Of a stretch of DNA of 64,000 nt, positions 1 to 64,000 are shown piece by piece. This DNA is from Gemmatimonadota bacterium. GTDB lineage: Bacteria; Gemmatimonadota; Gemmatimonadetes; Gemmatimonadales; Gemmatimonadaceae. How positions within the stretch are numbered: position 1 is the first letter of the stretch; each line of letters opens with the position of its first letter. The notes beneath the pieces were generated by a model. The model worked only from the letters and a program-made list of their open reading frames with translations. It was not told where the DNA came from and searched no databases. A program made the translations under genes and the position numbers. The DNA is taken from contig JAHFCU010000003.1 of the NCBI GenBank assembly GCA_023249305.1, forward strand, positions 1-64,000, read 5' to 3'.

Positions 1-9
1 TCAGCCACA

Positions 10-1113
10 ATGACTACACTGCCGCTTTCGCGACTCAGAATCCTCGATCTGAGCAGAGTCCTCGCCGGACCACTATGTACCATGATGCTCGGTGATCTTG
101 GCGCCGACGTCATCAAGATTGAACGTCCGCTCACGGGCGATGACACCAGAGGATGGGGGCCGCCCTTCGATGCCGAAGGCCGCAGCGCCTACTTCCTCGC
201 CGTGAACCGCAACAAGCTCTCGGTTGCGGCCGACCTTGCGAGCGCCGGGGAGGTTGCGCTGGTCCGCGACTTGATCGCCGGTGCGGATGTCGTCGTGGAC
301 AACTTCACGCGCGGCACGCTGGAGCGCTGGGGCCTCGCCCCTCTGCAGCTGCTCGAGGCCAATCCACGGCTCATTTGGTGCACCATCAGCGGGTTTGGCA
401 CCACGAGCGACCGTTCAGGTTACGACTTCGTGGTGCAGGCAGAATCGGGATGGATGGCCATCTCAGGTGAACCGCATGGCGAGCCGATGAAGGTCGGCGT
501 TGCGCTCGCCGATGTCCTGGCGGGCAAGGATGCAGCCATCGCCATCCTCGCGGCGCTCGCGGCGCGACACGCGACAACTGACGCAACGTCGCGCCACCTC
601 ACCCTGTCGCTGTACCAGAGCGCCGTCGCGGCCCTCGTCAACGTGGCGCAAAACGTGTTGGTGTCAGGGCATGAAGCATCGCGCTGGGGCAACGCGCATC
701 CAAACCTCGTGCCGTACGAGCTGTTCGACGCACTCGACCGCCCCATCGTCATCGCCGTCGGCAGCGACGCGCAGTTTGCGGAGTGCGTGTGCGCGCTGGG
801 GCTCAACGCGCTCGCCGAGGATGACCGGTATCGGACCAACGCTGGCCGACTTGTGCACCGTGACGCCGTCGTCAGCGCCATTCGCGAACGTGTACGGACG
901 CAGCCTGCCGCAACCTGGCTCGCAAGGCTCGAAGCCGCGCGAGTGCCGTGCGGTGTGGTGAAGCCCGTGCTTGAGGCACTGCACGATGTTGAGGCGTCGC
1001 CGCTCACCGGTGTGGCCCCGCTCGCGCCCGGCACCGTGCGTCGTCCGCCGCCGCGTCTCAACGAACACGGCGATCTCGTGCGGACGCGGGGCTGGGCTGC
1101 GTGCGACGCGTGA
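10..1113 (+). CDS. CaiB/BaiF class III CoA-transferase
   Basis: This 367-residue protein belongs to the family III CoA-transferases (CaiB/BaiF, formyl-CoA transferase type), which move CoA between acyl-CoA and a free acid in the cytosol. The N-terminus carries the usual nucleotide-binding-like pattern (ILDLSRVLAGPLCTMMLGDL followed by GADVIKIE), and the conserved block GVALADVLAGKDAA contains the expected catalytic aspartate, D168. The length is slightly short of the usual 380-420 residues, but both ends look intact. The substrate cannot be told from sequence. It starts at ATG 10, so any operon partner upstream lies outside the window. Confidence 0.88.
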   Translation: MTTLPLSRLRILDLSRVLAGPLCTMMLGDLGADVIKIERPLTGDDTRGWGPPFDAEGRSAYFLAVNRNKLSVAADLASAGEVALVRDLIAGADVVVDNFTRGTLERWGLAPLQLLEANPRLIWCTISGFGTTSDRSGYDFVVQAESGWMAISGEPHGEPMKVGVALADVLAGKDAAIAILAALAARHATTDATSRHLTLSLYQSAVAALVNVAQNVLVSGHEASRWGNAHPNLVPYELFDALDRPIVIAVGSDAQFAECVCALGLNALAEDDRYRTNAGRLVHRDAVVSAIRERVRTQPAATWLARLEAARVPCGVVKPVLEALHDVEASPLTGVAPLAPGTVRRPPPRLNEHGDLVRTRGWAACDA

Positions 1114-1158
1114 ACTTTCCATGTGTTCCCGGGGTGTTCAGGTAGGCATATTCCACCT

Positions 1159-2385
1159 ATGCGATCTGCGCGCGCTCTGCTCGTGCTCCTCTTCGTTGCC
1201 TGCAGCGGCGATGCGCGCCTGACGGCGCCCGAAGGCGCATCGGCGTTCCGCCGCTTTGTCGCCATCGGCACGGGCTTCACGATGGGCGAGCAGTCCGCGG
1301 GGGTCGTGTACGAGTCGCAGTTGGCCGCATGGCCGGTGCGGCTTGCGGCGCGCATGGAGGCGCCTTTCCGCGTGCCTGCGCTGAAGACGCCGGGGTGCAC
1401 GCCGCCGCTGGTTGCGCCGCTCTCGCTGAACCGAACCCTCGGGGGATCGGTCACAGCCAGCGTCGCGACGTGCAGCGGACGGCTCGGCAGCGACACGCTG
1501 CCCGCAAACAACGTGGCTGTCGCGGGCGCAACGGCTTGGGATGCGCTGCACACGCCGCCGCGTTCGTTCGTGACCCAAGCGGCGTCGCTCGACCAAACGC
1601 GCTATCCGCTCGTGCTACCCTCGGTGCAAACCCAGGTGCAGGCCATGCAAGCGCAACATCCCACCTTGGTGGCGATTGAACTCGGCGCTGGCGAAGTGAT
1701 GCGTGCGGCGTCGTCGGGTCTCGTGGTGACGGGCGCGAGCTACACGCAGAAGACGGCGTGGACACTGATGCCGGCCGCCGTGTTTGCTCCGGTCCTCGAT
1801 TCCATTGCCGATAGCGTGAAGGCCACAGGCGCCAGGGCCGTGTTCCTTGGCATTCCGCCGCTGATGTCGCTCCCCGCGTGGCAGTCGGGCGACGTGCTCT
1901 GGCAGCAGCGCGCAGCGCTTTCCGCATACGGACTTGACGTCGCCGCGAACTGCCAGGGGAGTGCCAACCTGCTCAACACCGTGGCGCTTCTGCCGCCGCT
2001 CGTCGCGGCGGCTCGGAGCGTGGGCAAGTCGCAGGCGCTCTCATGCGCGGACCAGCCCGGCGTGACTGACTACGTGCTGACCCCGAGCGATGCCGCACTC
2101 ATCACGCAGACCATCACGGCACTCAACGCGGCCATCAAGTCGGCTGCCGATAAGCGGCAGATTGCCTATGTGGACGTGCCGCTCTTTGCGAGCGAAGTGC
2201 CCTATGCGGCCCCGGCGTTCTCGGCGGCAACCGTCCTCGGCGGTGATGCGCCGTTCGGACTCGCCACTTCGCTCGACGGAATCCAGCCGTCGGCGCTTGG
2301 GCACGAGCTCACGGCGGACCGAGTAGCCGCGGCGCTCAACACCGCATATGGCTGGGCGATTCCCATTCCGATTCGCCCGCAATAA
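1159..2385 (+). CDS. SGNH/GDSL-like lipoprotein with lost catalytic residues
   Basis: The product (408 residues from ATG 1159) starts with a short lipoprotein signal (LVLLFVAC, acylated C15), so it is probably anchored in the envelope. The body has the layout of an SGNH hydrolase: block I near residues 33-45, a central PGCTPPL segment and a C-terminal block V near 372. Two of the key positions differ from active enzymes: block I reads GTGFTMG (Gly39 where the GDS serine should be), and block V reads DGIQPS (Gln376 where the Asp-x-x-His histidine should be). I therefore infer a non-catalytic binding or structural role. The in-frame ATG at 1123 would put a polar stretch before the signal peptide and is less likely. 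Confidence 0.72.
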   Translation: MRSARALLVLLFVACSGDARLTAPEGASAFRRFVAIGTGFTMGEQSAGVVYESQLAAWPVRLAARMEAPFRVPALKTPGCTPPLVAPLSLNRTLGGSVTASVATCSGRLGSDTLPANNVAVAGATAWDALHTPPRSFVTQAASLDQTRYPLVLPSVQTQVQAMQAQHPTLVAIELGAGEVMRAASSGLVVTGASYTQKTAWTLMPAAVFAPVLDSIADSVKATGARAVFLGIPPLMSLPAWQSGDVLWQQRAALSAYGLDVAANCQGSANLLNTVALLPPLVAAARSVGKSQALSCADQPGVTDYVLTPSDAALITQTITALNAAIKSAADKRQIAYVDVPLFASEVPYAAPAFSAATVLGGDAPFGLATSLDGIQPSALGHELTADRVAAALNTAYGWAIPIPIRPQ

Positions 2386-2431
2386 TTGCCGCGTTACCCG
2401 CCGCGCGGCGGCTCGTCTCAATTGTGAAATA

Positions 2432-2462
2432 CCCCGGCGTTGCCTGTTCGGCAACGGCGGGG
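2432..2462 (+). terminator. Rho-independent-like hairpin after SGNH-like gene
   Basis: A 13-bp stem with one mismatch (CCCCGGCGTTGCC against GGCAACGGCGGGG) and a TGTTC loop lies 46 bases after the stop codon of the SGNH-like gene. There is no T-tract after it. Confidence 0.55.
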
Positions 2463-2504
2463 CTAGGCCTGTCCTCGGCGCGTGTGACGCATTACACTAG
2501 CGTC

Positions 2505-3071
2505 GTGAAACAGACCCAGCCCTCGCCGCAGCAAGAACAAGCGGACGCGGACCAGGCCGTGATTGACCGCGTACTCGCCGGGGAACGGAACGCCTTCGGC
2601 ATTCTCATCCAGCGCTACAGCGACCCGCTGTACCGCCATGCGGTGGGAATGACGGGGAGTCCCGATGTGGCCGAGGACATCCTGCAGGTCTCGTTCATCA
2701 AGGCTTACAACCACCTGAGCGAGGTGCGCGGACGCTTCGACGCTTGGGTTTTCCGCATCGTGGCCAACGGGTGTAAGGACTGGCTGAAGAACATCCGCCG
2801 GACCCATCTGAGTTACGAAGAGGACGATCAACCGTCTGGATACGAGACCCCGGAGGAAGAGCTCGATCGGGGTGAGTTGCGGTCCGACCTGGACGGCGCG
2901 TTGTCGGCGCTCCCTGCGTCTCTGCGGGAAGCGTTTGTGATGAAGCACGTCGAGGGTCGGTCGTACGAAGAGATGGCCGAGTTACTCGACACGACTGTGG
3001 GTGCGCTGAAGATGCGCGTGCACCGTGCACGCGAGGCGCTTCAGGCGCTCTTGGAGGAGCGATACCAGTGA
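2505..3071 (+). CDS. ECF RNA polymerase sigma factor
   Basis: This is a small sigma-70 family factor (188 residues from GTG 2505) of the extracytoplasmic-function type. Region 2 covers about residues 20-90 (AFGILIQRYSDPLYRHA, then DVAEDILQVSFIKAYNHL), and region 4 is at the C-terminus (LPASLREAFVMKHVEGRSYE with the helix-turn-helix at about 150-180). A longer reading frame from 2424 exists, but its first 27 codons overlap the upstream terminator hairpin and have no sigma-like sequence, so GTG 2505 was chosen. The stop codon overlaps the next gene (TGATG), which suggests translational coupling to a partner, probably its regulator. Confidence 0.88.
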   Translation: MKQTQPSPQQEQADADQAVIDRVLAGERNAFGILIQRYSDPLYRHAVGMTGSPDVAEDILQVSFIKAYNHLSEVRGRFDAWVFRIVANGCKDWLKNIRRTHLSYEEDDQPSGYETPEEELDRGELRSDLDGALSALPASLREAFVMKHVEGRSYEEMAELLDTTVGALKMRVHRAREALQALLEERYQ

Positions 3072-3352
3072 TGCAGAACAACCTTGATCCACGCGACGGC
3101 CTCGAGCCGACCGCTCGTACGCCCAAGGACGCGCCGACGGCCGATCAGGAAGTCGCGCCGTCGCAACGCATCTCGGACGCCGTGCACGCCTGGCTTGATG
3201 GCGAGCCGGTGAGCGAATCGGCGCTCAGCGCTGCCCCGCGTGAGGTCGCGTTCTGGAAGAAGATCGAGGCCGAGACGTCGTCGCGTCGCCGCATGGCGAC
3301 GCCGCCGCACGTGCCAGCCCAGATCCTCGCCAAGTTGCCCGAAGAGCGCTAA
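3071..3352 (+). CDS. Small protein coupled to sigma factor (possible cytosolic anti-sigma)
   Basis: A 93-residue, soluble, charged protein whose ATG overlaps the sigma factor stop codon by one base. It has no membrane segment and no zinc-anti-sigma Cys/His motif. The segment DAVHAWLDGEPVSESAL resembles the first helix seen in many anti-sigma factors (a helix ending in LDGE), followed by WKKIEAE and a conserved-looking proline-rich tail. From its position and that short resemblance I infer a sigma-binding partner, but no family can be named with confidence. A GTG three bases earlier (3068) is an equally possible start. Confidence 0.62.
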   Translation: MQNNLDPRDGLEPTARTPKDAPTADQEVAPSQRISDAVHAWLDGEPVSESALSAAPREVAFWKKIEAETSSRRRMATPPHVPAQILAKLPEER

Positions 3353-3371
3353 AGCCACGTTCGGGAGTGCG

Positions 3372-3399
3372 GGGCCGTCCGGAACACCGGACGGCCCCG
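3372..3399 (+). terminator. Perfect 12-bp terminator hairpin
   Basis: The stem GGGGCCGTCCGG / CCGGACGGCCCC is perfect with an AACA loop, 19 bases after the small sigma-linked gene. The tail (GTGTGCGTTCT) is only weakly T-rich. Confidence 0.75.
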
Positions 3400-3496
3400 T
3401 GTGCGTTCTGAGGCTGCCGCGAGCGCTAACACGCCGCAGCGGTGACATGCTCCACTGAGTCGCGCGCCGCCGCGCGCGCACACATATTCGCGCTCT

Positions 3497-6139
3497 ATGC
3501 GCCGCACTCTCTTCGTACTCGCTCTCGCCGCCGCGCACGCCGCGGCCGCCTCCGCCCAGACCATCGCCCCCTTTGACCTCGGCCGCTCGCCCATCGCCCT
3601 CAGCGGCGATGCGCGCGCGGGTCAGTACGTCAGTGCTGTCGGCCGCCGCGCCATCGCCATGGGCACCGAGGACGGCGCGTTCGAACTGTGGAGTTGGCCC
3701 TACAAGTGGATGCACGACTTCCGGCTGTCGTTTCGCGTTCCCAAGTACGCGCAGTCGATCCCCGGCCGTGATGTCGCTCGCTCCGTGCTCGTGCGTCCCG
3801 AGGGTGTCACGATCACGTACGCGTACGAAACATTCACCGTGCGGCAGACCGTCTTCGCCTCGATCGATCTCCCCGCCGTGATGATGCTCCTCGAGGTGGA
3901 CGCGATTCGCCCGATGGAAATCATCGCGTCATTCATCCCGGACCTGCACCTCGCGTGGCCCGCGTCGCTCGGCGGCCAGTATGTTGCGTGGCACTCTGGT
4001 GCCAAGGCGTTCGTCTTCAGCGAAAGCCGTCGAAAAGTGAGCGCCTTTCTCGGCTCGCCGGCGGTGACGCAAGCGAGCGATGTGCCCGCGCACATGCTCT
4101 CCGCAGCACCGCCGCAGTTCACCATTGGCGTGGGCAGCGCGAGCGAGCGCTACACCGAACCGCGCCTCGGTGAGCCGCCGGGTGGCAACGTCAACATCCA
4201 CGCCAAGTACATCCCCATCGTGCTGGCGGGCGGTGAGATGCCGCGCGACTCGGTGCTCGCGTTGTACCGCCGGCTGCTCGAACCTGGCGCAATCGAGCGC
4301 GAGTGGAAAAAGCGGGCCGCGCACGCGGACTCAATCCGCACGCAGCAGGTCTCGGTGGTGACGGGCGACGCTGATCTTGACCGCGCGGTCGAGTGGGCCA
4401 AGGTGAACCTCGACGAATCCATGGTCTGCAATCCAGATCTCGGTTGCGGACTCGTCGCGGGCTACGGACTCTCCGGAGCGGCAAGCGACCGCCCCGGATT
4501 CGGGTGGTTCTTTGGCGGCGATGCGTCCATCAACTCGTTCGCGATGAGTGCCGTGGGCCAGCATGAACTCGTGCGCGACGGCGCGCTGAAGTTCTTCGCC
4601 AAATACCAGCGCGCTGACGGCAAGATCGCGCACGAAATCTCACAGGGCGCAGGAAAGGTGGACTGGTTTGGCGCGTATCCGTACGCGTTCTACCATGGCG
4701 ACACGACGCCATTCTGGATTCTCGCCTTCGGAGAGTACTGGAAGCAAACGGCCGACACGGCAACGGTGCGCGCGCTCTGGGTCAACGTGAAGAAGGCCTA
4801 CGAGTGGTCGCGAAAATGCGACACCGACAGCGACGGCCTGATGGAGAACACCTGCGCCGGCGCTGGGGCGCTCGAAGTGGGTGACCTGCAGGAAGGGATC
4901 GTCAGCGATGTGTACCTCAACGGCGTCTGGGCCGCCTCGCTCGAACGCTTCGCACGCATGGCCGAAGCGATGGGCGAGCCGAAGCTTGCGGCTGAGGCGA
5001 GGGCTGAGCACGAACGCGCCATCGCGGCGCTCGATGGCAAACTCTGGATTCCATCCAAAGGGCAGTACGCGTTCGCCGTGCTCGAGCAGGGGAAGATCAA
5101 CGAGACGATGACCGCCTGGCCCGCGACGGCCATGGCATTCGATGTCTTCGACAAAGCAAAGGGGCGCCAGATGGCGGAGCGCATGGCGCGCAGCGACCTC
5201 ATGACCGACTGGGGCGCGCGCCCGCTCTCAACGACGAGTAAACTCTTCGACCCGCTGCATTACAACAACGGTGCCGTGTGGCCGTTCGTGACCGGGTGGG
5301 TCGCCACCGCGCAGTTCCGGTACGGAAATCCGCATGCCGGGTGGCAGGCACTGCGCGCGATCGCGAATACGACATTCGACGAGGCGCGCGGACGGAACCC
5401 CGAAGTGATCAGCGGACGCGTCTACAAGGCGCTCGACACCGCCGTGCCGCAGCAGTTCTTCGCGACGTCCATGATCCTCACGCCACTGCTGCGCGGGATG
5501 ATGGGGCTCGAGGTGGATGCGCCGGCGGGGACGCTGACCGTCGCGCCGTGGCTGCCGCCGGGTCAGGGCGAGGCGACCATTCGGAACCTGGCAGTCGGCG
5601 CGTTGCGCGTGGATCTTGTCGTGACCGACGGGGCGTCGTGGAGCGGAGGCCGAACGCTCGTGGTGTATCCAACGCCGGGCGCGACGCCACGGACTCCACT
5701 GCGGGTGCGTTTCGCTCCCGCGAGAGGCGGCGTGGCCGAAGGCGTGCTCCATCCCGGAGACGCGTCGCTGCGATTGGCACTTCCCGCTCCGCGAGGATGG
5801 GAGGTCGTGCTCGAGGGCAGCGCGGCGCCTGCCATTGGCGAACGCTCGACGCATCCGCGCATTGTCGCCACGCGAACGGTGGGAGACGAGTATCAGGTAA
5901 CCGTTGAGGCGTCCGCAGGAAGCCGCGTGATGCTGCTCGTGCAACCGCCGGCCGGCGCGTCGCTCGCCGCCGCCGATGCGGACGTCCGCGTTTCTCAAAT
6001 TTCGAACGACTTCGTAGTCGTTGACACGCTGCACAAGCTATTTGCGCGGCATACGTCGTTTGTAGAAGTGCCGATGCCCACGGGCGGCGCGGATGGCGAT
6101 GGCTACGTGCGCAGGGAGATCACATTCCGGCGGAAATAG
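3497..6139 (+). CDS. Secreted six-hairpin glycoside hydrolase (amylo-1,6-glucosidase/GDE_C-like)
   Basis: The 880-residue product begins with a Sec signal peptide (about residues 1-20, ending ASAQ), so it acts in the periplasm or outside the cell. A beta-sandwich-like N-terminal part (about 25-260) precedes an alpha/alpha six-hairpin catalytic domain (about 290-690) with stretches typical of glycogen-debranching C-terminal domains: GFGWFFGGDASINSF, AYPYAFYHGDTTPFW, DSDGLMENTCAGAG and NNGAVWPFVTGW. A C-terminal beta domain follows (about 700-880). The family cleaves alpha-glycosidic bonds in oligosaccharides; the exact substrate is not readable. The gene stands alone between two terminators. 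Confidence 0.8.
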   Translation: MRRTLFVLALAAAHAAAASAQTIAPFDLGRSPIALSGDARAGQYVSAVGRRAIAMGTEDGAFELWSWPYKWMHDFRLSFRVPKYAQSIPGRDVARSVLVRPEGVTITYAYETFTVRQTVFASIDLPAVMMLLEVDAIRPMEIIASFIPDLHLAWPASLGGQYVAWHSGAKAFVFSESRRKVSAFLGSPAVTQASDVPAHMLSAAPPQFTIGVGSASERYTEPRLGEPPGGNVNIHAKYIPIVLAGGEMPRDSVLALYRRLLEPGAIEREWKKRAAHADSIRTQQVSVVTGDADLDRAVEWAKVNLDESMVCNPDLGCGLVAGYGLSGAASDRPGFGWFFGGDASINSFAMSAVGQHELVRDGALKFFAKYQRADGKIAHEISQGAGKVDWFGAYPYAFYHGDTTPFWILAFGEYWKQTADTATVRALWVNVKKAYEWSRKCDTDSDGLMENTCAGAGALEVGDLQEGIVSDVYLNGVWAASLERFARMAEAMGEPKLAAEARAEHERAIAALDGKLWIPSKGQYAFAVLEQGKINETMTAWPATAMAFDVFDKAKGRQMAERMARSDLMTDWGARPLSTTSKLFDPLHYNNGAVWPFVTGWVATAQFRYGNPHAGWQALRAIANTTFDEARGRNPEVISGRVYKALDTAVPQQFFATSMILTPLLRGMMGLEVDAPAGTLTVAPWLPPGQGEATIRNLAVGALRVDLVVTDGASWSGGRTLVVYPTPGATPRTPLRVRFAPARGGVAEGVLHPGDASLRLALPAPRGWEVVLEGSAAPAIGERSTHPRIVATRTVGDEYQVTVEASAGSRVMLLVQPPAGASLAAADADVRVSQISNDFVVVDTLHKLFARHTSFVEVPMPTGGADGDGYVRREITFRRK

Positions 6140-6190
6140 CGGCCACGTGCGCGTCCCGAATCGACAGAGTGCCCCAGAGAGACAACAGAA

Positions 6191-6220
6191 GAGGGGCGCG
6201 CCGAATGCGGTGCGCCCCTC
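6191..6220 (+). terminator. GC-rich terminator flanked by inverted ACAACAGA/TCTGTTGT
   Basis: A 12-bp stem (GAGGGGCGCGCC / GGTGCGCCCCTC, one G-U pair) with a GAATGC loop sits 51 bases after the glycosidase. It is flanked by a perfect 8-bp inverted repeat, ACAACAGA at 6182-6189 and TCTGTTGT at 6230-6237, so the stem could be re-formed over a longer distance. Confidence 0.72.
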
Positions 6221-6230
6221 TCTCGTCGGT

Positions 6231-6270
6231 CTGTTGTACGCTGTTGTGCTCTGTCGTTTGCTGCTGTTAA
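6231..6270 (+). repeat. 10-bp CTGTTGTNCT tandem repeat, four units
   Basis: Four consecutive 10-base units start CTGTTGTACG, CTGTTGTGCT, CTGTCGTTTG and CTGCTGTTAA. The same unit family occurs after another terminator at 45741-45780. Function unknown. Confidence 0.65.
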
Positions 6271-6572
6271 GCGAGTCGCGGTAGGTCAGCGATTGACGAG
6301 CCAGTGACGGCCCCCCGGCGCACTGTACGCGCCCCTCGCTGTGCCTACCGCGACACGCTGGGTCGCTCGAAGCGACCCTGCGTTTCCTGATATGTTTGTC
6401 TCCGGCGCATCGCCGCGTATGTTCAGCGCGCTACCGGTCGCACAGGCAATGTCGAGAGTGGGGCGCCACGGCGGAATACGGTGCAATTATGGAAAGTTTG
6501 TGAGGCATTTCCTCACGAAACCCTTACACGAACGCAGTTGCAACAAAAGTGGTCTTTCAAAGGAGCATTTGA
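6271..6572 (+). promoter_or_regulatory. Gene-free leader region upstream of DinB gene
   Basis: This stretch has no credible gene. It contains a perfect 8-bp hairpin (GGGTCGCT-CGA-AGCGACCC, 6360-6378) and, nearer the gene, a small inverted repeat GTGAGG-CATTT-CCTCAC (6500-6516) in the least GC-rich part of the region, which could be an operator or lie next to a promoter. A strong ribosome binding site AAAGGAG (6558-6564) precedes ATG 6573. Confidence 0.4.
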
Positions 6573-7106
6573 ATGAACATCGCCTTGACCGTCCGACCTG
6601 CGGCAGACGAATTCGCCCCGTTCTACGCCTCGTATGTGGCCTCCGTGCCTAACGGAGAGATCACCCGCACGCTCTCTCAACAGGGCGAGGCGTTCCTCGC
6701 CCGCCTGAAGAACCTCAGTGAGGAACAGGCCGCCTTCGCGTATGCGCCAGGCAAATGGAGCGTGAAGGAGGTCGTCTGCCACATCATGGACGCCGAGCGG
6801 ATCTTCGCGTACCGCATCCTGCGAATCGGGCGGGGAGACGTCACGCCGCTTGCCTCGTTCGACGAGAACGCGTACATGCCCGCCTCCGGTGCCAAGGACC
6901 GCGCGCTCGACGCTCTGCTCGGTGAGTTTGCCGCGGTGCGCGCCGCCACACTAGCTCTCTTGCGCTGCCTACCCGAGGCGGCTTGGACGCGACGTGGCAC
7001 CGCGAGCGGCAAGGAAGTGAGCGTGCGCGGACTGGCGTGGATTGCGGCGGGCCACGCGATGCACCACGAGCGCATCTTGCGGGAGCGCTATCGTCTGCCT
7101 GTGTGA
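6573..7106 (+). CDS. DinB-family metal-binding protein
   Basis: A 177-residue four-helix-bundle protein of the DinB/YfiT-like (DinB_2) superfamily. The likely metal triad is visible: H70 in VVCHIMDAE and the C-terminal H-x3-H pair H161/H165 in GHAMHHERIL. Other hallmark segments are the KWSVKEVVCH motif and the GDVTPLASFDENAYM block. Members act as thiol-dependent S-transferases or are uncharacterised, so the reaction is not known here. It has its own strong ribosome binding site and terminator and appears monocistronic. Confidence 0.85.
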   Translation: MNIALTVRPAADEFAPFYASYVASVPNGEITRTLSQQGEAFLARLKNLSEEQAAFAYAPGKWSVKEVVCHIMDAERIFAYRILRIGRGDVTPLASFDENAYMPASGAKDRALDALLGEFAAVRAATLALLRCLPEAAWTRRGTASGKEVSVRGLAWIAAGHAMHHERILRERYRLPV

Positions 7107-7140
7107 GACCTCGAAGGTCCGAGTGCGACATGAGGCAGAA

Positions 7141-7169
7141 GAGGAGCCCGCTGTGACGGCGGGCACCTC
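7141..7169 (+). terminator. Terminator after DinB gene
   Basis: An outer GAGG/CCTC stem, an A-A mismatch and an inner GCCCGC/GCGGGC stem form a hairpin 34 bases after the DinB stop, followed by the pyrimidine-rich TCTCGTTCTCC. Confidence 0.65.
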
Positions 7170-7226
7170 TCTCGTTCTCCGCTTGAATTTGCTGTGCGCC
7201 GAGCTCTCTCGCACCCAGGACGGCGG

Positions 7227-8633
7227 CTAGATGTGTATCGCCCGCCCGAGCGCGCCAAGCGCGGCTTCCTTGACGACCTCACTCAGCGTTGGATGCGCGT
7301 GCACCGTCGCTCCGACATCCTCAGCCGTACCGCGGTACTCCATTGCCAGCACGACTTCACTGACCAAGTCGCTGACGTTCGCGCCGATCATGTGGCAGCC
7401 GAGGATCTCACCGGTGACGGCGTCCACGATGAACTTCACAAAGCCGCCTGTCTCGTTCATTGAGCGCGCGCGGCCGTTGGCGGAGAAGGGGAACCTGCCT
7501 ACGCGATAGGCGCGGCCGCTCGCCTTCACCTCTGCTTCGGTCTGGCCGCAGGTGGCCACTTCGGGCCAGGTGTACACCACACCGGGCATGTTGTGGTAGT
7601 GCATGTGCGCCGGCCTGCCCGCGATCACCTCGGCGGCAATCATGCCCTCTTCCTCTGCCTTGTGCGCCAGCAGCTTGCCGCCCACGGCATCGCCGATAGC
7701 GAAGACGTTGGGAAGATTGGTGCGCAACTGGTCGTCCACAGCTATTTCACCACGCACGCCCAGCGTCAGGCCCAGGGCGGCGGCGTCGACGCCGTAGAGA
7801 GCGGGCTTGCGGCCGATGGAGACGAGCACGCAGTCGGCGGTGAAGGTCGCGGGCGCGCCGTTTTCTTCGGCCTCGATGATCACCTGATCACCCTCGCGAC
7901 GACCGCCCGTGATCTTGGTGCCGACGTGGATATCCATCCCCTGCTTCTTGAACACGCGCGTCGCTTCCTTCGTGATGTCATCGTCGTTGCCGGGCAGGAT
8001 CGTCGGCATGAGCTCGATGACCGTCACGCGAGCGCCGAGTCGGCGCCAAACGGAGCCGAGTTCGAGGCCGATGGCGCCGCCGCCGATCACGATCAGATGG
8101 CGCGGGATCTCGGGTAGCTTGAGCGCGCCCACGTTGGAGACGACCCGCTCCTCGTCGAACTTGAGGAACGGCAGCTCGACTGGCACCGAGCCCGTGGCGA
8201 GGATCACGTCCCGCGGCGCATACGTGGTCACGGTGCCGTCGTCGGCTCTTACCTCGACGACGTTCCCCTGGAGCAACGTGCCGAAGCCCCTTGCCCATGT
8301 CACCTTGTTCTTCTTGAAGAGGAACTCGACGCCCTTCGTGTTTTGTGCGACGACGTCGTCTTTACGCTTCATCATACGGGCGAGGTCGAACGTCACGTCG
8401 TGGTAGTCAATGCCGTGCTCCGCGGCGCGCAGTCGCGCGAACTCATAGTGCTCGGAGGAGCTGAGCAGAGCCTTGGAAGGAATGCAACCGACGTTGACGC
8501 ACGTGCCGCCGAGCGTGCGGTCCATCTCGACGCACACGGTGGAGAGGCCGAGCTGCGCGGCGCGGATCGAGGCGACGTATCCGCCGGGTCCGCCGCCAAT
8601 GACGACAACGTCGGGAGTGAGGGTCTCAGTCAC
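7227..8633 (-). CDS. lpdA: Dihydrolipoyl dehydrogenase (E3)
   Basis: This 468-residue flavoprotein re-oxidises the dihydrolipoyl arm of 2-oxoacid dehydrogenase complexes, using FAD and NAD+. It has the FAD-binding GGGPGG motif (residues 13-18), the redox-active disulfide pair C45/C50 in GGTCVNVGCIPSK, a second Rossmann motif (GGGAIGLELG), the FAD-contacting AIGDAVGG, and the C-terminal catalytic H447-P448 with E452 (HAHPTLSE). Length is normal for the family. It starts at GTG 8633. A sucB-type E2 gene lies on the same strand only 1.1 kb upstream, so both probably serve the 2-oxoglutarate dehydrogenase complex of the TCA cycle. Confidence 0.95.
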   Translation of the reverse strand: MTETLTPDVVVIGGGPGGYVASIRAAQLGLSTVCVEMDRTLGGTCVNVGCIPSKALLSSSEHYEFARLRAAEHGIDYHDVTFDLARMMKRKDDVVAQNTKGVEFLFKKNKVTWARGFGTLLQGNVVEVRADDGTVTTYAPRDVILATGSVPVELPFLKFDEERVVSNVGALKLPEIPRHLIVIGGGAIGLELGSVWRRLGARVTVIELMPTILPGNDDDITKEATRVFKKQGMDIHVGTKITGGRREGDQVIIEAEENGAPATFTADCVLVSIGRKPALYGVDAAALGLTLGVRGEIAVDDQLRTNLPNVFAIGDAVGGKLLAHKAEEEGMIAAEVIAGRPAHMHYHNMPGVVYTWPEVATCGQTEAEVKASGRAYRVGRFPFSANGRARSMNETGGFVKFIVDAVTGEILGCHMIGANVSDLVSEVVLAMEYRGTAEDVGATVHAHPTLSEVVKEAALGALGRAIHI

Positions 8634-8741
8634 GGTTCACGATGGTAGAGGACTGCAGGAAATCTAAGCCGTCGTTGCTGCGCGGCACGGATGCAGCGCA
8701 CGCGGTTGTGATCGGCGCAAGCAACCCCCCAAATTGGCCCT
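8634..8741. promoter_or_regulatory. Divergent promoter region lpdA / glycosyltransferase
   Basis: A 108-base gap between divergently transcribed genes that both start with GTG. It must hold both promoters, but I see no convincing -35/-10 pair. The segment CCCCCCAAATTGG just before the glycosyltransferase is the most AT-rich part. Confidence 0.3.
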
Positions 8742-9755
8742 GTGTCACGACTAATCTCCCTTCTCACCTGCACGCGAAATCCAGACCCGGTGCTCTTCGA
8801 CCGCCTCGTGACCGGAGTCGAGGCGCTGACCGTCCCGGCAGGATGGGAGCGTGAGTGGATCATCGTCGACCATCGTAGTACATCGCCGCTACCTGGTCGA
8901 CCGGCAACGGCGACGGCGGTCTCGCGGTCACCGTGGATTCGAATTGTCCGGGAAGACGTTGCGCCGGGCGTAGCCGGCGCACGGGCCCGCTCCATTGAAG
9001 AAGCGGCCGGTGAGGTCGTCGTCGTTTTCGACGACGATTGCGTGCCAGAGCCGGACTACCTGATCGCCGCAACGCATCTGCTCTCGGAATATCCTGAGGT
9101 GCACTGCTGGGGGCCGGGTCGTGTCACCCTTGATTTGCTGGGGCAAGCTTCGCCGGACTGGTTCGATGCCGGATGGCGCAGGACCTTTTTTCAGGAGCGC
9201 ACGGCCACCGACACGTCGTGGTCGCGCGTGCGCGGGTGGGCTGCCTGCTATGCGAGCGGAGTTGGGATGGTGTTGACATCAGCACCGGCGCGCGAGTACG
9301 CGAGACGCGTCCGTGACGGGCGGTACGCGGCCACCACTCACAGCTCTGCCACAGTCGTGTGCGGCGAGGATGCGCAGATGCTATGGACCGCCGTGCTGCT
9401 GGGAGGTGCAGCGGGAATGAGCCCCACGCTAGCGCTGAGGCACGCGGTGCGCGTCGGACGGCTCGACATCGGCTACCTCGGCCGCCTCTCGTTCGGTTTG
9501 CGGGACTCGGTGCTTCCCTGTCAGGTAGAGGTCTTTGGGGCGGGCTCCCGAAACCTGCCGGGCCGGGCGCGGGCCGTGAGGCAGGAGATCGGCCCGCTGT
9601 TGCGAGGGATCCTGAAGCTCCGAGGCGCAAGGCATGTACACGGGGTGTTCGAGCTCGCATCCGCACTCGGGGGACTCACCGCTGCCTGGCGGGTGCACGA
9701 ACGCCCGGAGCCATGGTGGCTTCGGGCGTTGATCGCGCTCTTCAGGGTGCGCTAG
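8742..9755 (+). CDS. Family 2 glycosyltransferase
   Basis: A 337-residue GT-A-fold glycosyltransferase. The N-terminal strand ISLLTCTRNPD, the conserved GVAGARARSIEEA helix and the metal/nucleotide-sugar site FDDDCVPEPDYL (D97-D99) are typical of GT2 enzymes. A possible acceptor-side acidic motif is VVCGEDAQML near residue 208. There is no transmembrane anchor except a weak hydrophobic C-terminus (WWLRALIALF), so it may bind the membrane peripherally. It is read from GTG 8742 and ends 5 bases before the convergent sucB stop. It interrupts the lpdA-sucB pair on the opposite strand, so it is probably functionally unrelated to them. Confidence 0.82.
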   Translation: MSRLISLLTCTRNPDPVLFDRLVTGVEALTVPAGWEREWIIVDHRSTSPLPGRPATATAVSRSPWIRIVREDVAPGVAGARARSIEEAAGEVVVVFDDDCVPEPDYLIAATHLLSEYPEVHCWGPGRVTLDLLGQASPDWFDAGWRRTFFQERTATDTSWSRVRGWAACYASGVGMVLTSAPAREYARRVRDGRYAATTHSSATVVCGEDAQMLWTAVLLGGAAGMSPTLALRHAVRVGRLDIGYLGRLSFGLRDSVLPCQVEVFGAGSRNLPGRARAVRQEIGPLLRGILKLRGARHVHGVFELASALGGLTAAWRVHERPEPWWLRALIALFRVR

Positions 9756-9760
9756 ACCAC

Positions 9761-10996
9761 TCACTCAATTAGCATCGACGCCGGATCTTCCATCAGTTCC
9801 TTGACCTTCACGAGGAAGAGCACGGCCTGCTGTCCGTCAATGACGCGGTGGTCGTACGACAGCGCGATGTACATCATCGGGCGGATCTCGACCTTTCCGC
9901 TGACCGCGACGGGGCGATCCTGCGTCTTATGCAGCCCGAGAATGGCCACCTGCGGGAAGTTGATGATCGGGGTCGAGAGCAACGAGCCGAAGACGCCACC
10001 GTTGGTGACGGTGAATGAGCCGCCGGTGAGATCTTCCATCGTCAGCTTGCCGTCGCGCGCCGTCTTCGCGAGCGCGGCGATGTCGCGCTGAAGGTCAAGA
10101 ATGCCCTTGCGGTCGGCGTCCTTCACGTTCGGCACGACGAGGCCTGCGTCACTGGCCACGGCGATGCCAAGGTTTACGTAGTGCTTGTAGAGGATAGCGT
10201 CGCCGTCTACCTGCGCGTTCACGGTGGGGAACGCCCTGAGCGCGAGGCACGCCGCCTTCGCGAAGAACGGCATGAAACTGAGCTTCAGGCCGTGCTCTTT
10301 CTCCACGCGCTCCTTCGTGCGCTCACGGAGCGCGGTGATCGCGCTCATGTCGATCTCGTTGAACGTCGTCAGGTGCGCCGTCGCGTGCTGGGCCTGGAGC
10401 AGGTTCTCGGCGATGCGCTTGCGCCGCGTGCTCATCGTCTCACGCGTTTCGCGCACGCCGGGAGCCGTGGCGGATGGCGAGCGGTCGGCTGCAGAACCAG
10501 CGGGCGGGGGCGCGACCGGCGCAGACGCAGGCGGGGTCGCGGTCGGTGCGCTCATTGCGACGATGACGTCAGGCGTGCTGACGACGCCACCGCGGCCGGT
10601 CCCTGTCACCTTGGACAGATCCATCCCCAACTCGGCGGCGAGGCGCATCGCACTTGGCGCCGCACGGACTTCGGCGGCGGTCGCCGCGGACGCCGGAGCG
10701 AACGCCGGCGCAGCAACGGCCGGTGCAGCCACGACCGCCACTGCCGCCGCCTCGGTTGCAACGCCGCTCTCATCCACGTCGCCGAGCAACTCGTTCACCT
10801 TGACGACGTCGCCCTCAAGCTTTGACCGGCGCGCGAGCACACCGCCCGCCATCGCCGGCACCTCGACGGTGATCTTGTCCGTCTCGAGTTCGATGAGCGT
10901 GTCCCCGATGTTAACGGCCTCACCCTCGCGCTTGAGCCAGCGCGAGATCGTGGCTTCGGTGATGGACTCGCCGAGGGGAGGGACGCGGATTTGCAT
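9761..10996 (-). CDS. sucB: Dihydrolipoamide succinyltransferase (E2 of 2-oxoglutarate dehydrogenase)
   Basis: A 411-residue E2 core protein. The N-terminal lipoyl domain (residues 1-77) carries the lipoylated K41 in ETDKITVEVPA. An Ala/Pro-rich linker leads to the E3-binding domain (about 113-150, PSAMRLAAELGMDLSKV), a second Ala/Pro linker follows, and the catalytic acyltransferase domain ends with H383 and D387 in SYDHRVIDGQQA. The ETDKITVEVPA motif and single lipoyl domain fit the succinyl form rather than the acetyl form. Reading frames extend upstream to 11272, but the lipoyl domain begins at ATG 10996, so that start is used. E1 (sucA) is not in the window. Confidence 0.93.
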   Translation of the reverse strand: MQIRVPPLGESITEATISRWLKREGEAVNIGDTLIELETDKITVEVPAMAGGVLARRSKLEGDVVKVNELLGDVDESGVATEAAAVAVVAAPAVAAPAFAPASAATAAEVRAAPSAMRLAAELGMDLSKVTGTGRGGVVSTPDVIVAMSAPTATPPASAPVAPPPAGSAADRSPSATAPGVRETRETMSTRRKRIAENLLQAQHATAHLTTFNEIDMSAITALRERTKERVEKEHGLKLSFMPFFAKAACLALRAFPTVNAQVDGDAILYKHYVNLGIAVASDAGLVVPNVKDADRKGILDLQRDIAALAKTARDGKLTMEDLTGGSFTVTNGGVFGSLLSTPIINFPQVAILGLHKTQDRPVAVSGKVEIRPMMYIALSYDHRVIDGQQAVLFLVKVKELMEDPASMLIE

Positions 10997-11005
10997 GCGA
11001 CAAGA

Positions 11006-11033
11006 TAGACGGTGGACGGTAGACGGCAGATGG
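11006..11033 (+). repeat. Heptamer repeat arm 1 (four units)
   Basis: Four contiguous heptamers TAGACGG, TGGACGG, TAGACGG and CAGATGG lie just upstream of the sucB start codon. They would be transcribed in the sucB leader as the reverse complement. Confidence 0.7.
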
Positions 11034-11119
11034 TAAATCGGCCGGGCCGAAATCGCTCTGCAAGCTAATATATTCGAACACGAACGGCGGCATCGATCTT
11101 GCGCTCGTTCAGTCGTCGA

Positions 11120-11145
11120 CCATCCACCGTCTGCCATCTGCCGTC
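11120..11145 (-). repeat. Heptamer repeat arm 2 (inverted copy)
   Basis: Read on the minus strand this arm is GACGG, CAGATGG, CAGACGG and TGGATGG, the same heptamer family as arm 1 in opposite orientation. It ends 2 bases before the GTG start of the oxidoreductase. The 12-base block CCATCTGCCGTC at 11134-11145 is an exact inverted match to 11022-11033. Confidence 0.7.
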
Positions 11146-11147
11146 TT

Positions 11148-12188
11148 GTGCGCGCCCTCACGATCTCCGCCACTGGTTCGCTCGACTGCGTCGAGTTTCG
11201 AAAGGACATCGTGCCGCCCACGCTTCCTGCGTCGGGGCACGTGCGAGTGCGCCTCCGCGCGGCGCCGCTCAATCACCTCGACTTGTGGACGATTCGCGGC
11301 TTGCCCGGCGTCAGCATCACACCGCCCTGGGTGATCGGCGCCGATGGCACGGGCGTCATTGCCGACGTCTCCGCCGACGTGATATCGCTGCACCGCGGCG
11401 ACCGCGTGGTGGTGAATCCCGGCCTCTCGTGCCGCCAGTGCGAATACTGCCGTGCCGGCGAGCACCCGCTGTGCGTGAGGTTCCGGGTCCTCGGCGAACA
11501 CGTGCCCGGGACGTTCGCGGACGAACTCGTCGTGCCGGCCACCAATGTGCGGCCGATTCCCGAGAGCGTGTCGGACACCGATGCCTCGGCCTTCGGGCTC
11601 GCGGCGATGACTGCGTGGCGGATGCTGGTGACGCGTGCGCAGGTGAAGGCCAGTGACGAAGTGCTGATCTGGGGCATCGGCGGAGGCGTGGCGCAAGCGG
11701 CGTTGCTGATCGCGAAGGCGCGCGGCGCGCGCGTGTGGGTTACGTCGGGATCAGACGCCAAGCTTGAACGCGCTCGCGCCATGGGGGCCGACGAGTTGAT
11801 CAACCACACGGGCGTTGACGTAGGCCGCGAGGTGCGTGCGCGCACGGGCAAGCGTGGCGTCAACGTGATCGTGGACAGCATTGGCGCGGCCACGTGGGAG
11901 CAGTCGCTGGGCGCGCTCGGCCGTGGGGGGCGCCTGGTCACGTGCGGTGGCACCTCGGGGCCTGCGTTGCAGACGGACGTGCGACGTCTGTTCTGGAATC
12001 AGTGGACGATCATGGGTTCGACGATGGGGAGCGACGCCGATTTCGATGCCATCGTCGGCGAGCTCGTGGCGGGCCGCCTGTCCCTGCCGGTTGATTCGGC
12101 GTTCCCGCTCGAGCACGGCCGCGATGCGCTCGCTCGCCTGCAGTCGGGAGCGCAGTTCGGCAAGATCGTTCTGCAGATTGGGGCGTGA
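11148..12188 (+). CDS. Zinc-type alcohol dehydrogenase/quinone oxidoreductase-like (MDR family)
   Basis: A 346-residue medium-chain dehydrogenase/reductase. The structural zinc lobe is intact (C95, C98, C101, C109 in SCRQCEYCRAGEHPLC), but the usual catalytic-zinc cysteine near residue 42 is replaced (PLNHLDLW, with Asn42), as in quinone-oxidoreductase-like members of this superfamily. The nucleotide-binding motif is GIGGGVAQAALLIAKARGA. It probably reduces a carbonyl or quinone substrate with NAD(P)H; the substrate is unknown. GTG 11148 is the only start that keeps the whole N-terminal fold. It ends overlapping the following zinc-ribbon gene (TGATG). Confidence 0.83.
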   Translation: MRALTISATGSLDCVEFRKDIVPPTLPASGHVRVRLRAAPLNHLDLWTIRGLPGVSITPPWVIGADGTGVIADVSADVISLHRGDRVVVNPGLSCRQCEYCRAGEHPLCVRFRVLGEHVPGTFADELVVPATNVRPIPESVSDTDASAFGLAAMTAWRMLVTRAQVKASDEVLIWGIGGGVAQAALLIAKARGARVWVTSGSDAKLERARAMGADELINHTGVDVGREVRARTGKRGVNVIVDSIGAATWEQSLGALGRGGRLVTCGGTSGPALQTDVRRLFWNQWTIMGSTMGSDADFDAIVGELVAGRLSLPVDSAFPLEHGRDALARLQSGAQFGKIVLQIGA

Positions 12189-12421
12189 TGACGCCCGGCC
12201 GCGAGCGCGTCCCATTCACCGAGGACGAGCAGCGTGCGCTGCGCGAGTCGTTCGCCGCGGGTCGCGCGGTGCGCTGTCCGCGTTGCGATGTCGTGATGTC
12301 GGCGCGACCCGTCGGCGGCGGGAGCTTCGGATTGGGCTACGCGCGGCGGCGGGAGTGGTTGATCTGTCCACGGTGCCGGCGCTCCGTGCTTTTTGACGTT
12401 CGTCGCGGGACACGCAACTAG
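12188..12421 (+). CDS. Small zinc-ribbon protein
   Basis: A 77-residue protein with two CPRC knuckles (one near residue 31, the other near residue 59), an arrangement that should bind one zinc ion. Between them is a Gly/Arg-rich loop, and an acidic N-terminal helix (FTEDEQRALRESFAAG) precedes them. The ATG overlaps the stop codon of the upstream oxidoreductase, implying co-translation. No family function can be given; zinc ribbons of this size often bind nucleic acid or protein partners. Confidence 0.68.
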   Translation: MTPGRERVPFTEDEQRALRESFAAGRAVRCPRCDVVMSARPVGGGSFGLGYARRREWLICPRCRRSVLFDVRRGTRN

Positions 12422-12523
12422 CCCGCGCGTTACGATCGCGAATGGGCGCGCGATATGCCGCGAGACCGGGCGAAACCACTCGTGGTGTCTGGAAGTCTTA
12501 ACTAAGACCCTTCAGAGACGCAG

Positions 12524-13684
12524 ATGCGATTCCATGTCCCGATGCTATTGCTGGTGGCCCTGCCCGTCACGGCGCAGGAGCCCGCGGGTGCGCCGAAGCC
12601 GCGCCTCGAACTCGCCGACAGTGTGCGCCGCGAAGCGCCGCCGAGTGCGCGGCCAACGCCCGTTCCGGTGCCGGTTCGCGACACCGGCGTCGCGGCGGTG
12701 CGTGCGCTCATACGCAACTCATTCGTGCGCCAACAGACGCTGTACGGCATCGTGCTGTACGGACCCTCGTTCGCTCTCACGATCGCGCACGAGCCCGTTC
12801 CTGCCACGGCCGCGTATCTAGTGATGGCGGGCGGGAGCTTCTTCGCCGCCGCCGAACTGGCGCGCGACCTCCGCATCACCGACGGCATGCAGACACTCGC
12901 CACGCACGCTCCCTGGCAAGGCGGCGCGATCGGCGCCGCGCTGCAGTACGCGATGACAGGAAAGAACGATCTCGCCGCCGGCGTGTTCTTCGGTTCCATG
13001 CTGGGAACAGCTGGTGCGCTCACACTGGGGCAACGGCTGACGAGCGGTGCCGCCATGGCATCGGTATTCGGCGCCGACGTGGCGGCTGGACTCGCGATGG
13101 GAACCATGTACGCGTTCGACGCCAACTATGGCGGGACGCGCACGCGAGCGGCGGTCGGAGCAGGTGCGGCTCTGGCCGGGATGCAACTTGGCGCGATGTA
13201 CGCCACGTATGCTCGGTACAACGTCACTGAAGGCGACGTGTTTGCGCTCACGACATCGTCGCTGATTGGTGGCGCGGCGGCGGGGTCGTTCGTCGCGAAT
13301 GGTCATCCGGGGCACAAGACGAGTACGCTCGCCATGCTCGGCGGATTCGTGGGGGGCCTGGTAGCCGGCGATCGACTGCTCGTGCGCCGCATCGATCACT
13401 CGCCCGGAGAAGGGGCGCTGGTGGGGATGGCGGGCGTTGCCGGAGCGCTGATGGGAGGAGGCGTAGCCGTGCTCGTTGGTTCGAGCGCGCGATTCAATGC
13501 GGCGACCGCCGCGCTGGGCGCGGCAGGCGCGGCCGGCGGAGTCTGGATGGCCGAGCGATGGATGGGCACTCGACCGGACGCCGGTCGGCGAATCAGCGAG
13601 CGTCTCACCGTGACGCCGCAGGCGCTGGCGTTGGCAGCGGCCCGCGTTCCGGGCAACCACTCGCTCGTGCGGTTCGCGTTCTAG
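12524..13684 (+). CDS. Gly/Ala-rich membrane protein of unknown function
   Basis: The 386-residue product begins with a signal peptide (MRFHVPMLLLVALPVTAQ) and a Pro-rich linker (residues 19-50). The rest is a chain of about ten moderately hydrophobic Gly/Ala-rich segments with repeated small-residue patterns (GGAIGAALQYAM, GGFVGGLVAGDRL, GALMGGGVAVLVG, GAAGAAGGVWMAE). These look like closely packed membrane helices of glycine-zipper type. The end, HSLVRFAF, finishes with an aromatic residue, which also leaves open an outer-membrane location. I do not recognise the family. Confidence 0.6.
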   Translation: MRFHVPMLLLVALPVTAQEPAGAPKPRLELADSVRREAPPSARPTPVPVPVRDTGVAAVRALIRNSFVRQQTLYGIVLYGPSFALTIAHEPVPATAAYLVMAGGSFFAAAELARDLRITDGMQTLATHAPWQGGAIGAALQYAMTGKNDLAAGVFFGSMLGTAGALTLGQRLTSGAAMASVFGADVAAGLAMGTMYAFDANYGGTRTRAAVGAGAALAGMQLGAMYATYARYNVTEGDVFALTTSSLIGGAAAGSFVANGHPGHKTSTLAMLGGFVGGLVAGDRLLVRRIDHSPGEGALVGMAGVAGALMGGGVAVLVGSSARFNAATAALGAAGAAGGVWMAERWMGTRPDAGRRISERLTVTPQALALAAARVPGNHSLVRFAF

Positions 13685-13718
13685 TAGATTACGGGGACCC
13701 TTTTCGAGTCCCTCCGTC

Positions 13719-14474
13719 GTGAACTTCCTCGATCGCCTCCAGGAAAGCTTCTCCCAGTTCTGGGAGTACATCCCGGCGCTCTTTGGCGCGGCTGTCGTGC
13801 TGCTGGCCGGCTACCTGCTGGCCAAGCTCGTGCAGAAAGGCGCCGCGCGTGCCCTGCGCCGCCTCCACCTCAATGACGTGCTGAAGAAGGGTGGCGTCGT
13901 GCCGCTTGATCGCGTCGGCGCGCACCTAAATCCCACGTTGGCGGTCGCCAACCTGCTGTTCTGGCTCGTGATGTTCAGCGCGATGCTACTCGCGGCCAAC
14001 GCCCTCGGCCTTGATTCGCTGGCATCGCTCTTCAGCGAGCTCGTTGGCTACATCCCGAGCGTGGTGGCGGCGATCGTCATCATCATCGTCGGCATCGTGC
14101 TTGGGGATTTCGTCGGTGGGCTCATCGGCGCCAGCACCGTCTCGCTGCACGGCGGGCCGACACTCGCACGCGTCGGCAAGGGCGGCGTGGTGTTGCTCGC
14201 GGTGTTCATGGCGCTGCAGGAACTCGGCGTGGCCACTGAGATCGTCACCACCGCGTTCGCGATCATCTTCGGCGCCATTGCGCTCGCGCTGGCGCTCTCG
14301 TTCGGGCTGGGCAATCGCGAGCTGGCCGGCGAAATCACGCGTGCGTGGTACGAGCGCTACAAGGCGGAGCGCGAAGCGATTGACCGGGAAGTGGAGGCCG
14401 AAGAAGCCGAAGTCCTCTCCGAACAGGCGTCGCCTTCGAACAGATCCGCAGCACCACCCCCGACGGGTTCGTAG
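13719..14474 (+). CDS. Small-conductance mechanosensitive-channel-like protein (conserved TM-helix repeats)
   Basis: A 251-residue integral membrane protein with four to five predicted helices (about 18-37, 74-96, 103-130, 150-165, 172-195). The paired segments with the pattern ...ALFGAAVVLLAGYLLAKLV and VAAIVIIIVGIVLGDFVGG match the conserved TM-helix repeat found in MscS-related proteins, but the cytosolic beta domain of true MscS is absent. The C-terminus (200-251) is a charged helix and a Pro/Ser tail. Role inferred: membrane-tension or envelope-stress channel component. Start GTG 13719. The next gene begins 4 bases after its stop, so the two may be co-transcribed. Confidence 0.75.
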   Translation: MNFLDRLQESFSQFWEYIPALFGAAVVLLAGYLLAKLVQKGAARALRRLHLNDVLKKGGVVPLDRVGAHLNPTLAVANLLFWLVMFSAMLLAANALGLDSLASLFSELVGYIPSVVAAIVIIIVGIVLGDFVGGLIGASTVSLHGGPTLARVGKGGVVLLAVFMALQELGVATEIVTTAFAIIFGAIALALALSFGLGNRELAGEITRAWYERYKAEREAIDREVEAEEAEVLSEQASPSNRSAAPPPTGS

Positions 14475-14477
14475 CGT

Positions 14478-15248
14478 ATGCTCGCCGCGCTCGTGCTTAC
14501 GGCGTTCCTTGCGGGAACGCCGGTCAGCGAGGACAGTCTGGCGTCTGTACGCCGTGCCGACTCGCTGCGCGTCGCCATTCTCTCCGCCGCGCGCTTCGTG
14601 CACCTCGACACCACGCAGTGCAATCCAGGTGTACTGCGCACCTTCCCCGATTCCGCGCGTGCAGCGGGCGCTCCGGGTGCCACCGACCTGTTGGCACGGC
14701 TCGAGCGACTCGTCATCGCCGAGGGCGTGGAGAATCCGATTGACACCCCGCTCGGCCATGCGCTGCTCCGCGGCGTCATCGGCTGGGAGGCGGGATTCGT
14801 ACGACCGAACTGGGATGTGCCGGATGGCGCACCCACGTTCAATTCCATCGCCGCTGGCATGGCGGGCGCATTCTGGAACCCGGACACCAAGCGCTGTGAC
14901 TCGTTTGTGCACGAAGAGCCGCAGTACGCACTGCTCCCGCCCCTCACGAACTTCACCATGCCGCGTCCGCCGCGGACGGCGCTGACGATCGGCTTTGGTG
15001 AAAAGGGACTGCTGGACATTCGCGACAAGTTCTTCGCGTCGCATCGCAGTGACACCACTGCGGTGCTCACGTACGCGCACGTCATCGCGACGGTGCTTTG
15101 GCGAGACTACGCCGTGGTCGCGGTGAACCGCCCGGCCGAACAGATGGGCGTGATGCCGCTGCGCCAAGGGGCAGGCGGTTCGACGTACGTGTTCCACCTC
15201 ACCGATGGCGAGTGGCGACTGCTGGCAATCGTGCGCACGTGGACATAG
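14478..15248 (+). CDS. Secreted protein of unknown function
   Basis: This 256-residue protein has a short signal peptide (MLAALVLTAFLAGTPVS) and otherwise mixed alpha/beta character. Two cysteines (in TTQCNPG and TKRCDSF) may form a periplasmic disulfide. Distinct segments are GHALLRGVIGWEAGFVRPNWDVPDG and a C-terminal strand pair ending STYVFHLTDGEWRLLAIVRTWT, which resembles the last strands of NTF2-like or lipocalin-like folds. No family recognised. It follows the MscS-like gene by only 3 bases and is followed by a terminator. Confidence 0.6.
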   Translation: MLAALVLTAFLAGTPVSEDSLASVRRADSLRVAILSAARFVHLDTTQCNPGVLRTFPDSARAAGAPGATDLLARLERLVIAEGVENPIDTPLGHALLRGVIGWEAGFVRPNWDVPDGAPTFNSIAAGMAGAFWNPDTKRCDSFVHEEPQYALLPPLTNFTMPRPPRTALTIGFGEKGLLDIRDKFFASHRSDTTAVLTYAHVIATVLWRDYAVVAVNRPAEQMGVMPLRQGAGGSTYVFHLTDGEWRLLAIVRTWT

Positions 15249-15304
15249 CCGGACCAATCCGGCCAGCCGAACGAGGCGTAAGCGGGAGCGTGAAGAACAG
15301 CGAG

Positions 15305-15326
15305 CGACGGGCAGAAATGCCCGTCG
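15305..15326 (+). terminator. Terminator with GAAA loop
   Basis: A perfect 9-bp stem CGACGGGCA / TGCCCGTCG with a GAAA loop is followed by TTCTTCGTTCG, the clearest T-rich terminator tail in the window. Confidence 0.8.
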
Positions 15327-15450
15327 TTCTTCGTTCGTGCAACCAGGCAAGCCCTTTGTTTCTTCGTGCCCTGAGACATCAGCGTTGTGTGCCCCGAAAA
15401 CAGAGGTCGCAAGTGGTTGTCGCACAATAAGTTATAAGTGCAATTCACTG

Positions 15451-15479
15451 TTGCTTTTCGGCAGTCTTTTCGGTAAATT
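15451..15479 (+). promoter_or_regulatory. Probable sigma-70 promoter of gyrA
   Basis: TTGCTT (15451-15456) and TAAATT (15474-15479) are separated by exactly 17 bases, inside the most AT-rich non-coding stretch of the region, 45 bases before the gyrA ATG. A clear ribosome binding site is not visible. Confidence 0.5.
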
Positions 15480-15523
15480 TCTCAATTGGTCGCTGGCCTT
15501 TTTCCACCCCCCTGGCACGGCAC

Positions 15524-18049
<2,526 letters not shown>

Positions 18050-18078
18050 CATCCCGCGCATGACGGTGCGGGACACAA

Positions 18079-18107
18079 CGAAGGGCGCCCGAACCGGGCG
18101 CCCTTCG
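18079..18107 (+). terminator. Perfect 13-bp terminator after gyrA
   Basis: CGAAGGGCGCCCG / CGGGCGCCCTTCG with an AAC loop, 29 bases after the gyrA stop. The tail is GC-rich with no T-tract. Confidence 0.75.
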
Positions 18108-18323
18108 CGCGAGCGGCCTGCCGCATGGGTGAACGCTCGACATAGACCGTCGTCAGACTGCCAGGCTGCGGTGCTGGCGTGATTCCCTAAAGTGTCATAC
18201 TATCTGCGACCATTGTCCGGATTCGTGCTGTCCGTCCGGGCGTGCCGGCGTGAAAGCCAGCCGCCCAGCGACCTCAGCGATGCTTGCGCAACCCCCGGTG
18301 CGCCACCTCAGTCGTTGCGTGGC

Positions 18324-19178
18324 ATGACTCAATCGACAGACGCAGCCCGGCCGGTAAACGTCCTCTCCGATCACGTCGCGATGAAGGTCCGTCTTCGCGA
18401 CGCGCTGCGGCCGTTTGCGCCCGTGCAGTTCGCGGCGACCGAGGACGAACTGATGCATCTGCTGCGCCGGCCGGCGCACCTCGTCGTGGTGCACGGCGTG
18501 GCGCCGTACGACGACACGCGCCTGCCCGTCCGCCTTCGGCATGGCCTGCGTGACGCCGAGGTGCCGATTGTCATCGTGACGACCTCACGAGAGCCGGCAT
18601 GGAAGTGCGGCACTGCGCTGATCGAGTCGGGGCAGGTGGAGGACATCATCTACGCTGACACCGAGCACCTCGACGCGCTCGTAGCCGCATGGGGTCAGCA
18701 TAGCGACCGGTGCCGTCGAAAGGTGGAGGCGCTGCGACTCGCGCATCAGAGCGCTCCGGAGAACCTGCACCAGTTCCTTGAGGAACTGCTGCTGAACGAC
18801 AGCGCGGACCTGTCGGTGAACGCCTGGGCGGCGAAGAAGCACGAAAATTCGCGGTTCGCGCTGCACCGGGAGCTCGCCAAGATGGGTGTCTCGCCGTCAA
18901 CCTTGGTGGACATCGCACGGGTGCTGAATGTCGTAACTCGGGTGCTGGTGCGCGGCGGCACGCGCCTGAAAGGCCGCCTGACGGCACTGCCTGACGTGCG
19001 CGCCGCCCGGCGGCTGCTCGCGCGCACCCTGGGGCTGTCCCCGAGCGACATGACGCATCTGGCCCGCGAACAGGGACCCGAGGCCGTGCGTGACCGCACG
19101 CGCAAGGCGGTGAGCGAGATGCTACAGGGCGACGAGCGGGCGCGAAGGAACTCGGGCGAGGGACGAGCGGAGGAGTAG
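18324..19178 (+). CDS. Regulator with pseudo-receiver and AraC-like helix-turn-helix domains
   Basis: The 284-residue product (ATG 18324) has an N-terminal alpha/beta domain (about residues 10-130) with receiver-like strand spacing (HLVVVHGV, PIVIVTT), but no acidic pocket or phospho-acceptor Asp at the expected place, so it is probably a pseudo-receiver. The C-terminal half resembles a degenerate AraC-type DNA-binding unit: SVNAWAAKKHENSRFALHRE as first helix-turn-helix, then GVSPSTLVDIARVLNVV and a less conserved second unit (RRLLARTLGLSPSDM). Likely a transcription factor. A GTG at 18192 in the same frame would add 44 residues without similarity, so I consider it less likely. Confidence 0.62.
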   Translation: MTQSTDAARPVNVLSDHVAMKVRLRDALRPFAPVQFAATEDELMHLLRRPAHLVVVHGVAPYDDTRLPVRLRHGLRDAEVPIVIVTTSREPAWKCGTALIESGQVEDIIYADTEHLDALVAAWGQHSDRCRRKVEALRLAHQSAPENLHQFLEELLLNDSADLSVNAWAAKKHENSRFALHRELAKMGVSPSTLVDIARVLNVVTRVLVRGGTRLKGRLTALPDVRAARRLLARTLGLSPSDMTHLAREQGPEAVRDRTRKAVSEMLQGDERARRNSGEGRAEE

Positions 19179-19296
19179 AGAGTTCGCGTGCCGAAGTTGC
19201 GGAACCCATTGCGCCAGCGCAGATTAGTCCCGATTCACCGTATCTTCCGCACACATCTGCGGCACCTTCTCCATTTATAGTTGGAGATCCGTTCAA

Positions 19297-20580
19297 ATGG
19301 CGCTTGAGTCCCGCGAGTCCACTCACACGCGAGGCAGCAGCACTTCACGCATGGCGCACGGATTCGCGCGCGCCGCTCTGGGTGTGGTTGCGCTCCTCGG
19401 ATTGACAGCCGCGCTGGGTGCACAGGGCGGCGACAAGGCGAAGGTCGGCGAAGCGGTGAAGGCCGACCTGACGCGCCTCGCTGAACTCGAGCGCGGCTGG
19501 TTCGAGAAGAACAGGACCTTCACGATAGACCTGCGCGCACTCGGCTTCACGCCGACCAGCGGCGCAAACATCACGATGGCGTACGCCTCCGCCCGCTCAT
19601 GGGCGGCCAACGCGACGCATCCGACGATGCAGCCGACGACGTGCTTCATCGTCGTCTCCCAGCCGGGGGCCGGTGGCACTGCGGACCGGCCGTTCTGCTC
19701 GGAGTCCTCGGAAGGCAAGCAGGTGGCAGCCGCGCCCGCACAGCAGGTGCCGCGCCAACAGCCAGCGACAGCCCCGGCGCGGCCGGCGACGCAGACGGCG
19801 CAGGCTCCGGCGCCGCCCACTGTCGCGCCGAAGCCCGTTGCCCCAGCGCCGGCCGCGGTTCGCCGGACGGTGCGGCGCACGACGCCGGCGACCGTGCCTG
19901 CTCCGACGACGGTCGTGGAACTTCCCGCGCGCGCGCCGTCAAGCGGCGTGGCGCTGGCGTCAACGCGCGCCGCGGGCGGTGTGGCCGATGCGGGCGTGAC
20001 TGAGGCGGTGACGCCGTCGCAGTTCAGCGAGCGGCTCAACGCCATTGTCTCGTCGGCGCTCGACGTATCGAATGCGAAGATGCCGGAACTGGCGCGCGAT
20101 CCGTACGAAAGCACGGCCGAGTACCAGACGCGCGTCGCCCAGGCGTACGCGACCTTCCAGCGGCGCGAGGCGGAGTTCTATGCGCGGAACACGCGCACGT
20201 ATGTCGTCTCCATTCCGGTGAAGGGCGTGAAGTACGATGCCGATCGCGAGGTTGTGGATTTCGCGGTTGACCCGATAGCCCTGCCCACGGCGCGGTCGTT
20301 CGCGGCGGCGGATGGCGCGCGGCTGAGTGTAGCCTGCTACACGCGGCCGTACTTCTGGTGCAGCCCGGATTCCGGGATGTCGTACGACGGCACGGATCTC
20401 TGGCGCGTCCCGCGCGCCACGGCCCGGTCGGCGGACGTGCTCGGCGCCCCGCTGACGCTCTTGGCGCGGTTCGTCGTCGGCCGGCGCGATGACACGCGCT
20501 CACCGGCGGTTTCGCTGATTTCGATGGAACTGCAGGCGAAGGGCGCCGCCATCGCGCGTTGGGATTCCACCTCGCGCTAA
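19297..20580 (+). CDS. Secreted protein with type IV pilin-like globular segment
   Basis: The 427-residue product has a long signal peptide (cleavage likely after GAQ near 43) and then a segment (about 50-130) that reads like the head domain of type IV pilins: LTRLAELERGWFEKNRTFT, LRALGFTPTSGANITM, SWAANATHP and TTCFIVV, with a downstream Cys (RPFCSES) as disulfide partner. The hydrophobic prepilin N-terminus (GFTLIEL) is missing, so it cannot be a normal pilin. A Pro/Ala-rich linker (about 145-220) leads to a C-terminal domain with two cysteines (VACYTRPYFWCSP). Start ATG 19297 has GGAG 10 bases upstream. Function unknown. Confidence 0.65.
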   Translation: MALESRESTHTRGSSTSRMAHGFARAALGVVALLGLTAALGAQGGDKAKVGEAVKADLTRLAELERGWFEKNRTFTIDLRALGFTPTSGANITMAYASARSWAANATHPTMQPTTCFIVVSQPGAGGTADRPFCSESSEGKQVAAAPAQQVPRQQPATAPARPATQTAQAPAPPTVAPKPVAPAPAAVRRTVRRTTPATVPAPTTVVELPARAPSSGVALASTRAAGGVADAGVTEAVTPSQFSERLNAIVSSALDVSNAKMPELARDPYESTAEYQTRVAQAYATFQRREAEFYARNTRTYVVSIPVKGVKYDADREVVDFAVDPIALPTARSFAAADGARLSVACYTRPYFWCSPDSGMSYDGTDLWRVPRATARSADVLGAPLTLLARFVVGRRDDTRSPAVSLISMELQAKGAAIARWDSTSR

Positions 20581-20622
20581 GGGCGCGCGGCCGGGAGACA
20601 TGCGCATGCTGCCCCTCTGCCC

Positions 20623-21597
20623 ATGACCGCCGAGCAGACGCTCGTCGGGCTTGACGATGTTCGCCGCGCCGCCGCCGTGCTGCGCGGCGTCGCCGTTCGC
20701 ACGCCGCTGCTGGGCTCGGAGCCGCTGTCCGCGCACTGTGGCCATCGGGTATTGCTAAAACCCGAGCAACTGCAGCGTGGCGGGGCGTTCAAGTTCCGCG
20801 GTGCGTACACGTACATGGCCGGCTTGAGTGACGCCGAACGTTCGCGCGGCGTCGTCACGGGCTCAAGCGGCAACCACGGACTGGCGGTCGCGCTCGCGGC
20901 AACGATGTTCGGCGTACGTGCGACAATCGTGATGCCCACCACCGCTCCGCGCGCGAAGCGTGAAGGCGCGGAACGGCTCGGTGCCCGGTGCTTCTACATC
21001 GGCACCACCACAGCCGAGCGGCTGGCGAAGGCCGAGGAGCTGCAGGCCGCGGAAGGACTGACGTTTGTGCCGCCGTTCGATCACTCCACCATCATCGCCG
21101 GGCAGGGAACGGTGGGGCTCGAAATCGCCGAAGACTTGCCGAGCGTGGGGACGGTGATCGTGCAGGTGGGCGGCGGCGGCCTGGCAGCCGGCGTCGCACT
21201 CGCCATCAAAGCGCTCGTGCCGTCCGCGCGCGTGATCGGGGTGGAGCCCGAAGGATCGCCCAAGCTGACGCGCGCACGCGCCGCGGGCATGCCGGTGACA
21301 ATTCCCGCCAACCCGACCGGCCTCGCCGACGGGCTGCTGGCCGTCAGGATCGGAACGCGCAACTTCGCGATCCTGAACGCGGCGCTCGACGACGTGGTGA
21401 CTGTGTCCGACGCGGTACTGCCGGACGCGATGCGCTTTCTGCTTGACCGGCATAAGCTCGTGACCGAACCGAGCGGCGCCATCACGGTCGCGGCACTCCA
21501 GACGGGCAGGGTGCAGGCACGCGGCGACACGGTCTGCGTGCTGAGCGGCGGCAATATCGAGTGGGACGGACTGCAGGAGTTGCTCGCCGATGAGTGA
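20623..21597 (+). CDS. PLP-dependent serine/threonine dehydratase family protein
   Basis: A 324-residue fold-type II PLP enzyme. The Schiff-base lysine is K57 in GGAFKFRGA, the phosphate/substrate loop is SSGNHG (81-86), and the PLP-phosphate loop is VGGGGLAAGV. The length matches catabolic threonine deaminase or serine racemase; the C-terminal ACT domain of biosynthetic IlvA is absent. It probably deaminates L-threonine or L-serine to the keto acid, or racemises serine. The stop codon overlaps the start of the diguanylate cyclase gene by 8 bases (ATGAGTGA), so the two are co-translated. Confidence 0.83.
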   Translation: MTAEQTLVGLDDVRRAAAVLRGVAVRTPLLGSEPLSAHCGHRVLLKPEQLQRGGAFKFRGAYTYMAGLSDAERSRGVVTGSSGNHGLAVALAATMFGVRATIVMPTTAPRAKREGAERLGARCFYIGTTTAERLAKAEELQAAEGLTFVPPFDHSTIIAGQGTVGLEIAEDLPSVGTVIVQVGGGGLAAGVALAIKALVPSARVIGVEPEGSPKLTRARAAGMPVTIPANPTGLADGLLAVRIGTRNFAILNAALDDVVTVSDAVLPDAMRFLLDRHKLVTEPSGAITVAALQTGRVQARGDTVCVLSGGNIEWDGLQELLADE

Positions 21598-23062
21598 CGC
21601 GCGCGTTCTCGTGGTGGACGACGACGAGGGCGTGCGCCGGGCGCTCACGACCACGCTGGGCGACGCCGGGTGTGAAGTGCGCGCGGCCGCCGATGCTGCG
21701 TCCATGCGCGCCGCGCTGGCCGACTGGCCACCCGACCTTCTGCTGCTCGACGCCGCGCTGCCTGACGCCGACGGCACGCAGTTGCTGCACGAACTGAAGG
21801 CGGCGGACGCCACACGCCAACTGCCGGTGGTGCTGCTCGCCACCCGACTGCCGGACGAGATGACTGAGCTGGCGCTCGGCCTCGGCGCCGTTGACGTGCT
21901 GCGCAAACCATTCCGTGCGCGCGAACTCGTGGCGCGCGTGCACGCGCAGCTGCGCGCGAATGCGCTGCTACACACGACGCAGCTGGCGCTGCACGGCGCT
22001 GAAGAGGAACTCGATCGCGTGCGTGAGGATTCGGAGAACCAGCGCAAGCTGGTGGACATCCTGCACGAGGTCACCGGCGACCTGTCATCGGACGAGATCT
22101 ACCACATCCTGGCCCGTCGCGTCGCGCGCGCACTGGCGCTGTCGCGCTGCTCGGTCATTCTTGCGCGACCCGGCGACCGCGTGGGCGTGGTGGCCACGGC
22201 ATTCGACAATCCGGCTCTCCGCAACTACGAGATCGATCTCGAAGGGTATCCCGAGATTCGCGCCGCGCTCGAACACGGGCACCCAGTGCTCGTGGAGGAC
22301 CTGCACACCAGCCCGTTGTACGAGGACCTGCGCCGCGAATGGGCGGCGAACGGCATGCAGGTGCCCATCCGCAGCGTGATCGCGCTGCCGTTCACGCTTG
22401 GGAAGGTGCAGGCCGGCGTCTTCTTCCTCCGGCGCATGGTGAACGAACCGCCGCTCACCAACGAGGACGTGGAGTTCGCGGACTCCGTCATCAAGGCGGC
22501 CGTGGCGGCGATCCATCGCGCGCAGGTCATCGAAACAACGAAGGCCGACAACGCACGACTCGAGGTGCTTGCCCACACGGATCCGCTGACGCAGGTGCTC
22601 AACCGTCGCGCACTGACGGTGCGGCTCGCCTCGGAGCTCGAGCGCGCGCGCCGGTACGACTCGGTGCTGACGCTGCTCATGGTGGATCTTGACCATTTCA
22701 AGCAGGTGAACGACACGTACGGCCACCTGGTCGGCGACGAGGTGCTGCGCGAGATCGCCCTGCTCCTGCAGAATGAGATCCGCAGCGTGGACGTCGTCGC
22801 CCGCTACGGCGGCGAAGAGTTCGTGGTGGTGCTGCCCGAGACGTCGCTCGTGGGCGCCACGACGTTTGCCGAGCGCATTCGCGAACATGTGGCCGCGACG
22901 CCGTTCGCCACGTCGCTGGTCGAGTCCCTGCGGCTGACGGCGAGCGTCGGCGTCAGTTCATATCCTTCGACGACCGTCAACAGCGTGGACGATCTCTTTG
23001 CCCGGGCCGACGAGGCGCTGTATCGCGCCAAGGCCGAAGGGCGCAACCGGGTTTGCTTATGA
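21590..23062 (+). CDS. Response-regulator diguanylate cyclase (REC-GAF-GGDEF)
   Basis: A 490-residue signalling enzyme predicted to make cyclic di-GMP from two GTP. The receiver domain (4-125) has the acidic pocket D10-D12, phosphosite D54 and K106 in RKPF. A GAF-type sensory domain occupies about 150-310. The GGDEF domain (about 325-488) has an active-site motif GGEEF at 407-411 and an inhibitory I-site RSVD at 398-401, so the enzyme should be feedback inhibited by product. It is embedded between two overlapping genes (8 bases with the dehydratase, 4 with the kinase). No cognate histidine kinase is in view. Confidence 0.9.
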   Translation: MSDARVLVVDDDEGVRRALTTTLGDAGCEVRAAADAASMRAALADWPPDLLLLDAALPDADGTQLLHELKAADATRQLPVVLLATRLPDEMTELALGLGAVDVLRKPFRARELVARVHAQLRANALLHTTQLALHGAEEELDRVREDSENQRKLVDILHEVTGDLSSDEIYHILARRVARALALSRCSVILARPGDRVGVVATAFDNPALRNYEIDLEGYPEIRAALEHGHPVLVEDLHTSPLYEDLRREWAANGMQVPIRSVIALPFTLGKVQAGVFFLRRMVNEPPLTNEDVEFADSVIKAAVAAIHRAQVIETTKADNARLEVLAHTDPLTQVLNRRALTVRLASELERARRYDSVLTLLMVDLDHFKQVNDTYGHLVGDEVLREIALLLQNEIRSVDVVARYGGEEFVVVLPETSLVGATTFAERIREHVAATPFATSLVESLRLTASVGVSSYPSTTVNSVDDLFARADEALYRAKAEGRNRVCL

Positions 23063-24147
23063 GCATGCGCTGCCCAGCCTGCGGGACACTGTACGCCGCC
23101 GACGCGAAGTTCTGCACCCGTGACGGTTCGCGGTTGCAGACTCACGCTGCCGCGCCAGCCGCCCCCGCCGCTCCCGTTGGAACCGGTGGCGCCTCGCCGT
23201 CGAGCACCACGCCGCGTGCGATGACGCCGCCCGTCGGCGTCCAGAAGCAGTTCAATCCGGCGGCGCTGGCAGGGCAGGTGCTTGAGGGCCGGTACAACAT
23301 CGTCAAGAAGCTCGGCGAAGGCGGGATGTCCTACGTCTACCTCGGCGAGGACATCAGCACGAAGGAGCAGTACGCCATCAAAGTGCTGTCGCCGTCGCTC
23401 GTGAAGGACGGCAATGCGATGGCGCGCCTGCGGCGCGAGGCCGCGCTTGGCATGCGGCTCGAGCATCCCAATGTCTGCCACATCGTCCGGCTGGGCGAGA
23501 CGGAAGATGGCATCGTCTATGTGGTGATGCCGTTCGTGCAGGGCGAGATCCTGAGCGACCGCAACAATCGCAAGGGGCAGTTGACGCTGACCGAAGTGGT
23601 GCCGTTCGTGCAACAGATCGCGGCCGGGTTGCAGGTGGCGCACGGGCTGAAGATCATCCATCGCGACCTGAAGCCCGAGAACATCATGATCACCAAGAAT
23701 CCGGACGGGACGGAGAAGGCGGTGGTGATGGACTTCGGTCTGGCGAAGGAGCGCCGGGCGGGGGCGGAACTGGAGAAGTTGACGGCGACGGGCATCATCC
23801 TCGGCACGCCGGAGTTCATGAGCCCCGAGCAGCTGCGCGGCAAGCCCCTCGACCCGCGCACCGACGTCTACTCGCTCACGCTGATGACGTACGAGATGCT
23901 CACCGCCAAGCTGCCGTTCGAAGGGAAGAACCAGCAGGAGCTGATGATCGCGCGGCTTCGCAACGATCCCATCTCCATCCGCACGCGGCGCCCGGACATT
24001 CCCGAATCGGTGGATCAGGTGTTGACGAAAGGAATGGCGAGGAATGCCGACGACCGGTATCCGACGGCGGTGGAGTTCGCGACCGCACTCGGCGCGGCGG
24101 CGGGCGGCAATGGAGGCGGCGTGCTGGGTAAACTGTTCGGCCGGTAG
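23059..24147 (+). CDS. Soluble Ser/Thr protein kinase with N-terminal zinc-ribbon
   Basis: A 362-residue Hanks-type kinase. An N-terminal half zinc-ribbon (C5, C8, C19 in CPACGTLYAADAKFCTRDG) and an Ala/Pro linker precede the catalytic domain (about 79-350). All key residues are present: glycine loop GEGGMSYV, K108 in YAIK, E127, H201-R202-D203 in IIHRDLKPEN, D225-F226-G227 and the GTPEFMSPEQ activation segment end. There is no membrane helix, unlike many PknB kinases, so it acts in the cytosol. ATG 23059 overlaps the diguanylate cyclase stop (ATGA), so c-di-GMP synthesis and protein phosphorylation are co-produced. Confidence 0.9.
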   Translation: MSMRCPACGTLYAADAKFCTRDGSRLQTHAAAPAAPAAPVGTGGASPSSTTPRAMTPPVGVQKQFNPAALAGQVLEGRYNIVKKLGEGGMSYVYLGEDISTKEQYAIKVLSPSLVKDGNAMARLRREAALGMRLEHPNVCHIVRLGETEDGIVYVVMPFVQGEILSDRNNRKGQLTLTEVVPFVQQIAAGLQVAHGLKIIHRDLKPENIMITKNPDGTEKAVVMDFGLAKERRAGAELEKLTATGIILGTPEFMSPEQLRGKPLDPRTDVYSLTLMTYEMLTAKLPFEGKNQQELMIARLRNDPISIRTRRPDIPESVDQVLTKGMARNADDRYPTAVEFATALGAAAGGNGGGVLGKLFGR

Positions 24148-24210
24148 ACGACCGCCCGGCGAGCGACTCCGCCACAGGACGCGGGTGGCACTCCAGCAAG
24201 GAAGGAAGCG

Positions 24211-25446
24211 ATGAACGTGACGGGACAACAGATCCTTCGCGCGTTCTTCGCGCCCTGCGCTGCGTCGTGGTGCGTAGTCACGGCGGCCTGCAGTAACGGT
24301 TCGGCCGCACCGCCGCCGCATGTGGACGAGGTGCCGCCGGCGGAGTCACTCGTGAGCGCACCCAGCACGCCGCAGCTGCGCGTGCCGCCCGGATACGACA
24401 TCGTGAAGATCGCCTCGCTCCGCGGCCCGCGCGTAATCCTGCCGCGCGACGATGGTTCGCTGTTTGTCACGCAGACTGGTGACGATCTTCTGGCGCTCGT
24501 CGCCGACCGAGATGGCGACGGCCAGTACGAGGTGACGACGCTCCGGCGCAATCTCGACAGTCCGCACGGCATGGCGCTGCATGGCGGATTCCTGTACATC
24601 GCCAATACCGGAGCGGTGGTGCGCAGCGTGCTCGACAGCGCCGGGCTGCCGACAGGGGCATTGGAGACGGTGGCGCGGTACTCGCACGGCGGCGGGCACT
24701 TCACGCGCAGCATCGTTTTCGGCGACGACGGCGGGATGTATGTCTCCATCGGTTCGTCGTGCAACCTGTGTATCGAGACAAGCCCCGACCGCGCGGCCGT
24801 GATGCGCTTCGATGCGGACGGGAGGAACGGTCGCGTCTTCGCGCGCGGCCTCCGCAACGCGGTGGGCATGGCGGTGCATCCGGTGACACGGGCCATCTGG
24901 GTGTCGCAGCACGAACGCGACAATCTCAAACCAGACCACGAGAACCTGCCGCCGGAGGAAATCAACATCCTGCAGGACGGCGGAGACTATGGCTGGCCGT
25001 ACTGTCACAGCGACCGGGTGCCGAATCCAGAGTACAATGACCAGGCACGGTGCGACCGGACCATTCCGCCCGCTCTGAAGATGCAGGCGCATTCGGCGCC
25101 GTTGGGGATGACGTTCCTGGCAACCGCAACGCAGCTTCCGAAGGACTGGCGCGGCGATCTGCTGCTCTCGTTCCACGGTTCGTGGAACCGCGACACACCG
25201 ACCGGCGCCAAGGTGGTGCGCATCAGGGTGCAGAACAACCGGCCAGTCTCCTACGAGGACTTTGTGGTTGGCTGGCAGCGCGCAAACGGATCGCGGTGGG
25301 GTCGGCCGGCCGATGTGGCGGTGGCACACGACGGATCCGTGCTGATTGCCGATGACTTCGGCGATGCGATCTGGCGGCTGTCCCGCGTGAGCGGTGGTGA
25401 CCGTCGCGAAGGCCGAACGGGGCGTCCGGAACAGCAGCCGAGGTGA
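24211..25446 (+). CDS. Sorbosone/glucose dehydrogenase-like lipoprotein (PQQ-type beta-propeller)
   Basis: A 411-residue lipoprotein (lipobox VVTAAC, lipidated C27) with a six-bladed beta-propeller of the soluble glucose/L-sorbosone dehydrogenase family. Typical blade motifs are NLDSPHGMALHGGFLYIAN, ARGLRNAVGMAVHP, ILQDGGDYGWPYCH and LLLSFHGSWNR. Family members oxidise sugars in the periplasm with PQQ, but several bacterial homologues have unknown substrates, so activity is inferred. Its stop overlaps the M1 peptidase start (GTGA). It follows the kinase gene by 63 bases. Confidence 0.82.
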   Translation: MNVTGQQILRAFFAPCAASWCVVTAACSNGSAAPPPHVDEVPPAESLVSAPSTPQLRVPPGYDIVKIASLRGPRVILPRDDGSLFVTQTGDDLLALVADRDGDGQYEVTTLRRNLDSPHGMALHGGFLYIANTGAVVRSVLDSAGLPTGALETVARYSHGGGHFTRSIVFGDDGGMYVSIGSSCNLCIETSPDRAAVMRFDADGRNGRVFARGLRNAVGMAVHPVTRAIWVSQHERDNLKPDHENLPPEEINILQDGGDYGWPYCHSDRVPNPEYNDQARCDRTIPPALKMQAHSAPLGMTFLATATQLPKDWRGDLLLSFHGSWNRDTPTGAKVVRIRVQNNRPVSYEDFVVGWQRANGSRWGRPADVAVAHDGSVLIADDFGDAIWRLSRVSGGDRREGRTGRPEQQPR

Positions 25447-27113
25447 CGAGGAGACGAGGTGCCCGCGCGGCGCGCTCGATAGCCGCTTTGTTCTGCCTCG
25501 GGACAGGGAACGCACTCGCCGCACAGCAGGTGTTGTCGTCGCCTCCGCCCGCATCACAGCCGGTGGTGGAGCGGTACACGTATCGCCTGCAGTTGCCCGA
25601 GAGCGGGAAACGTATCGTCATAGAGGCGATGGCACGTCTCGCCGAGAAGCCCACTGCCGACACCGTAGTCTTCGACCTCGACGATGCGATGCGCGTGGGC
25701 AGCGTGACCTTCACGTGTGAAGACCGATACGTCAGCGCACCGTACGTGCGCACTTCGGGACAGATAAAGGTCGTGATTCCGCACGGGGCGTTCGATCCCG
25801 GCGAAACGATGTGCATTCGCATCTTCTACGACGGCGAGCCAACCGATGGCCTGATGATCGCTACGGATGCGAAGGGACGCTGGCAGGCCTTCGGTGACAA
25901 CTTCCCCAACCGTGCGCGTCACTGGCTGGCGAGCATGGACCATCCGTCGCGAAAGGCCAGAGTCACCTTCGAGGTGAGCGCACCCGTTGATCGCACCGTG
26001 GTGGCCAACGGGCAGCTTGTTGCCAGTTGGCCAGTTGGCGCGCAGCGCCGCATGATGGTCTGGCGGGAAGACCGTCCGATTCCGACGTACGGCATGGTGA
26101 TCGCCGCCGGGTCGCTGGAGATGCATGACCTTGGGCGGACGGCGTGTGGCTTTGCGGAAGACCGTGGATGTGTACCGCAGGCCGTATGGTACGCCCCGGA
26201 GGTCATGCCCTTCATGCCCGGCGAGTTCTCGCGCGCCGGCGAGATCGTCGAGTTCTTCGCGCGGACGATCGGCGCGTACCCGTACGAGAAACTGGGCCAC
26301 GTGCAGTCCACGACGCGATACGGTGGAATGGAGAATCCGTCGGCGATCTTCTACTTCGACCGCGGCTTCCGGCAAAAGGGCGGAATCAGCGACGACCTCA
26401 TTGCGCACGAAACGGCACACCAGTGGTTCGGCGACGCGGTGACCGAGCGAGAGTGGGCACATGTGTGGCTCAGCGAGGGATTCGCGACGTTCTTCGCCGC
26501 GCTCTGGGCGCAGCACGCGCACGGCGACAGCGCGTACGAGGCGCAGATGGCGGAGAACCGCGACGCCGTGCTCCGCGCAGCGATCGTGGCGTCGCGCGCT
26601 GTGATTGACAGCGTCGAGCCCGACCCGAACCGGCTCCTGAACGAGAACTCGTATCAGAAGGGCGGTTTCGTGCTGCGCATGTTGCGCGATGAGTTGGGCG
26701 ACAGCGCGTTCTTCAGGGGGCTGCGCCGTTACTACGCGGCGCATCGGCACGGCAATGCGATGACACAGGATCTGCAGTTGGCGATGCAAGGGACGGCCGA
26801 GCGCGAGCTGGGGTGGTTCTTCGATCAGTGGCTGCGCCGGCCGGGATGGGCGGAGTTGAGCACCACGTGGAGTTGGGATCGTGCTACGGGGCGCGTCACG
26901 CTGCGCGTGGAGCAGGGCGCACGCTTCGGTGCCTATCGGCTCTCTCTGCCTCTGGAGATCGTTGACGCGTTCGGCACACCTGCACGCCTGACCGTTCACA
27001 TCAACGCACAGGCCAGCCAATCGGTGATGCTGCCGGGGGTATCTAGGACAGCACCCGCGTCGGTGCATTGCGACCCGGATCACACGCTGCTCGCGGTATG
27101 CGCCACGAAATGA
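25443..27113 (+). CDS. Secreted M1-family aminopeptidase
   Basis: A 556-residue zinc metallopeptidase with a signal peptide (to about residue 27, LAAQQ). The beta-rich N-terminal domain is followed by the thermolysin-like catalytic domain with the exopeptidase motif GGMEN (294-298) and zinc site H322-E323-x-x-H326 (HETAHQW) with third ligand E345 (WLSEG). The C-terminal helical domain of many M1 enzymes is short here, similar to secreted bacterial forms. It probably removes N-terminal residues from peptides outside the cytosol. It is read from GTG 25443, overlapping the upstream gene by 4 bases. Confidence 0.88.
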   Translation: MTRRRGARAARSIAALFCLGTGNALAAQQVLSSPPPASQPVVERYTYRLQLPESGKRIVIEAMARLAEKPTADTVVFDLDDAMRVGSVTFTCEDRYVSAPYVRTSGQIKVVIPHGAFDPGETMCIRIFYDGEPTDGLMIATDAKGRWQAFGDNFPNRARHWLASMDHPSRKARVTFEVSAPVDRTVVANGQLVASWPVGAQRRMMVWREDRPIPTYGMVIAAGSLEMHDLGRTACGFAEDRGCVPQAVWYAPEVMPFMPGEFSRAGEIVEFFARTIGAYPYEKLGHVQSTTRYGGMENPSAIFYFDRGFRQKGGISDDLIAHETAHQWFGDAVTEREWAHVWLSEGFATFFAALWAQHAHGDSAYEAQMAENRDAVLRAAIVASRAVIDSVEPDPNRLLNENSYQKGGFVLRMLRDELGDSAFFRGLRRYYAAHRHGNAMTQDLQLAMQGTAERELGWFFDQWLRRPGWAELSTTWSWDRATGRVTLRVEQGARFGAYRLSLPLEIVDAFGTPARLTVHINAQASQSVMLPGVSRTAPASVHCDPDHTLLAVCATK

Positions 27114-28096
27114 CGAACCTCGCTCGCGGACGTTGTTTGCTCCGTCGTATGCTGCTCCTCCTCGTCGTCAGCGCCGGCGTTCCGTTGGCGTTGCGCGCAC
27201 AAATCAGCCGCGTGCCGCGTCCCTCGGCGGATGCTTCGACGCTTGCCACGGATCTCGATGCGACGGAACAGCGATTGTATGAAGCGTCGCGCCGGTCGCC
27301 GCGCGATCCCGCTGCGCGTGCCGCGCTAGGCGAATGGCTCGCGTCGCGCGGCCAACTGCGGTCTGGAGCCGTGCTGCTCGAGGAGGCGCGCCTCTTTGGC
27401 GGCGATGCGAACGCGATCGCCGCGCGCCTTGCCCACCTCTACACGTGGCTCCGCGACTGGCCGTCGCTCGCCGCGCTGCCCGCGTCGGGACTCAACGCTG
27501 GCGAACGGACGCGCGCGATCGCGCTTGCCGATCGAACGACGAGTGTTACCGGTGCGGATACGACCGTGCTCCCGTTTGCCCCTCTTGAGATCGGCAGGCT
27601 GGGACGCGTACCGCTCGTGCTTGGCACCGACACGGTGTGGAGCGAGGTGGACCCACAGGAAGAGGGAATCGTCCTGCCCGGCCTCGGGCGCGGCGCCGGA
27701 CTCGTCGAGATACTCGACGCAGATCGCCGCGGTCCACTCGGCATCATCCGCGAATGCGCGATCGGAGACCTCGTGCTGCGGAACGTCCCGGTGCGCGTTG
27801 ACCCGTCACTCAGTGCTGACCGCGCCCGAGTCGGCTTCGATGTCTTCACGTGGCTTGCGCCGACGGTGGATGCACAAGCTGGCACGGTCACGCTCCGTCG
27901 CGCGGGGCACGTCGGTGAACGGCCCGGCGCGACTGCGCTGCCGCTGCTTCTTGGCTTCCCCGGTGTACGGCTCGCGCCGCGTCCAGGCGAACCGCCGGTG
28001 CCCATCACCTCGCCCGCAGGACGCGCGACACTTCGAGGTCATCCGTGGACAGTTGATGTGCGGCGCGGGGTGATCTGGCTGGACGCCGCGCGATAG
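27110..28096 (+). CDS. Secreted retropepsin-like/aspartyl-protease-fold protein, catalytic motif degenerate
   Basis: A 328-residue protein with a signal peptide (LLLLVVSAGVPLALRAQ). Residues about 50-130 form a TPR-like helical repeat region (EASRRSPRDPAARAALGEWL). The C-terminal half has the strand pattern of bacterial aspartyl-protease-fold proteins (LEIGRLGRVPLVLGTDTVWSEV, then CAIGDLVLRNVPVRVD and RVGFDVFTWLAPTVD), but the catalytic Asp-Thr/Ser-Gly triplet is not present at the expected site (LGTDTVW). I therefore call the fold tentatively and expect no proteolysis. ATG 27110 overlaps the peptidase stop codon (ATGA); two in-frame ATGs upstream are less likely. Confidence 0.58.
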   Translation: MTNLARGRCLLRRMLLLLVVSAGVPLALRAQISRVPRPSADASTLATDLDATEQRLYEASRRSPRDPAARAALGEWLASRGQLRSGAVLLEEARLFGGDANAIAARLAHLYTWLRDWPSLAALPASGLNAGERTRAIALADRTTSVTGADTTVLPFAPLEIGRLGRVPLVLGTDTVWSEVDPQEEGIVLPGLGRGAGLVEILDADRRGPLGIIRECAIGDLVLRNVPVRVDPSLSADRARVGFDVFTWLAPTVDAQAGTVTLRRAGHVGERPGATALPLLLGFPGVRLAPRPGEPPVPITSPAGRATLRGHPWTVDVRRGVIWLDAAR

Positions 28097-28101
28097 CCAT
28101 C

Positions 28102-28121
28102 GCGCGCGTCAAAACGCGCGC
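28102..28121 (+). terminator. GC-repeat hairpin
   Basis: GCGCGCGT and ACGCGCGC (8 bp) enclose a short A-rich loop, 5 bases after the previous stop codon. The next bases contain another ACGCGCGC, so alternative pairings are possible. Confidence 0.5.
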
Positions 28122-28227
28122 CGAAACGCGCGCGGCCGACACGCACGGAAGGCCAGTCCACACGCCGCGCCGCTGGACCCTGCTCTATTTGGCGGGGTAG
28201 AGGGCTCAGAACCCTCACGGAGGAACA

Positions 28228-28977
28228 ATGCGGGTGATTCGTACGGCGTTGGCGCTTGGCGCGCTCGCCGTGAGCGTGCCCCTCCTCGCCCAGGACGGCC
28301 GATTCGGCAAGGACCGGTCGCGCGTCGAGCGCAACGGTGATGCACGCGGCGGCCGCAATGACAACCGGAATGACCGGCGCACAGCGCCGCGCAGTGAGGA
28401 TCGCACGGCGCCGCGCAGTGAAGCGCGCACAGTGCCACGCGGCGACACTCGGGTGGCTCCGCGTGCGGATCCGCGTGGTTGGGATCGCGGGGTGGGTCGC
28501 GCCGAGCCACGCGGCAACGCGCCCGATGTCCAGCACGGCTCGCGGGATCGTCGCGACGAGTCGCGTGTCGTGGTGCGTCCGCCTGTGGTGATTGACCGCT
28601 ATGATCACCGTACGACCCCGCGCTATGATCCCCGCGGCTCGGCGTCTGCGTACCGGATGCCGTACCGCTACGGCGACCGTGACTTCCGCCAGCGTGACGT
28701 GCTGTCGATCACGGCCTGGTTCCGCGCGCTGCCGCCGGCTCGGCACTCAGCCTATGGCTACTATGGGCCGAACTGGGGCGGTGTGCGCCATGCTTTCCGG
28801 CCCGGGCTCTCCCTGTCGATGGCGGTCTTCATGCAGCTGAGCGTCCTGCCGTATGAGTTGGAACTCGAGCTTGGAGAGCTGCCGTGGTACCTCGAACGGC
28901 GCATCTACGGCAACACGGTGCTCGTGATTGACACGCGGACGCGAATGATCGTGGATATCTTCGACATTGACTACTGA
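28228..28977 (+). CDS. Arg-rich secreted protein, RcnB-like C-terminus
   Basis: A 249-residue exported protein (signal MRVIRTALALGALAVSVPLLAQ) preceded by a good ribosome binding site (CGGAGGAACA). Residues 51-82 are four copies of an 8-residue unit, RTAPRSED-like, and the following 60 residues are also rich in Arg, Asp and Pro, so this part is highly charged and probably disordered. The C-terminal 50 residues (LPYELELELGELPWYLERRIYGNTVLVIDTRT) resemble the RcnB-type periplasmic domain (LP-x-x-...-Y-x-hh-D-x-x-T). The function is unknown; RcnB itself modulates Ni/Co homeostasis in E. coli. Confidence 0.65.
   Translation: MRVIRTALALGALAVSVPLLAQDGRFGKDRSRVERNGDARGGRNDNRNDRRTAPRSEDRTAPRSEARTVPRGDTRVAPRADPRGWDRGVGRAEPRGNAPDVQHGSRDRRDESRVVVRPPVVIDRYDHRTTPRYDPRGSASAYRMPYRYGDRDFRQRDVLSITAWFRALPPARHSAYGYYGPNWGGVRHAFRPGLSLSMAVFMQLSVLPYELELELGELPWYLERRIYGNTVLVIDTRTRMIVDIFDIDY
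28378..28473 (+). repeat. 24-bp coding tandem repeat, four units
   Basis: Four 24-base units encode RTAPRSED, RTAPRSEA, RTVPRGDT and RVAPRADP. The first two are nearly identical at DNA level, which indicates recent expansion. Confidence 0.7.
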
Positions 28978-29035
28978 TTGAGGACTTGGAATCCGGATTG
29001 CGATTGAGGATACCGACGATGGACCCCGACGTGCG

Positions 29036-29071
29036 ATGAACCCCGGAGCCAACCTTGGCCCCGGGGTTCAT
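29036..29071. terminator. Bidirectional terminator between convergent genes
   Basis: An 11-bp perfect outer stem ATGAACCCCGG / CCGGGGTTCAT, an A-C mismatch and a 5-bp inner stem (GCCAA/TTGGC) with a CC loop sit between the Arg-rich gene and the convergent DD-peptidase gene. Confidence 0.75.
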
Positions 29072-29126
29072 CGTTGGTCGCATTCGTGAATCGCGATTCT
29101 CGATCGGAATCCGGATTCCAGATCCT

Positions 29127-30752
29127 CTATCGCTGGTAGTTCGCCAGCGTCGCGCCCATCGCGTCCATGGCGGCTTTAGCCCGCCAGCGGTCGTGCCCGT
29201 TGTAGATGAAAGAGAACGCGAGAAGTTCACCGTCGCGCGAGGTCACGTATCCGCCGAGTGATGCGACGTCGTTCGTGGTCCCGGTCTTGGCGTGGAGGTT
29301 GCCCATGGCCGGCGTGTACTTCATGCGGCGCCGCAGCGTTTCCGTGCGTCCGGCAACCGGGAGCGACTGCTGCAGCACGTCGTGCCACGGCGCCTTAGCC
29401 GCGTAGCCGAGCAGTTGCACCATCGCTCGCGGCGTGACACGATCAGCCGTGGACAGGCCGCTGCCGTCGGCCGCGTACACGTCGGTGGGATCCACATGCG
29501 CCTTCTCCCAGAGGAAGCGGCGCAGCAGAATGTTTGCATTCTCGGCGGAACCCACGACGCCGACGCTGCGCGCCGCGTTCCGGAAGAGCAGTTCGGCGAA
29601 GTGATTGTTGGACTCGCCGTTCATCGTGGTGATGAGTTCACTCAGCGGAGCCGACGGAAGGGCCGCCACCCGCGGCGCGCCGCTGGCCGCCTTTGCGAGC
29701 CGCACGCTGCCGCCGACACTGATTCCATGCGCTTCCAGCGCCGCGTCGAATGCTGCGCTGGTGATGAGCGCCGGCTCCTCCATGACAACTTCCACTTCGC
29801 CGCCGCGGCCGCTCGCACCCACGGACCCGCGCACTTCGAGGCCGATCGGAGTCTGCTTCACGCCGATGCGTGACCCGCGACCGGCGACGACGCGCACGTT
29901 GTTCACCACCGGAATGCCTGCGAGCGCTGGCTCAAACGTAATGGCCACGCCGCGGCCGGCGGGTGTCACTCGCACCGTAAGCAGGTTCTCGTTGTACGAG
30001 AGCGCCGACACGCGCGCGGCATAGTGTGCGCTGAGGTAGCGCTTCCGCCAGCCCTCCGGAACGAGACGGTCCTCAAAGGCCGATGCGTCGCCGATGATGT
30101 CGCCCGTCACGCGCTTCACACCGGCCGCCGCCACGAGGTGGGCGATCGATTCCAGCGGCGTCTCGCCGGAAGCACCGTCGGTGTAACGACGGCTGAAGGA
30201 TGGGTCACCCGCTCCCCGCAGCACGAGATTGCCGCGCAAGATGCCATCGGTTCCGAGCGCGCCCTCGCGCAAGACCTCGGTGACGAAGCGATAGTCGGGG
30301 CCGAATCGCTCGAGCGCCACCGACGACGTGAACAGCTTCATCGTGCTCGCGGGGAGAAGCTGCCGGTTGGCGTTGCGCGCGAACAGCGTGTCGCCGTAGT
30401 CGAGCGACACCACCGACACACCCCACGCGCCGGCACGCGAGGCCCGGTCGAGGATCGCACCAAGATCGAGGACCAGTTGTGATTCGCCGCGCGGCGCTGT
30501 GTAGGCGAGAGGAGCAGGCGCTGCGGACCGGTGCTTTGTCGGCGCACGCAGCTTAGCCAGCGCCGCGTTCGCCGCCCGTCGACGTACCAATGCCGCGCGC
30601 CGCGCGTCGCTGCTTGCCGCCTTCTCGGCGACAGCCCGCACGGAAGCCACGGCCGGGCTGGCTTGGGCTGGCAGGCGCGACGCGGCGGCCGCGAGCACAA
30701 TGGCGGCCGTGCAGCACGGGAGAACGACAGGGTGGCGGAACAGGAGAGGCAT
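29127..30752 (-). CDS. dacB: D-alanyl-D-alanine carboxypeptidase/endopeptidase (PBP4, peptidase S13)
   Basis: A 541-residue secreted low-molecular-mass penicillin-binding protein (signal peptide to about residue 30). The three active-site motifs of the S13 family are present: SxxK as S136-T-M-K139 (PASTMKLF), SxN in NGESNNHFAE, and KTG in NLHAKTGTT. The long insertion between SxxK and SxN that is typical of PBP4 is also there (residues about 150-370). It trims or cross-link-cleaves peptidoglycan in the periplasm. Residues 35-90 form an extra Ala/Arg-rich linker. An upstream ATG at 30803, 5 bases after the previous stop, would add 17 residues before the signal and is possible. Confidence 0.88.
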   Translation of the reverse strand: MPLLFRHPVVLPCCTAAIVLAAAASRLPAQASPAVASVRAVAEKAASSDARRAALVRRRAANAALAKLRAPTKHRSAAPAPLAYTAPRGESQLVLDLGAILDRASRAGAWGVSVVSLDYGDTLFARNANRQLLPASTMKLFTSSVALERFGPDYRFVTEVLREGALGTDGILRGNLVLRGAGDPSFSRRYTDGASGETPLESIAHLVAAAGVKRVTGDIIGDASAFEDRLVPEGWRKRYLSAHYAARVSALSYNENLLTVRVTPAGRGVAITFEPALAGIPVVNNVRVVAGRGSRIGVKQTPIGLEVRGSVGASGRGGEVEVVMEEPALITSAAFDAALEAHGISVGGSVRLAKAASGAPRVAALPSAPLSELITTMNGESNNHFAELLFRNAARSVGVVGSAENANILLRRFLWEKAHVDPTDVYAADGSGLSTADRVTPRAMVQLLGYAAKAPWHDVLQQSLPVAGRTETLRRRMKYTPAMGNLHAKTGTTNDVASLGGYVTSRDGELLAFSFIYNGHDRWRAKAAMDAMGATLANYQR

Positions 30753-30807
30753 CAATCGAACAGAGTGACGGAACGAGGGGCGGCGCGCCGGGCAGCCGCC
30801 CATCGCG

Positions 30808-31947
30808 CTAGATCTTCAGGATCAGGTTGCGGCGGTGCAGCAGCCAGAGAATCGCATACCAGAACAAGACGAAGCAGATCGCGAAGGCTAGCGACGCGTT
30901 GTGCGGCTCCAGCCACGATGCAAACGCTGTCCTGTACACCGCGGCCTGCACCGAGATGGCCTTGCCGTCAACCTCGACCTTCCACAGCGAGTAGATGATG
31001 CGGGCCATCAGCCCCGATCCCACGAACGCCACAATCGGGTTGACACCATATATGACGAGCGGACGGGTCCACCACGTAACACCCTGCACATCAATGATCC
31101 ACGTGATCGTGGCGATGGACACGGCGGCCATTCCCGCCGTGAAGACCACGTAGGAACTGGTCCAAAGCGACTTGTTGATCGGGAGTGACCAGTGCCACAT
31201 CAACCCGACCATCATCAGCAGCGCACCGACGGCGAACATCGCGGCGAGCCGCTCGAGTAGGGGACGTTCCTTGAGGGCGATCCAGCGGCCGCAGAGCACC
31301 CCGAGCATGGCGGTGCCCACAGCGGGGATGGTCGAGAGCGGGCCTTCCGGATCCCACGTCTTGGACGACTTCCAGAGATGTCCGTCGAGCAGCGCCCGGT
31401 CCAACCACGCGGCGAGCGTGCGTGGCGGGTCGTTGAGGCAGAGCGCGCCAAGGTCGCAGCCGCCAGGCACTGGGAGCAGCGTCATCGCGAACCAGTAGCC
31501 GTAGAGGAGCACGGCGATCATGCCGACGATCTGCTTGACTGAGGCGTTGAGTGTCAGGAGCCCGGCAATCAAGTACACCACGCCGATGCGCGGGAGGACG
31601 CCGGGGAGGCGGACCTCCGTGATTCGCTCGAGCGGCCAATACGGAAAGGCATGCATACCCCAGCCGATGAGGACGATCAGCGCGCCGCGCCGAAGCACTT
31701 GGCGTCGCAACGTTGCATCGCTGTCGCCGCGCGCGCGGCGGGCCGAGAGCGAGAGATGTGTCGTGACGCCGACGATGAACAGGAAGAACGGAAAGATGAG
31801 GTCGGTCGGCGTCCATCCGTTCCACGTCGCGTGTTCGAGTGGCGGGTAGATCGCGCCCCACGTGCCGGGATTGTTCACGAGGAGCATGCCGGCAACCGTC
31901 AGGCCGCGGAAGACATCTAGGCTGACAAGGCGTTCGCTGGACTTCAT
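30808..31947 (-). CDS. NagX/HGSNAT-like multi-pass acyltransferase-family membrane protein
   Basis: A 379-residue inner-membrane protein with about ten helices. The N-terminus SLDVFRGLTVAGMLLVNNPG and the following WNGWTPTDLIFPFFLFIVG are the hallmark of the heparan-alpha-glucosaminide N-acetyltransferase / DUF5009 family, which includes bacterial NagX. These proteins are linked to amino-sugar acetylation or uptake at the membrane; the precise reaction in bacteria is not settled. It is followed after 4 bases by the longer possible start of the PBP4 gene, so the two are probably co-transcribed, which fits a role in wall-sugar metabolism. Confidence 0.82.
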   Translation of the reverse strand: MKSSERLVSLDVFRGLTVAGMLLVNNPGTWGAIYPPLEHATWNGWTPTDLIFPFFLFIVGVTTHLSLSARRARGDSDATLRRQVLRRGALIVLIGWGMHAFPYWPLERITEVRLPGVLPRIGVVYLIAGLLTLNASVKQIVGMIAVLLYGYWFAMTLLPVPGGCDLGALCLNDPPRTLAAWLDRALLDGHLWKSSKTWDPEGPLSTIPAVGTAMLGVLCGRWIALKERPLLERLAAMFAVGALLMMVGLMWHWSLPINKSLWTSSYVVFTAGMAAVSIATITWIIDVQGVTWWTRPLVIYGVNPIVAFVGSGLMARIIYSLWKVEVDGKAISVQAAVYRTAFASWLEPHNASLAFAICFVLFWYAILWLLHRRNLILKI

Positions 31948-32029
31948 GAGGACTCGGGCCTCCCCGTGAGTAACACCAACGTGCGGCGGAACGCCGCTTC
32001 GGGCATGCCGCGCTCAATATGGCACCATT

Positions 32030-32058
32030 CCGCCTGCGTCCGGAAGCGACGCAGGCGG
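32030..32058 (-). terminator. Terminator after the oxidase operon
   Basis: Perfect 11-bp stem CCGCCTGCGTC / GACGCAGGCGG with a 7-base loop, 45 bases downstream of the ctaF stop codon. Confidence 0.7.
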
Positions 32059-32102
32059 CCCACGCTGGCCGCCTGTCTCGCTCCTTGCAAGGCCCCCGCA
32101 CG

Positions 32103-32423
32103 CTATCCGATGCGCACCTTGCTGAACAGGAACAAGAATGCCACGAGCGTGCACGCGGCGATAATCAGCGGACCAGTGAACAGCCGACGGAACATCTGGT
32201 GGTCGTACTTGAGGTGCATGTAGAAGAGCACCACGATCGTGAACTTGACCGCCGACATGATGATCAACGTAGGCACGAACGCCTTGCTCGCCACGAAGGC
32301 CGGGACGTAGTAGGCCCACACCTCGAAGACCGTGATGACGAAGAGCCAGAGCGCGACCCACTTGTACTGCTTCCAGGTGGGATGCTCGTGCGCGTGATCG
32401 GCGTGGGTGCGATCCGTGGACAT
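32103..32423 (-). CDS. ctaF: Cytochrome c oxidase subunit IV (caa3 type)
   Basis: A 106-residue protein with a His-rich N-terminus (HADHAHEHPTW) and three hydrophobic helices (about 21-41, 49-70, 82-102), the standard form of prokaryotic cytochrome oxidase subunit IV (COX4_pro). The block KFTIVVLFYMHLKYD is characteristic. It supports assembly or stability of the terminal oxidase in the inner membrane. ATG 32423 lies 13 bases after the ctaE stop, with GGGGAC as ribosome binding site; a longer frame overlapping ctaE exists but has no subunit IV sequence. Confidence 0.85.
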   Translation of the reverse strand: MSTDRTHADHAHEHPTWKQYKWVALWLFVITVFEVWAYYVPAFVASKAFVPTLIIMSAVKFTIVVLFYMHLKYDHQMFRRLFTGPLIIAACTLVAFLFLFSKVRIG

Positions 32424-32436
32424 GGTCGGCGGTCCC

Positions 32437-33105
32437 CTACTTGATGAGGTAGACGAGCGTGAAAATGGCGATCCAGACGACGTCAACGAAGTGCCAGTAG
32501 AGCGCCATGATGTCGACGTTGATCGCGTCCCTGGGTTCGAGCCCGCGCTTCAGGTCAATGAACAGCATCGTCATCAGCCAGAGCACGCCGACCGCCACGT
32601 GAGTGCCGTGGAAGCCGGTGAGCGTGTAGAACGAAGTGCCGAACAGGTTGGTCCGGATCGTCAGTCCCTCGTGCACGAACGACGTGAACTCGAACGCCTG
32701 GAACCCGAGGAACGTCGCGCCGGCGGCCGCAGTAGCCGCGAGCCAGAACTTCGACGCGCCCAGCAATCCCTCGTAGCCCGGCTTGCCCTTGTTCTCGACC
32801 GCAGCAAGCGCGAGCACCATGAACAGCGAGGACATCAGCAGCACGAACGTCGACGCCGAGGTCACGGGGATGTTGAGGATCGGCTTGAACGCTTGCCCGG
32901 TAGGCGAGGTCCACGCCTCGTGTGGAAACGGCCCGACGACCGACCGTCCCTTGTAGACGAGGTAGGTCGAGATCAGCGAGCCGAAGAGCATGCACTCCGA
33001 CCCAATGAAGGTCCACATCGCGATCTTCCGGTGGTTGAGCCCGGTGGTCGTGTAGTGGGCGTGCTCATGCGCCTCGTGGGCGCCGGCGGCGGCAACAGTG
33101 GCCAC
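32437..33105 (-). CDS. ctaE: Cytochrome c oxidase subunit III
   Basis: A 222-residue inner-membrane subunit with five to six predicted helices, typical of the short (five-helix) subunit III of bacterial oxidases. Conserved stretches are WTFIGSECMLFGSLISTYLV, the membrane Glu segment QAFEFTSFVHEGLT, LTGFHGTHVAVGVLWL and the C-terminal YWHFVDVVWIAIFTLVYL. It is third in the ctaC-D-E-F operon, starting 15 bases after ctaD. The N-terminus carries a His/Ala-rich cytosolic extension (HEAHEHAH) similar to that of ctaF. Confidence 0.92.
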   Translation of the reverse strand: MATVAAAGAHEAHEHAHYTTTGLNHRKIAMWTFIGSECMLFGSLISTYLVYKGRSVVGPFPHEAWTSPTGQAFKPILNIPVTSASTFVLLMSSLFMVLALAAVENKGKPGYEGLLGASKFWLAATAAAGATFLGFQAFEFTSFVHEGLTIRTNLFGTSFYTLTGFHGTHVAVGVLWLMTMLFIDLKRGLEPRDAINVDIMALYWHFVDVVWIAIFTLVYLIK

Positions 33106-33120
33106 GGTCTTGGTCTCCGG

Positions 33121-35040
33121 TTACTCGAGGGGGCTCGTGAGCCACGCGTACAGCGAGCCCACCATGAAGGCGCTGCCGCCCAGCATCGCGGCCATGGCCA
33201 GCGGGAACTCGCCGACGTGCAGCACGATGAGGCCGCTGAACATGATGATGATGCCGAGCGCCACCATGAACGGCCTGATCGTCGAGAAGGGAATCGCGAT
33301 GCCCAACTCCTTAGCGCTCCGCCGCTCCGTTTCCTCGTGCACGGGCACGGCGTGGGCAGCCGCGATGTCGTCGGCGCTCGGATGCACGTGCTCGAGGCTT
33401 GCGGTGCGATCTGGGGCCTTGAGGTCCCACATCGGGTAGCGCGACGTAACTTCGGGGATCTGCGCGAAGTTGTACTCGGGCGGCGGCGACGGGATGGACC
33501 ACTCGAGCGTTGCACCGCCCCACGGATCGTTGCCCGCCACGGCGCCGCGCTTGCGGCTCGAGAAGAAGTTGTAGGCGAAGATCAGACCGGCTACGAGCAG
33601 CAGGTACGTGCCGACCGTCGAGATCATGTTGAACAGATCCCAGCCCTGGCCGGCGTCATACGTGTAAATGCGGCGCGGCATGCCGAGCATGCCGCTGAAG
33701 TGCATCGGGAAGAACGTCAGGTTGAGCCCGATGAAGTTCAGCCAGAAGTGCCACGACCCGAGCCGCTCATTCATGAGCCGGCCGGTGATCTTCGGGAAGT
33801 AATGGTAGATGCCGGCGAAGATCCCCATGATCGCGCCGCCGTACAGCACGTAATGGAAGTGCGCGACGATGAAGTAGGTGTCGGTCTGCTGCAGGTCCGA
33901 CGGGGGCGACGAGTGCATGACGCCGGAGATGCCGCCGATCGTGAACATCGCGATGAGGCCGATGGCGAACTTCATGGACGTCGGGAAGCGCAGCGACCCG
34001 CCGTACATTGTCGCGATCCAGTTGAAGATCTTCACGCCCGTCGGGATGCCGATGAGCATCGTCGTGACAGCGAAGATCGAGTCGGCCACCGGGCCCATGC
34101 CGACGGCGAACATGTGGTGCGCCCAGACACCAAAGCCGAGGAACCCGATCATCATGCCCGAGAAGGCCATGACGTTGTAGCCGAAGAGCGGCTTGCGGCT
34201 GTGCGTGGGGAGCACCTCCGACACGAGGCCGAAGGCGGGGAGGACGAGGATGTACACCTCGGGATGCCCGAACACCCAGAACAGGTGCTGCCAGAGCAGC
34301 GGATCGCCGCCGGCCTGCACCTGATAGAAGTTCGTCCCGAAGAAACGGTCGAACTGCAGGAAGAACAGGGCCGCCGTGATCACCGGAAAGGCGAGGACGA
34401 TCAGGAACTGCACGACGAACGACATCCACGTGAACATCGGCATGCGCATCAGCGTCATGCCCGGCGCGCGCATGTTGATGATCGTCGTGATGAAGTTGAA
34501 CGCCGCCGCCAGCGACGAGATGCCGAGGATCTGCAGGCCGAGGACCCAGAAGTCCATGTTGTAGCCGCCGCCATACGTGGGTCCGGAGAGCGGGGCGTAC
34601 CCGAACCAGCCGCCGTTCGGCGCCAGGCCAAAGAAGATCGGCAGCGTGATGAACAGGCCGCCGAGCGCGTAGACCCAGTACGAGAAGGCGTTGAGACGCG
34701 GGAACGCGACGTCGCGCGCGCCGATCTGCAGCGGAATGAGGTAGTTGAAGAAAGCGGCCGACAACGGCATCACGACGAGGAACACCATCGTGGTGCCGTG
34801 CATCGTGAACAGCTGGTTGTACATCTCGGCCGAGACGACGCTCAGGTTCGGCCTGGCCAACTGGGTGCGTATGAGCAGCGCCTCGAGTCCGCCGACGAGT
34901 AGGTAGAACAGGGCGGTGTAGAGGTAGAGAAGGCCGATCCTCTTGTGGTCGACAGTGGTCAACCAGCTCCAGAGGCCGGACTGCACCGACGGCTGCGGCG
35001 CGGCGGACGCGGTCGTCGAGATGGCGGAGGACGTTGCCAT
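33121..35040 (-). CDS. ctaD: Cytochrome c oxidase subunit I
   Basis: A 639-residue catalytic subunit with haem a, haem a3 and CuB. Ligand motifs are intact: MHGTTM (haem a), GHPEVYILVLPAFG (CuB His with the cross-linked Tyr and the A1-type Glu), WAHHMF (CuB) and HFHYVL (haem a3 and haem a). ARDVAFPRLN supplies the D-channel entry. Twelve core helices fill residues 25-515; after a soluble stretch (about 515-575) come two further helices (FMVALGIIIMFSGLIVL and AAMLGGSAFMVGSLYAW), as in extended caa3-type subunit I. It reduces O2 to water and pumps protons. Confidence 0.95.
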   Translation of the reverse strand: MATSSAISTTASAAPQPSVQSGLWSWLTTVDHKRIGLLYLYTALFYLLVGGLEALLIRTQLARPNLSVVSAEMYNQLFTMHGTTMVFLVVMPLSAAFFNYLIPLQIGARDVAFPRLNAFSYWVYALGGLFITLPIFFGLAPNGGWFGYAPLSGPTYGGGYNMDFWVLGLQILGISSLAAAFNFITTIINMRAPGMTLMRMPMFTWMSFVVQFLIVLAFPVITAALFFLQFDRFFGTNFYQVQAGGDPLLWQHLFWVFGHPEVYILVLPAFGLVSEVLPTHSRKPLFGYNVMAFSGMMIGFLGFGVWAHHMFAVGMGPVADSIFAVTTMLIGIPTGVKIFNWIATMYGGSLRFPTSMKFAIGLIAMFTIGGISGVMHSSPPSDLQQTDTYFIVAHFHYVLYGGAIMGIFAGIYHYFPKITGRLMNERLGSWHFWLNFIGLNLTFFPMHFSGMLGMPRRIYTYDAGQGWDLFNMISTVGTYLLLVAGLIFAYNFFSSRKRGAVAGNDPWGGATLEWSIPSPPPEYNFAQIPEVTSRYPMWDLKAPDRTASLEHVHPSADDIAAAHAVPVHEETERRSAKELGIAIPFSTIRPFMVALGIIIMFSGLIVLHVGEFPLAMAAMLGGSAFMVGSLYAWLTSPLE

Positions 35041-35058
35041 GAGTGCAGTTCTCCGGGG

Positions 35059-36363
35059 CTACTTGAGGGAGCGCAGATAGGCGACGATGTCGGCGATCTG
35101 CCGGTCATCAAGGCCCGCCGCCGCAGGGACGGCCTGCTTGATCATCGCGTTGTACTCGCCGGCGCCAAACGTCGGCATCACGGAGCCCGGCTTCATGGCA
35201 GGCGCGTTCTTGATCCAGAGCGCGAGCGCCTTGGCATCGAGTCGGTAAAGCCCGGCGGCGAACGTATGCCGCGTTCCGATGTGTGTCAGGTTCGGTCCCT
35301 TGGCCTGGTCGTCGTTGGCGTAGTTCGTTTCGCCCCTGATGACGTGGCACGTGAGGCACGGTGCCTTGCCGAGGTTGGCCGGATTCGTCAGCAGTTCACG
35401 CCCCGCCTTCGGGTCACCGGCGGCGAGCAGCGTCTCGTCGAACTTCGTGGCGGGAAGGGGCGTGGACGGGAGCGTGTACGCCGGCATCCTCTCCGCGGGA
35501 AAGCTCCATGCTTCGGGAGCGGCGGTCGGTGCGGACGTGGGCAAGGAGATTAGCGACGCGGTCTTTAGGGGCACGATGGGCTTCTCCTTCACTGCCGAGT
35601 CTGCCGTCGTGACGGACGCCGCCGGTGATCCCAAGGCCACCGTCTTCTGGTGAGCGACCCACTTGTCGAACTCCGCCGGCGTCACGGCAAACGTGCGAAA
35701 GCGCATGTTCGCGTGGCTCGAGCCGCAGTACTCGACGCAGGCGCCGTTGAGCGCCGTCGGCTGCATCGTGGCCTTGGGGGTGAACCAGATGTGGTTCACC
35801 CGGTTCGCGATCAGGTCGCGCTTTCCTCCCAGCTGCGGCACCCAGAACGAATGCAGCACGTCGCGCGTCTGCAGCGAAAAGTCCACGGTCTTGCCGATCG
35901 GCAGATACAACTCATTGGCCGTGACGATGCCGTATTCCGGATAGCGGAACTCCCACCACCACTGGTGTCCGATCACTTCCACCTGCAGCGATTCTGCCGG
36001 AGCCTTGCGTTGGTTCTCGAAGATGGTCTTCACCGTCGGCACGGCGAGGAAGACCAGGATGAGAGCGGGAATGGCGGTCCACGTGATCTCGAGTGCCGCA
36101 TTGCCGTGGGTCTGGCGGGGCGCCGGTCCACCCTCGCGGCGGCGGAACTTGATCATCGTGTAGACCAGCAGCACCTCGACGACCACGAAGACGATCGTGC
36201 CGAGAAGCATCATGCGGTCCCACAGGAAGACCGCCCCGTCGTTGAGCGTCGTGTTGTGACTGAAGGTGGAGTTCGGGTAGTCTCCACCGCACGCGGCGAG
36301 CGCCAACAGGACGAGCGCGAGAACGGCGACGGGGGCGACCCGGCGCAGATGCGACGTGGACAT
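35059..36363 (-). CDS. ctaC: Cytochrome c oxidase subunit II with fused cytochrome c (caa3 type)
   Basis: A 434-residue lipoprotein (lipobox LALAAC, C25) with two membrane helices (about 51-72 and 93-112), then the CuA cupredoxin domain: QWWWEFRYPEYG, VLHSFWVPQLGG and the CuA site CVEYCGSSHANM. A Pro/Ala linker (about 245-300) leads to a C-terminal class I cytochrome c with haem motif CLTCH near residue 335 and a methionine ligand probably in KPGSVMPTFG. The built-in cytochrome c defines the caa3 type, which accepts electrons from soluble or membrane cytochrome c. It is first in the operon. Confidence 0.95.
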   Translation of the reverse strand: MSTSHLRRVAPVAVLALVLLALAACGGDYPNSTFSHNTTLNDGAVFLWDRMMLLGTIVFVVVEVLLVYTMIKFRRREGGPAPRQTHGNAALEITWTAIPALILVFLAVPTVKTIFENQRKAPAESLQVEVIGHQWWWEFRYPEYGIVTANELYLPIGKTVDFSLQTRDVLHSFWVPQLGGKRDLIANRVNHIWFTPKATMQPTALNGACVEYCGSSHANMRFRTFAVTPAEFDKWVAHQKTVALGSPAASVTTADSAVKEKPIVPLKTASLISLPTSAPTAAPEAWSFPAERMPAYTLPSTPLPATKFDETLLAAGDPKAGRELLTNPANLGKAPCLTCHVIRGETNYANDDQAKGPNLTHIGTRHTFAAGLYRLDAKALALWIKNAPAMKPGSVMPTFGAGEYNAMIKQAVPAAAGLDDRQIADIVAYLRSLK

Positions 36364-36559
36364 CAGCGAAATTGTCTTGGGGGAGAGAGGCCGCAGTCCG
36401 ACGACGGAGGTAATCGGCGTACGGAAAAACCGCCGAAAGTTAGTCGCTCACGTCGGGTGATTCAAGCACGCGAACGTGGGGGAAAGACCTACACCGTTTG
36501 ATGTTATGGGCAGGCCCGCCAACCTGCTTGAGGCCCGCCTACGGTGGGCCGAACGCCGG
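36364..36559. promoter_or_regulatory. Intergenic region upstream of the oxidase operon
   Basis: This 196-base gap must hold the ctaC promoter (minus strand) and the end of the 36560-36934 transcript. Short GGCGGGCC repeats (36511-36546) could form weak hairpins. I see no clear -35/-10 pair. Confidence 0.3.
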
Positions 36560-36934
36560 CTACTCTGGGGCGAGCGAGATGTCCACGGCGTGCTCGACCT
36601 TCACCTTCTTCTGGGCGAAGTCAATGAGCTGGCGGATGTTGGCGACCGCCTCTCTATAAGAGCGCAACTTCACCTGATCACCGCCGCCGCGTCCGCCGAT
36701 GAGGAGCATCGCCGAAACTTGGTCGGCGATCATGCCGAACTGCCCCTTGAGTTGCCCAACCAGCGGGGCAGCCGCTCGCTTGAGTTGCATGGGAAAGACG
36801 CCCATCGGCTTTTTTGCCTTCATTTCCATGGCGGTCCGCTCGACCATACTGTGAATCTGGGACATGGCCATGAGCGCCTCCTCCAGCGTCTTCATCTTCT
36901 GGGCACCGGCGCCGTCGAGCTTCGTGGAGGCCAT
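36560..36934 (-). CDS. Small helical protein of unknown function
   Basis: A 124-residue soluble protein, predicted almost wholly helical, with amphipathic stretches TLEEALMAMSQIHSMVERTA and YREAVANIRQLIDFAQKKVK. The middle contains a Met-rich segment and a Gly-rich loop (LLIGGRGGGDQVKL). No signal peptide, membrane helix or metal motif. ATG 36934 was chosen because the longer frame upstream runs through the divergent promoter and into the asparaginase gene on the other strand. Function unknown. Its codon use matches the neighbourhood, which supports it being real. Confidence 0.62.
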   Translation of the reverse strand: MASTKLDGAGAQKMKTLEEALMAMSQIHSMVERTAMEMKAKKPMGVFPMQLKRAAAPLVGQLKGQFGMIADQVSAMLLIGGRGGGDQVKLRSYREAVANIRQLIDFAQKKVKVEHAVDISLAPE

Positions 36935-37088
36935 ACAGTCCTCGGGGAAATGAACAGCAGCAGCCAACAGATACATCCAAATGTACGGCGCAGCTGACTC
37001 CACGTCACCTCGGACGCAAAGCGCGATCCCTATCCGGACGTCACATCCGCAGTCAAATTCCCGCATCCTCCCGACGCCGAGCCCGTTG

Positions 37089-38150
37089 ATGCTTGATCGC
37101 CGCGCCTTTCTCGAGAAATCCGCCCTGCTCTCGGCGCTTGGCTTCCTGCCGCGCGCAATTTCAGCGGAGGAGTATGAACGCGACGTCGCCCGCACCTCCG
37201 CACCGACCGGCTTCCGCGGCCAGCCGTGCGTCGTGTCGAGCGCCAACGGCATCAACGGCGTGAAGCTCGCGTACGATCGCATTGCGGGCGGCGCTGATAC
37301 GCTTGACGCAATCATTGCCGGCGTGAACCTCGTGGAGCTTGATCCCAACAACCAGTCCGTCGGCTTGGGCGGTCTGCCCAACGAAGATGGCGTGGTGCAA
37401 CTCGATGCGAGCTGCATGCACGGGCCGAGCAGGCGCGCCGGAGCGGTGGGATGCCTCGAGGACATCGCCACCCCGTCGCTTGTTGCGAAAGCTGTGATGG
37501 ACTACACGGACCATGTGATGCTGGTGGGCGAGGGCGCGAAGCGGTTTGCGCTCGCCGTGGGATTCAAGCCGCAGAACTTGCTGACGGAGCAGAGCCGCAA
37601 GGACTGGTTGCGATGGAAGGCGCGCCTTAGCGACCGCGACCACTGGTTCGAACCGGAGTCGCTCGAGGCGCTCAAGTTCACACACGGCACCATCAACATG
37701 AATGCCGTGAATGCCGGCGGCGATCTCAGCTCGGTCACCACCACGAGCGGCGATTCCTACAAGCTCCCCGGTCGGTTGGGAGACTCCCCCATCCATGGGG
37801 CGGGGCAGTACACCGACAACAGCGTTGGTTCGGCGGGCTCGACCGGACAGGGCGAGCTCAACATCAAGACCTGCGGTGCGTTTCTCGCGGTTGAGTTGCT
37901 GCGACGGGGCGTCGCGCCGGAGCAGGCGGCGCTGACGGTGCTTGAACGCGCGCTGGCCGTCAGCGAAAAGCGCCGGCTCGATGAGCGCGGCCGCCCGCGC
38001 TACGATCTGCAGTTCTACGTCCTCACCAAGGACGGCCGTTGCGCGGGCGCCACGATGTACGAAGGGGCCAGCTTCGCCGTATGCGACGAACGCGGGCCGC
38101 GCCTCGAGAAGTGCGCGTACCTGTTCAAGGCGAGCGAGCACCCCCGCTGA
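37089..38150 (+). CDS. Tat-exported glycosylasparaginase (N4-(beta-GlcNAc)-L-asparaginase)
   Basis: A 353-residue N-terminal-nucleophile hydrolase. The start has a twin-arginine signal (DRRAFLEKSALLSALGFLP). The autoprocessing region THGTINMNAVNAGG places the nucleophile at Thr201, followed by SVTTTSG, GRLGDSPIHGAGQY and GSTGQGE, which are the substrate-binding blocks of the glycosylasparaginase family. The residue before Thr201 is Gly rather than the Asp of the well-studied enzymes. It should cleave itself into two chains and hydrolyse the GlcNAc-asparagine bond outside the cytosol. The K+ channel gene follows after one base. Confidence 0.87.
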   Translation: MLDRRAFLEKSALLSALGFLPRAISAEEYERDVARTSAPTGFRGQPCVVSSANGINGVKLAYDRIAGGADTLDAIIAGVNLVELDPNNQSVGLGGLPNEDGVVQLDASCMHGPSRRAGAVGCLEDIATPSLVAKAVMDYTDHVMLVGEGAKRFALAVGFKPQNLLTEQSRKDWLRWKARLSDRDHWFEPESLEALKFTHGTINMNAVNAGGDLSSVTTTSGDSYKLPGRLGDSPIHGAGQYTDNSVGSAGSTGQGELNIKTCGAFLAVELLRRGVAPEQAALTVLERALAVSEKRRLDERGRPRYDLQFYVLTKDGRCAGATMYEGASFAVCDERGPRLEKCAYLFKASEHPR

Positions 38151-38151
38151 C

Positions 38152-39201
38152 ATGCGCGACGTGCGAGACGACCTCAGCACCATCGGCCGGCGCGTCCTCA
38201 CGCCGATTGCGGTGCTGTTCGCTATCTACTTGGTGGGGATCGTCGGCTACAAGATGATCGGCGGTGCGGGGCATAGCTGGCTCGATGCGCTGTACATGAC
38301 CACGATCACACTCACGACCACGGGCTACCGCGAGGTGATCGACATCACCCAGCATCCCGCGGCGATGGTCTTCACGATCGTTCTCCTGCTTTTCGGCGCG
38401 ACGGCGGTGGTGATGACGGGGTCAATGATCACGGCGTATGTGGTGGAAGGCGACCTGACAGCGGGATTTCGGAGGCGGCGGATGCAGAAACGGATTGACA
38501 CGATGCGCGCACACACGATCGTTTGCGGCGCGGGGCAGACAGGCACGGCGGTGGTGCGCGAGTTGGTCGCCACGGACCGCCCGATCGTCGCAATCGAGGG
38601 CAACGCCGAACGCGCGGCGGTCTTCGAGCGGCTCTTTCCCGACGTGCCGGTGCTGGTGGGCGACTGCACCGACGACGAAGTGCTGACGCAAGCGGGCATC
38701 GTCAACGCATCGGGCGTGGTAGTTTGCACGGATGACGACAAGGTGGCGCTCGTGACGACCTTGCTCGCGCGGCAGATGAACACGAAGGCGCGTCTCGTCG
38801 CGCGCGCCGCTGATGACCGTGCCGCGGCGCGCCTGCGTCAAAGCGGCGCCGATTCGACCGTTTCGCCCGGGAAGATCGGCGGTATGCGCATGGCAAGCGA
38901 ACTCCTGCGGCCCAGCGTCGTGACGTTCTTGGACCAGATGTTGCGCGACGAGAACCGCAACCTGCGCATCGAGGAAGTGCATGTGGATCAGGGCAGCGCG
39001 CTCGACAGACGCCAAGTGGATGCGTTGCACCTGCACGAGTATGGCACGGGCCTTCTCCTGCTCGCCCTCCGCACGCGCAACGGCGAGTATGTCTTCAACC
39101 CCCCGGCGGCGACGGCGATCAATGGCGGCTGTCACCTCATCGTGATGGGCGATCCGGCGTCGGTTACGCGGCTGCAGGCGGCGGGCGCGGCGCCGGCCTA
39201 G
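38152..39201 (+). CDS. Potassium channel with TrkA-N (RCK) domain
   Basis: A 349-residue two-helix K+ channel: TM1 (about 16-37), pore helix and filter LYMTTITLTTTGYREV, TM2 (about 70-95), then a Rossmann TrkA-N domain (VCGAGQTGTAVV) and a TrkA-C-like end. The filter reads TTGYRE, so the second glycine of the classic TxGYG is an arginine (R60); similar GYRE/GFRE filters are known in bacterial Kch-like channels. Ligand (NAD(H) or nucleotide) control through the RCK domain is expected. It starts one base after the asparaginase stop, so the pair is co-transcribed. Confidence 0.85.
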   Translation: MRDVRDDLSTIGRRVLTPIAVLFAIYLVGIVGYKMIGGAGHSWLDALYMTTITLTTTGYREVIDITQHPAAMVFTIVLLLFGATAVVMTGSMITAYVVEGDLTAGFRRRRMQKRIDTMRAHTIVCGAGQTGTAVVRELVATDRPIVAIEGNAERAAVFERLFPDVPVLVGDCTDDEVLTQAGIVNASGVVVCTDDDKVALVTTLLARQMNTKARLVARAADDRAAARLRQSGADSTVSPGKIGGMRMASELLRPSVVTFLDQMLRDENRNLRIEEVHVDQGSALDRRQVDALHLHEYGTGLLLLALRTRNGEYVFNPPAATAINGGCHLIVMGDPASVTRLQAAGAAPA

Positions 39202-39232
39202 CAGCCAGCGGTGGCCGCCGTGCGCTCGCGCG

Positions 39233-40573
39233 TTATGAGGTCTTGAAGGCGCTCGCCGCCTTGTCGAGTTGCGCGGCGGTCTGCGAAAGATGGGACGCGG
39301 CCGCCGCGATCTCTTGTGTGCTTGCGCTCTGCTCCTCGCTCGCGGCGGCGACTTCGTGGATGGCGTTCACGAACGCCTGTGTCCCCGCGTTGAGCGCTGA
39401 GAGCCGCTGCTGCAACTCACTGACAAGCTGATCGCCCGCGTCGGCGGACGACGCCATGGCGGCGATTCCCTCGTCCGCTTCCCGCACGGCGGCTTCCACC
39501 TGCGAAAACGACTGGCGGCTGTGCTCCGTCGCCTCACGAACCGCGCCCACGCGGTCCAAGGCGCGGGCGCTTGCGGCGCGTGCCTCGTCGAGACGCGCGA
39601 GAATGCCCTGGATCAGCGACTCGGTCTGCTCGGCCGCTTCCGAACTGGTCGCCGCAAGCCGTCGCACTTCGGTGGCGACTACGGCAAATCCTTCGCCCTG
39701 CTCGCCCGCGCGCGCGGCTTCCATGGCCGCGTTCAACGCGAGCAGCTTGGACTGCCGGGCGATCTTCTGCACGAGCGTTACGAACGCGCGGATTTCGTCC
39801 GACGCCGCGTCGAGGGCGTCAACCGCCAGGGCATTCGCCTGCACATCCGCGGCGAGGGCATCGAGACGTCCGCCCGTTTCGTCGAGTCGCTCGTGGTTGT
39901 CTCCGGCCAACGCCATCAGCCGGCGGTTGCGCTCGAGGCCGTCGCGCGCGCCGGTCGCCAACGCTCGCGCCTGCGCGCCGAGGCGCGAGGTGTCCGCGGC
40001 AAGCGCGGCGATGGTGTCGGCCATCTGTGCTGCCTGATGACTGAGCGAAGTCGCCGTACCAGCGATCCCCGCCGCGGCCTGCGCGAGATTCTCGGTACCG
40101 CCCGTGATCTCGCCGGCGAACGAAGTCGTCTCCCTGGCTGAGACGTGGATGTACGTCGCGAGTTGCGCGAGCTCGGCGCTCATGCCTTCCATGGCGCGAG
40201 CAAGGCGGCCAATCTGGCCGCCCTGATCGGCGGCCGCGGGCCGCGCCGTGAGATCACCTGCGGCAACGGCCTCCGCCACGGCCGCCAGTTCACCGAGCCG
40301 GTTGCCGACGAAAGGCGAAATGACCACGGCGAAGAACGCGACGCCGACGAAACCGGCGAACGCGATCGCCAACGCGGCGAGCAGGATTACCTGGCCCGAC
40401 TGCCAGGCGCCGACCCAGATTCCGCGCGTGAGCCACGCGAGCGCGAGCGTGGCAGTCCCGGACGCCCAGAGGATCCAGGTCGTCAGTCGATCCAGCGCGT
40501 GCGCCCGCACTGCGGGTGCTCCGCTTGTACCCCGTTCCGTCGGGACTAGATTCCGCTGATCCCCGTGACTCAC
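39233..40573 (-). CDS. Methyl-accepting-chemotaxis-like transducer with HAMP domain
   Basis: The 446-residue protein has two adjacent membrane helices ([18 protein letters not shown] and [24 protein letters not shown] segments), a HAMP domain (about 80-130, [20 protein letters not shown]) and a long signalling coiled coil with the MCP hairpin [35 protein letters not shown]. There is almost no periplasmic domain between the helices, so it senses within the membrane or through partners. No chemotaxis genes are nearby. GTG 40573 is used because a longer frame would overlap the divergent leuS gene. Confidence 0.85.
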
Positions 40574-40626
40574 GCACGACCTCCAAGCGGGCGCGGGGAG
40601 TCCAGCTTCACCCCCACAACACCGTG

Positions 40627-43125
40627 ATGACCGTTTCCCAACCACCGGCCGGCTCCGCGGAGCCCGTCGGCTACGACCCGACCGCCGTCGAAGCCAAGTG
40701 GCGCGCCCGGTGGGCGGAGCGCGGCACCAACGCGACCGACCTCGGCGGCGAGCGGCCGTTCTACCAGCTGATGATGTTCCCCTATCCGTCCGCGGAAGGG
40801 TTGCATATCGGCAACCTGTACGCGTTCACGGGAAATGATATCCACGGGCGGTTCCAGCGGCTACAGGGGCACACGGTGCTCGAGCCGCTCGGCTATGACG
40901 CGTTCGGCATCCACTCGGAGAATTTCGCCCTGAAAATGGGTGTGCACCCGATGGAGCTGATCCCGCGCAACGTCGCGAACTTCCGACGCCAGCTTGACCG
41001 TGCCGGGCTGATGGTCGACTGGCGCCGCGCGGTGGACACCACCAATCCGGCCTACTACAAGTGGACACAGTGGGTCTTCCTGAAGCTCTACGAGCGCGGA
41101 CTGGCGTACAAGAAGCAGGCCGCGGTCAACTGGTGTCCATCATGCAAGACCGTGCTCGCCAACGAGCAGGTCATCAATGGCGCGTGTGAGCGCTGCAAAA
41201 CGCCGGTGGAGCAACGCGCACTGGAGCAGTGGTTCTTCCGCATCACCGACTACGCCGAGCGGCTGCTCAAGAACCTGGACTGGATTGACTGGTCGGAGAG
41301 CACACGCACCGCGCAACGCAACTGGCTGGGCCGAAGCGAAGGGGGCGAACTTCGCTTCCGCGTGCTCGATCCCCTGACCGATGCAGGGAGTGCCGGCGTG
41401 ATGGTGTCGCAGGAGATCACCAGTGGCTCAACGGTGATTCCCGTCTTCACCACGCGCCCCGACACGATCTTCGGCGCGACGTATCTCGTGCTCGCGCCCG
41501 AGCACCCGGCCGTGGATCGCGTGACGACACCCGATCAGCGTTCCGCGGTGGAGATGTATCGCGAGGCCGCGCGCACGCAGGACATCGTGAGCCGTCAGGT
41601 GAACAAGGAGAAGACCGGCGTCTTCACCGGTGCGTACGCGGTGAATCCCGCGAACGGCGAGATGATTCCCGTGTGGACGGCGGACTACGTGCTGATGGGC
41701 TACGGCACGGGCGCCATCATGGCGGTGCCCGGACACGACGAGCGCGATTTCGAGTTCGCGCAGAAGTTTGGTCTTCCCATCGTCCGCGTGGTCGCCGCCC
41801 CCGGGGAGAACGCGCACTCGCCGCTCACCGCGGCCTATACCGACGACGCCGACGGCCACCTTGTGAACAGCGAGGAGTTCGATGGCCTCGGTGTAGCCGA
41901 CGCGAAGCGGAAGCTGACCGACTGGCTTACCGCCCGTGGATCAGCGAAGCCGGTGACGACGTACCGCCTGCGCGACTGGTGCATCTCGCGCCAGCGCTAT
42001 TGGGGGCCGCCGATCCCGGTGATTTACTGCGACGCCTGCGGGACGGTGCCGGTGCCCGAGCAGGATCTGCCTGTGGTCCTTCCTCACGTCCCCGACTACA
42101 AGCCCGACGATTCCGGCGTGTCCCCCCTCGCCCGCCACGAGGCATTCTACCACGTGCCATGCCCGAAGTGCGGCAAGACGGCGCGGCGCGAGACCGACGT
42201 CAGCGACACGTTCCTCGACAGCGCGTGGTACTTCCTGCGCTATCCGAGCGTGCCCAACGACACCGTGCCATTCGCGACGGATGTGACGAAGCGCTGGCTG
42301 CCGGTGTCGGCGTACATCGGCGGCAACGAGCACGCCGTGCTGCACCTGCTCTATGCGCGGTTCATCAACATGGTGATGTACGACGCCGGCCTCGTACCGG
42401 CGGAGGAGCCGTTCGTGAAGTTCCGCGCGCACGGCATGATCATCCGGGACGGCGCGAAGATGTCGAAGTCACGCGGCAACGTCGTGAATCCCGACGCCTA
42501 CATGGACCAGTGGGGCGCCGACACGGTACGCACGTACCTGATGTTCATCGGGCCTTTCGAGGAAGGCGGCGACTTCCGCGACCAGTCCATCAGCGGCGTC
42601 CGCCGCTTCCTCGATCGCCTATGGGCGAGCGTGCGCGACGCGACCCCCGATGGCACGCCAGACGCCGACGTAATGCGCAAGCTGCACCAGACCATCAGAA
42701 AGGTCGGCGCGGACATTCCGGCCCTGAGCTACAACACAGCCATCGCCGCGATGATGGAGTACATGAACACGGTGCGCCGCGGCGAGCGCGTACCGCATCG
42801 TGCGGAGGTCGAGGCGCTTGTGCCGCTCGTGTCGCCGTTCGCGCCGCACATCGCCGAGGAGCTCTGGGAGATGCTGGGCCGGACAGGGAGCGTCTTCGAT
42901 GCCGGCTGGCCGACGTTCGACGAGGCGCTCGCGCACGAGGACGCGTTCGAGCTCGTGGTGCAAGTGAACGGCAAGACGCGCGGCAAGGTAACGGTGGCGC
43001 GCGACGTCACGCAGGACGCCGCACTCGCCGCGGTGCAGGCGGACGCGGGGATTTCGAGGTTCCTCACCGGGCCGGCGAAGAAGGTGATCTTCGTGCCGGG
43101 GCGGCTGCTGAGTATCGTGGTGTGA
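40627..43125 (+). CDS. leuS: Leucyl-tRNA synthetase
   Basis: An 832-residue class I aminoacyl-tRNA synthetase. The ATP-binding HIGH motif appears as HIGN (60-63), the KMSKS loop is intact ([10 protein letters not shown]), and a Cys4 zinc-binding insert is visible (CPSC with CERC near residues 180-200). The CP1 editing domain contains [18 protein letters not shown], which clears mischarged tRNA. The C-terminal anticodon-binding domain ends [11 protein letters not shown]. Length is normal. ATG 40627 matches the usual N-terminus ([14 protein letters not shown]); a longer upstream frame reaches into the divergent MCP region. Confidence 0.96.
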
Positions 43126-43143
43126 AGGGCGGACGGTAGACCG

Positions 43144-44241
43144 TCATCCCCGCGCGAGGTGCACCGGCGCGCCATCAGGATCCGTGGGATCGAAACAGGC
43201 GTCGCACATCCGGTTCAGCGCGCGAAACCGCAGCAGCTTCACATCCGGCGACAGGAACCCGTCCTTGGCGGGCTCTTCATGCATAAGGTCGGTGCTCAGG
43301 TACTTCTTGTTGTCGTCGCTGAGCACCGTCACTACGGTCGCGTCACCGCCCATCTCATCCTGCACCTGCAATGCGGCGAGGACGTTGCAGCCACTGGAAA
43401 TGCCGACGCCAATGCCGAGTTCATTCGCTAGGCGCTGCGCCATGATGATCGCGTCGCCATCGTCAATGGCAATCACGCGGTCGAGTTCGTCGAGCTTTAC
43501 GATCGCGGGAATGAACTCGTCGCTGATGCCTTGGATACGGTGCTTGCCCACCTTGTATCCTGTCGAGAGCGTCGGCGAGTTGGCGGGCTCCACCGGGAAC
43601 AGCTTGATCTCGGGGTTGCGCGCGCGCAGATAGCGGCCCGCCCCCATGATCGTCCCGCCCGTTCCCACGCCCGCGACGAACGCATCGGGCATGATCCCGC
43701 GCGCGCGGATCTGCGCCCAGATCTCGGGACCCGTGGACTGCTCATGCGCCGCGGAATTCTCATCGTTCGCGAACTGGCGCGGGAGAAACGCGCCGGGCGT
43801 CGCGGCGGCGAGCGCCTCCGACAACCGAATCGACCCGAGAAAGCCGCCTTCCGCGTGCGACACCAGGCGCACTTCGGCGCCAAACGAACGGATAAGCCGC
43901 TTGCGCTCCTCGCTCATCCAGTCGGGCATGAAGATCACGACGGAATGGCCGAGTGCGCGGCCGATCGCGCTGAACGCAATGCCTGTGTTTCCGCTGGTCG
44001 CTTCGATGATCGGGGCGCCCGGCTGTAGCTGCTCCGTCTCATAGCCGCGGCGGATGATGTACGCCGCCATGCGGTCCTTGATGGAGCCCGTAAAGTTGAG
44101 ATGCTCGGCCTTGGCGAAAATGCGCCGCTTCTGTCCGCGGAACTCGCAATCAAGGGCGAGCATGGGCGTGTTGCCGACGAGATTGCGCAACCCCTTCACG
44201 CGGTCAATGGCGGGCTGAATCGGATGCAACTGAAGCGTCAC
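43144..44241 (-). CDS. Cysteine synthase / cystathionine beta-synthase family enzyme
   Basis: A 365-residue fold-type II PLP enzyme. The lysine is K55 in [10 protein letters not shown], the substrate loop is TSGNTG (82-87), and the PLP phosphate loop is [10 protein letters not shown]. It most likely makes cysteine from an activated serine and sulfide. It is about 50 residues longer than CysK, with a C-terminal extension that has a Cys-x2-Cys pair ([13 protein letters not shown]), a possible metal or redox site not found in ordinary CysK. It is read from GTG 44241 and converges on leuS with an 18-base gap. Confidence 0.85.
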
Positions 44242-44521
44242 GGCGGGACTCCGACGGTCAAGAAAGGAGCGGCGAACGCGGCTTCCTAAGCTCGTCCGCG
44301 AGCCAAAGTCTGCACAGTCAGATAAAGTAGCCGAACCTGTAGGAGAAAAGACGGCGCCTTCTGAATACGGGATATGGTTGGTCAGGCGGCCTCAATTCGA
44401 ACGTGGCGAAGCGGGGCCGCCACAGCTACGGGCCTCGAGCTGCCCCCGAGGAAACCCTCTACGCGGCCACGGTGACAATTCGTGTGAACCCATGCCAGAA
44501 CCTGTCCTTATCGAGGCCCCT
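44242..44521. promoter_or_regulatory. Divergent promoter region of cysteine synthase and PDZ genes
   Basis: 280 bases without a gene. The less GC-rich parts (around CAGATAAAGTAGCC, 44318-44331, and TACGGGATATGGTTGG, 44365-44380) are the best promoter candidates. A longer frame into the PDZ gene begins at 44378 but lacks coding character. I see no riboswitch or tRNA. Confidence 0.3.
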
Positions 44522-45646
44522 ATGCGCCGCACCCTGATGGCTCTCAGTTCTCTCGTGCTGGCTGCACCGCTCATGGCTCAGCAAGCGCGCACCCCTTCCC
44601 CTGAAACGCGCCAGTTCGTCGCCAGCGGTGGCGACCGGGCGATGATCGGCGTGTCCACGTCATCCGGCAGCAAGCGCGACACGCTTGGCGTGCTGGTGTC
44701 CTCAGTAACCGCTGGCGGCCCAGCCGAGAGAGCTGGGCTCAGTGAAGGCGACCGCATCCAGGCGATCAACAGTGTGTCGCTGCGCGTCAGCCGTGACGAT
44801 GCGGGCGACGACGAGATGGGCGGCATCATGCAGCGCCGGCTCACTCGCGAACTTGGCAAGGTGAAGGCGGGCGACGAGGTCACGCTGCAGGTGTGGCACG
44901 ACGGTGCCAGCAAGTCCTACAAGGTGAAGACCGTCGCCGCCGCCGACCTCATCAAGCCGATGAAGATCGCGACCCGGATCGACGAGCGCGCCGCGATCGG
45001 CATTTCCTTCGGCCTGACGGGCAGCAAGCGTGACACCTCCGGTGTCTTCGTGAACGCCGTCACCGAAGACGGCCCGGCGGAGAAGGCCGGCATCGTCGAG
45101 GGTGACCGCCTGTCGGCGATCAATGGCGTCTCGCTGAAACTGTCGAAGGACGACCTCGAGGATTCGTGGGTCGCGAGCGCGCGACTCAACCGGCTCAGCC
45201 GTGAAGTGGCGAAGGCCAAGCCGGGCGATGTCGTGGAGCTGACAGTGGTCTCGGGCGGTCGCGCGCGCACCGTAAAGGTGACGACGGTGAAGGCGTCGTC
45301 GCTCAAGGCCGGTTCCGAGAGCGGGTTCACGTTCTTCCGCATGCCTGGCGCGGTGATGGCGCCTATGCCGCCGATGCCGCCTATGCCGCCGATGTCCGGG
45401 ATGTATCTCAGCGTACCCGACGCGCCAAGCGCGCCGCATGCACCCATCGTGCGGTATCGCACCTTCAGCGGCAACGAAGCGGAGGTGCGCGTCGAGCTGG
45501 ACGCCGCGCGCCAGGAAATCGAGCGGGTCATGAAGATCGAAATGCCCCGCGTGCGCGCGGAGACGCAGAAGGCGCTTGAGGAGGCGCGCAAGCAGCTGCA
45601 GGAAGCGCGGGTGAATCTGCGGACGGTGCGGACGGTGAGGATGTAG
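44522..45646 (+). CDS. Secreted protein with two PDZ domains and C-terminal coiled coil
   Basis: A 374-residue exported protein (signal MRRTLMALSSLVLAAPLMAQ). Two PDZ-like domains (about 45-130 and 150-245) share the pattern GVLVSSVTAGGPAERAGLSEGDRIQAIN and GVFVNAVTEDGPAEKAGIVEGDRLSAIN, clear internal duplicates. A Met-Pro repeat (MPPMPPMPPM near 285) links to a charged coiled coil (about 320-374). There is no protease domain, so it is probably a periplasmic adaptor that binds peptide tails. It is followed by a strong bidirectional terminator. Confidence 0.8.
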   Translation: MRRTLMALSSLVLAAPLMAQQARTPSPETRQFVASGGDRAMIGVSTSSGSKRDTLGVLVSSVTAGGPAERAGLSEGDRIQAINSVSLRVSRDDAGDDEMGGIMQRRLTRELGKVKAGDEVTLQVWHDGASKSYKVKTVAAADLIKPMKIATRIDERAAIGISFGLTGSKRDTSGVFVNAVTEDGPAEKAGIVEGDRLSAINGVSLKLSKDDLEDSWVASARLNRLSREVAKAKPGDVVELTVVSGGRARTVKVTTVKASSLKAGSESGFTFFRMPGAVMAPMPPMPPMPPMSGMYLSVPDAPSAPHAPIVRYRTFSGNEAEVRVELDAARQEIERVMKIEMPRVRAETQKALEEARKQLQEARVNLRTVRTVRM

Positions 45647-45683
45647 TTCGAGAACAGCAGCGAGAAGCGGAGGACATCGGAAT

Positions 45684-45725
45684 GCAACGGAGGGGTGGGC
45701 ACCGTACGGTGCCACCCCTCGTTGC
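45684..45725. terminator. Long bidirectional terminator between PDZ and M14 genes
   Basis: GCAACG, AGGGGTGG and CACCG pair with CGGTG, CCACCCCT and CGTTGC around a TA turn, with single G bulges, giving about 19 bp of stem. TTCTGC follows. Confidence 0.7.
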
Positions 45726-45740
45726 TTCTGCTAGATGTCT

Positions 45741-45780
45741 CTGTTGTACTCTGTTGTTTTCTGTTGTTCTCTGTGCCTAG
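45741..45780 (+). repeat. 10-bp CTGTTGTNCT tandem repeat (second copy)
   Basis: Units CTGTTGTACT, CTGTTGTTTT, CTGTTGTTCT and CTGTGCCTAG follow the terminator. The last unit includes the stop codon of the convergent M14 peptidase gene. The first unit shares its first nine bases (CTGTTGTAC) with the array at 6231. Confidence 0.65.
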
Positions 45781-48527
45781 AACGACGCGCCCAACAGCAC
45801 GGCGTTCATGACAACGCGATCCAAGGCGCGCCACCAGCCGCGGAACATCGGATCGTTCGCAAACATCACGAGATGGCCGCGCCCAACCTTCTCCTCAACG
45901 ACGAGCGCCGTGCCCTTGAGCAGTCGCTCGGTGTTGTCGGGGAATGCGAACCCGGCGCGCTTGAGCGGGCCAGTCACGGGGAAGACGGCAACGTTCGAGC
46001 CCTCCTTGGACAGCTTGAGGAAGGCGTCGCCGTCCACGAGCACCGTCGTGCGCTGCTTCTCGACGCCGAGAGTGAGCCAGTGCGTGAGGTCGAACACCGC
46101 GTCGAAGTGCGTGCCCGGTACGGACTGCGGCACGTTGGGGTTGGCGCTTGGACTCTTGATGGCGAGCAGCGAATCCGACGCGGCGACCGGGGCCTCGTCC
46201 TTCTTCTTGTCGTCCTTACTGCTGTCGGCGAGGATGCGCGCCGTCGTCATGCCGGTCTCCTCGCGCGCCGCCCACGACGTGGCGCGTCCCATCGTGATGA
46301 GCGTTCCGCCGCGCTCCATCCACGTCTTCAGACTCGCGCCCTTGCCGAGTGAATTGACGCCGCCGTCAGGGATGATGATCACGCTGAACGCCGACAAATC
46401 GCCGCCGAGCGACGCGAGCGCCACCGGCGTGAACTTGATGTCGTAGCGCTGCTCGAAGCTCCACCAAATTGCGCCGTACGCGCCAAGGCCGATGCCCTGG
46501 TCAGCGGCGATGGCGATCTTGGGTTCACGAACGGCGACAGTACTTCCGGAGCCCGTGCCGAACTGCGCGGTCTCTGGGAAGGCGGTGTTAGCGCCGACCA
46601 CTTCCACGCCGGCGGCCTTCGCTAATGCATCAATCCGCGCGGCCAGCGTGCCGTCGTTGCGTGAAACACGCGCCACCCACGTGCCGCGCGGCCAATCCAC
46701 CTTGCCAGTCTGGATCGGCTCGCTGGCAATCGCGAGCTTGTACCCCTCCTGCAACAGTTGGCCGGCGAGTCGCGACGCACCGGCGCGGTCATTGCGCCAG
46801 AGATACGCCGACTTGGCGCCCGCACCCTCCACGATGCCGCCGCGCACGGCCACGGGAAGCACCTCACCGTTCACGCGCGGTGCCGGCTCGCCTGGAAGAG
46901 CGAGCCTGTCGCCCGTCATCGGCGCAGCGTCCTCGGTCCACCACGAATCCACGCCGAAGGCCACCGGCAGCGCCCACGCGGTGATGTCGTAGAACTCGTA
47001 GTCCTCGCCGCCGGCGTTCTTGCCGCGCTCGATGTTCCGCTTGAAGTGCTCGAGCTGGCGCTTTGCGAAGACGGGATCGAGTGCCGGATCGGGCTCGAGC
47101 ACGGCCTTGGCGAGGCGGCCCTGCGGCTGGGCCATGTCCACGACGAACGATCCCGCCGGGAAGGTACGCGGGGCGACGGCGTCGTCGCTGTACGCATGCG
47201 TCTTTGCACTGGTGAGGGGCTGCGAGAGGCGGTGCACCTCCACACCGCCGCGCAGCAGCGCCGCGGCAAGCTCGGCCGCGCGCGCCGGGTCGCTCCCCGG
47301 CGCGAAGACGACGCGCTTCATCGGTTGCGCCTTGCCGTCGGCAACCGCGGACTGCCGGAAGGAGAGGTAGTCCTTCACGCGCTCCGTGGCGCGCGCGGCG
47401 GTCGTCTCGAACGTGGCGATGGCGGCGGTGAAGTGCTTGGCGATGCCGTCGCGGAGCGAGAGCAGCGTGCCGTCATCGCGGCGCTTGAGGAGTGACGGAC
47501 CGCCGTCGGTCTCGTACGTGGCGCCGGTGGCTCCCGTGAGGGCTGGCCATGTGTCGTAGTAGCCGGGGTAGTACAGGTCAAACTGGTCGCGCACGTAGTA
47601 GAGCCAACCGAATTCGTCGAACGCGCGCGCATTACCCGCACCCACGACTTCGTTCCACTTATTGGGCCAGCCGCTGATATTGCCGTTGATCGGCCGCGAG
47701 GCCGGAGCCATGTAGTACTGCACCGTGTAGCCGTGCAGGTCAGCCGTGACCATCGGATGCCAGCGGAGCATGCCACCCACGATGTTGCGCACTTCCTGCT
47801 GCGTAGTCGCAATCAGGTCGCGGTTCATGTCGAACCGATAGTGGTTGTAGCGCCCGCTGATGGTCCACGGCTGGCCGCGCTGCTGCTCAAGACCTGGGCG
47901 CTCCGGGCTGCCGACCGCGATGGAGTTGGACCACACCGAGAAGCGCTCGTGGCCGTCCGGATTCGACGATGGGTTGATGATCACGATCGCATCCTTGAGC
48001 AGCGCCAGCGTCTTGGGATCCTCCGTGGCGGCGAAGTGATAGAGTAGCGCCATCGAGGCTTCGAAACCGGGCACCTCGTCGCCGTGCACGGAGCCGCTGA
48101 ACCAAACCACCGCCGGCGTGCGGGCCGCGGCGGCATCAAGTTCCGCGGCACTCGCGCCGCGCGGGTCGGCGATGCGGTCGAGATCAGCGCGAATCTGGTC
48201 GAGCCGGGCGATGTTCTCGGGACTTGAGACCACGTAGATGCGCATCGTGCGCTTCTCGTTCGTGCGCCCGATCTCTTCGACGCGCACGCGGTCGGTCGCC
48301 GCGCCAGCGATGGCGAGCAGTACGCGCTCCTGCGACGCGTACTGCGTGTGCCAAGTGCCAATGCCGTAGCCGAGCAGATCGTCGGGCTTCGGCACGGTCG
48401 CGCGGTACGGGCCCTTGGCATAGAACGAGAACTTCGCGTCGTCGCGAAGCGAATCGGCACTCGGTCGCTGCGCGGCGAGCGGGAGCGCGGCGAGGAGCAG
48501 AAGAGCGGAGGCGAATAGTCGGCGCAT
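45777..48527 (-). CDS. Secreted M14-family metallocarboxypeptidase, long form
   Basis: A 916-residue secreted zinc peptidase (signal to about residue 20). Zinc ligands are H148 and E151 in SGSVHGDEVPGFEASM and the later His in VTADLHGYTVQYYMAP; the probable catalytic Glu is in TYETDGG. The M14 domain covers about 50-420. The large C-terminal half, about twice the usual length, has Rossmann-like strands (FSVIIIPDGG, GTLITMGRAT) that resemble a class I glutamine-amidotransferase-like fold, known as a partner in long bacterial M14 proteins. ATG 48527 was chosen at the signal peptide. Confidence 0.85.
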   Translation of the reverse strand: MRRLFASALLLLAALPLAAQRPSADSLRDDAKFSFYAKGPYRATVPKPDDLLGYGIGTWHTQYASQERVLLAIAGAATDRVRVEEIGRTNEKRTMRIYVVSSPENIARLDQIRADLDRIADPRGASAAELDAAAARTPAVVWFSGSVHGDEVPGFEASMALLYHFAATEDPKTLALLKDAIVIINPSSNPDGHERFSVWSNSIAVGSPERPGLEQQRGQPWTISGRYNHYRFDMNRDLIATTQQEVRNIVGGMLRWHPMVTADLHGYTVQYYMAPASRPINGNISGWPNKWNEVVGAGNARAFDEFGWLYYVRDQFDLYYPGYYDTWPALTGATGATYETDGGPSLLKRRDDGTLLSLRDGIAKHFTAAIATFETTAARATERVKDYLSFRQSAVADGKAQPMKRVVFAPGSDPARAAELAAALLRGGVEVHRLSQPLTSAKTHAYSDDAVAPRTFPAGSFVVDMAQPQGRLAKAVLEPDPALDPVFAKRQLEHFKRNIERGKNAGGEDYEFYDITAWALPVAFGVDSWWTEDAAPMTGDRLALPGEPAPRVNGEVLPVAVRGGIVEGAGAKSAYLWRNDRAGASRLAGQLLQEGYKLAIASEPIQTGKVDWPRGTWVARVSRNDGTLAARIDALAKAAGVEVVGANTAFPETAQFGTGSGSTVAVREPKIAIAADQGIGLGAYGAIWWSFEQRYDIKFTPVALASLGGDLSAFSVIIIPDGGVNSLGKGASLKTWMERGGTLITMGRATSWAAREETGMTTARILADSSKDDKKKDEAPVAASDSLLAIKSPSANPNVPQSVPGTHFDAVFDLTHWLTLGVEKQRTTVLVDGDAFLKLSKEGSNVAVFPVTGPLKRAGFAFPDNTERLLKGTALVVEEKVGRGHLVMFANDPMFRGWWRALDRVVMNAVLLGASF

Positions 48528-48624
48528 GGCGGATGTGGCTAGGGAGAAGAAGTCCTCGAAATTGCATTCAGGAGGAAGCCGGGGCCACCTATCCGTGGCG
48601 CGCGGCGCCATTAACGCAACACGA

Positions 48625-48642
48625 GGCGCGTCGCCACGCGCC
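48625..48642 (-). terminator. Hairpin after kup
   Basis: 7-bp stem GGCGCGT / ACGCGCC with a CGCC loop, 33 bases beyond the kup stop codon on the minus strand. Confidence 0.45.
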
Positions 48643-48674
48643 CCGCAGCGCGAATCGGTCGACACCCGCGTACA

Positions 48675-50675
48675 TCAGAACTCGATTTGCGTTCCGAGCT
48701 CCACCACGCGGTTGGGCGGCAGCTGGAAGAACGCCGCGGCCGACACCGCGTTGCGCGACATCACGGCGAACAGCTTCTTGCGCCAGATGCTCATGGTCAT
48801 GCCACCTTCCTTCCAGGCCTTCTGGCGCGGGATCAACTGCTCGGCCCCCAAGTAGTAGCTCGTCTCCATCGGCTTCGCCTTCAGCCCGCGCTGCCGCAGA
48901 AGCCCCAGCACTTCCGTGACGTCAGGCGACTCCATGAAGCCGTAATGCGCCGTGGCGCGCACGAAGCCGTGTTCGAGCCGCTCCATCTCCACGCGCTCGT
49001 CGTCGCGCACCTCGGGCACCTCGGCTGTCGTGATGGACAGCAGGACGACCTGCTCGTGCAGCACCTTGTTGTGCTTAAGGTGATGCAGCAACACCACCGG
49101 CGCGCCAGCCGCCTCGGACGTCATGAAGACCGCCGTGCCGGGCACGCGGAGGATCTTCCCGGAGGAGAGGCTCTTGAGGAAGGCGTCGAGCGGCATCGTG
49201 ATTTCCTGCAGCCGCTCGCGCAGGATCAACTTCCCGCGCTTCCACGTGGTCATCAACACGAAGAGCGAGATGGCCATAAGCACCGGCACCCAGCCGCCGT
49301 GCTCGATCTTGATGGCATTGGCGCTCAGGAATGCGAGGTCCACGCCGATGAACAGCAGCGTCAGCGCTGCAACCTTCCACATCGGCCATTGCCAGCGGCG
49401 CGATGAGATCACGAAGAAGAGAATCGTCGTGATGGTCATCGTGCCGGTCACGGCGATGCCATATGCGGCTCCGAGCGCCGAGGACGACTGGAAGCCGAGC
49501 ACCACCAGCAGTGTGCCGAACGCAAGCGCGTAGTTCACCTCGGGCACGAAGATCTGGCCGTACTCCTTGGCCGACGTGTGCACGATGGACATGCGCGGGC
49601 TGTAACCAAGCTGGATGCACTGCTGCGTGAGCGAAAACGCGCCGGAGATCAGCGCCTGCGAGGCGATGATCGCGGCGAGCGTGGCAAGCGCGATCATGGG
49701 TAGCAGCAGCAGGCGCGGCGCGAGATTGTAGAATGGGTTTTCCGCCGCCGCCGGGTCGCCGAGAATCAGCGAGCCCTGCCCGAAGTAGTTGAGCAGCAAT
49801 GCAGGGAAGACCAGCCAGAACCACGCGGTGCGAATCGGCTTGCGTCCGAAGTGGCCCATGTCGGCATACAACGCCTCGGCGCCCGTGACTGCGAGCACGA
49901 CCGCGCCGAGCACCGTCACTGCGTGCAGGTCGTGCAGCGCGAAGAAGCGCACGGCCCAGATCGGGTTGATAGCCGAGAGGATGTGCGCGTCGCGCACCAC
50001 TTGGGTGAGCCCGAGGCTGGCGATCGAGACGAACCAGAGCGCCATGAGCGGTCCGAATGCAGAACCAACGCGCGTCGTTCCATGCCGCTGCACGGCAAAC
50101 AGCATGACGATGATGACGAGCGTCAACGGCACGACGGCGACGTCGAACGAGGGGTTGCGCACGGTGAGCCCTTCCATGGCGGAGAGCACCGAAATCGCCG
50201 GCGTGATCACGCCGTCGCCGTACAGCAGGGCAGCGCCAAAGATGCCGAGCGCAATCAGCACCGCGCGGCCTCGACGCCGTTCCGAATCCTCCTTGATGAT
50301 CAGCGCGAGCATGGCGAGGATGCCGCCCTCGCCGCGGTTGTCCGCGCGCATGATGAAGCCGATGTACTTGTAGCTGACGACGAGGATCAGCGACCAGAGG
50401 ATGAGCGACAGCACGCCATAGACGTTGTCGGGCGTGGGGGTCAGCCCGTACTCCGGCTTGAAGCACTCCCTGAGCGCGTACAGTGGGCTCGTGCCGATGT
50501 CGCCGAAGACGACGCCGAGCGCCGTCAACGTCAGGAGGCCAAGTCGTCGCCCAGTCGGGTTTGCCTCGACGTAGTGCCGATCGTGCGGGGGCGTCAGTTG
50601 CTGCCCCGTCACACCGCTGGGCGCCGTGCCGGATGGGTCGGAGGACGCAGTTGGGCTGGGTAAATCAGCCGGCAT
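48675..50675 (-). CDS. kup: Potassium uptake permease of the KUP/HAK/KT family
   Basis: A 666-residue K+/H+ symporter with twelve membrane helices and a C-terminal cytosolic domain (about 500-666). Family blocks are ALGVVFGDIGTSPLYALRECF, NRGEGGILAMLAL, LYGDGVITPAISVLSAMEGL and the C-terminal GTAVFMTSEAAGAPVVLLHHLKHN. Kup supports K+ uptake at low external K+ and acidic pH. ATG 50675 is preferred; an earlier ATG at 50789 would include the terminator hairpin of the upstream padR gene. The N-terminal 35 residues are a Pro/Ser-rich cytosolic tail. Confidence 0.93.
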   Translation of the reverse strand: MPADLPSPTASSDPSGTAPSGVTGQQLTPPHDRHYVEANPTGRRLGLLTLTALGVVFGDIGTSPLYALRECFKPEYGLTPTPDNVYGVLSLILWSLILVVSYKYIGFIMRADNRGEGGILAMLALIIKEDSERRRGRAVLIALGIFGAALLYGDGVITPAISVLSAMEGLTVRNPSFDVAVVPLTLVIIVMLFAVQRHGTTRVGSAFGPLMALWFVSIASLGLTQVVRDAHILSAINPIWAVRFFALHDLHAVTVLGAVVLAVTGAEALYADMGHFGRKPIRTAWFWLVFPALLLNYFGQGSLILGDPAAAENPFYNLAPRLLLLPMIALATLAAIIASQALISGAFSLTQQCIQLGYSPRMSIVHTSAKEYGQIFVPEVNYALAFGTLLVVLGFQSSSALGAAYGIAVTGTMTITTILFFVISSRRWQWPMWKVAALTLLFIGVDLAFLSANAIKIEHGGWVPVLMAISLFVLMTTWKRGKLILRERLQEITMPLDAFLKSLSSGKILRVPGTAVFMTSEAAGAPVVLLHHLKHNKVLHEQVVLLSITTAEVPEVRDDERVEMERLEHGFVRATAHYGFMESPDVTEVLGLLRQRGLKAKPMETSYYLGAEQLIPRQKAWKEGGMTMSIWRKKLFAVMSRNAVSAAAFFQLPPNRVVELGTQIEF

Positions 50676-50742
50676 ATTTTCGCGGGGCACCGCCCCAGGG
50701 ATTTCACGGGTGACACGGGTGCCCAGTCGGCCACCCATGCAA

Positions 50743-50771
50743 AACGGGCCGCGCATCATGCGCGACCCGTT
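50743..50771 (-). terminator. Terminator of padR
   Basis: Read on the minus strand, AACGGGTCGCGCA pairs with TGCGCGGCCCGTT (13 bp, one G-U), followed by TTGC, 43 bases beyond the padR stop. Confidence 0.7.
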
Positions 50772-50813
50772 GTAAACTATGGCGCTCACCGGTGGCGTCC
50801 AGCCACCTAACCC

Positions 50814-51416
50814 CTACTTGTGCGTCTCCAGTGTGTGGACGGCCGACGTGGCATCCTCGAGGATCTTCGCGATGCCGCGCAGGAACTCATGGTCGTCGAG
50901 CCGATGAGAAGCCTGCGAGTAGACGGCGCGCGCCATGCGGCCGAACGCGCGGTTCATTTCCTGCATGGCATCGCTCGACAGGCCAGCGCCAGCGCGCGCG
51001 ATGCGCGAGAAGATATCGTCCACCATTACCTGATGCTCTGCGAGGTGCGCTCGTCCCGCCTCGGTGATCTCATACACGCGCTTGCCGCTCTCGTCGGCAC
51101 TCGAGCGCGCGAAAGTCATCTCTTCGAGCAACGTGAGCGTTGGATACACCGTGCCAGCACTCGGCTGGTACATGCCGCCCGACTTCTCTTCGATGGCCTT
51201 GATGATGTCGTACCCATGCCGAGGCCGCTCCTCAAGCAGCGAGAGGATCACCAACTTCAGGTCGCCGTGGCCGAAGAACCTCCCGCCGCGAAAAGGCCTG
51301 CCACGCAAGTGTCCCGCCATTCTCCCGACAAACGCTGCGAACTCCGAATCAATGCCGAGGCCGCTCCAGCCTCGGCCGGCACCTCGGCAACCTGATCCAT
51401 GTGCGCCGAATCTCAT
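50814..51416 (-). CDS. PadR-family transcriptional regulator
   Basis: A 200-residue repressor. The Gly/Arg-rich N-terminus (residues 1-50) is unusual; the winged-helix domain follows (HGDLKLVILSLLEERPRHGYDIIKAIEEKSGGMYQPSAGTVYPTLTLLEE), which is the PadR signature, and the C-terminal helices (about 130-200) form the dimer part. ATG 51416 has a clear AAGGAG ribosome binding site. The divergent region holds a PadR-like palindrome, so it probably represses its own gene and possibly the neighbouring TonB-like gene. Ligand unknown. Confidence 0.88.
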   Translation of the reverse strand: MRFGAHGSGCRGAGRGWSGLGIDSEFAAFVGRMAGHLRGRPFRGGRFFGHGDLKLVILSLLEERPRHGYDIIKAIEEKSGGMYQPSAGTVYPTLTLLEEMTFARSSADESGKRVYEITEAGRAHLAEHQVMVDDIFSRIARAGAGLSSDAMQEMNRAFGRMARAVYSQASHRLDDHEFLRGIAKILEDATSAVHTLETHK

Positions 51417-51453
51417 TGCGTTCTCCTTGTGCAGTGACGCGATCAACCTTTTC

Positions 51454-51488
51454 CGATATGTCTAAGATATAACGTCGATATATCGAAA
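51454..51488. promoter_or_regulatory. PadR-like operator in divergent promoter
   Basis: This AT-rich island in GC-rich DNA contains ATATGTCTAAGATAT (imperfect palindrome, 51457-51471) and a perfect 12-base palindrome TCGATATATCGA (51475-51486). Repeated ATAT half-sites around a TCTTAGA/TCTAAGA core are the known design of PadR operators. It lies 38 bases upstream of padR and 136 bases upstream of the TonB-like gene. Confidence 0.6.
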
Positions 51489-51623
51489 TGCAAGAGGAGC
51501 GCGTTGTTCGTCGGGGGGGGATGGATCGTCCGGCCCCTCAACCTCTGCGGGGGGACTAACATCGCGAGCGGCGTTGTTTCGTCGTTCACGAAACGACAAT
51601 TATTGACTGACCTTGGAGCGTTC

Positions 51624-52325
51624 GTGTTTGAGTTGCTGCAGCATCCACCCCGAAGTCCGGAACGCGTGCCGCTCGGCGCGGGCGTCAGCCTAGCCGTCCA
51701 CACGGCCTTCGTGCTGTCGCTGGTCTCGGGGGCGCAGCAGGTACTGGAGCCGTCGCGTTCGACGCAGGAGACGGTCATCTCGACCGCCATCAAGTACTTG
51801 CTGCCGCCGAATCGCCCCGCACCGGAGCCGCAGGCCCAGTCGGTGCGGTGGGGCGAGCAGCGAGTGCGTACCCCGCCACAACCAGTCCTGTCGGTCACCT
51901 CGGTGGAGCGATTGCCGTTGCTTGGCGAGATGTCGCTGCCGAAGGACGAGAAGTCCGCGACGCTGCCCCTCGCGGTCGAGGCGGTCGCGCAGAACGCATT
52001 CACGCTCCTGGATGTGGACACCGCCGCGGCGCGGGATCCAGAGAGCGCCGTTCCGATCTACCCTCGGATCCTCGAGTTGCGTGGGATCGAGGGGTCGGCG
52101 CTTGTGCGCTTCGTCGTGGACACCACCGGGCGGGCGGAGGCGGAGTCGTTTCGCATCGTCGAGACCTCACATCGCCTGTTCGCTCAGGCGGTGCGAGACG
52201 CGCTACCGCGGATGAAGTTCCGTCCCGCGACGATGGGCGACAGGAAAGTACGCCAACTCGTCGAGATTCCGTTTGGATTTCGGCTCGTCACACGCGGTAT
52301 GGTCGAGACCAGGCGAAGGCCTTAG
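51624..52325 (+). CDS. TonB-like energy-transducer-family protein
   Basis: A 233-residue protein with one N-terminal membrane helix (about 17-38), a Pro-rich periplasmic linker (PPNRPAPEPQAQ) and a TonB C-terminal domain (about 140-230: YPRILELRGIEGSALVRFVVDTTGRAE, then ALPRMKFRPATMGDRKVRQLVEIPFGF). It would transmit proton-motive force or act as a structural TonB relative. GTG 51624 is chosen because of the ribosome binding site GGAG 6 bases upstream; the frame is open from 51504 but without similarity. No ExbB/ExbD genes are in the window. Confidence 0.8.
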   Translation: MFELLQHPPRSPERVPLGAGVSLAVHTAFVLSLVSGAQQVLEPSRSTQETVISTAIKYLLPPNRPAPEPQAQSVRWGEQRVRTPPQPVLSVTSVERLPLLGEMSLPKDEKSATLPLAVEAVAQNAFTLLDVDTAAARDPESAVPIYPRILELRGIEGSALVRFVVDTTGRAEAESFRIVETSHRLFAQAVRDALPRMKFRPATMGDRKVRQLVEIPFGFRLVTRGMVETRRRP

Positions 52326-52365
52326 CCGCGCCTTGTGCGCCGCCGCGACGGGCGCTGACCGTCGC

Positions 52366-53589
52366 CTACTCGTAGCGGAGCGCGACGATGGGATCCATGA
52401 TTGCTGCGCGACGCGCGGGATAAACGCCGAAGATCACGCCGACCGCAGCGGAGAATCCAAAGGCGAGCGCGACCGCGGTGGATCCGACTTCCGTAGTCCA
52501 TCCCATGACCTTTGTGAAGGCCGTGGCGCCGCCGGTGCCGACGAGAATGCCGATCGCGCCGCCGACGAGGCAGAGCACGACGGCCTCCACGAGAAACTGG
52601 AACATGATGTTCAGCCGCGTCGCGCCGAGCGCCTTGCGAATGCCGATCTCGCGAGTGCGCTCCGTGACGGAGACGAGCATGATGTTCATGATGCCGATGC
52701 CGCCGACGATCAGCGACACGGTCGCAATGCCCGCGAGCAAGAGCGAGAAGACCGCGGTCGTCTCGCCGAGCGTGTTGAGGAAGTCAGCCTGCGAGCGCGT
52801 GTTGAAGTCGTCGTCCTTGCCGGTGCGCAGGTGATGCTCGCGGCGCAAGATCTTCTGAATCTCCGCCATCGTCTCGGGGATGTCGTCTTCAGACGGCGAC
52901 AGCACGCTGATAGAGCGCACGCGGTTCTGCCCGAGCACGCGGAATCGCGCTGTCGTGATCGGGATCAGGACCTGGTCATCCGGGTTGTTGAATGGCGAGG
53001 CCTGGCCCTTTGACTTGTACACGCCAACCACCGTGAACTGGATGCCGCGTATGCGCACGTTCTCACCGATGATCGCTTCGGCCGTCTGCAGGCCAAGGTT
53101 CTCAATCACCGTCGGACCGACGACGGCCAAACGCTGCCGCGAGTTATCCTCGGCGGTCGTAAAGAACCGTCCAGCCGCCATCTCGTACTTTCGCACCTGA
53201 GGGAAGTTCGAGGTCACGCCGACGATCTGCGTGTTGGTGTTCTTGTTCAGATACTGGACCTGCAGATTGCCCGACATCTCGGGCTGCACGGCGAGGATAT
53301 TCTCGCCGCGATCTTCGAGCGCTTTCGCATCCTCGAGCGTCAGGCGGGCGCTGCCGAACCCCGTGCGCACGCCGCCCTGGCCCATGGCCTGGCCCGGACT
53401 CACCGTAAGCAACGTCGTACCGAGGGCCGCAATGCGGTCATTGACAGCCTTCTGCGCGCCCCGGCCGAGCGCGACCACGGCGATCACCGCGGCGACACCG
53501 ATCACGATGCCGAGCATCGTGAGCAGCGAGCGCAGCTTGTTCGCACGCAGTGCGCCCAGCGCGACCATGATGGTTTCGCCGAAGAGCAT
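52366..53589 (-). CDS. MacB-type ABC transporter permease (no ATPase domain)
   Basis: A 407-residue permease with the FtsX/MacB layout: TM1 (about 18-43, RSLLTMLGIVIGVAAVIAVV), a large periplasmic MacB core domain (about 45-270) and three C-terminal helices (LLLAGIATVSLIVGGIGIMNIML, FLVEAVVLCLVGGAIGILVG and ALAFGFSAAVGVIFGVYPA). The ERTREIGIRKALGATRLNI coupling segment is conserved. Unlike full MacB, the N-terminal nucleotide-binding domain is missing, and no ATPase gene is adjacent. It is the last gene of the operon with the MacA-like adaptor and TolC-like factor, so the ATPase must be encoded elsewhere. Confidence 0.9.
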   Translation of the reverse strand: MLFGETIMVALGALRANKLRSLLTMLGIVIGVAAVIAVVALGRGAQKAVNDRIAALGTTLLTVSPGQAMGQGGVRTGFGSARLTLEDAKALEDRGENILAVQPEMSGNLQVQYLNKNTNTQIVGVTSNFPQVRKYEMAAGRFFTTAEDNSRQRLAVVGPTVIENLGLQTAEAIIGENVRIRGIQFTVVGVYKSKGQASPFNNPDDQVLIPITTARFRVLGQNRVRSISVLSPSEDDIPETMAEIQKILRREHHLRTGKDDDFNTRSQADFLNTLGETTAVFSLLLAGIATVSLIVGGIGIMNIMLVSVTERTREIGIRKALGATRLNIMFQFLVEAVVLCLVGGAIGILVGTGGATAFTKVMGWTTEVGSTAVALAFGFSAAVGVIFGVYPARRAAIMDPIVALRYE

Positions 53590-53592
53590 CGC

Positions 53593-55464
53593 TTAGCCCC
53601 GCGGACGAGCCGTCGCGCCGCCGCTCTGCTGACCGCCGCCCGGCTGACCGCCGCCACCTGGGCCGCCGCCCGGCGCACGTCCGCCACCCGGGCCACCCGA
53701 GGCGCCGCCGAGCGGGCTGCCGCCGCCCATCATTTGGCGGGCACGATCATTGGCCGCCTGACGCTGCGCTTGCATCGCCGCCGCGGAGAGGAGCGCGACG
53801 CGCTCCCCTTCCTTGAGTCCATCGAGTACTTCGGTGTAGTCGTAGTTCGCCACACCGAGGCGAACGACGCGAGGCTCCCACGCGGAGTCAGCCTTGAGCA
53901 CGAATACCAAGCCTGAGCGACTGCGGTTGCGCAAGCCCGGCGCCTGCGGCACTTCGACGGCGCGACCAGGCTGGTCGCCGCGGCTGCTCTGGCCACTGGC
54001 TTGCGCTCCGCCTGCGCGGCCACCGGTGCGTTCACCCGAGCGACCGCCGGCCGTGCCACCCCCCGCGCCACCCCCCGCTCCACGCATACCACCGCCCATA
54101 CCGCCGCCATTGCCGCCTTCGCGGCGGCGGCACCCGCCCGCGATGCGCGAGTCAACACCGAGCTTTGTGTACAGCTCCTGCATCTGCGTGAACATCGCGC
54201 GCCGATCGGCGTCCGGATTGCGCAGCTGCTCGCGCATGGCATCGAGCTGCTTGGCCACCGCCGGCTGCTTCTTGAGCGCCTCGGTCACCTTCTGGCAATC
54301 GGCATCGGTGACTTCGACTTGCTGGAAACCGCCTCCCCCTTGGCGATCAGCGCTCTGCGGGAGAAGGTCCACTTCACCGTTGCTGGTTTGCGGGCGGCCG
54401 CTCTGACCCCCCTGGCCGCCGCGAGTGCCACCCTGGCCGCCGCGGTTGCCGCCCTGACCACCGCCATTGAATCCGCCGAAGCCGCCGCCCATGCTCGACC
54501 GAAGCTGCGCGCGCACGCTGTCGGGATTGAGGTTGAGGAGCGGCGCGATCGTTTGGACTTCACGCACGTTGCGAATGGCGTCGTTCGGAATTGCGAGCAC
54601 GCTCGTGCGGCGATCCACGAGCACGGACGCCTCACCGTTCATGCCCGGCTTGAGCAGCCCGTCTTCATTGCTGAGTGAAATAAGCACGGGGAACATCGTC
54701 ACGTTCTGCTGGACGACAGCCTGCGGCTCGACCTTCTCGACCTTGCCGTGGAACGGGCGGTCGGGGAAGGCATCCACCGTCACCGTGGCTTCCTGTCCCT
54801 TCACGATCTGTCCGATATCGGTCTCGTTGACGAGCGCCCGCGCGCGGACGAGCGACAGATCCGCCATCTTGAGGATGGTGGAGCCGCCGCCGACGGACGA
54901 TGTGCCAGCCTGAATGACCTGACCGAGCGAGACCGTCTTCTCGATGACCGTTCCCAGCACGGGGGCACGCACCGTGGCATCCTCGAGACGCTGCTGTGCG
55001 AGGTCAAGCGCCGTCCTGGCGCGAACGAACGACGCCTGCGAATTGGCGTAGTCAAGGTTTGCCGTTTCATTCTCGGTGGCGGTAATGATGCGCTGCTTGA
55101 ACAACTCGTCCGAGCGCTTCTTCTGCGCCGTGGACGTGGTCAGCTTTGCCTGCGCCGCGTCGAAGTCGGCCTTCGACTGCTCCGCCGCATTGGTGAGGTC
55201 GCGCGTGTCGATCTGGACGATGAGATCACCGGGCTTGACGTTCGAGCCGACTTCGACGGTCATCTTCGTGATCTGACCCGACGCCGTCTTGGATTTCACC
55301 TCAACAACCGTGATCGGCTCGATGATTGCGGTGGCGGTGGCGTCCACGACGACGTCGCGGCGCGTGACGGGGGCGGTCTGGATCGCGATCGGTTTTTCGG
55401 ACTTCTTGCTGCAGGCGACAAGAGTCGACAGCGCGGCGAGGGCAAAGAGGAATCGGCGATTCAC
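53593..55464 (-). CDS. MacA/HlyD-type periplasmic adaptor lipoprotein with Gly-rich insertions
   Basis: A 623-residue membrane-fusion protein (usual length about 380) with lipobox LSTLVAC (C18). It contains the biotinyl-lipoyl halves (SKTASGQITKMTVEVGSNVKPGD and ATVRAPVLGTVIEKTVSLGQ) around an alpha-hairpin (about 85-150), then the beta-barrel (TVDAFPDRPFHGKVEKV). Three low-complexity Gly-rich stretches lie near residues 325-355, 445-475 and 575-623, with a helical insert between the first two. GTG 55464 has GGAG upstream and gives the lipoprotein signal. It links the MacB-like permease to the TolC-like channel. Confidence 0.87.
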   Translation of the reverse strand: MNRRFLFALAALSTLVACSKKSEKPIAIQTAPVTRRDVVVDATATAIIEPITVVEVKSKTASGQITKMTVEVGSNVKPGDLIVQIDTRDLTNAAEQSKADFDAAQAKLTTSTAQKKRSDELFKQRIITATENETANLDYANSQASFVRARTALDLAQQRLEDATVRAPVLGTVIEKTVSLGQVIQAGTSSVGGGSTILKMADLSLVRARALVNETDIGQIVKGQEATVTVDAFPDRPFHGKVEKVEPQAVVQQNVTMFPVLISLSNEDGLLKPGMNGEASVLVDRRTSVLAIPNDAIRNVREVQTIAPLLNLNPDSVRAQLRSSMGGGFGGFNGGGQGGNRGGQGGTRGGQGGQSGRPQTSNGEVDLLPQSADRQGGGGFQQVEVTDADCQKVTEALKKQPAVAKQLDAMREQLRNPDADRRAMFTQMQELYTKLGVDSRIAGGCRRREGGNGGGMGGGMRGAGGGAGGGTAGGRSGERTGGRAGGAQASGQSSRGDQPGRAVEVPQAPGLRNRSRSGLVFVLKADSAWEPRVVRLGVANYDYTEVLDGLKEGERVALLSAAAMQAQRQAANDRARQMMGGGSPLGGASGGPGGGRAPGGGPGGGGQPGGGQQSGGATARPRG

Positions 55465-55499
55465 GAGGTGCTCCGAATGGGACGTCGGTCGGTGTCTGG

Positions 55500-56804
55500 T
55501 CACTTGAGGTCGCGGCCGATGAGGGCCTCAACCTGGGCCTTGGCGATGCGGGCGTCGTAGCGCGCCTGAATCAGCGCGGCACGAGCCTGGTCGAGCGTCG
55601 TCTGCGAGGTCAGCAGGTCGAGCAGGACGGAGGCGCCGAGGGCGTACCGCTGCTGCTGCACGCGCAGGTCCTCCTCGGCCGCGTCGACGGTGGCCAGCTG
55701 GATGGCGACACGCTGCTCGGCGGTGCGGAAGGCACCGAAGTACTGCACCAGCGACTGCTGCTGCGCGAGCTTCGCGTCGCGCAGCGCGGCCATGGCGTTG
55801 TCCTCCGCCACAGTCGACCGCATGAGATTCTCTTCCCGCGTGAAGTTGTTGAACAGCGTCCAGCTCAACGTGAGGCGGAAACTCGTCTGCTTGGGGATGC
55901 GGCCGCTGCCGAAGTCGAACGTTTCGGCGGTGTTGTTGCCGCTCAAGCTGTACGACGAGGAGACGGTAGGCAGGTACGGGGTGCGCGAGGCCCTGCGGGC
56001 GGCCTGCGCCGACACGAGCGCAGCTTCTGCGGAGCGAACGGTCGGACCCTGCATGGCCAGCGCGTTGAGGGCTGCACTGTCGAGCACGATGCGACCCATC
56101 TCTGCGGTATCGGCCGGCGTGGCGGTGACCACGTCCGTGGAGCCGATCAATCGCGAGAGGGCGGCGTTCGCGACGCGCAAGTTGTTCTGCGCGGTGAGCA
56201 GTGCGAGCCGCGCGTTGCCGACCTGGATGGCGCTGCGCAGCGAATCACTCTTCGTGGCCGCGCCGGCGTGAACCTTCGCCGTCGACGACTTGAGCTGTTC
56301 GGCGGCCTGCTCGAGCTGCCGCCGGGCGGCGCTCTCGCTCTCGCGAGCGGCGAGCACGGCGAAGTACTGCTGCTTCACTTGTAGCGCCACGTTGTAGAGT
56401 TGGGACGTCTCGCTTGCATCGGCCGCGTCAACATTGGCCTGCGCCGACTTGAGGTTGTACCAGCGGCGGCCGCCGTCGAAGAGCTCGAGGTTGGTGGAAA
56501 GCCCACGCGAGTACGACCACGGGACGCCGCTGTACGGCACCAGCTTTCCCTGGAAGAACGTCTCGCCGCCTTGGCGTGAGCCGGAGCCGTTGGCGGAGAG
56601 CGAGGGCAGGTATTGACCATACGCCGAGCGCACGGCGGCACTGGTGGTGCGCAGCGCGTTGCGCGCCGTGACGGCCGCCGGGTTGTTGCGCTGCGCGAGG
56701 CGCACGGCCTCGTCCAGCGGAATGGGGCGTGCGCCATCGCCCGCCGGCTGCTGGGCGGCGAGGGCGAACGGCACGGCGATCAAGAACAAGGAAACACGCG
56801 TCAT
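55500..56804 (-). CDS. TolC-family outer-membrane efflux factor
   Basis: A 434-residue outer-membrane factor with signal peptide (MTRVSLFLIAVPFALAAQQ). Two similar halves each carry long helical hairpins and short beta strands, as in TolC: PLDEAVRLAQRNNPAAVTARN in the first half, TVRSAEAALVSAQAARRASRTPYLPTV in the second, ending with LLTSQTTLDQARAALIQARYDARIAKAQVEALIG. It forms the exit duct of the tripartite system with the adaptor and permease downstream. It starts 3 bases after the LTxxQ protein gene. Confidence 0.9.
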   Translation of the reverse strand: MTRVSLFLIAVPFALAAQQPAGDGARPIPLDEAVRLAQRNNPAAVTARNALRTTSAAVRSAYGQYLPSLSANGSGSRQGGETFFQGKLVPYSGVPWSYSRGLSTNLELFDGGRRWYNLKSAQANVDAADASETSQLYNVALQVKQQYFAVLAARESESAARRQLEQAAEQLKSSTAKVHAGAATKSDSLRSAIQVGNARLALLTAQNNLRVANAALSRLIGSTDVVTATPADTAEMGRIVLDSAALNALAMQGPTVRSAEAALVSAQAARRASRTPYLPTVSSSYSLSGNNTAETFDFGSGRIPKQTSFRLTLSWTLFNNFTREENLMRSTVAEDNAMAALRDAKLAQQQSLVQYFGAFRTAEQRVAIQLATVDAAEEDLRVQQQRYALGASVLLDLLTSQTTLDQARAALIQARYDARIAKAQVEALIGRDLK

Positions 56805-56807
56805 GTC

Positions 56808-57173
56808 CTATTTCTTCTCCTGCGCGCGGGCTTTCTGGTCCCGCTGCATCTGTTCATACACGCGCTGTTGGTTCGGCGTGAGGACCGCCGAGATCTTCTG
56901 CCGCGCGAAGGCGCGGATCGAGTCGAGCTGCGAACGAATGGGCACGACGACGACCGACTCCGCCCGGAACCGCGAATCGAGAATGCTATCCACGGCGGAC
57001 CGCTGATCCGTTGTGAGCTTCAGATCCTTGGCAAACCGGTCCCGCATGGCACGGCCGGACGTCCGCGTGGTGCTGTTGGCCAGCAGCAGCCGATCAACGG
57101 CGACACCGACCGCGGCGCCAGCCACTGCCGCCGCGAGGTAGAACGCCAAGGCCAGTTCTTTGGTTCGCGTCAT
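56808..57173 (-). CDS. Membrane-anchored LTxxQ (Spy/CpxP/CnrX-like) protein
   Basis: A 121-residue protein with one N-terminal helix (LALAFYLAAAVAGAAVGVAV) and a periplasmic helical hairpin with two LTxxQ motifs (KLTTDQRSAVDSIL and LTPNQQRVYEQM). This layout matches CnrX/CpxP-type periplasmic sensors of metal or envelope stress that act on an anti-sigma factor. It lies between an anti-sigma-like gene (30 bases upstream) and the TolC-like gene (3 bases downstream). No Cys or His metal ligands are evident, so the stimulus need not be a metal. Confidence 0.78.
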   Translation of the reverse strand: MTRTKELALAFYLAAAVAGAAVGVAVDRLLLANSTTRTSGRAMRDRFAKDLKLTTDQRSAVDSILDSRFRAESVVVVPIRSQLDSIRAFARQKISAVLTPNQQRVYEQMQRDQKARAQEKK

Positions 57174-57203
57174 GGAATGTTCAGGAGAGGGGAGCGCGGC
57201 GCG

Positions 57204-57584
57204 CTACCGCCCGTTGATGTAGTTGTAGGTGGTCTGCCGATCAGTTTGCCCTTCGCGAATGGCAATGGTCGGGCCACTGGCGGCTGGGCCGACAACCGAC
57301 TCATACGCCATCTCGCGCTGTTCGGCGCGCGAGCGCAGGAAGAGGGAACCGGCAACGATGAGGGCGAAGCCGGCAGCGATCAAGCCAAGGCGCACCCACT
57401 GCGTGGGCACGGCCCACCAGAAGTCGAGCGACTCGCCCGCGGCGATGCGGTCCATGATGCGCTGCTCCAGCGCGCTCCAGTATCCGGGCGCGTCGGGTGC
57501 GGCGTACATCTGCCGCAGGGCGGTCGTCAGTTCCGCATCACCCTCGTCGGACACAAGGTGCAACGGCGTGTGGTCATTGGTCAT
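57204..57584 (-). CDS. Single-TM anti-sigma-like protein
   Basis: A 126-residue protein with a cytosolic N-terminus (residues 1-60; TALRQMYAAPDAPGYWSALEQRIMDRI), one membrane helix (about 62-83, WVRLGLIAAGFALIVAGSLFL) and a short periplasmic tail. It overlaps the sigma factor stop by 4 bases (ATGA), the usual arrangement of an ECF sigma factor and its anti-sigma. It lacks the zinc-binding HxxxCxxC motif, so it belongs to a non-ZAS type. It should hold the sigma factor at the membrane until the LTxxQ partner reports a signal. Confidence 0.75.
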   Translation of the reverse strand: MTNDHTPLHLVSDEGDAELTTALRQMYAAPDAPGYWSALEQRIMDRIAAGESLDFWWAVPTQWVRLGLIAAGFALIVAGSLFLRSRAEQREMAYESVVGPAASGPTIAIREGQTDRQTTYNYINGR

Positions 57585-58192
57585 TGGGAACTCCGCAGCT
57601 GTTCAAGAAGCCGGCGCAGCGCAGACCGCGCATAGTGCAGGTCAGATCGTGCCGTCCCCTCAGGAATGCCAAGTAGCTTGCCGATCTCGGAATGCTTGAA
57701 TCCTTCCACATCGTGCAGCACGATCACCGCGCGCTGCCGCTCGGGCAGGCGCTCGAGTGCCGCCCGCAGACGCAGGCGCAATTCGTCAGATTCCGCGGGA
57801 TCGCGGAACGGTGAAGCGATGGTCTCGGGCAGATCGTCAGCATCGCGCACCTTCCGCCGGCGCGTGATGTCGAGCGACGCGTTGGCGACGATGCGATGCA
57901 GCCACGCGCCGAAGGCTTGGTCGGGTAGGAAGCGGTGCAGGGCGCGGTAGGCGTGGAGGAACGCATCCTGCACCGCGTCTTCCGCATCCTCGTGCGTCAT
58001 CACAATTGCGCGCGCCACCGCATAGGCCCGCCGCTGGTGGCGGCGCACCAATTCGGAGAACGCCTCGAGCTCACCGCGCTGGGCGGAAAGCACGAGCGCC
58101 TTCTCGTCGTCGGGGCGGTCAGGCGTCGTCACGCGTCGGCGGATGTAGCCGGACAGCGTCACGGACGCCGGACGCAGGGCAATGGTGTTCAT
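57581..58192 (-). CDS. ECF RNA polymerase sigma factor (efflux operon)
   Basis: A 203-residue sigma factor. Region 2 is at about 40-110 (ELVRRHQRRAYAVARAIVMT, DAEDAVQDAFLHAYRALHRF), region 4 at about 140-195 (LERLPERQRAVIVLHDVEGFKHSEIGKLLGIPEGTARSDLHYARSALR). ATG 58192 was chosen; a longer frame to 58252 adds only polar residues. It is the first gene of the operon that encodes anti-sigma, LTxxQ protein, TolC-like factor, adaptor and permease, and probably activates its own promoter. Confidence 0.9.
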   Translation of the reverse strand: MNTIALRPASVTLSGYIRRRVTTPDRPDDEKALVLSAQRGELEAFSELVRRHQRRAYAVARAIVMTHEDAEDAVQDAFLHAYRALHRFLPDQAFGAWLHRIVANASLDITRRRKVRDADDLPETIASPFRDPAESDELRLRLRAALERLPERQRAVIVLHDVEGFKHSEIGKLLGIPEGTARSDLHYARSALRRLLEQLRSSQ

Positions 58193-58262
58193 CGCGTCTC
58201 GTCTGGAGGGGCACCCCTTGAGACGCGCGACGGGCCGAGAACGTTGACGCAACAGGGCGCAC

Positions 58263-58844
58263 CTAAGCCCCCGCCAGTCCGAGGGGCACCGCGTTGGCCT
58301 TCAGCGCCTCGACCACGAAGGCAATGTGCACGTCGAGCGCAACGCCCAGTTCCGCGGCGCCGTGCAAGATGTCCTCGCGCGAAACACCCCGGGCGAAGGC
58401 CTTGTCCTTCATCTTCTTTCGCACGGACGAGGGCTCGAGATCGAGAATGCTCTTGCTGGGCCGCACGTACGTGGCTGCCGTGATGAGGCCGCACAACTCG
58501 TCCACGGCAAAGAGCGACTTGGCCATCGAGGACTCGCGCGTCGAGTGGGTGTAGGCGGCGTGCCCCATGATTGCGGCGCAAATCTCCTCGGAGACGCCAA
58601 GGCCGCGCAGGTGCCGCACGCCATGCGACGGATGTTCATCGGTGGCCGAGTGTGCGTCGTTGGGGAACCGCTCGTAGTCAAAGTCGTGAAGCAGGCCGGC
58701 GAGACCCCAGGTCTCCTCATCCGCACCGAACTTGCGCGCATACGCGCGCATCGCCGTCTCGACAGCGAGCATGTGCTTGCGGAGCGATTCGCTCTGCGTC
58801 CATTCGCAGACGAGAGTCCAGGCAGCCGTGCGATCAAGAGACAT
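58263..58844 (-). CDS. HD-domain phosphohydrolase-like protein
   Basis: A 193-residue cytosolic protein with an HD metal-binding fold: first His H24 (RKHMLAVETAM), H53-D54 in LLHDFDYERFP, later His in HPSHGVRHL and GHAAYTHSTR. The HDIG-like layout suggests a metal-dependent phosphohydrolase, often on nucleotides; the substrate is unknown. It stands between two similar ECF operons, 70 bases upstream of the sigma factor start of one and 110 bases after the stop of the other. Confidence 0.83.
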   Translation of the reverse strand: MSLDRTAAWTLVCEWTQSESLRKHMLAVETAMRAYARKFGADEETWGLAGLLHDFDYERFPNDAHSATDEHPSHGVRHLRGLGVSEEICAAIMGHAAYTHSTRESSMAKSLFAVDELCGLITAATYVRPSKSILDLEPSSVRKKMKDKAFARGVSREDILHGAAELGVALDVHIAFVVEALKANAVPLGLAGA

Positions 58845-58954
58845 TGAATGGGGCGGAAAGTAGACGAGAGAGAAAGGCGATCAGCGGATGGGCAATTTAC
58901 GAACGGTGACCGTCCGTGGTGTACCCAGAAGCAGCCCGCCGGCCGCCCTAGGGC

Positions 58955-61900
58955 CTACGGAATCCGACGGCCGCTCGCTCCGCCAGCAGCGCCGCCGGCG
59001 CCGCCGGTGCTTCCATCGGGCCGTCGTCCCCCCTGAGCGCCGCCCGGTCGCAGGGACGGATTCTTCACCGACTCGGGCACCTCCGCCCACTGGTCGGCCG
59101 TCAGCGTCTTTTGAATGGCTTGCGTAGCCTGCAGGTAGTTGTTGCGCGCTTCCTGCAGGATGGGCTGGAGCTTGGGGAAGAGCGTCTGCAAATCGCCGCC
59201 GCTCTTCTCCTGCTTCTTCATCTCCGCCTCAACGCGCTTCGTGATATCCTGAGTCTTCGCGTCCAGCGAATCGCCGATTGCCTTGATCGTCGCGATCTGC
59301 GCGGGGGTCAGCTTCAGGATGTCCTTCATGTCCATCAGCGGCGTGACCGGATTCGGCGCGAGGCGGCGCACGATGGCGCGGAAGTCCATCGCCGGCCGGT
59401 TGTTGTTGCCGCTGGCGTTCAACATGCCCTCGAGCAGTTGGCGCTGGCGGTCCACGCCGACCTGCAGACGCGCGGTCAGCGAGATCTGGAACGGATTGCG
59501 CAGGGCCGAACGCGCGAGCGCGTTACTGCCGAAGCGCTCGTTGACGGTGTATCGGAACCGATTCGCGACGGGATCGAAGCCGCGCACGTAGAGCAGCGTG
59601 TTGTCCACGAATGCGGGCTGGCCCCATCCACGGAGGTGGTCGGCGCCGTGCAGCAGCTGATCGAGACCGGCCAGCGGATTGTTGAGCCCCACCTGTAGTT
59701 GCAGGCGGCGGCCGATGGTAGCGCCCAGCTGCGGGCGGAAGTTGAGCTGCAGGTCGAGCGACGTGGTCCACGGGGCGCGGCAGCTATTGCGGCCGGCGAC
59801 GCTGTTGATTTGCGCGAGCAGGCAGCGGTGTGCCGCGCCAGGCGCCTCGGCGAGCAGGCGCTGCATGCCGTTCGACAGCGCAGTGTCGCCGGCCGACGTC
59901 GGGTCGAAGATGAACGCGCGATCGTTGCGCGCGCCGTCCCCGTTGATGTCACCGGCCACACGCGGTGTGTATGGCTGGCCGGACTGCACACGCAGCACGC
60001 CCGTGACGTCGAGCCATGGCCGCGCGAGCCACGTCACTGAACCATTGATGCCGTGCCGGCGCTCGAGGTCGCTCGTCCACGTGGGAAGCGCGTCGGGATC
60101 GCCGGCCGTGGTCGCCGAAGAGAAACCGCCGGCCGCGCTCCCGCCCGAGAACGACGACTGGTCGGTGGATCGCGTGGCCGTGTACGACAGGTTCCACACG
60201 AGCTGGCGCAGCGAGTTGCCGCTGACACTTGCCGTGATCTGCGTCGTGTGCGAGGCGAGTGGCGACGCCACGAGGAACACGTAGCCATACGCGGGGTCGA
60301 TGCGCGACGCCGTGAGCGTCGTCGCGCCAGTCGTCGGGATGATCGTTGACGCCGGCACGAACACCGGTCTGTTCCCCTCGCTCGAGAGCCGGAACTGCGG
60401 CACCTGCGACAGGTTGAGATCGGTCACGCCATAAAGGCTCGTTCCCATCGAGTACGTCGCGTCAATGCTCGCGTTGTATCGCTGAAGGAAGCGCTTGGAG
60501 AGGCCAAGGGATCCGCGAATCGAACGCGGCGTCGCAAAGTTCGATGCAAACGCCGTGACATTGGGACGCGTGCGGCTCAGTGGCACACTCGGACCGGAGC
60601 CGTCGGCGCACGTGGTCGGGATGGTCGAGAAGTCGTGCAGGTACGATGCCCAGTCGGGCGTCGGCACCGCGGCACCGACGCAGACGAGCTGCGTCTCGCC
60701 GCCGGGCAAACCCGTGGCGTCAATGGCCGACGAGAACAACTGCGTCGGCGCCCGCCCGCGGAATTCGCCAATGCCGCCACGAACAATCCACGGCTGCGGA
60801 ATCTGCGGCTGCTGTTGCTGCGGGTTCTGTCCGCCGAGCATACCGAGCAAGCCGCCCATGCCACCGGCACCGCCGCCGGGGCCGCCTGCGAACCCGCCGC
60901 CACCGAATCCACCGCCGCCACCGCCGCGACCCTCGCCACCGCGCGCTTCGCCACCGCGCGCTTCGCCACCGCCGCCGCCCTGAGCGCCCGGACGGTTCGC
61001 GCGACGTCCGGTGTCGGGCGGCAAGCCGAGGGTGAGCGTGAAGCCGAGGCGCGGACTCACGCGCACGTCCGATGGAATGCGATCGGTGCGCAAGCCGAAC
61101 TTCGTGCTAATGTCCGGATTATACGCTGGCTGGCCGTCAATGCCGCTTCCTTCACCGCGAATACCATAGGTGAGTTGGAACGCGCGATTGGGACGCCAGA
61201 TATCGCCGAAGTACACCGCCGCCGTCACTGCACCACCGGTGCGTTGCGCCGGCGCGAACGACCGCGTGAACTGGCTCGGGCGATTTGCGTCGAGGTCGGT
61301 GAGTGACTGGAACTGGAAGTTGCCCGACCGATTCGCGCCGGCCGTCGTGCGGAACCCGGAGCGGTTGATGAGTTCACCCAGCTTCCAACGATGCTTGCCG
61401 CCGCCGGAGAGCCAGGACGTTTCGTTGGTGACCTCAAGCGCGGTGGAGGCGTTGTCGTTGGGTAGTGCGCCGTTGCCTCCGAAGTCGAGGCCGGTGAGGC
61501 CCAACTGGCCCGTGGCGAGGTTGCTCGCGACATAGACGCGCGCTTCGGGGAGCCGGAGATACGGATTCGCGCCACGCGTGTCGAGCGAATACGAGCCCTT
61601 GAACTCGTTCAGGAACTGTCCCATCACCGACGACAGCGACGCAAGCCCGCCGACCGTGCTCCCCCTCTGCTCGCCGGCGTGCGTCGGCACACTCTGCGCC
61701 GAACTGCGGAAGCCGTCGAGCAGACTCCCCGCAATGTTGCCGCGGATGGACAGTGAATGCGCTTCCGTCAGCTGCTGGTCGAGGCGCACGATTCCGGTGA
61801 GGTTGTCCGTCGTCCGATCATCGGGAACGAGCGCGTTGCGCGCTGGCAGGCCGTAGCGCTGCAGCAAGCTCAGGAACCGCGCCGCCGAATCGGGCTGCAC

Positions 61901-62851
61901 ATTCAGCGCCTCGAGCGCCTGCGGGCCTGCTCCGAGCAGTGACTGCAGCGCATCGAGGCGACGACGCACCTGGAAACTCGCGAACCAGAACGTCTGGTCC
62001 TTGGCGATGGGGCCGCCCAACCCGCCGCTCACCTGGTGCTGCGTGTACGCGCCGCTGAACGTCGTGCCGCTGTTGTCGCCGGTGGCGAACTCGAGATCCG
62101 GGTCGCGCAGCGCATACGAGAGCGAACCCGACAGGTCGTTCGTGCCGCCGCGCGTTGTGGTCGCCACCTGGCCGCCCGTGAACTGGCCGCGCGCGATATC
62201 GTACGTGCTGGTGATCACGCGCGTGCTGCGCACGGCCTCGGCCGGCACCGAACCGCCGAATGAGAGACCGTCGAGCGTCACTAGGTTCTGGTCAGCGCGC
62301 TGTCCGGCTACTGAGAATCCGGCCGACGACGTGTCGGTGCCCGTGATGCCGACAACGCCGGCCGCGAGCGAGGCGATCGCGTTCGGGTCGGATGCGTCAA
62401 TCGGAAGGCGCAGCAGTTGCTCTCCTGAGAGGGCGCGCTCCGTACTACCCGGCGTCGGCTGATTCTCGTTCGGTCGCGGGGTCTGCCGCGAACTCACGAT
62501 CACCGCACTGAGGGTCGTCGGCGAAAGGCGGAAATCGGCGACGAGGCGGTCTTCGTCGGACAGCCTGTTCAGGCTCACCGAGGCCGGCTGCAACCCGATG
62601 GCGCGTGCGGTCACGCGATACTGGCCGCCGCCATCGGGGAAGAGCAGGGTGTACTGACCCTTGTCGTTCGTTGTTCGCACGCGCGTGGTGCCCGTCTCGA
62701 TGGACATCACTTCGATGCGCGCGTTGGCAACCGGACGATTCTCGGTGTTGCGCACCACGCCGGTGATGATGTCCGTGCTGCTGCCGACCTGCGCCTCGGC
62801 AAACCGGGGCGCGAGCAGCAGGACGAGGGCCAGAAAGAGCTTGGATCGCAT
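58955..62851 (-). CDS. TonB-dependent-receptor-like outer-membrane protein with C-terminal LTxxQ domain
   Basis: A 1298-residue protein with signal peptide (to about 21). A carboxypeptidase-regulatory-like beta domain (about 24-105, TGVVRNTENRPVANARIEV) is followed by a plug-like domain (about 140-230) and a large outer-membrane beta-barrel (about 240-1150). A Gly-rich low-complexity loop lies at about 613-690. Unusually, the barrel is not at the end: residues about 1170-1255 form a helical LTxxQ domain (ILKLTPAQIATIK and KTLTADQWAEVPE), then a Gly-rich tail. It starts 18 bases after the LTxxQ gene of the operon. Confidence 0.88.
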   Translation of the reverse strand: MRSKLFLALVLLLAPRFAEAQVGSSTDIITGVVRNTENRPVANARIEVMSIETGTTRVRTTNDKGQYTLLFPDGGGQYRVTARAIGLQPASVSLNRLSDEDRLVADFRLSPTTLSAVIVSSRQTPRPNENQPTPGSTERALSGEQLLRLPIDASDPNAIASLAAGVVGITGTDTSSAGFSVAGQRADQNLVTLDGLSFGGSVPAEAVRSTRVITSTYDIARGQFTGGQVATTTRGGTNDLSGSLSYALRDPDLEFATGDNSGTTFSGAYTQHQVSGGLGGPIAKDQTFWFASFQVRRRLDALQSLLGAGPQALEALNVQPDSAARFLSLLQRYGLPARNALVPDDRTTDNLTGIVRLDQQLTEAHSLSIRGNIAGSLLDGFRSSAQSVPTHAGEQRGSTVGGLASLSSVMGQFLNEFKGSYSLDTRGANPYLRLPEARVYVASNLATGQLGLTGLDFGGNGALPNDNASTALEVTNETSWLSGGGKHRWKLGELINRSGFRTTAGANRSGNFQFQSLTDLDANRPSQFTRSFAPAQRTGGAVTAAVYFGDIWRPNRAFQLTYGIRGEGSGIDGQPAYNPDISTKFGLRTDRIPSDVRVSPRLGFTLTLGLPPDTGRRANRPGAQGGGGGEARGGEARGGEGRGGGGGGFGGGGFAGGPGGGAGGMGGLLGMLGGQNPQQQQPQIPQPWIVRGGIGEFRGRAPTQLFSSAIDATGLPGGETQLVCVGAAVPTPDWASYLHDFSTIPTTCADGSGPSVPLSRTRPNVTAFASNFATPRSIRGSLGLSKRFLQRYNASIDATYSMGTSLYGVTDLNLSQVPQFRLSSEGNRPVFVPASTIIPTTGATTLTASRIDPAYGYVFLVASPLASHTTQITASVSGNSLRQLVWNLSYTATRSTDQSSFSGGSAAGGFSSATTAGDPDALPTWTSDLERRHGINGSVTWLARPWLDVTGVLRVQSGQPYTPRVAGDINGDGARNDRAFIFDPTSAGDTALSNGMQRLLAEAPGAAHRCLLAQINSVAGRNSCRAPWTTSLDLQLNFRPQLGATIGRRLQLQVGLNNPLAGLDQLLHGADHLRGWGQPAFVDNTLLYVRGFDPVANRFRYTVNERFGSNALARSALRNPFQISLTARLQVGVDRQRQLLEGMLNASGNNNRPAMDFRAIVRRLAPNPVTPLMDMKDILKLTPAQIATIKAIGDSLDAKTQDITKRVEAEMKKQEKSGGDLQTLFPKLQPILQEARNNYLQATQAIQKTLTADQWAEVPESVKNPSLRPGGAQGGRRPDGSTGGAGGAAGGASGRRIP

Positions 62852-62869
62852 GGGAGGCGGGTCCGTCGT

Positions 62870-63379
62870 TTACGGTCGTGGCATGGGGGGACGGCCCCAA
62901 TCGCCCGGCCCGCGCTGCGGCGCGCCGTTGGGGAAGCGCTTCCGGAACTCAGCCTCCCGCCGTGCGCGCGCGGAATCGAGCAGGGCGCGCTGAGTTGGCG
63001 TGAGGATGCTGTCCATGGAGCGCTTGGTCTGCGCCATCAGCGAGTCAATGGCAGGCTGCGTGGATTGGCGAATCGAACGGAAGCCGTGCATCTGTCGCTC
63101 GATGAGCGTGTCAATGCGCACGGCCTGCTCCTCCGTGAGCTTGAGGTCCGCGCCGAGCATCGCGCTCGGTCGGCGCGGTGCGGGGTGGCGCTCCCCACGC
63201 GCCGCCATGCGCGAAGGCCAGATGCGCGGCCGCAGGACGGTGCGCTCGAGCGTCACGCCGGCGACGACGCCAGCGATAGCGACGATGATCAGGACGAGAA
63301 CGGCCAGCAGTCGCGGTGCGCGCGACGGTGCGTCCGGCACCGTATCATCTGCCGCGTTGAGATTGATGTTGTCGGTCAT
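62870..63379 (-). CDS. Membrane-anchored LTxxQ (Spy/CnrX-like) protein, second operon
   Basis: A 169-residue protein with a cytosolic N-terminus (about 1-22), one membrane helix (LLAVLVLIIVAIAGVVAGVTL, about 24-45), and a periplasmic helical hairpin with LTEEQAVRIDTLI and ILTPTQRALLDSARARR. A Pro/Gly/Arg-rich tail ends the protein. The design matches the LTxxQ gene at 56808-57173, and it sits in the same place of a similar operon, just before the outer-membrane protein gene. Its ATG overlaps the anti-sigma-like stop by 4 bases. Confidence 0.8.
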   Translation of the reverse strand: MTDNINLNAADDTVPDAPSRAPRLLAVLVLIIVAIAGVVAGVTLERTVLRPRIWPSRMAARGERHPAPRRPSAMLGADLKLTEEQAVRIDTLIERQMHGFRSIRQSTQPAIDSLMAQTKRSMDSILTPTQRALLDSARARREAEFRKRFPNGAPQRGPGDWGRPPMPRP

Positions 63380-63768
63380 CGCTCCACCGCCATAGCAATG
63401 AGGAACTCCGTAGAATCCGGGCCGACGACCGCGTCGGTCACTAACCGGCGCGACCCGCCGGCCACGGCGCCCTGCAGGTCACTCGACGCGGCGGCCTGCG
63501 CCGCGACCTCGGCTTCACTGCGCACCGAGCGGTTGAGGATCACGGCCGCAATCAGCGCCGCGGCGATCCCGATCGGTACGGCGGCGCGACCATAGCGCGC
63601 CACCCATCCGTACCACGGCGTATCCACGCGCTGCATCCGGTGCCGCCGTGTGGCGATCACGATGCGCTCGCGGAGCTGCTCCTCGCGCAGCAGCGCGCCG
63701 AGGGCCGGATCGCGCGGCGGATCCTGAGCGAGGTAGTCGTCGGTCGGGTTGAACTGATCGTTGCTCAT
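63376..63768 (-). CDS. Single-TM anti-sigma-like protein, second operon
   Basis: A 130-residue protein: acidic cytosolic N-terminus (DDYLAQDPPRDPALGALLREEQLRERI), membrane helix (about 58-78, AAVPIGIAAALIAAVIL), and a short periplasmic part (about 79-130). It overlaps the sigma factor upstream and the LTxxQ gene downstream by 4 bases each (ATGA), which forces a fixed ratio of the three proteins. No zinc motif. A longer frame from 63891 would lie inside the sigma factor gene in another frame, so ATG 63768 is used. Confidence 0.74.
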   Translation of the reverse strand: MSNDQFNPTDDYLAQDPPRDPALGALLREEQLRERIVIATRRHRMQRVDTPWYGWVARYGRAAVPIGIAAALIAAVILNRSVRSEAEVAAQAAASSDLQGAVAGGSRRLVTDAVVGPDSTEFLIAMAVER

Positions 63769-64000
63769 GCGTTCCCCTCGTCCCGCAGCGGTGCCAGCGC
63801 TGTACGCAGACTCTTCTTGGCCTGGTGCAGGTGCCACCGCACGTTTTCGGGCGTGAGGCCGAGGTGTTCGGCAATCTCGACGCCCTTCCATCCTTCCACT
63901 TCGAACAGCATCACGATCTCGCGTTGCCGCGGCGTCAGCGCCGCGAGCGCGGCGTCGAACCGCTCCCGCACTTCCTGTCGGATCAGAACCTCATCCGGCG
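63765..64000 (-). CDS. ECF RNA polymerase sigma factor, second operon (5' end outside window)
   Basis: The visible 78 codons are the C-terminal part of a sigma factor with region 4: LTPRQREIVMLFEVEGWKGVEIAEHLGLTPENVRWHLHQAKKSLRTAL. The frame stays open to the window edge (PDEVLIRQEVRERF), so the gene begins beyond 64000 and region 2 is not seen. It is the first gene known of the operon with the anti-sigma-like, LTxxQ and outer-membrane protein genes. Confidence 0.88.
   Translation of the reverse strand, partial: PDEVLIRQEVRERFDAALAALTPRQREIVMLFEVEGWKGVEIAEHLGLTPENVRWHLHQAKKSLRTALAPLRDEGNA

Follow-up and report, generated by a model that had tools for sequence, protein, structure and literature searches.

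Two divergently transcribed metabolic genes of a Gemmatimonadaceae bacterium are separated by a short region in which two arrays of similar heptamers point towards each other. Is this pair a device of the two genes that it separates, or does it belong to something larger? The window, that is, the whole 64,000-nucleotide stretch of DNA analyzed here, comes from contig C34 of a 2.5-Mb metagenome-assembled genome (MAG; G000, 78.6% complete), whose named relatives are Gemmatimonadaceae, with MAG M_DeepCast_65m_m1_262 among the nearest named records. An earlier note on this DNA had offered three readings of the pair: a shared translational control element, a regulator-binding array, or a mobile repeat that landed in inverted form around the promoter core.

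The sucB/oxidoreductase locus

Pfam supported both gene assignments, a 2-oxoacid dehydrogenase acyltransferase (E2) and a zinc-type alcohol dehydrogenase/quinone-reductase-like oxidoreductase. The locus is organized as follows:

9761-10996, minus strand: sucB-like 2-oxoacid dehydrogenase E2 with lipoyl, E3-binding and catalytic domains
11006-11033, plus strand: arm 1, four YRGAYGG heptamers, which in the sense of the sucB mRNA read (CCRTCYR)4 just 5′ of the ATG
11036-11113, no strand assigned: inter-arm core containing the palindromic AATATATT (11067-11074) and a TATATTA motif; likely a divergent promoter
11120-11146, minus strand: arm 2, an inverted array of three exact units and one imperfect unit, forming the pyrimidine-rich leader of the oxidoreductase
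11148-12188, plus strand: zinc-type alcohol dehydrogenase/quinone-reductase-like oxidoreductase with a GTG start

The inverted, inward-facing arrays of four and about four units lie exactly where they had first been described. Arm 1 (TAGACGG TGGACGG TAGACGG CAGATGG) starts 9 nt away from the start codon of sucB (ATG, complement of 10994-10996), and arm 2, which on the minus strand reads (A)AGACGG CAGATGG CAGACGG TGGATGG, directly adjoins the GTG at 11148. As had been noted, both leaders are pyrimidine-rich, nearly identical in kind and devoid of a Shine-Dalgarno (SD) sequence, and both mRNAs probably begin with such a leader and without a ribosome binding site. The two arms, spaced 84 nt apart, are 79% complementary over 28 nt, and the region folded as one strand reached -65.2 kcal/mol against -45.4 ± 3.9 kcal/mol in shuffled sequences (z -5.07). 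Two-unit matches with at most one mismatch occurred seven times in the window (2.1 expected; seven were reached in 0/100 shuffles), and six of the seven belong to the arms. Scans of 10900-11300 for a sigma-70 consensus and for terminators gave no match, and an Rfam search returned only sub-threshold matches, with no family at its threshold.

Occurrence across the genome and the phylum

The heptamers are dispersed throughout the genome. A three-unit pattern matched G000 67 times, counting overlaps (28 forward, 39 reverse), which a manual tally of these matches resolved into about 31 array sites; a two-unit pattern matched 136 times. Across 275,751 contiguous bp of G118, a related genome, the arrays numbered 44 where an order-3 Markov model predicts 1.4, and they occupied 24 of the 151 intergenic regions that are 20 bp or longer. 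Markov shuffles took the place of a reversed-pattern control, which was not independent because reversed arrays themselves look like arrays. By pattern, all ten genomes of the genus contained arrays (8/8 in one scan, plus G118 and G120). Across the family, 23/118 genomes matched, patchily among genera, and a wider pattern of three GGNNGAY units matched 114/298 genomes of the phylum, many of them by only one or two matches; most belong to f1 and f2, two families within a single order. Around sucB in the named Gemmatimonadota loci (n = 33, several lacking the upstream flank), arrays of at least three units were found in L038 only.

Unit counts per array spread around 3-5. Most arrays lie between genes: over six genomes, 118 arrays were intergenic and 26 lay inside predicted genes, in stretches picked for holding arrays and with crude gene calls. 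The picture of inward arrays around a promoter-like core stands, but not a meaning specific to the two genes, since dozens of copies exist genome-wide. A regulator-binding array may still be the correct reading, in which case it would be a genome-wide system and not one of two genes.

Placement at gene edges and strand polarity

Placement was evaluated with a crude codon-usage gene predictor of our own, mostly (G118 aside) on stretches picked for holding arrays. The polarity counts cover arrays with genes on both sides, setting aside those mostly within predicted genes; G002 provided too little training sequence for the six-genome and five-genome counts, and the five-genome count further omits G107 and G019, which belong to another genus. 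The 5′ end of the purine-rich strand was nearer to the gene edge in 34/40 intergenic arrays of G000 and in 86/115 over six genomes, leaving 29/115 exceptions. Over five genomes of the genus, with tRNAs included and arrays whose two distances differed by ≤20 nt removed, 45/49 paired and 42/51 single arrays followed this polarity, as did 19/21 arrays in G075, which belongs to another genus (g29). In G118 alone, single arrays showed no bias (7/13).

Arrays are not confined to the leaders of start codons. They contacted stop codons 62 times and start codons 48 times; start edges carried 41 pyrimidine-sense and 7 purine-sense arrays, stop edges 47 purine-sense and 15 pyrimidine-sense arrays. The ends of tRNA genes carry arrays too (apparent examples in L034 and L144). 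A shared translational control element is not supported as the meaning of the arrays, since they border stop codons and tRNAs no less readily than start codons. None of 32 array-led genes had an SD sequence, against 107/321 other genes (crude gene calls), partly because a pyrimidine-rich leader excludes one by composition. Arrays at both edges of the same gene were found for 3/259 genes (0.7 expected, p 0.025), too weak a signal for the end-to-end pairing of mRNAs that we had considered. Two observations concern individual edges: in L144:2004-2285 (G112), a tRNA-like gene has flanking arrays on either side, both pointing away from it, and in L009, L010 and L028 the TAG stop is apparently provided by the TAGACGG unit of an array (crude gene calls).

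Neighboring arrays obey a stricter order. In nine f1 genomes, neighbors on opposite strands within 150 bp were purine-first in 61/61 cases, and 14 further neighbors lay on the same strand; the loops of the pairs range down to a few nucleotides. The one pyrimidine-first pair seen in f1, in L144, is more widely spaced and surrounds an apparent tRNA gene, so that the edge rule would still hold. Four genomes of the sister family f2 (G319, G142, G309 and G252) showed the reverse, with pyrimidine-first pairs in 28/28 cases, whereas a fifth (G229) was purine-first in 3/3. These f2 pairs are clear hairpins, mostly with short loops and several immediately 3′ of stop codons, and f2 leaders carry GGATGAC units. 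The reversal does not follow the unit: G252 has window-like GGCAGAY units with opposite polarity, and GGCTGAY units are common to G002 (f1) and G142 (f2), again with opposite polarities. Polarity is therefore a property of the lineage and not of the heptamer, and because four f2 genomes are reversed with the same unit type, no one interpretation of the purine strand holds for every lineage. A Rho/rut-like reading of the pyrimidine strand, which we had also considered, would as a general law clash with the reversed polarity of the sampled f2 genomes.

Inherited positions and renewed units

At the sucB locus, the TATATTA core between the arms kept a constant orientation relative to sucB in all eight genus genomes examined, which speaks against an invertible promoter between the arms. 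Both arms scored at least 15 in six of the eight (G000, G040, G118, G093, G119 and G120); G112 has a weak left arm and G062 a weak right arm. Beyond the genus, other members of the family (L039, L041-L044) have a TATATT motif in the sucB region, assigned as orthologous by position and motif without alignment, and no arms. This order of events would make the arms younger than the core and suggests that they joined an older promoter on both sides. A mobile repeat landing as an inverted pair does not agree with a core that occurs without arms outside the genus, nor with the finding that 20 cores share no sequence.

Elsewhere in the genome, array positions were also retained. Among ten orthologous intergenic regions with at least one array in a manually tallied comparison with G118, six had arrays in both genomes, one in the other genome only and three in G118 only, and several sites were common to different species with their orientation kept. 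Sequence similarity, by contrast, was no higher between orthologous than between non-orthologous arrays (0.56 versus 0.54, n = 19; a few loci hold several intergenic regions, and some pairings may therefore be wrong). Units were instead genome-specific at similar GC: C at position 3 reached 0.31 in G000, 0.75 in G012 and 0.14 in G118, where the pattern-based choice of stretches biases the G000 and G012 values towards YR. The sucB site itself holds GGG units in G040 and GG units in G000. Overall, inheritance largely maintains positions and orientation, while the sequence is renewed genome-wide; mutation or gene conversion could also account for this homogenization.

We had suspected that the two arms evolve in concert, because both sucB arms have GGGAGAC-type units in G040 and TGGACGG-type units in G118. 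Permutation did not bear this out, as arms of the same locus were neither more alike nor able to form stabler duplexes than arms of different loci in the same genome (p 0.12-1.0 in each genome with at least four pairs). A pooled signal of arm fit in f2 (p 0.005-0.007) arose because two genomes were mixed, and it disappeared within each genome.

Comparison with known repeats

Known repeats include the STRR heptamers of cyanobacteria and the repeats of trnL introns. Searches of open-licence PMC papers turned up no report of Gemmatimonadota heptamers. The known repeats most similar to these arrays are the GGGAATC class of heptamers in Xanthomonas and Nostoc (GGGAATC / GGGGA(C/T)T), tentatively linked to G-quadruplexes (Rehm et al. 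2015, PMC4692102). These heptamers occur mostly in about four copies, are intergenic and keep the same gene context in related species; the 5′ side of their G-rich strand lies near the neighboring ORF whatever its direction, and convergent inverted pairs number 70 and 75 in two Xanthomonas. The Gemmatimonadaceae arrays share tandem 7-bp units in about four copies, a dispersed and mostly intergenic distribution, gene context kept among related species, the placement of the G-rich strand (86/115, 45/49 and 42/51 in the counts above, reversed in the four f2 genomes) and the convergent pairs. We are highly confident that they belong to this kind of gene-edge repeat. They differ from the repeats described in PMC4692102 in phylum and unit, in occurring in divergent intergenic regions as well, in a unit that turns over between species, in a polarity that is flipped in some f2 genomes and in quadruplex tracts: a canonical four-run G3 motif was found in only 1/44 arrays of G000 and 6/139 over five genus genomes. 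Canonical quadruplexes are thus generally absent because the units are mostly GG and not GGG.

Other repeat classes resemble the arrays in part. TAACTGA heptamers of Beggiatoaceae likewise stand just 5′ of start codons in place of the ribosome binding site (MacGregor 2015, PMC4679880), but their unit is fixed, nearly all are direct repeats that face start codons and only one inverted repeat is described, whereas the Gemmatimonadaceae arrays occupy both kinds of edge, start and stop. In Geobacter metallireducens, heptanucleotide elements (PMC2700814) are also dispersed sets of four tandem heptamers, but with the unit GGGACCG and with occurrences in genes too. The GTAG and CGTC families of REP/BIME palindromes (Di Nocera et al. 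2013, PMC3733652) are similarly extragenic and often form close opposite pairs; the stems here are instead tandem heptamers lacking a fixed tag and palindrome. New in the present case are the phylum, the GG-only unit and a polarity that depends on lineage. The Xanthomonas/Nostoc architecture thereby extends to another phylum, where most units cannot give a canonical quadruplex; in four sampled relatives the placement rule holds in mirror image. GG units and mirror-image relatives together detach the placement rule from translation as well as from the chemistry of quadruplexes, and the choice of strand at gene edges becomes a testable question across related genomes.

Proposed role and alternative explanations

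We tentatively favor, at slightly less than even confidence, an explanation in which inherited gene-boundary arrays are kept uniform by a putative trans-acting process. Arms 1 and 2 are members of a dispersed, vertically inherited (GGNNGAY)n family found at gene edges genus-wide, each array lying between a gene edge (start, stop or tRNA end) and a functional intergenic core. The purine-rich strand leads out of the gene in this lineage, so that two arrays in one intergenic region face inward. At the sucB locus, the arms stand on either side of a probably older divergent promoter and would give both mRNAs their pyrimidine-rich, SD-less leaders, for these two genes probably a side effect. A sequence-specific process acting in trans, such as recombination between copies or a factor that binds DNA or RNA in a polar manner, would keep the units alike genome-wide and their orientation fixed, and the arrays would mark gene boundaries directionally and would not serve to control sucB and the oxidoreductase. 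Such a process seems to account for uniform units combined with fixed positions and polarity more readily than RNA stems, mobility or slippage by itself.

Passive persistence is an unlikely, though credible, alternative. Arrays would form and grow through replication slippage and would endure only in the narrow untranslated strips that separate a coding sequence from its promoter or terminator. Translation would sort their strand, since the purine strand brings ATG or GTG as well as SD-like words, which do harm in a leader. The rarity of arrays within genes, the spread of unit counts and a polarity that is stronger at start (41:7) than at stop edges (47:15) are in keeping with this explanation, which nevertheless leaves the polarity at stop and tRNA edges, the strict purine-first pairs, the f2 reversal with its GGATGAC-unit leaders and the single genome-wide unit type unexplained. 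It is improbable that the inverted pair itself is the unit, a REP-like RNA hairpin whose stem in crossing transcripts blocks exonucleases or aids termination. Pairs do recur, with loops as short as noted above; those of f2 form hairpins, several of them directly after stop codons, and the fold of the sucB upstream region is unusually stable. However, many arrays are single and yet polar (42/51; 19/21 in G075, which has few pairs), the arms are unmatched within loci, the terminator scan found none at the sucB locus, and no single mRNA there would hold both arms because the likely promoter sits between them.

Mobility, whether as a MITE, a RAYT-driven REP or a reverse-transcriptase-templated array whose copies landed here, seems quite improbable. 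The dispersed, multicopy nature of the family and its patchiness across genera favor such an element, and the strict polarity could mirror a founder hairpin; against this, several sites are shared by species in the same orientation and the arms surround an older core. We rejected a MITE since 20 between-arm cores gave no blastn match to one another at E ≤ 0.01, and RAYT/REP and reverse-transcriptase origins since a Y1 (RAYT-type) transposase (PF01797) and a reverse transcriptase were each detected in just 1/8 genus genomes, the MAGs being incomplete. G-quadruplex repeats, as proposed in Xanthomonas and Nostoc, are very improbable here: the architecture is that of the repeats described in PMC4692102 and some genomes have GGGAGAC units, but the scarcity of G3 motifs and the exchange of GGG for GG units at the sucB site between G040 and G000 speak against them.

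A further reading is more speculative and, in our estimate, improbable: a chromosome-wide directional code in which a lineage-specific polar factor would read the heptamers at both gene ends and insulate the promoter or terminator core. Factor and sites would co-evolve, and units would therefore change in concert throughout the genome while positions stay constant; the code would be flipped in the sampled f2 genomes.

Additional repeats

In genus g19 (L159, L160, L167, L171 and L174; G107 and G019), arrays often end in conserved GGCAGTTGGGA/GGCGGCTGGGA, and the stretches between paired arrays hold more inverted copies, as though these belonged to some bigger structured element. G075 contains near-perfect, often long (GGCAGAC)n arrays (L252-L271), mostly single and strongly polar; many are on short contigs, and they may break assemblies. 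Decamers of the type TCTGTTGTNN make up another dispersed tandem repeat in the window, next to hairpins that resemble terminators (6181-6260 and 45738-45774). At 6181-6260, inverted decamer copies flank the hairpin with the purine arm first. TCTGTTGT occurs six times in the window against 0.78 expected, and genome-wide the two-unit decamer pattern matched 28 times, its reversed form 0 times.

Follow-up and report, generated by a model that had tools for sequence, protein, structure and literature searches.

The final part of the 64,000-nucleotide stretch of DNA analyzed here (the window) probably encodes an envelope-responsive, autoregulated ECF sigma factor circuit with a regulon that comprises an efflux duct and an outer membrane barrel carrying an LTxxQ tail, the barrel of the query genus being placed behind a second sigma/anti-sigma/LTxxQ triplet. 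Three elements are new: a conserved promoter in front of the first sigma factor gene (sigma1), the LTxxQ tail of the barrel, and a sigma1-type promoter in front of tailed barrels elsewhere in the order. The features are listed in table 1.

Table 1. Features of the two sigma factor operons and the intervening region (positions within the window unless indicated).
Feature	Position	Strand	Basis and remarks
MacB-type permease (MacB_PCD + FtsX), no ATPase domain, 407 aa	52366-53589	minus	Pfam domains
MacA/HlyD-type periplasmic adaptor, long Gly-rich insert	53593-55503	minus	HlyD_D23 4e-24, RND_mfp 2.6e-53
TolC-like outer membrane efflux protein (TolC/OEP)	55500-56804	minus	OEP 5.6e-53
LTQ1, TM-anchored LTxxQ (Spy/CpxP-like) protein	56808-57173	minus	profile matches
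asg1, presumed anti-sigma factor	57204-57584	minus	ATGA overlap with sigma1, alignment A3
sigma1, ECF sigma factor, 203 aa	57581-58192	minus	Sigma70_r2 8e-17, Sigma70_r4_2 2.5e-17; ATG at 58192
Predicted autoregulatory sigma1 promoter, TCAACGTT-N14-CGTC (CAAC-N17-CGT), between HD gene and sigma1	58222-58247	minus	kept in all genus members with the operon
HD/HDIG-domain protein, between the operons, directly upstream of sigma1	58263-58844	minus	HD 4e-8, HDIG
CarboxypepD_reg/Oar-like outer membrane barrel, LTxxQ domain at its end	58955-62851	minus	OMP_b-brl_4 1.4e-32, CarboxypepD_reg 1.7e-13, LTXXQ 0.0024
C-terminal LTxxQ tail of the barrel, past the last predicted beta strand	58955-59452	minus	matches in relatives; AF2 helical hairpin
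LTQ2, TM-anchored LTxxQ protein, TM 24-42	62870-63379	minus	PF07813 2e-4, below curated cut-off
asg2, presumed single-TM anti-sigma factor, 130 aa	63376-63768	minus	ATGA overlaps on both sides
sigma2, ECF sigma factor	63765-64343 (63765-64000 in window)	minus	crosses the window end with only its C-terminal part inside; completed from contig C34, true start 64343
Putative sigma2 promoter, TAAC-N15-CGTG	~64357-64379, outside window	minus	

Both operons are encoded on the minus strand and share a core of sigma factor, presumed anti-sigma factor and anchored LTxxQ protein, in agreement with the original prediction of two operons with the same gene order; they are not directly adjacent as had been described, since the HD gene intervenes. 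The proposed four-base ATGA overlaps are real at the sigma/anti-sigma junction of both operons and at the asg2/LTQ2 junction. ECF sigma factors contain sigma2 and sigma4 domains, lack sigma3 and are about 200 amino acids long. Sigma1 is an ECF sigma factor by its domains (Pfam r2 and r4_2 are present) and both sigma1 and sigma2 score above the cut-off of TIGR02937 (sigma70-ECF). Operon 1 (sigma1-asg1-LTQ1-TolC-MacA-MacB permease) lies behind the HD gene, and the expected TolC-MacA-MacB-like duct was recovered as its cargo. The duct resembles MacAB-TolC in the TolC protein, the MacA-like adaptor and the periplasmic core and FtsX domains of MacB but differs in that the fused N-terminal ATPase of MacB is missing from the permease. 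An ATPase gene is present inside operon 1 in families f2 and f3 and missing from it in the query family. The query genome encodes a separate complete adaptor-ATPase-permease set at C39; its ATPase was rejected as an orphan partner for the permease because it is part of that set.

Operon 1 is nearly universal across the Gemmatimonadaceae and the gene order is conserved in related genomes, as it should be if the predicted module is genuine. Among loci with enough downstream DNA, the LTQ gene was present in 68 out of 68, asg1 in 66 out of 68 and the TolC gene in 65 out of 68, and the four-base overlap between sigma and anti-sigma genes was found in 74 out of 80 loci. Where the contig of a relative extends far enough, the HD gene is nearly always found directly upstream of sigma1 as well. 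Within the query genus, LTQ1 is kept in 9 and LTQ2 in 8 of the 10 other members, far beyond chance, and in every case in which the assembly is contiguous enough the two modules share a contig at a distance of approximately 6 kb. The combination of operon 2 and barrel is restricted to the query genus; a barrel next to a triplet was also found in two further genomes (G034 and G040).

A CAAC-N13-18-CGT[ACT] motif precedes sigma1 in 55 out of 73 relatives (shuffled sequences: mean 2.6, maximum 6), with a spacing of exactly 17 in 53 of the 55. These operons thus carry a -35 element with AAC and a -10 element with CGT upstream of their own sigma factor, the organization by which autoregulated ECF operons are recognized. 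The same search returned 1 out of 72 regions upstream of the HD gene and 2 out of 71 upstream of the TolC gene, and a promoter at either position was rejected. The motif is missing from 18 of the 73 sigma1 operons, mostly within the Gemmatimonas clade, and no convincing promoter was found upstream of the HD gene in the clade that lacks it. In f2 and f3 genomes, 12 sigma1-type triplet operons were examined (L302-306, L309-311, L106-109), and every one has a CAAC-N17-CGTA motif either upstream of the predicted sigma start or directly at it. None of the 14 further ECF sigma loci inspected there has the CGTA form; three carry a looser CGTC form. We infer that sigma1, rather than another ECF sigma factor, reads the CAAC-N17-CGT motif. 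No counterpart of the putative sigma2 promoter was found outside the query genus.

The giant barrel that the original prediction assigned to operon 2 as cargo is indeed present but is more than cargo: it has an LTxxQ tail of its own, overlooked in the first reading, and barrels of this kind carry a sigma1-type promoter elsewhere in the order. The tail is matched in 64 out of 99 relatives, mostly in open reading frames of ~1250-1400 amino acids; both LTxxQ motifs are conserved and the AF2 model is a helical hairpin, with a PF07813 match below the cut-off (E 0.0024) and CnrX, NccX and ZraP among non-significant Foldseek matches (E 2.7-5). CAAC-N17-CGTA was found in 18 out of 55 regions upstream of LTxxQ-tailed barrels elsewhere in the order (mean 0.125 and maximum 1 in 200 shuffles) and was absent from the other 37; the spacing scan peaks at 17 only, and 11 of 34 regions fetched after the discovery of the motif carry it. 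In eight genomes, chosen because most had motif-bearing barrels, the motif precedes 10 out of 13 tailed barrels and 0 out of 13 tail-less paralogues. Within 3.4 Mb of loci, it was located before sigma1 38 times, before barrels 16 times and before other genes twice. Sigma1 therefore most likely also drives LTxxQ-tailed barrels across the order. The barrels of the query genus have no promoter of the CAAC-N17-CGTA type and depend on operon 2. A genome-wide scan with TCAAC-N17-CGTA gave as many matches as the reversed control and therefore does not support a large regulon; the only sites to stand out, by position, are those preceding sigma1 and tailed barrels. A genus-wide scan with TCAACGTT-N13-15-CGTC yielded 16 matches, which fell in 10 out of 11 genomes; each of these ten has one upstream of sigma1, and the others are scattered. 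One such site, before a sortilin-like gene, is common to two genomes.

The protein products between sigma factor and cargo suggest how the circuit may be controlled. Asg1 consists of a cytosolic N-terminal part of ~60 amino acids, one transmembrane segment (64-82) and a periplasmic tail of ~44 amino acids. As anticipated, asg1 and asg2 each have a single hydrophobic segment and no Cys, in keeping with single-TM, non-zinc anti-sigma factors, an identity that is presumed for both: Pfam and NCBIfam scans gave no family match, a PDB profile search returned chance matches only, and neither an Hx3Cx2C zinc motif (ZAS) nor a class I anti-sigma domain was found. Class I domains without zinc exist, and asg1 and asg2 might belong to this wider class. 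The LTQ1 family has the two LTxxQ motifs and all-helical domain of the LTxxQ/Spy-CpxP superfamily. The Gln of both motifs is invariant, PF07813 (LTXXQ) matches 34 out of 57 orthologues (best 6e-8) and a profile search identified Spy (3oeo, 5e-4). The AF2 model is helical (pLDDT 83, pTM 0.49), and a Foldseek search with it against the PDB found no LTxxQ structure. Secreted LTxxQ proteins are also encoded nearby.

The pair of operons had been read as a duplicated module. A recent tandem duplication would explain the identical three-gene order, the location of both modules inside 6 kb and the fact that sigma1 and sigma2 are mutual nearest paralogues within the genome (41%), which bears out their supposed close kinship in part. 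However, their orthologues form separate clades in the sigma tree (sigma1, 99/99; sigma2, 99/92), with the sigma2 clade covering families f1 and f2. The split thus predates the diversification of the order and the modules are not local twins; operon 2 is a genus-specific neighbor. The two promoters are also unlike each other and LTQ1 and LTQ2 share merely 24% identity. A recent duplication is rejected by the sigma tree and is highly improbable.

The gene order had further been matched to CnrH-CnrY-CnrX. CnrYXH of Cupriavidus metallidurans pMOL28 (nickel/cobalt) has the same kinds of parts (an ECF sigma factor, a short single-TM anti-sigma factor and a TM-anchored helical periplasmic sensor), and its outer membrane factor, adaptor and pump are in the same cluster, as in operon 1; relief of the anti-sigma factor by the sensor would be a further likeness. 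The match stands as composition but not as order, which is Y-X-H-C-B-A in cnr and sigma-anti-sigma-LTxxQ here. If the system were a metal sensor of this type, LTQ1 and LTQ2 would bind Ni, Co or Zn, free a CnrY-like anti-sigma factor and induce efflux through TolC-MacA-MacB, in line with Pfam Metal_resist matches in 17 of the 57 LTQ1 orthologues and an adaptor that scores against both CzcB-type adaptors and MacA. Against this, the suspected lack of clear metal ligands was borne out for LTQ1: the alignment of the 57 orthologues has no conserved His or Cys position and the commonest Met columns reach 31-33 of 57; CnrX signaling requires Met123 (PMC7689651). The conserved His/Glu/Met metal ligands of a CnrYXH sensor, a CnrY-homologous anti-sigma factor and an RND efflux cargo are all missing. 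The profile search recovered Spy and not CnrX, to which the LTQ1 profile showed no significant similarity; CnrY aligned with the anti-sigma alignment A3 over 13 columns at 0.3% probability (hhalign), agreeing in general layout alone; and the pump is of the MacB/FtsX type. Metal sensing was rejected as the main explanation and is unlikely, and, given the lack of conservation of metal ligands, such proteins are probably mislabeled here as "heavy-metal sensor" (Pfam Metal_resist). The system resembles CnrYXH in its parts and logic but does not qualify as a member, and an LTxxQ-tailed barrel joins the regulon here.

A somewhat more plausible, though still doubtful, alternative is that both LTxxQ proteins and tails serve as Spy/CpxP-type chaperones of general function in the periplasm, produced within the envelope stress output, and that the anti-sigma factor senses the stimulus otherwise, for example through regulated proteolysis. 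The top sequence match is the chaperone Spy, the secreted LTxxQ proteins nearby fit such a role and the tail could act as a chaperone for the barrel that carries it. Against this reading stand the N-terminal anchor of LTQ1 and LTQ2, their position right after the anti-sigma gene in nearly every genome and a co-divergence analysis, an indirect test of contact between the LTxxQ protein and the anti-sigma factor. The tail of the anti-sigma factor in the periplasm co-diverges more strongly with LTQ1 (partial r 0.52) than with the cytosolic half of the same protein (0.28), although sigma factor and LTQ co-diverge to the same degree (0.51). The cytosolic half co-diverges with the sigma factor (0.45).

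The favored envelope-responsive circuit builds on gene content, conservation, promoter motifs with their statistics and tail architecture, all of which were observed; the identity of the anti-sigma factors, their contact with LTxxQ proteins, the stimulus and the feedback are inferred. In this circuit, two ECF modules of one widespread Gemmatimonadales type lie side by side. The cytosolic N-terminal part of the single-pass anti-sigma factor would tether the sigma factor to the inner membrane, and the short periplasmic tail of the anti-sigma factor would be read by the anchored LTxxQ protein, which may sense an envelope condition, probably not metal. Once this brake is released, sigma1 would transcribe its own operon from CAAC-N17-CGT and thereby the TolC-adaptor-permease duct, and across the order it most likely also turns on barrels with a C-terminal periplasmic LTxxQ domain; in the query genus the barrel gene, directly upstream of the sigma1 block, would be controlled by an autonomous sigma2-asg2-LTQ2 module. 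Through its LTxxQ tail, the barrel probably exerts feedback on the circuit, much as soluble CpxP does in the Cpx response. In the Cpx/CpxP and Zra/ZraP systems an LTxxQ-family periplasmic protein is produced by the regulon that it may modulate; two-component kinases act there in place of an ECF sigma factor, and CpxP is soluble whereas the LTxxQ domains here are anchored or fused to a barrel.

The LTxxQ-tailed barrel might even be a new kind of outer membrane transducer. In this tentative proposal, the tail would talk to the inner membrane LTxxQ/anti-sigma pair, by like-with-like contact or by competition for the anti-sigma tail, and barrel assembly or ligand state would set the activity of the ECF sigma factor that drives the barrel and efflux duct genes. 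Cell-surface signaling of the FecIRA type (TonB-dependent transducers, FecR/FoxR) likewise combines an ECF sigma factor, a single-pass anti-sigma factor and an ECF-controlled outer membrane barrel that carries an additional domain in the periplasm. The extra domain there is an N-terminal STN, with STN-like domains on both periplasmic partners (PMC11637429), whereas here it is a C-terminal LTxxQ domain and the sensor domain on the inner membrane side is a separate anchored protein; Pfam scans found no STN or FecR domain in the barrel or the anti-sigma factors. If true, the barrel would follow FecA-type logic, but with a chaperone-type domain, placed at its other end, as the building block.

No paper that joins LTXXQ with an ECF triplet or a barrel was found in the literature, and the sigma factors might already have an ECF group number. 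To our knowledge, there are few systems (RseA/DegS, FecR) for which it is known how ECF sigma factors are informed of the state of the outer membrane. The ECF circuit defined here extends across the order; it has a predicted promoter, its predicted regulon is small, and its barrel bears a domain of the sensor type. Since the circuit is defined and the barrel shares its domain type with the sensor, reporting by the barrel via LTxxQ is directly testable, and tailed barrels under this sigma switch may represent a new route by which the outer membrane signals to genes.

The two minus-strand operons of the original prediction, each beginning with an ECF sigma factor, a presumed anti-sigma factor (asg) and a membrane-anchored LTxxQ protein (LTQ), were recovered in the window with all named genes on the predicted strand and in the predicted order, and the 4-base ATGA overlaps were confirmed. 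Both anti-sigma factors are short, contain no cysteine and have one hydrophobic segment each, as proposed for the single-TM, non-zinc type, and the cargoes are an efflux duct (Pfam OEP, HlyD and MacB_PCD/FtsX) and an outer-membrane barrel (CarboxypepD_reg/OMP_b-brl_4). In Pfam, the operon 1 permease is devoid of an ATPase domain and barrel residues 1172-1256 give a weak C-terminal LTXXQ match. The sigma2 gene is truncated at the window end; the full contig encodes a 192-aa ECF sigma factor.

Locations of features on contig JAHFCU010000003.1 or, where named, at extracted loci (L; L070 and L168 are from relatives) or on contig C39 of the query genome (G000)
Feature	Location	Strand	Remark
Convergent gene, TonB-like C-terminus	51504-52325		directly beyond MacB, here and in many relatives
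MacB-type permease	52366-53589	minus	operon 1
HD/HDIG-domain gene	58263-58844		directly upstream of sigma1 in almost all relatives
Barrel	58955-62851	minus	operon 2
sigma2	63765-64343	minus	full gene
Putative sigma2 promoter	64357-64391		just beyond the window; inverted repeat of CGGGCGCGGC-TAACG-GCCGCGCCCG type in most genus members
Sortilin/VPS10-like gene	64693-67941 (L003:1894-5142)		divergent to sigma2
Secreted LTxxQ-like proteins	L070:2410-3024, L168:8701-9117		similar to barrel tail; between EmrAB-like set and sigma block
Closest ATPase copy	G000:C39:12319-12996		part of a separate adaptor-ATPase-permease set

The window derives from a 2.5-Mb, 78.6%-complete MAG. A sigma1 alignment scan of named genomes returned Gemmatimonadota/Gemmatimonadaceae records plus a few under other or unspecific names. 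Two records that carry the operon are filed as Deltaproteobacteria (VGSZ01000382) and Candidatus Kuenenia (CALQGY020000146) and are probably mis-binned Gemmatimonadaceae contigs. LTQ1 orthologues were found in 87 of 99 relatives and LTQ2 orthologues in 57 of 99, the latter with weak similarity outside the query genus. The order within the query genus is sig2-asg2-LTQ2-barrel-HD-sig1-asg1-LTQ1-TolC-MacA-MacB, and its HD-sig1-asg1-LTQ1-TolC-MacA-MacB part is retained family-wide; across the family, 74 of 80 loci have a four-base sigma/anti-sigma overlap, and in 65 of 68 the next gene is TolC. In other genera the sig2-asg2-LTQ2 triplet mostly occurs without the barrel, and several relatives carry an EmrAB-like efflux set upstream of HD instead. 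In families f2 and f3, TolC and MacA are separated by an ABC ATPase gene, which is absent from the operon in the query family. Overall, the ECF/LTxxQ circuit is real and order-wide.

The two modules had looked like a duplication. Their paralogy stands, sigma1 and sigma2 being mutual best paralogues (41%, next paralogue 39%), but they are not twins that arose here: in a tree of 49 sigma factors the orthologues of each fall into a supported clade of their own, the one of sigma2 covering two families. The modules are old paralogues that were brought together in the query genus.

Among 57 LTQ1 orthologues, 34 match Pfam LTXXQ and 17 match Metal_resist. Searched against solved structures, the LTQ1 profile found Spy first and CpxP next; CnrX was not among the finds. 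The AF2 model (mean pLDDT 83, pTM 0.49) has a TM helix followed by a short, a long and one further helix, and gave no useful Foldseek match. Gln is invariant in both LTxxQ motifs and Arg68, Asp84 and Arg91 are nearly so. The suspected lack of metal ligands was borne out, as the family has no conserved His or Cys; since CnrX signalling requires Met123 and a metal site (PMC7689651), a metal would be an unlikely stimulus. The analogy to CnrH-CnrY-CnrX holds for parts and logic, which the Gemmatimonadaceae circuit shares with CnrYXH, but not for the tested defining features of the CnrYXH family, which it fails.

ECF promoters have a -35 element with AAC and a -10 element with CGT. The CAAC-N17-CGT element upstream of sigma1 has this shape and is a candidate ECF promoter. 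Family-wide, 55 of 73 loci have CAAC-N17-CGT[ACT] in the HD-sigma1 interval (dinucleotide-shuffled control: mean 2.6, maximum 6), with a spacing of exactly 17 in 53 of the 55 motif-bearing loci. In f2 and f3, CAAC-N17-CGTA precedes or lies at the predicted sigma start in 12/12 sigma1-type triplet operons examined, and the CGTA form was found in 0/14 other ECF sigma loci examined. Within the query genus, almost nothing upstream of sigma1 is conserved except TCAACGTT-N14-CGTC and a stretch beside the start codon. In two genus members (L251 and L254), TCAACGTT-N14-CGTC also lies roughly 100 bp ahead of another sortilin-like gene, which may be a further target of sigma1. The Gemmatimonas-like clade lacks the sigma1 promoter and has some 29 bp separating HD from sigma1, so that sigma1 may be expressed there as part of the HD transcript. 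The sigma2 element differs (TAAC-N15-CGTG at -36) and lies, in most genus members, within an inverted repeat that is possibly an operator.

The barrel carries two LTxxQ motifs beyond its last predicted strand. This tail was matched in 64 of 99 relatives, mostly within frames of 1200-1400 aa, and AF2, given eight sequences, modelled it with moderate confidence as a helical hairpin; Foldseek placed CnrX (several entries), NccX and ZraP in the top 50 of 350,542 chains with non-significant E-values. LTxxQ-tailed barrel genes are also triplet neighbours in G034 and G040, which represent two other genera, and in a further genome (G042) the distance between such a gene and the HD-sigma1 block is about 4.5 kb. 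The arrangements in G034 and G040 (L152 and L148) differ from that in the window, suggesting that the association arose repeatedly.

CAAC-N17-CGTA also occurs in front of genes for LTxxQ-tailed barrels. The first observation came from 19 genes, after which 36 further regions were fetched; the element lies within 180 bp of the start in 18 of 55 genes (shuffled mean 0.125, maximum 1 in 200), enriched at spacing 17 only. Of the new regions, 34 could be scored, and 11 of these have it. Across 3.4 Mb of sequence from loci centred on these genes, it was counted 38 times before sigma1, 16 times before barrels and twice before other genes. In eight genomes it is present at 10/13 tailed barrels versus 0/13 tail-less paralogues (one-sided Fisher ~5e-5); these genomes were chosen mostly for motif-bearing barrels, so the informative part is the contrast with the paralogues. 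Genome-wide, TCAAC-N17-CGTA matches equalled the reversed control in number, and the regulon read from this element is probably small. Its occurrence before sigma1 and tailed barrels suggests that the sigma1 regulon is likely its own operon and the LTxxQ-tailed barrel. The query-genus barrel has no CAAC-N17-CGTA promoter upstream; it ends the sigma2 operon instead and physically adjoins the sigma1 block.

Parts, order, promoters and co-occurrence were observed in this analysis. Judging from position, overlap and layout, and from a partial r of 0.45 for the co-divergence between sigma and the cytosolic asg half, the anti-sigma factor would hold the sigma factor, and the co-divergence of its tail with LTQ (partial r 0.52, above the 0.28 between the two anti-sigma halves) suggests that LTQ reads this tail. 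Sigma release would lead to autoregulated expression. The barrel tail might feed back on the circuit, by analogy with CpxP and with TonB-dependent transducers, in which STN-STN pairing brings the barrel's signalling domain into contact with the anti-sigma factor (PMC11637429). Here, as in FecIRA signalling, ECF control extends to an outer-membrane barrel bearing an additional periplasmic domain, but the domain type and the end of the barrel protein that carries it are not the same. A search of an open-access library returned no paper describing either an LTxxQ-tailed barrel or this ECF regulon. An ECF number may already exist for the sigma group. The link to the barrel is the new part of the ECF/LTxxQ circuit.

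Follow-up and report, generated by a model that had tools for sequence, protein, structure and literature searches.

Gene content and layout of the locus

The window analysed here is a stretch of 64,000 nucleotides, and its far end carries, on the minus strand, a set of genes that follow the order ECF sigma factor, anti-sigma-like protein, free LTxxQ protein and then receptor in the organism's own genome. The sigma factor gene (63765-64000) is cut by the window edge and encodes 196 amino acids in the genome sequence. The anti-sigma-like protein (63376-63891), recognised from its position and sequence, has one hydrophobic segment, a true start probably near 63768 and no Pfam match. The free LTxxQ protein (62870-63379; sequence and Pfam scan) has an N-terminal hydrophobic segment and a motif spacing of 45, and 18 bases separate the end of its gene from the start of the receptor gene. 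On the other side of the receptor lie an HD-domain-like protein (58263-58844, minus strand; recognised by eye), then a second set of ECF sigma, anti-sigma-like and LTxxQ genes (56808-58252, minus strand; LTxxQ motif spacing again 45) and, after that set, genes resembling a TolC-, HlyD- and MacB-type efflux system (52366-56804, also by eye).

The receptor gene (58955-62851) is an intact open reading frame of 1298 amino acids, and the reading frame, Pfam and fold matches describe its product, P0001, as an outer-membrane protein of the TonB-dependent-transporter type with a C-terminal LTxxQ domain (all P0001 features below lie on the same minus strand). The chain begins with a carboxypeptidase-regulatory-like domain (residues 29-109; 62525-62767; Pfam PF13620 CarboxypepD_reg, E 1.7e-13), and no STN-type Pfam domain, the N-terminal signalling domain of FecA/FoxA-type receptors, was matched in P0001 at E ≤ 1. 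The Pfam Plug model stays below its cut-off (E 0.052, 14.5 bits vs. 23.9), and a folded region precedes the barrel in the AlphaFold2 model. The beta-barrel region covers about residues 261-1132 (59456-62071, with an approximate start), as drawn from PF25183 OMP_b-brl_4 (E 1.4e-32) and the predicted strands. It is split by a Gly-rich insertion (residues 612-688; 60788-61018) that is predicted to be disordered (pLDDT about 30), is less than half covered in 39 of 57 relative rows, and is mostly absent or different in relatives.

CarboxypepD_reg, plug and barrel are shared with the carboxypeptidase-domain TonB-dependent transporters (OMP_b-brl_4, a class that we take to be Oar-like). The AlphaFold2 receptor model (residues 112-1298, 58 aligned sequences; pLDDT 81.5, pTM 0.77) found 6ofr as its best PDB match in Foldseek (E 4.2e-27), and TonB-dependent transporters, YddB and FusA included, head the 50 best of 165 matches at E ≤ 0.001. 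By its predicted plug and barrel fold, P0001 is of TonB-dependent-transporter type.

The last barrel strand (residues 1122-1132; 59456-59488), identified from the AlphaFold2 model and the ends of homologs, is also the endpoint of tail-less homologs. What follows in P0001 was described in the earlier note as a sensor-like tail of about 130 residues. A helical LTxxQ-type domain is indeed found there, although by Pfam and structure prediction it takes up only about 105 residues (1160-1265; 59057-59374), preceded by a variable linker and followed by a disordered end. In the alignment the linker (residues 1133-1159; 59375-59455) is variable in length and often Gly-rich among relatives; the equivalent of residues 1133-1166 measures 26-64 residues in 58 rows, with up to 51% Gly, which fits a tethered rather than a rigidly docked domain. 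The C-terminus (residues 1266-1298; 58958-59056) is rich in Gly, Arg and Pro, with low pLDDT over the last 32 residues, and such an end recurs in relatives with 8-46 residues. Relatives often close this end with RPP- or RRIP-like letters.

Sequence signature of the tail

The domain holds two motifs, LTPAQ (residues 1181-1185; 59297-59311) and LTADQ (residues 1250-1254; 59090-59104), which lie 69 residues apart. Scored alone (residues 1160-1265), the tail matches the Pfam LTXXQ family PF07813 just above the cut-off (E 2.8e-5, 25.2 bits vs. 24.3), while longer queries fall below it (24.0 bits for a 141-residue piece; 19.0 bits and E 0.0024 for the whole protein). Further barrel frames behave similarly, with six at 25.0-33.0 bits and five others at 18.1-20.2, below the cut-off. 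Among 44 homologous tails, LTXXQ is recognised in 31 (E ≤ 0.01), and 35 contain two L[TSDN]xxQ motifs at a spacing of 66-72 residues, as compared with 0.07% of composition-preserving shuffles. The intact frame, the motif pair and the Pfam score of the isolated tail thus bear out the first claim of the earlier note, that the barrel carries an LTxxQ tail after its last strand.

Two positions of the tail, L1181 and P1259, do not vary across 81 sequences, and Q1185 (96%), D1194, L1250, T1251, Q1254 and W1255 (99%, directly after the second motif) are kept at 94-99%. Over its length the domain varies more than the plug and barrel, as the mean identity to P0001 among 57 full-length relatives is 0.60 for the plug, 0.47 and 0.53 for the barrel halves, 0.36 for the LTxxQ domain and 0.29 for the linker; the domain is nevertheless covered in all 57 of these aligned sequences.

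With Spy and CpxP (PF07813) the tail shares the two LTxxQ motifs (69 apart vs. 73 in E. coli Spy and CpxP) and a predicted helical hairpin. It is also basic like Spy, with a median pI of 9.6 over the 81 tails (Spy 9.5, CpxP 6.1). It differs in being fused to a receptor, in its borderline Pfam score and in the conserved Trp and Pro after the second motif, of which the Trp is lacking in E. coli Spy and CpxP. The profile comparison proposed in the earlier note came out mixed: only the isolated tail scores just above the Pfam cut-off, and with Spy or CpxP as a single sequence hhalign covered no more than 17-18 residues, with low probability. When tail profiles were searched against PDB sequences, STV (5ihf) was the best match over a single stretch (E 0.0049 and 0.0087). 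Apolipoproteins were also among the best matches, so that part of the signal is that of a generic amphipathic helix.

Predicted structure and membrane side

In the AlphaFold2 model the strand at 1122-1132 is followed by helices at residues 1135-1147, 1157-1164, 1169-1174, 1183-1216, 1221-1249 and 1252-1257, and the tail folded alone (81 sequences; pLDDT 80.4, pTM 0.66) gives the long hairpin again. Both predictions agree with the expectation that the tail would be a helical hairpin placed after the last strand. Transporter barrels have both chain ends in the periplasm and, given its place after the last strand, the tail should be periplasmic by topology.

Foldseek with the tail alone returned no match at E ≤ 0.001. 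VIA listed CnrX (Z up to 8.6 over 101 residues), the Salmonella VirG-like protein STV (8.3, 21% identity; a separate chain of 116 residues in entry 5ihf), ZraP (7.2), NccX (7.1) and Spy (6.9), all of which must be read against the Z of 13 that helical models can reach without a clear relative. Designed bundles are on the same list, with Z up to 9.1. Given these bundles and the helical noise level, the predicted fold agrees with the Pfam call but is not proof of an LTxxQ fold.

The similarity to CnrX and NccX, which are sensors of ECF systems, raises the question of whether the tail could be a CnrX-type sensor of a metal or stress ligand that became fused to the receptor, with CnrX indeed among the best natural structural matches. 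CnrX is anchored in the inner membrane and binds metal through His, Glu and Met, whereas the tail is joined to a barrel and has no conserved His or Cys: in a survey of these two residues over 44 tails, no column held His or Cys in at least 8 rows, 30 tails had no His at all and Cys was found in none. A CnrX-like metal site is thus unlikely, and we regard the sensor explanation as highly improbable.

Distribution and origin of the tailed receptors

The tail region was present in all 43 further homologs that were first examined, and 172 of 249 genomes of the phylum have a tail-profile match at E ≤ 0.001. Among the best 150 of these matches, 137 lie in open frames of at least 900 amino acids; weaker matches beyond the best 150 may include free proteins. 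All 80 C-terminally complete receptors at the best 80 loci of 150 confirmed relatives match the tail profile, in a set that omits frames cut off at the 3' end, weak matches and five N-terminal fragments, and that favours tailed proteins because the query used for ranking included the tail. These receptors also bear on the trivial explanation that two genes were wrongly joined by annotation or assembly. The source is an incomplete, metagenome-like assembly (78.6% complete, 83 contigs), which could invite such an error, but a complete plasmid record of Gemmatirosa kalamazoonensis shows the same arrangement, as do the 80 receptors, and we rejected the artefact as having a negligible chance of being true.

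For a less biased census, barrels were collected with the Pfam family and P0001 in five genomes (G000, G016, G022, G023 and G230), and 20 places were sampled, which together with seven earlier loci gave 27 proteins. Weaker barrel matches fall outside this census, including G022:C1:3206263, G022:C1:3462396, G016:C2:4662919, G016:C4:937330, G023:C2:477577 and a second barrel of G230. The 11 proteins closest to P0001 (at least 336 bits) are all tailed, although only profile A1 (E 5e-9), not A7, picks up the tail of L176; the remaining 16 (at most 242 bits) are tail-less. In G230 neither a tail match nor a close barrel was found. Unlike P0001, the tail-less homologs, among them records from Spirosoma, Rufibacter, Parabacteroides and Granulicella, have no domain after the last strand: all 16 end at, or one or two residues from, P0001 position 1131, and the final residue is mostly Phe, Leu or Trp. 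These ends bear out the statement in the earlier note that such barrels usually finish with their last membrane strand.

A tree of 47 hand-chosen barrels separates the 31 tailed from the 16 tail-less proteins by one branch with support 1.0, and the P0001-type subfamily as such has low support (0.302). On these sequences, the simplest reading would be a single gain of the tail before the split of two tailed subfamilies. The own genome also holds a paralog of the second tailed subfamily (locus L041 on contig C37, 4115-7873, minus strand), the tail of which has no Trp after the second motif and carries a different C-terminal extension. We are highly confident, from sequence together with structure prediction, in the tailed architecture, its conservation, its position after the last strand and its one origin in a clade of Gemmatimonadota barrels.

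Gene neighbourhood and possible signalling

The genes upstream of the receptor suggest a second reading of the tail, as a signalling or docking domain that would contact the LTxxQ protein of the inner membrane or the anti-sigma factor and thereby link the state of the receptor to ECF sigma activity. The gene order is the same in six close relatives. Specifically, the downstream sigma set is present in all seven of the close relatives L090-L096 and the upstream set in all six whose contigs reach that far; in two of them the frames of the upstream LTxxQ protein and the receptor overlap by 4 bases. Elsewhere, a sigma gene comes immediately after the receptor gene in L106, L122 and L141, and an anti-sigma and/or LTxxQ match comes next; in L118 a sigma gene lies upstream, on the opposite strand. 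There is also a precedent in cell-surface signalling (CSS) receptors, in which, according to PMC11637429, the extra periplasmic domain contacts the anti-sigma factor. P0001 resembles CSS receptors of the FoxA type in having an extra, predicted periplasmic domain and, in this genus, ECF sigma and anti-sigma-like genes beside the receptor; in such receptors the extra domain is N-terminal (PMC11637429), whereas here it is C-terminal and of another fold.

Beyond the close relatives this arrangement is not the rule. Across the 79 loci, many of which are truncated on one side, an ECF sigma gene lies within 4 kb in 11, seven of them close relatives; among the 37 loci with 4 kb on both sides the count is six, and it falls to two of 33 when four close relatives are set aside. 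The own genome has 10 sigma region-2 matches in 2.5 Mb, a density at which about one in 33 would be expected by chance, and we rejected a general operon partnership between receptor and ECF sigma factor. The suggested tie to anti-sigma signalling thus fits the gene order of the close relatives and finds no support as a rule for the family.

Comparison with the LTxxQ proteins next door is similarly divided. The tail is of the same LTxxQ type, and hhalign links it to the second free LTxxQ family (probability 87, E 4e-6), but the link to the upstream family is weak (probability 60 over 18 columns only) and the motifs of the neighbours are spaced by 45 rather than 69, so the likeness emphasised in the earlier note is only partial. 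For these same reasons, descent of the tail from the neighbouring free LTxxQ genes is disfavoured. Taken with the scarcity of sigma genes at distant loci, we consider the signalling reading doubtful.

Other features of the neighbourhoods were recorded alongside. In six of the seven close relatives, the next gene downstream of the receptor encodes a relative of the HD-domain-like protein. A further secreted LTxxQ-like protein (HSPVGVVLDK...) is encoded upstream of the sigma gene in L090 (3689-4303), L092 (1118-1465), L093 (574-1362) and L095 (3099-4346); it was not seen in the own genome's locus L062, where a plus-strand gene is found instead. Three tail-less Bacteroidota homologs, L170, L171 and L172, adjoin phospholipase C, alkaline phosphatase and calcineurin-like phosphoesterase genes, which can be taken as a hint of a phosphate-containing substrate for the barrel family.

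Neighbour clustering found no partner gene that recurs widely beside the receptor, and its largest cluster was not trusted, since it rested on a rough gene call by GC position and on single linkage, which had joined scattered genes. This result weighs against a third reading, in which the tail would have a structural or oligomerisation role or would anchor a periplasmic or cell-wall partner specific to the phylum. The near-invariant Leu, Gln, Asp, Trp and Pro, with the Trp missing from E. coli Spy and CpxP, and the recurrent Gly/Arg/Pro-rich end would suit such a role, which we judge unlikely overall.

A proposed role for the tail

Because the tail is kept while the neighbourhood changes, it probably acts mainly on the receptor itself. 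Free Spy is reported to bind unfolded outer-membrane proteins, including LamB and OmpC, and to suppress their aggregation (PMC8546600). Together with the basic, LTxxQ-type and flexibly linked nature of the tail, this makes an attached holdase or guard the most plausible role, and we tentatively propose, at somewhat less than even confidence, that the tail is a tethered periplasmic holdase, guard or docking domain acting on its own receptor. The chain would continue past the last barrel strand into a tethered periplasmic LTxxQ domain (Spy/CpxP/CnrX/STV-like), which on its flexible linker would act on the receptor from the periplasmic side. During export and assembly the attached holdase may shield exposed barrel or plug segments; after assembly the tail could guard the periplasmic mouth or provide a docking site there, rather than act as a metal sensor. 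In the genus with the upstream sigma/anti-sigma/LTxxQ operon, the tail may additionally report to that system.

Some points argue against a holdase. Spy acts as an untethered dimer, and one attached copy of the tail may not form the cradle; the structural and profile links to LTxxQ proteins described above are not decisive; and the 16 distant homologs manage without a tail. The fuller picture, in which each receptor would chaperone itself and, where an ECF/LTxxQ operon is present, signal its state from the C-terminus in a mirror image of N-terminal CSS, is one that we hold to be questionable.

Significance

The barrel and the LTxxQ domain are each of known kinds, and what is unusual is their combination, in which a transporter barrel has its added domain at the C-terminal end. 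Transporters normally carry extra domains N-terminally, and the signal by which an outer-membrane barrel is recognised for assembly normally sits at the extreme C-terminus. Searches of the open-licence literature turned up no account of an LTxxQ-tailed receptor. LTxxQ matches in Gemmatimonadota are often receptors and not free stress proteins, and the tailed receptors may be clients with a built-in chaperone. A phylum-wide clade of receptors in which the barrel end is internal would also serve as a natural experiment on the assembly of such barrels.
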